A program made the position numbers and the translations under genes. Positions 1-9,905 of a stretch of DNA of 9,905 nucleotides are shown here, in pieces. The notes beneath the pieces were generated by a model. It was not told the origin of the DNA. It did no database searches and saw only the letters and a program-made list of their open reading frames with translations. Location: NCBI GenBank assembly GCA_017652965.1, contig JAGBZZ010000185.1:1-9905 (forward strand), given 5' to 3'. Position 1 is the stretch's first letter. Every line of letters begins with the position of its first letter. This stretch comes from Clostridia bacterium. Lineage in GTDB: Bacteria; Bacillota_A; Clostridia; Oscillospirales; CAG-272.

Positions 1-65
1 GGCTATGCCGCGCGGCTCGACGGTACACTTGCTCGCGCATCCGCATAGCAACGCATAACCGAAAA
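1..65 (+). other. Possible 3' end of an upstream gene, unresolved
   Basis: These bases precede a terminator-like hairpin, so an upstream gene may end here. Frame 1 reads GYAARLDGTLARASA and then a TAG at 46-48. Frame 2 reads AMPRGSTVHLLAHPHSNA and ends in TAA at 56-58. Either could be a C-terminus, but the fragment is too short to recognise a family or choose a frame. No tRNA-like fold was seen. Confidence 0.2.
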
Positions 66-106
66 GGGAAAGGGGTTTTATGTGATCTACATAGAATCCC
101 TTTTCC
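66..106 (+). terminator. Long terminator-like hairpin before the Lrp operon
   Basis: Bases 66-83 pair continuously with 89-106, giving 18 pairs of which three are G-U (G75, T78 and G68 partners), closed by the loop GATCT at 84-88. A T-rich but interrupted stretch follows (107-136), and on the minus strand the helix runs into TTTT. The most likely role is terminating an upstream transcript, possibly in both directions, since a strong promoter begins at 161. The lack of an immediate U-run keeps confidence moderate. Confidence 0.5.
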
Positions 107-160
107 GCTTCTTCGTAATTTAATTTGTTTTACGGAACGGCGTTTTTTTCTGCGCGTTAC

Positions 161-189
161 TTGACAAAAGCGCGCTTTCGTGATATACT
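161..189 (+). promoter_or_regulatory. Sigma-A promoter of the Lrp-aminotransferase operon, with palindrome in spacer
   Basis: A perfect -35 box TTGACA (161-166) and a -10 box TATACT (184-189, one mismatch) are separated by exactly 17 bases. Transcription would start near 196, only about 20 bases before the ATG at 217, so the leader is short. The spacer contains the perfect 12-bp palindrome AAAGCGCGCTTT (167-178), well placed to act as an operator. The promoter call is firm; the operator role is inference. Confidence 0.85.
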
Positions 190-216
190 TTCTAAAACAT
201 TTGGGAGGAAACACCT

Positions 217-696
217 ATGGACGAAATATTGAAGCTTCTGGAATCCGACGCTACCCTGACCCCCGAGATGCTGGCCAAGATGTGCCGCAAGGACGTGGGG
301 GACATCCGCGCCGCTATTGAGGAGTGGGAAAAGGCGGGTGTCATCCTCGGCCGTCGCACACTGGTAGACTGGGAGCGCGCGGGTGAGGAAAAGGTGCGCG
401 CCATGATCGAGGTCAAGATCAATCACAAGGGCGCCTATGCCTATGATAAGCTGGCGCAGAAGATCCGCAATTATCCCGAGGTCAAGTCCCTGTACCTGAT
501 GTCGGGTGCCTACGATTTTTTGGTGATCGTGGAGGGCAGAAGCCTTAAGGACGTGGCCTTCTTTGTGGGGGATAAGCTTTCCTCGCACGAGATGGTAACC
601 TCAACGGCCACCCACTTTGTCCTGAACACCTACAAGGAAAACCACGTGCTTTTCAAGGTGCCGGAGGGCGATGAAAGGATTGCAGACCTCTTATGA
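217..696 (+). CDS. Lrp/AsnC-family transcriptional regulator
   Basis: A 159-residue protein, the usual length for the Lrp/AsnC family of amino-acid-responsive DNA-binding regulators. Residues 1-50 form a winged helix-turn-helix (TPEMLAKMC then the recognition helix near 26-40, then EKAGVILGRR). Residues 58-148 form the RAM ligand-binding/oligomerisation domain, with the typical segment SLYLMSGAYDFLVIVEG near 91-107, where the G-x-Y-D turn binds the effector in relatives. The start at 217 is supported by GGGAGG at 204-209, seven bases upstream. The stop codon overlaps the start of the aminotransferase gene (ATGA), so the two are translationally coupled. By analogy with family members it probably senses an amino acid or keto acid, controls the aminotransferase and regulates its own promoter. 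The ligand cannot be told from sequence. Confidence 0.92.
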   Translation: MDEILKLLESDATLTPEMLAKMCRKDVGDIRAAIEEWEKAGVILGRRTLVDWERAGEEKVRAMIEVKINHKGAYAYDKLAQKIRNYPEVKSLYLMSGAYDFLVIVEGRSLKDVAFFVGDKLSSHEMVTSTATHFVLNTYKENHVLFKVPEGDERIADLL

Positions 697-1868
697 TCTC
701 TTACGACTCGCTACTTTCTGCGCGTGTGCGCGAGCTGAAGCCCTCGGGCATCCGCAAATTCTTTGACCTTTTGTCCTCTATGGACGACGTGGTGGCGCTG
801 ACGGTCGGTCAGCCCGATTTTGTGACACCCTGGCACATCCGTGAGGCGGCCATTGACAGCCTAGAGCGCGGCCGCACCTATTATACAAGCAACGCCGGTA
901 CCACCGAGCTGCGCCGCGGCATCGCCGCTTATCTTTCAAGGAGATTTTCGCTTTCCTACGATCCGCTTGGCGAGATCATCGTCACGGTGGGTGGCAGTGA
1001 GGCCATCGACATCGCGATCCGTACCGTCCTTGACCCGGGCGACGAGGTCATTATCCCTGTCCCGTCCTTTGTTTGCTACGAACCGCTGACCCGCATGGCA
1101 GGCGGCGTGCCCGTGATGCTGGAGACCCTGCCCGAGGACGGCTTTAAGCTGACGCCCGAGCGCCTGCGCGCCGCCATCACCCCGCGCACCAAGCTCCTGG
1201 TGCTCCCCTTTCCCAACAATCCGACCGGGGCGATCCTCACCGAGGAGGAGCTTGCAGGGATCGCGGAGGTTTTGCGCGGCACCAACGTCCTCGTGCTATC
1301 CGATGAGATCTATGCCGAGCTGACCTACGGCCGCACGCACACCTCGATTGCCGCGATCCCCGATATGCGGGAGCGCACCATCCTTGTCAGCGGCTTTTCC
1401 AAGGCCTATGCTATGACGGGCTGGCGGCTTGGCTATATCGCCGCCCCCGCACCTCTGGCCAAGGAAATGCTGAAGCTGCACCAATATGCCATCATGTGTG
1501 CGCCGACGGCCAGCCAGTTTGCGGCGGTGGAGGCCATCAAAAACGGGGATGAGGATATCGCCATGATGCGCGAGGAATACGACCGCCGCCGTGCCTTTTT
1601 GCTGGATGGGCTTGCCGAGCTGGGCCTGCCCTGCTTTCCTGCCGAGGGGGCGTTTTACCTCTACCCCTACATCGGCGGCTACGGTCTTTCCAGCGAAGAG
1701 TTCTGCGAGCGGCTTCTACATGAGGAGCGCTGTGCCATTGTCCCCGGTACCGCCTTTGGCGCGGTGGGCGAGGGTTACGCCCGCATATCCTATGCTTACT
1801 CCATGCATCATTTGGAGGAGGCGCTTGTGCGCATCGGGAAATTTTTAGAAAAGCTGAAAAATCCCTAA
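693..1868 (+). CDS. Class I/II PLP-dependent aminotransferase (aspartate/aromatic aminotransferase-like)
   Basis: A 391-residue fold-type I aminotransferase, a normal full length for the AspC-like class. It transfers an amino group from an amino acid to a 2-oxo acid using pyridoxal phosphate in the cytoplasm. Visible landmarks are VGQPDF (38-43), YTSNAGTTELR (64-74), the cofactor glycine loop VTVGGSEA (97-104), PNNPTG (174-179, with Asn176 the conserved ring contact), SDEIY (203-207, Asp204 contacting the pyridine nitrogen and Tyr207), the Schiff-base lysine Lys237 in SGFSKAYAMTGWRLGY, and Arg364 in YARISY, the expected carboxylate-binding arginine. It overlaps the regulator gene by four bases and is followed by an intrinsic terminator, closing a two-gene operon. 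Substrate preference (aspartate, aromatic or branched-chain) is not decidable here, so no symbol is given. All key catalytic residues are present. Confidence 0.95.
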   Translation: MISYDSLLSARVRELKPSGIRKFFDLLSSMDDVVALTVGQPDFVTPWHIREAAIDSLERGRTYYTSNAGTTELRRGIAAYLSRRFSLSYDPLGEIIVTVGGSEAIDIAIRTVLDPGDEVIIPVPSFVCYEPLTRMAGGVPVMLETLPEDGFKLTPERLRAAITPRTKLLVLPFPNNPTGAILTEEELAGIAEVLRGTNVLVLSDEIYAELTYGRTHTSIAAIPDMRERTILVSGFSKAYAMTGWRLGYIAAPAPLAKEMLKLHQYAIMCAPTASQFAAVEAIKNGDEDIAMMREEYDRRRAFLLDGLAELGLPCFPAEGAFYLYPYIGGYGLSSEEFCERLLHEERCAIVPGTAFGAVGEGYARISYAYSMHHLEEALVRIGKFLEKLKNP

Positions 1869-1882
1869 GCCCTGCAAAAGGG

Positions 1883-1914
1883 GGGCATATGCACTGTGCA
1901 TATGCCCTCTTTTT
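1883..1914 (+). terminator. Intrinsic terminator of the Lrp-aminotransferase operon
   Basis: An 11-bp perfect stem (1883-1893 with 1897-1907, GGGCATATGCA) closed by a three-base loop is followed by TCTTTTTGTTT. It lies 15 bases after the aminotransferase stop codon. This is a strong rho-independent terminator. Confidence 0.9.
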
Positions 1915-1930
1915 GTTTCTCTTTTGCGGT

Positions 1931-1948
1931 TTCTTTTTGCAAAAAGAA
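1931..1948. repeat. Perfect 18-bp A/T palindrome between operons
   Basis: TTCTTTTTGCAAAAAGAA at 1931-1948 is identical to its reverse complement. It sits 17 bases past the end of the terminator T-tract and 28 bases before the -35 box of the next operon. It could be an accessory terminator element, a regulator site for the helicase operon, or a dispersed palindromic repeat. The sequence alone does not decide. Confidence 0.6.
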
Positions 1949-1975
1949 GAGATAACCCCTCGCGGCGTCCCATTT

Positions 1976-2004
1976 TTGGTACGCAACCTTTGCTATACTA
2001 TAAT
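1976..2004 (+). promoter_or_regulatory. Probable sigma-A promoter of the helicase-MoxR-VWA operon
   Basis: A perfect -10 box TATAAT (1999-2004) lies exactly 17 bases after TTGGTA (1976-1981), which matches the -35 consensus at four of six positions. A second -10-like hexamer, TATACT, overlaps at 1994-1999. The predicted transcript start near 2011 gives a leader of about 28 bases before the ATG at 2039. The position after the preceding terminator supports independent transcription of the three-gene operon. Confidence 0.7.
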
Positions 2005-2027
2005 CTCAACTCAAAAAGAACGGCAAG

Positions 2028-2033
2028 AGGAGG
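2028..2033 (+). promoter_or_regulatory. Ribosome binding site that fixes the helicase start
   Basis: A perfect AGGAGG lies five bases before the ATG at 2039. The reading frame stays open upstream to an ATG at 1889, but that codon is inside the terminator stem and upstream of the promoter. The start at 2039 is therefore clearly preferred. Confidence 0.88.
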
Positions 2034-2038
2034 ACGCT

Positions 2039-5000
2039 ATGGAAAAGAAGAATATGACCCCGATAGACGAAAGTGCATCCCCACAGGAGCTTTTGGATGC
2101 CATCAACAGCAAAAGCGGAACCCTCTCCCCTGCCGAGGTGGCACAGCTTATCCGCCGTTTGGTTACCCTGCGCCAGGAGAACCGTGCCAAGGAAAAGGAG
2201 GCCGCGCGTACGCGCACGCGCGAATCGAAAAAAGAAGAGACCGCCCGTGCGCGGGAGGAGAAAAAGGCCGCCGCCGCCAAGGAGCGTGCCGCCCATGCGG
2301 CGCACGTGGCCGAGGTCACCGCGATGGAGCTACCCCTGGATTGGGAAAACGCCTTTTGCGATGACCCGCGCGCCGAGGGCACGTATACCGAAAGCATCCC
2401 GGACGGCCTTGTACGCTCGCTTACCACGCTTGGACGGGTGGATATCGAATACATCGCCAAGATCACCGACACCTCCTGCAAGGAGGTCATCCTCGGCCTG
2501 CGCGGTGCGATCTTTCAGAACCCCGAGACCTGGGGCGAATGCTTTTACCGCGGCTGGGAAACGGCCGAGGAATATCTTTCGGGCAATCTGATACGGAAAT
2601 GGCAGGTCGCCAAGGCCGCCAACAAAAGCTATAGCGGCTACTTCCGTGAAAACATCAAGGCGCTGGAGGCCGCCCTGCCCCCTGCAGTCCCTACCGACAA
2701 GATCTACGTGACGCTTGGCTCGCCCTGGGTTCCCACCGAGGTGATCGACGAGTTTATCAACCATATCCTTCAGATCCGCTATCGTCCCTACCACGGCACC
2801 CGCCACGATGAGGAGACGGGCACCTGGGAGATCCCGGATAAGGAAGCGCTTTACTCACGCAACACCGTGGCGGCGGGGACGACCTACGGTACACGGCGCA
2901 TCCATGCCCTTTCACTACTCGAGAAGACACTGAATATGCGCACCGTCACGGTGACGGACGAGGAGATCCTCCCGGGGCCGAAAAGGAAGGTGCGCCACGT
3001 CCTCAACCAGGAGGAAACGGTGCTGGCACTGGAAAAGCAGACTATGCTGATCGAGGAGTTCCGCAGATGGGTCTTTGCTGATGAAGAGCGGCGGGAGGCG
3101 CTGAGCGTGCTATACGGCAACAAATACGGTTGTGTGCGGCGGCGCATCTTTGACGGCTCGTTTCTCACCTTCCCTACGATGTCGGATGCTATCTCGCTGT
3201 ATCCCTATCAGAAAAACGCGGTGGCGCGCATCCTGTTTTCCCCCAATACGCTTTTAGCGCACGACGTTGGCTCGGGCAAGACCTATATCATGATCGCCGC
3301 GGGGATGGAGCTGCGCCGCATGGGGCTTTCCCAAAAGAACCTGTACGTCCTGCCCAACAACCTGGTCTCGCAGTGGGAGAGCATCTTCCGTACGATGTAC
3401 CCGCACGCCAGGATCCTTTCGGTCACCCCCTCCCGCTTTACCCCCTCTCGCCGTCTTGCCATGCTGGAGCGCATCCGGGATGAGGATCACGACGCGATCC
3501 TGATGGCCTATAGCTGCTTTGAGCGCATCTCGGTCTCCTGCCGCTATCACGAGGAGGAGCTTAACGAGCTTTGGGAAAAGCTTGAGAAGATCGCGGCCGA
3601 TCCGCAAAAGGCCACAAGCTACGTCAACCGCAAGAAGAGCGCCGTGAAAAAGGAGCTGGCCAAGGCGGCCGCCGCAATCGAAGCACCCGAGGACATCCCC
3701 TTTGATCAGCTGGGGATCACGCGCCTCTTTGTAGACGAGGCGCACAACTACAAAAACGTCCCGATCGAGACCAAAAGCGATAAGGTAAACGGGATCTCGT
3801 CGGGCGGGTCGCAAAAGTGCCGCGATATGCTGGACAAGGTGCGCATCGTGCAAAAGAAAAACGGGGGCGGGGGTGTGGTAATGGCCACAGGCACGCCCAT
3901 CACGAACTCGATCACCGATGCCTTTGTCATGCAACAGTATCTCCAAAGCGGCGAGCTGACCCTTCTGGATCTGCAGACCTTTGACAGCTGGATCGGCATG
4001 TTTGCCGAGCGCGTGACCGAGTTTGAGATCGACGTGGACACCAGCGGATACCGTCTTGTCACCCGTTTTTCCCGCTTCCATAACCTGCCCGAGCTGACCG
4101 CCATCTTTTCCTCGGTGGCCGATTTTCACCAGGTGGGGCCGGGGGCGGGACTGCCCGCGTTTGACGGGTATCACGATGCCCTGCTCCCACGCTCGGCCGA
4201 GCTGCGGGATTTTCTGAAGGATATCTCCGACCGCGCCGACAACGTGCGCCGGGGCCGCATCCCGATGCGGGAGGACAATATGCTGAAGATCACCACCGAC
4301 GGGCGCAAGGCGGCACTGGATCTGCGGCTTGTGGAGCGCGAGACCTTCTCGCATCCCGGCACCAAGGTAGCCGAATGCGCCGAAAACGTGATGACGATCT
4401 ACCGTGCCACCGCCGCCACCCGCGCGACCCAGCTTGTCTTTTGCGATATCTCTACCCCGAAAAGCAGCTTTAATATGTATGACGAGCTGCGCCGCCTTCT
4501 CATCGAGGGGGGGATCCCCGGCGAGGAGATCGCCTTTATCCACGATGCCACCGGCGAGCGGCGCCGCACCCTGCTTTTTTCCAAGGTATGCGCGGGAGAG
4601 GTGCGCGTTCTTATCGGCTCCACCTTCAAGCTGGGGATGGGCGTTAACGTACAGGAGAGGCTGATTGCCATCCATCACCTGGATGTGCCGTGGCGGCCCG
4701 CGGATATGACCCAGCGCGAGGGGCGCATCCTGCGCCAGGGCAACACCAACGAGCGGGTGTTTATTTACCGCTATATCACCGAGGGGAGCTTTGATGCCTA
4801 CTCCTGGCAGATCCTTGAAACCAAGCAGCGCTTTATCACCGGGCTTCTTTCCGGGGCGATCACCGAGCGCTCGGGCAGTGACGTGGACGGCCGCGCCCTG
4901 AACTATGCCGAGGTCAAGGCCCTGGCGATCGGCAATCCGCTGATCAAGGAGCGGGTAGAGGTAGCCAATGAGCTGGCGCGGTGCTTTACCCTGCAAAGCC

Positions 5001-5647
5001 GCGCCGTGGAGGAGCATATCCGCATGGAGCGCGAGCTTTCCGAGCTGCCCGCAAGGATCAGCCATCAAAACGACCTGATCAAGCGTTGCCGCGGCGACTG
5101 TGAATTTTTAAAGGAGGAGCAAAAGTCGGCATTGCCGCCCCTTCCCAAGTCCCCTTCCCTGCCCTCGGCCGGTGAGGGGGGCGGGAGCCCCTTCACCGAG
5201 GAGGCGGTGGCCGCCCTATCCGCTGAGGAGGAGGCATGGAGACGTGGCCGCGAGGAGCGCCGGCTTTTGCGCGAGCGGCTCTCTCTTGCCCTGCGCGAGA
5301 ACGTCCTCTCCACAACCGAGACCTATTTCGGAGAATACCGCGGCTTTGGTATCTACCTCCCCGCCAATATGGATACGGTGCATCCCTTTGTGCGGCTGGC
5401 GCGCGACGGGCATTACGCCGTGGACGTTGGTATCACCGAGGGCGGGTGCCTTATCCGCATTGACAGCTTTCTGGACGCCCTGCCCGAGCATCTTGCCAAG
5501 CTGCGCGAAAATTTGCGCCGCATGAAGGCGCGGCGGGACGGGCTGACGGTAGAATTAAAAAAGACAACCGGCTATGCCGAGCGCATCGAGGCGCTAACGG
5601 TGCGCCTTGCCGAGATCGATAAAAAGTTAGGAGTAACGGCCTCATGA
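2039..5647 (+). CDS. DarB-like SNF2-type DNA helicase, stand-alone (no methyltransferase domain)
   Basis: A 1202-residue superfamily 2 helicase, probably an ATP-driven DNA translocase. Order: a charged Lys/Glu/Ala coiled coil (about 45-95); a conserved pre-helicase region (about 125-380) with EEYLSGN (177-183) and LGSPWVPTEVIDEF (226-239); helicase core 1 with YPYQKNAV (388-395), Walker A GSGKT (411-415), DEAH box (566-569) and ATGTP (616-620); helicase core 2 with GVNVQ (868-872) and motif VI QREGRILRQG (892-901); then NYAEVKALAIGNPLIK (955-970), a helical region and a small C-terminal domain starting EYRGFGIYL (1099-1107). These segments resemble the C-terminal half of giant methyltransferase-helicase proteins on phages and clostridial conjugative elements (P1 DarB type). 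No NPPY/NPPF methyltransferase motif is present. Residues about 1029-1055 form a Pro/Gly/Ser linker. The stop overlaps the next start (ATGA). The family call is from remembered motif similarity, not a search. Confidence 0.88.
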   Translation: MEKKNMTPIDESASPQELLDAINSKSGTLSPAEVAQLIRRLVTLRQENRAKEKEAARTRTRESKKEETARAREEKKAAAAKERAAHAAHVAEVTAMELPLDWENAFCDDPRAEGTYTESIPDGLVRSLTTLGRVDIEYIAKITDTSCKEVILGLRGAIFQNPETWGECFYRGWETAEEYLSGNLIRKWQVAKAANKSYSGYFRENIKALEAALPPAVPTDKIYVTLGSPWVPTEVIDEFINHILQIRYRPYHGTRHDEETGTWEIPDKEALYSRNTVAAGTTYGTRRIHALSLLEKTLNMRTVTVTDEEILPGPKRKVRHVLNQEETVLALEKQTMLIEEFRRWVFADEERREALSVLYGNKYGCVRRRIFDGSFLTFPTMSDAISLYPYQKNAVARILFSPNTLLAHDVGSGKTYIMIAAGMELRRMGLSQKNLYVLPNNLVSQWESIFRTMYPHARILSVTPSRFTPSRRLAMLERIRDEDHDAILMAYSCFERISVSCRYHEEELNELWEKLEKIAADPQKATSYVNRKKSAVKKELAKAAAAIEAPEDIPFDQLGITRLFVDEAHNYKNVPIETKSDKVNGISSGGSQKCRDMLDKVRIVQKKNGGGGVVMATGTPITNSITDAFVMQQYLQSGELTLLDLQTFDSWIGMFAERVTEFEIDVDTSGYRLVTRFSRFHNLPELTAIFSSVADFHQVGPGAGLPAFDGYHDALLPRSAELRDFLKDISDRADNVRRGRIPMREDNMLKITTDGRKAALDLRLVERETFSHPGTKVAECAENVMTIYRATAATRATQLVFCDISTPKSSFNMYDELRRLLIEGGIPGEEIAFIHDATGERRRTLLFSKVCAGEVRVLIGSTFKLGMGVNVQERLIAIHHLDVPWRPADMTQREGRILRQGNTNERVFIYRYITEGSFDAYSWQILETKQRFITGLLSGAITERSGSDVDGRALNYAEVKALAIGNPLIKERVEVANELARCFTLQSRAVEEHIRMERELSELPARISHQNDLIKRCRGDCEFLKEEQKSALPPLPKSPSLPSAGEGGGSPFTEEAVAALSAEEEAWRRGREERRLLRERLSLALRENVLSTTETYFGEYRGFGIYLPANMDTVHPFVRLARDGHYAVDVGITEGGCLIRIDSFLDALPEHLAKLRENLRRMKARRDGLTVELKKTTGYAERIEALTVRLAEIDKKLGVTAS
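5162..5193 (+). repeat. GC-rich inverted repeat encoding a linker inside the helicase gene
   Basis: GGTGAGGGG at 5171-5179 can pair with CCCCTTCACC (about 5188-5197, one bulged A), and CCCTC at 5162-5166 can alternatively pair with GAGGG at 5174-5178. The DNA encodes part of the low-complexity Pro/Ser/Gly stretch at residues about 1029-1055, between two better conserved segments. It may be a small palindromic element captured in frame, or simply a low-complexity linker. Confidence 0.4.
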
Positions 5648-6759
5648 GCGACATCAAGCTTCAGAACATCCCCACCATGAGCGTCGGAGGGGCGGTGACC
5701 GCCCTTTCCGAGCTCTACACCTCCGCCATACGGGCGGGGCTTCCCCTGCGCACGCTACCCTCTGTGATGCTTTGGGGGCCGCCCGGTGTCGGTAAATCCC
5801 AGGCTATCCGCCAGATGGCGGATGCCATCACGGCAGGAACGGGCAAGCGCACCGTAGTAACCGATGTGCGGCTTTTGCTCTTTAACCCGATCGACCTGCG
5901 CGGCATCCCGACGGCGAATGCCGACAAGACGCTGGCCGTCTGGCTGAAGCCGAAGATCTTTCAGATGGACGAGGGGCGGGATCTTGTAAACATCCTCTTT
6001 TTGGACGAGATCTCGGCCGCGCCGCAATCGGTACAGGCGGCCGCCTACCAGATCACGCTGGATCGCGTGGTGGGCGAGCATCGCCTGCCCGAAAACTGCA
6101 TTGTTGTGGCGGCGGGAAACCGTACCACCGACAAATCGGTAGCCTTTAAGATGCCCAAGGCACTGGCCAACCGCTTGATGCACCTGGAGATCGAGGGGAG
6201 CTTCAGCTCCTGGCGAAGCTGGGCGGTCAGCCATGGGATCCATCGGATGGTGCTGGGCTTTCTCTCCTTCCGCCAAAGCTATCTGATGGACTTTGATTCC
6301 GGCAATGAGGATCTGGCCTTCCCGACGCCGCGTTCCTGGGAGATGGTCAGTAATCTTTTGCATGCCGCGGGAGAGGATACCGAAAAGCTGTATCCCCTGA
6401 TCGCGGGGCTGGTGGGAAGCGGGGCGGCCATCGAGTTCCGCACCTGGGCGCGTATTTATGCCGACCTGCCGCGCATTGAGGATATCTTTGACGGAAAAAT
6501 GCCGCCTCTGCCCGGCAATAGCGACGCCATGTATGCCCTGGCCGCCTCCATCACTGCCTATGCGCGCGAGCATCGGCACGAGACGGCGCGGCTGACGAGT
6601 TCCATCCGCTATATCGATAGGATGCCCCCCGACTTCTCTGCCCTTGTCATGCGGGACTATATGTGCTTTGAGCCGGACTTCAAGCACAAGCTGATGGCGA
6701 TCCCCGAATTTTCTCGCTGGCTGCAAACGAAAGGAAAGCTGTTGAATGGCGCTCAATAA
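5644..6759 (+). CDS. MoxR-like AAA+ ATPase
   Basis: A 371-residue AAA+ protein of the MoxR/AAA_5 type, which usually forms hexameric rings and remodels partners recruited through a VWA protein. Seen in order: Walker A GPPGVGKS (45-52), Walker B LFLDE (118-122), a sensor 1 asparagine Asn159 in AAGNR, and a candidate arginine finger Arg177 in KALANRLMH. The segment PIDLRGIP (82-89) fits the MoxR insertion near the substrate pore. The C-terminal 180 residues are mostly helical (lid and partner-binding region). AGGAG at 5629-5633 lies ten bases before the start, and the ATGA overlap with the helicase stop indicates coupled translation. The VWA gene starts inside its last 14 bases. MoxR ATPases pair genetically with VWA proteins (RavA-ViaA, NorQ-NorD, CoxD-CoxE), matching this layout. 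The substrate is unknown; the helicase next door is the obvious candidate partner, by inference. Confidence 0.92.
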   Translation: MSDIKLQNIPTMSVGGAVTALSELYTSAIRAGLPLRTLPSVMLWGPPGVGKSQAIRQMADAITAGTGKRTVVTDVRLLLFNPIDLRGIPTANADKTLAVWLKPKIFQMDEGRDLVNILFLDEISAAPQSVQAAAYQITLDRVVGEHRLPENCIVVAAGNRTTDKSVAFKMPKALANRLMHLEIEGSFSSWRSWAVSHGIHRMVLGFLSFRQSYLMDFDSGNEDLAFPTPRSWEMVSNLLHAAGEDTEKLYPLIAGLVGSGAAIEFRTWARIYADLPRIEDIFDGKMPPLPGNSDAMYALAASITAYAREHRHETARLTSSIRYIDRMPPDFSALVMRDYMCFEPDFKHKLMAIPEFSRWLQTKGKLLNGAQ

Positions 6760-8020
6760 CGAGACCCTGCGGGAATGTACACGCCGCCTGTTACTTTCGC
6801 GCATGCGGCTTTTATGCCACCACGGCTTTTACGGCCTTTTGCTGTTGCATATGCGTTACGCGGTGGACGAGGCGGTAGAAACGGCCTGCACCGACGGTGT
6901 GCGCATCACCTTTGGTGTGGACTTTTTGGAGAGCCTTACGGATGAGGAGCTGGACTTTGTGATGATGCACGAGGTGCTTCACGTGGTGCTGCAGCATTGC
7001 CTGCGGCAGGGCGAGCGCGATCGCGAGCTTTTCAATATTGCCTGCGACACGGTCGTTAACTCCAATATTCTTTTGGAAAACCGAATGAACGAAAAAAGCA
7101 TCTCGCTTGCCGAGTACGGCGTTTCTATGCATCTTGCCCCGAACGGCGAGGAAGGGCATCTCTACACCGCCGAGGAGGTCTACGAGATGCTGAAGGATCC
7201 GCAAGAAAGCAAAAAGGCCGCCAAGGGCGGCGGCAAGGGTGAGGGGAGATCCCCCTCGCGCGGGCGGGGCGGCAGGAATGGCAGTGCCGCCGGCACGGCA
7301 GGGGACGCCTGGGACGACCACACCCGTTGGGGCGGCGCCGAAGAGAGCGGCGAGGAGCTTTCCGACCTTTGGGCCAAGCATTTCCGGGATGCCTGCAGTG
7401 CCATGGAGGTGCGCGATCCCTCTAACTCCCGCGGGTTGATCCCCGCCTTTGCCAAGCGGATACTGGGTGAAGTGCGCCGCGCCGAGACCGATTGGCGCAC
7501 GGTCCTAAACGAATTTGTCCAGGAGGAGGTCGCCGATTATTCCTTCTCCCCGCCCGACCGCCGCTTTGGCGATACCCCGTTTTTCCTGCCCGACTTCAAC
7601 GGCACGGTTGAGGTGGTGCGGGATATCCTTTTCATGATAGACACCTCCGGCTCCATGAGCGATGCCATGATCACCGCGGCTTATTCCGAGGTCAAGGGGG
7701 CTATCGACCAGTTTGACGGCAAGCTGTGCGGCTGGCTTGGATTTTTTGATGCCGCCGTGATCGAGCCCTGCCGCTTTGAGGATGCCGAGGAAATGCAGAT
7801 CGTGCGGCCGGTGGGAGGCGGCGGGACGGATTTTGACGTCATTTTTCGCTATATAAATACCTACATGAGCGAAACGCCTCCTGCCAGCATCATTATTCTG
7901 ACAGATGGCTACGCCCCCTTCCCCCCTGAGAAAAGCGCGAACGGCATTCCCGTACTGTGGCTTCTCACCGATAGCGAGGTGGAGCCGCCTTGGGGGCGAG
8001 TGACGAGGATCAAGGTATAG
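6746..8020 (+). CDS. VWA-domain protein with N-terminal HExxH metallopeptidase-like domain (DUF2201 type)
   Basis: A 424-residue cytoplasmic protein with two modules. Residues about 1-155 match the putative metallopeptidase domain of DUF2201 proteins: MHEVLHVVLQH carries His75-Glu76-x-x-His79, the zincin motif, with Asp101 in ACDTVVN a possible third ligand. A Gly/Ser/Arg-rich linker spans about 155-205. A helical segment (205-270) leads to a VWA domain (about 292-420) with a complete metal-ion-dependent adhesion site: DTSGS (299-303), Thr361 in GGTDF and Asp387 in LTDGY. No signal peptide or membrane segment is seen. The start ATG at 6746 has AAGGA at 6731-6735 and overlaps the MoxR gene by 14 bases. 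In MoxR-VWA pairs the VWA protein is the adaptor, so this protein probably links the ATPase to a target and might cleave it. Whether the HExxH site is active is not shown by sequence. Confidence 0.92.
   Translation: MALNNETLRECTRRLLLSRMRLLCHHGFYGLLLLHMRYAVDEAVETACTDGVRITFGVDFLESLTDEELDFVMMHEVLHVVLQHCLRQGERDRELFNIACDTVVNSNILLENRMNEKSISLAEYGVSMHLAPNGEEGHLYTAEEVYEMLKDPQESKKAAKGGGKGEGRSPSRGRGGRNGSAAGTAGDAWDDHTRWGGAEESGEELSDLWAKHFRDACSAMEVRDPSNSRGLIPAFAKRILGEVRRAETDWRTVLNEFVQEEVADYSFSPPDRRFGDTPFFLPDFNGTVEVVRDILFMIDTSGSMSDAMITAAYSEVKGAIDQFDGKLCGWLGFFDAAVIEPCRFEDAEEMQIVRPVGGGGTDFDVIFRYINTYMSETPPASIIILTDGYAPFPPEKSANGIPVLWLLTDSEVEPPWGRVTRIKV
7217..7257 (+). repeat. Two small GC-rich hairpins in the VWA-protein linker
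   Basis: GCCGCC (7217-7222) pairs with GGCGGC (7226-7231), and GAGGGG (7241-7246) pairs with CCCCTC (7252-7257). They encode the Gly/Ser/Arg-rich linker between the metallopeptidase-like and VWA domains. The string GGTGAGGGG also occurs in the helicase linker at 5171. This may reflect low complexity rather than a mobile element. Confidence 0.4.
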
Positions 8021-8029
8021 ACAAGAAAA

Positions 8030-8063
8030 AAGAACCGGAGAGCAAAAGCTCTCCGGTTCTTTT
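8030..8063. terminator. Bidirectional intrinsic terminator between convergent operons
   Basis: A 14-bp perfect stem (8030-8043 with 8048-8061, AAGAACCGGAGAGC) has the loop AAAA. On the plus strand it ends in TTCTTTTATT. On the minus strand it ends in TTCTTTTTTCTTG. It lies ten bases after the VWA-gene stop and eleven before the end of the convergent lipoprotein gene, so it can stop transcription from both sides. Confidence 0.93.
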
Positions 8064-8073
8064 ATTGATAAAA

Positions 8074-9378
8074 TCAGGCGATCGGCGACCAGCTGGCATC
8101 CTCGGTCAGGCAAACATACCAGGTGATCTCGACCTTAAAGTCGGCATCCACGACCTGGCAATTGGTGGTGGAGGCAAAGGAGGCAACCGTCTTATAGGTG
8201 CCAAGCGCGGTCACAGCACCGTCCACAGGGGTGGTGGCGCCGTCGGTGGCAACCTTCACGGTGGTGTAGGTCACGGTAACACCCTCGGTAAGGGCGGCGA
8301 TGCTGGCATCATCCAGCACCATCTGAAGGGCGATGGTGGCATCGGCGGCAACGCGGATGGCGTTAAGCTCAGCATCATAGCCGGCCATCGAGGTATAGCC
8401 CCAGTTCAGGGTAAGCTCGCCAACGGTAACCTTGATCGGCTCGATCACAAGGGAGGCCGTCTTGGTGGCATCGGCAGTAGCGATCTCGTAGTTCGCATCG
8501 GTGGAGGTGAAGGTAGCGGTCACGGTGTAGGTGCCGGAATCCTTAGCCTCGGCTACGGTAGAACCGCCCAGCGCGTAGGCATAAGCAACCTGAACGTTGG
8601 CAGGGATACCGGTGGCGGCCAGGGTGTAAGCGGTGCCGTTGTAGGGTTTGGTGTCGCCGGCAAACTGAACAGCGGACATATCGATGGTCGCCTTGTTGAT
8701 CGTCAGCGTAGCCGTCTTGGTAGCGTCGGCAGCAGCGATCTCATAGTTCGCATCGGTGGAGGTGAAGGTAGCAGTCACGGTGTAGACACCGGCATTGATA
8801 GCCTCAGCCACGGTAGAACCGCCCAGCGTGTAGGCATAAGCAACCTGAACGTTGGCAGGGATACCGGCGGCGGCCAGGGTGAAGGCAGAACCGGTATAGG
8901 TCTTGGTGTCGCCGGCCAGCTGAACGGCAGACATGTCAACAGTCGCCTTCGCGATGGTGACGGTGGCCGTCATGGGGGCAACAGGGGAATAAGTAGCGGG
9001 AAGCGTGATGGTGGCCACGACGGTATAGGTACCGGCGTTGGTCAGAGAAACCGCCTCAACAGCCACACCGTCCACAGTATAGGAAACGGTAGCGCCCTCG
9101 GGCAGGTTGGTAACAGCGGCCGTGAAGGCAGAGCCGTTGTAGACACCACTGACGTTCTCAAAGACGGGCTCGGCAACCAGAAGGGGCGCCTCGGTCGTCG
9201 TAGGAGCGGTCGTGGTCGGGGCGGCCGTGGTGGTATCCGCAGCCGTCGTCGTTACGTCGCCGGCGGCCGTAGTGGTAGCGGCAGGCGTCGTACCGGAAAC
9301 ACCGGTCGTGCAGGATGCGAGGGTGATGCAAAGAAGCGCCGTCAGAAGAACGGCAAAGAGGAACAGCTTATTTTTCAT
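8074..9378 (-). CDS. Secreted lipoprotein with MBG/Ig-like repeats
   Basis: A 434-residue protein. Residues 1-22 form a lipoprotein signal peptide (MKNK, then a hydrophobic core) ending at the lipobox LASC, so Cys23 would be lipidated and the protein anchored outside the membrane. Residues about 24-65 are a Thr/Ala-rich spacer. Three beta-sandwich units follow, resembling MBG/bacterial Ig-like domains: about 66-143, 144-228 and 229-313, each with Y-(N/T)-G-(S/T)-A and G-(T/V)-YTV motifs. The second and third are near-identical 85-residue copies. Residues 314-434 form another beta-rich segment that was not recognised, ending WYVCLTEDASWSPIA. The start at 9378 is chosen because AAGGAG lies seven bases upstream and the signal peptide begins there; a longer frame extends to 9513 but would start upstream of the promoter. 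A surface adhesion or scaffold role is plausible but unproven. It is transcribed convergently to the helicase operon from its own promoter. Confidence 0.85.
   Translation of the reverse strand: MKNKLFLFAVLLTALLCITLASCTTGVSGTTPAATTTAAGDVTTTAADTTTAAPTTTAPTTTEAPLLVAEPVFENVSGVYNGSAFTAAVTNLPEGATVSYTVDGVAVEAVSLTNAGTYTVVATITLPATYSPVAPMTATVTIAKATVDMSAVQLAGDTKTYTGSAFTLAAAGIPANVQVAYAYTLGGSTVAEAINAGVYTVTATFTSTDANYEIAAADATKTATLTINKATIDMSAVQFAGDTKPYNGTAYTLAATGIPANVQVAYAYALGGSTVAEAKDSGTYTVTATFTSTDANYEIATADATKTASLVIEPIKVTVGELTLNWGYTSMAGYDAELNAIRVAADATIALQMVLDDASIAALTEGVTVTYTTVKVATDGATTPVDGAVTALGTYKTVASFASTTNCQVVDADFKVEITWYVCLTEDASWSPIA
8440..8949 (-). repeat. Tandem duplication of a 255-bp MBG-like unit
   Basis: The unit at 8695-8949 (residues 144-228) and the unit at 8440-8694 (residues 229-313) are in register with a period of 255 bp. 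Long blocks are identical or differ by single bases, for example around 8584-8612 against 8839-8867 and 8492-8530 against 8747-8785. The low divergence suggests recent duplication or ongoing gene conversion. Confidence 0.9.
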
Positions 9379-9424
9379 ACAATCTCTCCTTGAATAATAT
9401 AGAAGATAATATTCTCTACATATC

Positions 9425-9453
9425 ATTATAATATATATGCGTGCAATTGTCAA
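9425..9453 (-). promoter_or_regulatory. Perfect consensus sigma-A promoter of the lipoprotein gene
   Basis: On the minus strand TTGACA (9453-9448) and TATAAT (9430-9425) are separated by exactly 17 bases. Transcription would start near 9418, giving a leader of about 40 bases that contains the AAGGAG site (9391-9386). Constitutive strong transcription is expected unless a repressor acts. Confidence 0.92.
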
Positions 9454-9552
9454 TAGTAAAAAAAGAAAAAGAATACGCATTGCACAAGCATCACAAAAAA
9501 GCATATGCTTCATTTGGTGAAAACGCTATCGCGGCGCTAGTTTTCTCCCCCC
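9454..9552. other. Intergenic gap between lipoprotein promoter and rRNA terminator
   Basis: No gene is supported here. The stretch is A-rich and contains the 12-bp palindrome AAGCATATGCTT (9499-9510) and a weak GAAAAC/GTTTTC inverted repeat (9519-9524 with 9540-9545) with a 15-base loop. No promoter pair or RNA fold stands out. Confidence 0.5.
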
Positions 9553-9581
9553 AAAAAAGAAAAAATCCCTCGAAGGAGGGA
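9553..9581 (-). terminator. Intrinsic terminator of the rRNA operon
   Basis: Read on the minus strand, TCCCTC (9581-9576) pairs with GAGGGA (9571-9566) around the loop CTTC, followed by TTTTTTCTTTTTT (9565-9553). The orientation matches transcription leaving the 23S gene to the right. Confidence 0.88.
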
Positions 9582-9611
9582 AAAAAGGAAAAAAGAAAGG
9601 GGAAAGCAAGT

Positions 9612-9631
9612 GGACATTGAAAACCGAATAA
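9612..9631 (-). promoter_or_regulatory. 3' half of the pre-23S processing stem (predicted)
   Basis: The minus strand reads TTATTCGGTTTTCAATGTCC about 45 bases past the 23S end. In Bacillota a TTGAAAAC(C/T)GAAT motif in the 16S-23S spacer commonly pairs with such a complement beyond the 23S gene, bringing the ends together for RNase III. The partner lies outside this window, so this is a prediction. Confidence 0.5.
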
Positions 9632-9662
9632 AGGGTTATTTGTAACGAAAGACTCAATAAAC

Positions 9663-9680
9663 GAACTGCAATAGCAGTTC
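9663..9680 (-). other. Hairpin at the 23S 3' boundary
   Basis: GAACTGC (9663-9669) pairs with GCAGTTC (9674-9680) with a four-base loop, straddling the predicted mature 3' end of the 23S rRNA. It could compete with, or follow, pairing of the 23S ends during processing. Confidence 0.5.
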
Positions 9681-9905
9681 AAGCGATCGGTCTATTAGTA
9701 TCGTTCAGCTGAACACGTTACCGTGCTTACACCTACGACCTATCAACTTGTAGTCTACAAGTGACCTCACGGGCCGAAGCCCATGGATATCTAATCTTGA
9801 GGTGTGCTTCACGCTTAGATGCCTTCAGCGTTTATCACATCCGCACGCGGCTATCCAGCTATGCCCTTGGCAGAACAACTGGTGCACCGGAGGTGCGTTC
9901 GACCC
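9677..9905 (-). rRNA. rrl: 23S ribosomal RNA, 3' end (partial)
   Basis: The minus strand carries the last part of domain VI of 23S rRNA. Recognisable conserved blocks are TGCCAAGGGCATAGCTGG, GCTGAAGGCATCTAAGCGTG, AAGCACACCTCAAGAT, GTTGATAGGTC and GATACTAATAGACCGATCG, ending in CTTGAACT. The rest of the gene, including the sarcin-ricin loop, lies beyond the right edge. The exact mature 3' end (9675-9680) is estimated by comparison with known ends. No 5S gene follows within the trailer. Confidence 0.97.

Follow-up and report, generated by a model that had tools for sequence, protein, structure and literature searches.

What might a large DarB-like helicase do when it is encoded together with a MoxR-type AAA+ ATPase and an HExxH-VWA protein? 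The question is raised by a stretch of 9,905 nucleotides, called here the window, from the genome of a Clostridia bacterium that is probably of gut origin. A preliminary description had proposed that the three genes are made together, that their combination is not known as a described system, that the VWA protein might recruit the AAA+ ring to the helicase or to a target bound by it, and might cleave that target, and that the trio might serve in defence or in the control of mobile elements. In the literature searched, as far as the accessible parts of the papers extend, no paper was recognised as describing this trio.

Organization of the operon

The helicase, MoxR and VWA genes are intact open reading frames (Table 1). 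They overlap as first described, the helicase stop and the MoxR start by 4 bases (ATGA) and the MoxR and VWA genes by 14 bases. The shared promoter and single terminator claimed for them were likewise recovered as one promoter-like site and one strong hairpin, consensus matches that for promoters and terminators also arise by chance. This hairpin separates the VWA gene from a convergent MBG-repeat gene; by eye, it is T-rich on the + strand too. The helicase reading frame stays open upstream to position 1889, but this position falls within another terminator hairpin (1874-1916), and GAGGAGG lies upstream of the ATG at 2039. The GC content is even (0.59-0.60) across the trio and the flanking genes, so nothing suggests a recent import into this genome. 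The flanks of the window, with Lrp/aminotransferase genes and a 23S rRNA, are of housekeeping type and do not form a defence island.

Table 1. Features of the three-gene operon in the window
Feature	Position	Strand	Description
Promoter-like site TTGGTA-17-TATAAT	1976..2004	+	Consensus scan, 10/12 matches; not evidence of function
Helicase gene	2039..5647	+	SNF2-type translocase, 1202 aa, DarB / conjugative-element lineage
MoxR gene	5644..6759	+	MoxR-type AAA+ ATPase, 371 aa
VWA gene	6746..8020	+	DUF2201 protein, 424 aa, HExxH domain and VWA with MIDAS
Hairpin terminator	8028..8063		16-pair stem, 8 G-C pairs, scored on - strand

Conserved domains of the three proteins

The three families named in the preliminary description were borne out by Pfam and PHROG matches. 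The helicase contains SNF2-rel, ResIII and Helicase_C domains and matches the PHROG family "DarB-like antirestriction" (phrog_10089) with 782 bits, and its predicted model, of moderate quality (mean pLDDT 65.4), resembles SNF2 remodellers in a fold search. No hidden nuclease or methylase was detected in the helicase by Pfam, NCBIfam or the fold search with this moderate model, and no nuclease was found in the trio. Its PADLOC matches were generic only (best DrmD, 47.3 bits), and its best three NCBIfam matches (50, 45 and 31 bits) fall below the respective cut-offs of 1100, 610 and 500, none being component-specific. By eye, the N-terminal ~90 residues of the helicase are charged and of low complexity.

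The MoxR protein matches AAA_3/AAA_5 in Pfam and phrog_1297 with 311 bits, and its PADLOC matches are weak only. PF20030 (bpMoxR) scored 13.5 bits, below the cut-off of 27. The Walker A and Walker B residues are invariant in 13 aligned sequences, that of the window included. The VWA protein, which had no PADLOC match, combines DUF2201_N (123.8 bits) with the VWA-like DUF2201 domain (52.2 bits) and matches phrog_1314 with 263 bits. The DUF2201_N domain at its N-terminus is constant and the VWA part stands at the end of the protein, free of variable C-terminal effector domains. The HExxH motif (H75-E76-x-x-H79) lies in the N-terminal domain, which Pfam names a putative metallopeptidase. An alignment of 25 sequences, that of the window among them, shows no variation in this motif or in the MIDAS residues D299, S301, S303, T361 and D387. 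In a fold search the VWA part resembled many VWA domains, the MIDAS domain of Midasin ranking first.

Recurrence and correlated divergence of the trio

Eighty loci were found via their VWA gene. Three were dropped for want of a MoxR gene: in L070 and L081 the match begins near the contig end, while the helicase of L079 is truncated and continues into VWA. MoxR adjoins VWA in all 77 others, which is no independent test since the VWA gene defined the loci. Six of these 77 had less than 600 bp upstream, and in every one of the 71 with at least 600 bp the helicase adjoins MoxR. The coupling of the helicase to the MoxR-VWA pair was thus confirmed, and the pair standing at the same locus in relatives without the helicase, which was looked for, was found in 0/71.

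Gap and tree statistics were drawn from the 60 complete trios, 20 of the 80 loci being too incomplete. The spacing of -4 recurs in 31 of these trios and that of -14 in 38, and an in-frame stop occurs in one. The distance matrices of the three genes correlate (r = 0.80, 0.83 and 0.73, against permutation maxima of 0.317-0.328), with only 17, 17 and 15 of 58 tree splits common to the gene pairs. The trio also extends beyond close relatives, as shown by the divergent locus L151, which keeps the gene order at 35/44/39% identity (helicase 35%), and by L050 in Anaerotardibacter muris (Actinomycetota). Ruminococcus bromii (L006), a gut commensal, is another of its carriers. The constant adjacency in 71/71 loci, the conserved overlaps and the same order in L151 rule out that three unrelated genes stand together by chance, a reading to which we give next to no weight.

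Relationships of the helicase

In a tree that took in 25 of the 65 trio helicases (L155, with its helicase in two frames, was excluded), those sampled from trios fall together in one clade, which is separate from the helicases of mobile elements and also holds a single helicase from a locus devoid of the pair (L178). The L178 helicase is nested in the clade, is fused to an sce7726 domain and adjoins a SpoVK-like gene. Judged by eye from its motif, the sce7726 domain looks like a nuclease. No relative was found among viral contigs when the sce7726 helicase was used as query, and L088-L121, 34 viral contigs that encode DarB-like helicases, showed no MoxR or VWA match within 10 kb or less on each side.

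The L178 helicase occurs apart from MoxR-VWA, and dependence on the pair is therefore not obligatory. Conversely, more distant MoxR-VWA pairs occur without this helicase (L145, plasmids and phages). The pairs on plasmids and phages would suit a maturation chaperone, in which the MoxR-VWA-peptidase would help a client, possibly the helicase, to assemble or become active, much as RavA-ViaA and Cox-type pairs work according to the accessible part of PMC7159879. Against this stand the helicase as the constant partner in 71/71 loci and its occurrence apart from the pair in L178, and we regard such a chaperone as quite unlikely.

Genomic neighbourhood

The hosts of the trio are mostly Clostridia and its spread is patchy: it was found in 6 of 245 genomes of the order and in 2 of 196 genomes of the class, the centre genome (G001) being counted in both. 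In A. muris a lower-GC trio lies between higher-GC, housekeeping-type genes. Serine recombinases are encoded on the IMG/VR contigs with the trio (L083 and L084, and likewise L001, L002 and L087), and L083 also carries a Mob_Pre relaxase. A viral origin was considered and rejected, as these contigs look like mobilisable elements, not phages.

Flank enrichment was computed in 50 trio genomes, in which the trio flanks make up 0.53% of the DNA and kinship was handled by helicase clustering only. WYL genes (24 of 117 matches in trio flanks, 38x more often than expected) and two AAA+ families, SpoVK-like (13 of 22, 110x above expectation) and FtsH-like (9 of 14, 120x above expectation), are enriched, and GmrSD and MntA/HepT-type genes also occur among the neighbours. 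A PADLOC scan compared 98 of 201 selected neighbour proteins with 100 of 167 control ORFs, which came from stretches on other contigs of the set's genomes. No clear general defence excess appeared in these 98 neighbours, and a defence island by PADLOC was therefore rejected. Among the 25 families listed of 84 matched in neighbours were WYL (5), HEC-06 (2), IetA (2) and a retron-type RT (1); the controls, among 25 listed of 50 matched families, included a chance Cas locus. The suggested role in defence or mobile-element control thus stood in part: the WYL, SpoVK-like and FtsH-like neighbours and the sce7726 fusion speak for it and the PADLOC comparison does not. We consider that the trio probably has such a role.

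Two other readings bear on this context. The trio could be a mobile-element remnant or cargo that aids DNA entry by anti-restriction, rather than host defence, considering that its helicase shares a lineage with large conjugative-element-type proteins and that DarB protects incoming DNA (PMC5512222, in its accessible part). The absence of a methylase from the helicase, the Pfam-named neighbours, among which conjugation genes are a minority (PcfJ-like in 2/98), and the housekeeping-type flanks in the window and in L050 make this improbable.

The main rival is a chromosomal machine for clearing roadblocks or repairing DNA-protein crosslinks, with no role in immunity. Spartan-type proteases cut proteins stuck on DNA, and in a similar way the translocase would meet such a protein, MoxR-VWA would extract it and the HExxH domain would cut it. 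The presence of an SNF2-type fold, an AAA+ ring and an intact HExxH motif in one operon, set among housekeeping-type genes in the window, agrees with this reading. A core repair function would however be expected to be more broadly distributed than 6/245 and 2/196 genomes, and the lower-GC trio in an Actinomycetota species and the WYL, GmrSD and MntA/HepT-type neighbours also argue against it; we hold it unlikely.

A proposed machine

That many related species carry the trio, often close to regulators of defence type, suggests a hitherto undescribed machine for stripping proteins from foreign or damaged DNA or for destroying them there. Our preferred reading, put forward tentatively and at somewhat below an even chance, is a MoxR-vWA ternary-type machine in which a captured SNF2 translocase finds the target and the pair removes or destroys proteins on incoming DNA. 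The 5' gene would be the third, target-finding component, a translocase that conjugative elements possess as part of methylase-helicase proteins and that would have been captured here without the methylase; it may track along double-stranded DNA. A bound or stalled protein would be docked by the VWA protein via its MIDAS site, as in Midasin, remodelled or unfolded by the MoxR ring and cut by the HExxH domain. The machine would probably serve to remove or destroy the proteins that sit on phage or conjugative DNA as it enters the cell, and in many hosts its control would be of WYL type.

A bolder reading, which we find rather doubtful, is a proteolytic immune system in which the domesticated translocase would patrol incoming DNA and the AAA+/VWA/metallopeptidase part would destroy bound proteins, sce7726 being the effector in L178. 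Injected phage proteins, relaxases and replication proteins come to mind as the proteins destroyed. If this were true, an anti-restriction motor of mobile elements would have been turned against mobile elements, and the MoxR-vWA ternary systems would have gained a new class. If the proposed machine is real, a conjugative-element-type helicase would have been captured into a stable chromosomal machine, a three-gene unit with three separate activities, each of which could be killed by one point mutation. The role of MoxR-VWA-metallopeptidase pairs, also common in phages, would then become directly testable with a defined partner.

Comparison with known systems

Compared with known anti-phage systems in PADLOC and NCBIfam, the trio gave no component-specific match. 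Plasmids of Thermus, Sphaerotilus, Synechocystis, Azospirillum and Streptomyces carry adjacent MoxR and VWA matches like those of the trio, and these five stretches contain no match to its helicase. The Sphaerotilus pair adjoins WYL, Sir2 and DUF262 genes, and the Synechocystis pair lies near a DUF262 gene.

The same two families, with the metallopeptidase N-terminal of the vWA domain, form a jumbo-phage pair that is proposed to serve virion assembly, according to the accessible part of PMC7824862. In phage G and phiFa, unlike in the trio, the two genes stand apart, and no match to the trio helicase lies within their 7 kb flanks. That pair is phage-encoded, whereas in the window Lrp/aminotransferase genes and 23S rRNA border the trio.

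The trio helicase is of the same lineage as that of the DarB methylase-helicase dyad, which phages and conjugative elements carry (PMC5512222, as far as accessible), and among the 40 phage records listed of 107, homology covers 61-90% of the length at 31-41% identity. In the dyad, the same part of that source places an adenine methyltransferase N-terminal of the helicase, whereas the trio helicase contains no methylase domain, is chromosomal, is tied to MoxR-VWA and belongs to a separate clade.

In architecture the trio resembles the MoxR-vWA ternary conflict systems, as set out in the accessible parts of PMC7159879 and PMC8195603. There too an AAA+ MoxR and a MIDAS-bearing vWA protein are adjacent, with a constant third gene on the 5' side, and peptidase domains also occur on the vWA protein. 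Their third components are VMAP, iSTAND, FtsH, beta-propeller, iSTAND2 and TERNS3, and SNF2 helicases figure in these parts as rare effector-type domains only; the third gene of the trio differs in encoding an SNF2 translocase, which is none of the six. The putative peptidase of the trio is N-terminal and constant, whereas theirs is a variable C-terminal effector, and the trio hosts are mostly Clostridia instead of the multicellular bacteria described there. The trio is consistent with a new class within the MoxR-vWA ternary systems, with a translocase captured from mobile elements at its core; if this is true, a DNA-translocase class joins these systems, in Clostridia and not in multicellular bacteria.

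The trio in the window

The helicase, MoxR and VWA genes follow one another on the same strand, the first two overlapping by 4 bases and the last two by 14. The names given to the three families in the preliminary description were borne out by both Pfam and PHROGs; the helicase scored 782 bits against the PHROG 'DarB-like antirestriction', the MoxR protein 311 bits against phrog_1297 and the VWA protein 263 bits against phrog_1314. The name 'HNH endonuclease' that PHROG 1314 gives this DUF2201 metallopeptidase-VWA family finds no support in the Pfam domains; phage records carry the name over. The trio is flanked by genes for an Lrp/AsnC regulator and an aminotransferase on the 5' side and by an MBG-repeat protein gene and a 23S rRNA gene on the 3' side. 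GC content is uniform along the stretch and the surroundings look chromosomal.

Coordinates of features in the window and at loci from other genomes (L numbers)
Feature	Location	Strand	Basis or remark
Helicase, 1202 aa	window 2039-5647	+	ORF
MoxR-type ATPase, 371 aa	window 5644-6759	+	ORF
HExxH-domain and VWA-domain protein, 424 aa	window 6746-8020	+	ORF
Terminator hairpin, 5' of trio	window 1874-1916		
Promoter-like site, 5' of trio	window 1976-2004		
Strong hairpin, 3' of trio	window 8028-8063		faces convergent gene
Lipoprotein-like protein, three MBG repeats	window 8074-9393	-	lipoprotein by eye; convergent to trio
Sigma-70-type promoter match, MBG-repeat gene	window 9453-9425		match 12/12
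23S rRNA gene, 3' end	window 9674-9905	-	Rfam LSU_rRNA_bacteria
Helicase part running into VWA part	L079:338-2959		
Genes preceding trio	L032:489-5326	as trio	
Helicase fused to sce7726 domain	L178:6116-9700	-	
SpoVK-like AAA gene	L178:11051-13027	-	
Second recurrent set	L008:13034-18875		example
Second recurrent set	L082:14413-18737		example
Second recurrent set	L005:13454-18031		example
Apparent element in helicase gene	L083:6107-8793		
Genes downstream of trio	L084:8663-13752		
MoxR-VWA pair	L145:1395-3850	-	

Recurrence and shared descent

GTDB genome contigs were scanned with an alignment of the VWA protein; 100 relatives were confirmed, and the best 80 of these 100 were retained. According to the record titles, Clostridia-type Bacillota account for nearly all of the VWA relatives, and animal gut samples are the source of many. 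A MoxR match was found in 77 of the 80 loci, and the VWA gene adjoined it in 77/77, an adjacency largely preset by retrieving the loci through the VWA gene. The helicase was absent from the query and testable at loci with at least 600 bp of contig upstream of MoxR (n = 71); it was found there in 71 of 71. The preliminary description, which proposed a three-gene operon, had set recurrence in the same order as its check; its finding is sound, and firmer than a single window could tell.

Among the 60 complete trios, spacing extrapolated from tblastn ends was -4 between helicase and MoxR in 31 and -14 between MoxR and VWA in 38, and one trio carried an in-frame stop, within the helicase. Tree distances for these trios and the window correlated at 0.80 (helicase-MoxR), 0.83 (helicase-VWA) and 0.73 (MoxR-VWA), compared with permutation maxima of 0.317-0.328; topology agreement was weaker, with 17, 17 and 15 of 58 splits common to the gene pairs. 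These correlations show shared descent, not contact. At locus L079 the N-terminal part of the helicase is directly joined to the C-terminal part of the VWA protein and MoxR is missing, a deletion or an assembly fault.

Distribution and helicase ancestry

In the class of Ruminococcus bromii (G001, counted here and below), the VWA family was detected at E<=1e-15 in 5 of 196 sampled genomes, two of them with trios. In its order, 12 of 245 genomes had the family at E<=1e-12 and six carried trios: G001, G229 (helicase match split between two frames), G397 (the genome of locus L058), G309 (VWA spread across two contigs), G240 and G204. The G204 trio (L151) is divergent, with 35%, 44% and 39% identity for helicase, MoxR and VWA; its gene order is unchanged and its genes overlap. 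G331 held a VWA piece alone, and five further genomes of the order had distant pairs or weak matches. At phylum level the family was found at E<=1e-25 in 6 of 398 genomes, G001 and five others, with no helicase match in these five within the stretch read. Given these counts, the distribution of the trio is patchy. At L145 (genome G133), a MoxR of 54% identity is paired with a VWA protein of 29%, with no helicase match, making this locus a possible link between the trio and plain pairs.

Outside the phylum, Anaerotardibacter muris (Actinomycetota; locus L050) bears the trio amid housekeeping-like genes (Ppx/GppA, GlmU, Prs and Pth, by eye). GC is about 0.47-0.52 across this trio and 0.55-0.56 downstream; the host and the GC contrast point to movement between phyla.

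Helicases of the trio lineage were present at E<=1e-40 in 43 of 196 Clostridia genomes, the best match lying inside an open frame of at least 2000 aa in 30 of the 43. Of 78 helicases compared, 25 belonged to trios, 20 were further Clostridial ones and 33 came from viral contigs; their FastTree phylogeny (888 columns, rooted at the midpoint) grouped the trio helicases in one clade with that of L178 alone (support 0.89). The sister group comprises the 19 remaining Clostridial helicases and a single one from a viral contig (joint support 1.0). The L178 locus has no MoxR or VWA match, and its helicase branches between the divergent L151 and the remaining trio helicases; its ancestor may therefore have had the MoxR-VWA pair and later lost it.

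At L083, a mobilisable element seems to interrupt the helicase gene of the trio, inserted where the conserved QREGRILRQGN is encoded; it contains a serine recombinase, a Mob_Pre relaxase and a ParB-like gene (by eye). The contig of L084 begins within the helicase gene; downstream of the trio it carries two genes for serine recombinases and one that is FtsK-like (by eye).

Neighbouring genes

The 738 neighbouring ORFs of the 80 loci were clustered, and among the recurrent families were WYL regulators, a ~675-aa AAA protein nearest SpoVK/CbbX, an FtsH-like AAA-M41 protein and BspA-type LRR proteins; the SpoVK and FtsH matches are under the NCBIfam cut-offs. For 50 loci, enrichment was measured over entire genomes (114.3 Mb, of which flanks make up 611 kb, or 0.53%); matches were assigned by hand, and those with fitting coordinates on a differing contig were counted outside. 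The flanks held 24 of 117 WYL domains (0.63 expected; 22 of 50 loci), two of the 117 being below the Pfam cut-off, one of them in a flank (L077). They also held 13 of 22 SpoVK-like matches (0.12 expected), the 13 including a fragment and a match that straddles a flank end, and 9 of 14 FtsH-like matches (0.07 expected). Counted by helicase clusters, WYL, SpoVK-like and FtsH-like neighbours occurred in 20, 10 and 7 of 56 at 80% identity and in 14, 6 and 7 of 42 at 70%. Hand-picked WYL-type ORFs lay on the trio strand in 20 of 25 cases, 8 of these 20 within 450 bp of the trio.

At L032, genes for WYL (by Pfam), sce7726-like (by similarity to L178), macro domain, MntA/HepT-like and metallophosphatase proteins (by eye) precede the trio. 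In L178 the helicase and an sce7726 domain (144 bits against a cut-off of 70) form one fused protein, and a SpoVK-like AAA gene lies two ORFs upstream. Another set of genes recurs close to the trio, incomplete in some loci; it encodes the SpoVK-like AAA protein, a ~283-aa protein with no Pfam match, an LRR protein and the FtsH-like AAA-M41 protein.

BrxR-family WYL regulators co-localise with phage defence systems, according to the abstract of PMC9122601. PADLOC, run on 98 neighbours and 100 control ORFs, gave no clear general defence excess, a result counted against a defence reading of the neighbours; Pfam on the 98 neighbours alone gave AAA 6, WYL 5, GmrSD_N 4, LRR_5 4, Metallophos 4 and RtcB 2.

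Protein features and proposed function

Across 23 aligned helicases there is no variation at Walker A, at DExH or at several positions of motif VI; the same holds for the Walker A and B residues in 13 MoxR sequences and for H75, E76, H79 and the MIDAS residues in 25 VWA proteins. Fold search with a moderate-quality helicase model ranked SNF2 remodellers at the top (SMARCAD1, E 2.7e-15); RapA and ZorD were further matches. The VWA part of the third protein resembles many VWA domains (Midasin MIDAS at the top, E 2.2e-5; a NorQD complex chain among 37 matches at E<=0.001), with low overall TM-scores because a single domain aligns (model mean pLDDT 73.4).

The sequence data demonstrate the order of the genes, their overlaps and motifs, their shared descent and the enrichment of certain neighbours, while tracking on DNA, docking, cutting and the biological role are inferred. 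We tentatively propose that the trio would track DNA, dock and remodel proteins and probably cleave them, most likely against mobile DNA, and would form a new MoxR-vWA ternary class. The main rival, a trio that clears roadblocks or crosslinks, seems to us rather unlikely.

Comparison with known systems

No description of the trio was recognised in the parts consulted of the literature, mainly openly available papers, and five plasmid MoxR-VWA pairs showed no match to its helicase. In the consulted portions of the respective papers, jumbo phages are described with a MoxR and a metallopeptidase-vWA protein for which virion assembly is proposed (PMC7824862), and vWA-MoxR-VMAP systems also adjoin CRISPR loci (PMC10910872). 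DarB-type proteins are described in part of PMC5512222 as a methylase-SNF2 dyad, whereas no methylase domain was found in the trio helicase with Pfam and NCBIfam. The closest described kind, as far as the consulted sections of PMC7159879 and PMC8195603 go, is that of the MoxR-vWA ternary conflict systems, which combine a third component with a MoxR and a vWA. This layout recurs in the trio; however, its third component matches none named in those sections and, unlike in the systems described there, the putative peptidase is a constant part at the N-terminus.
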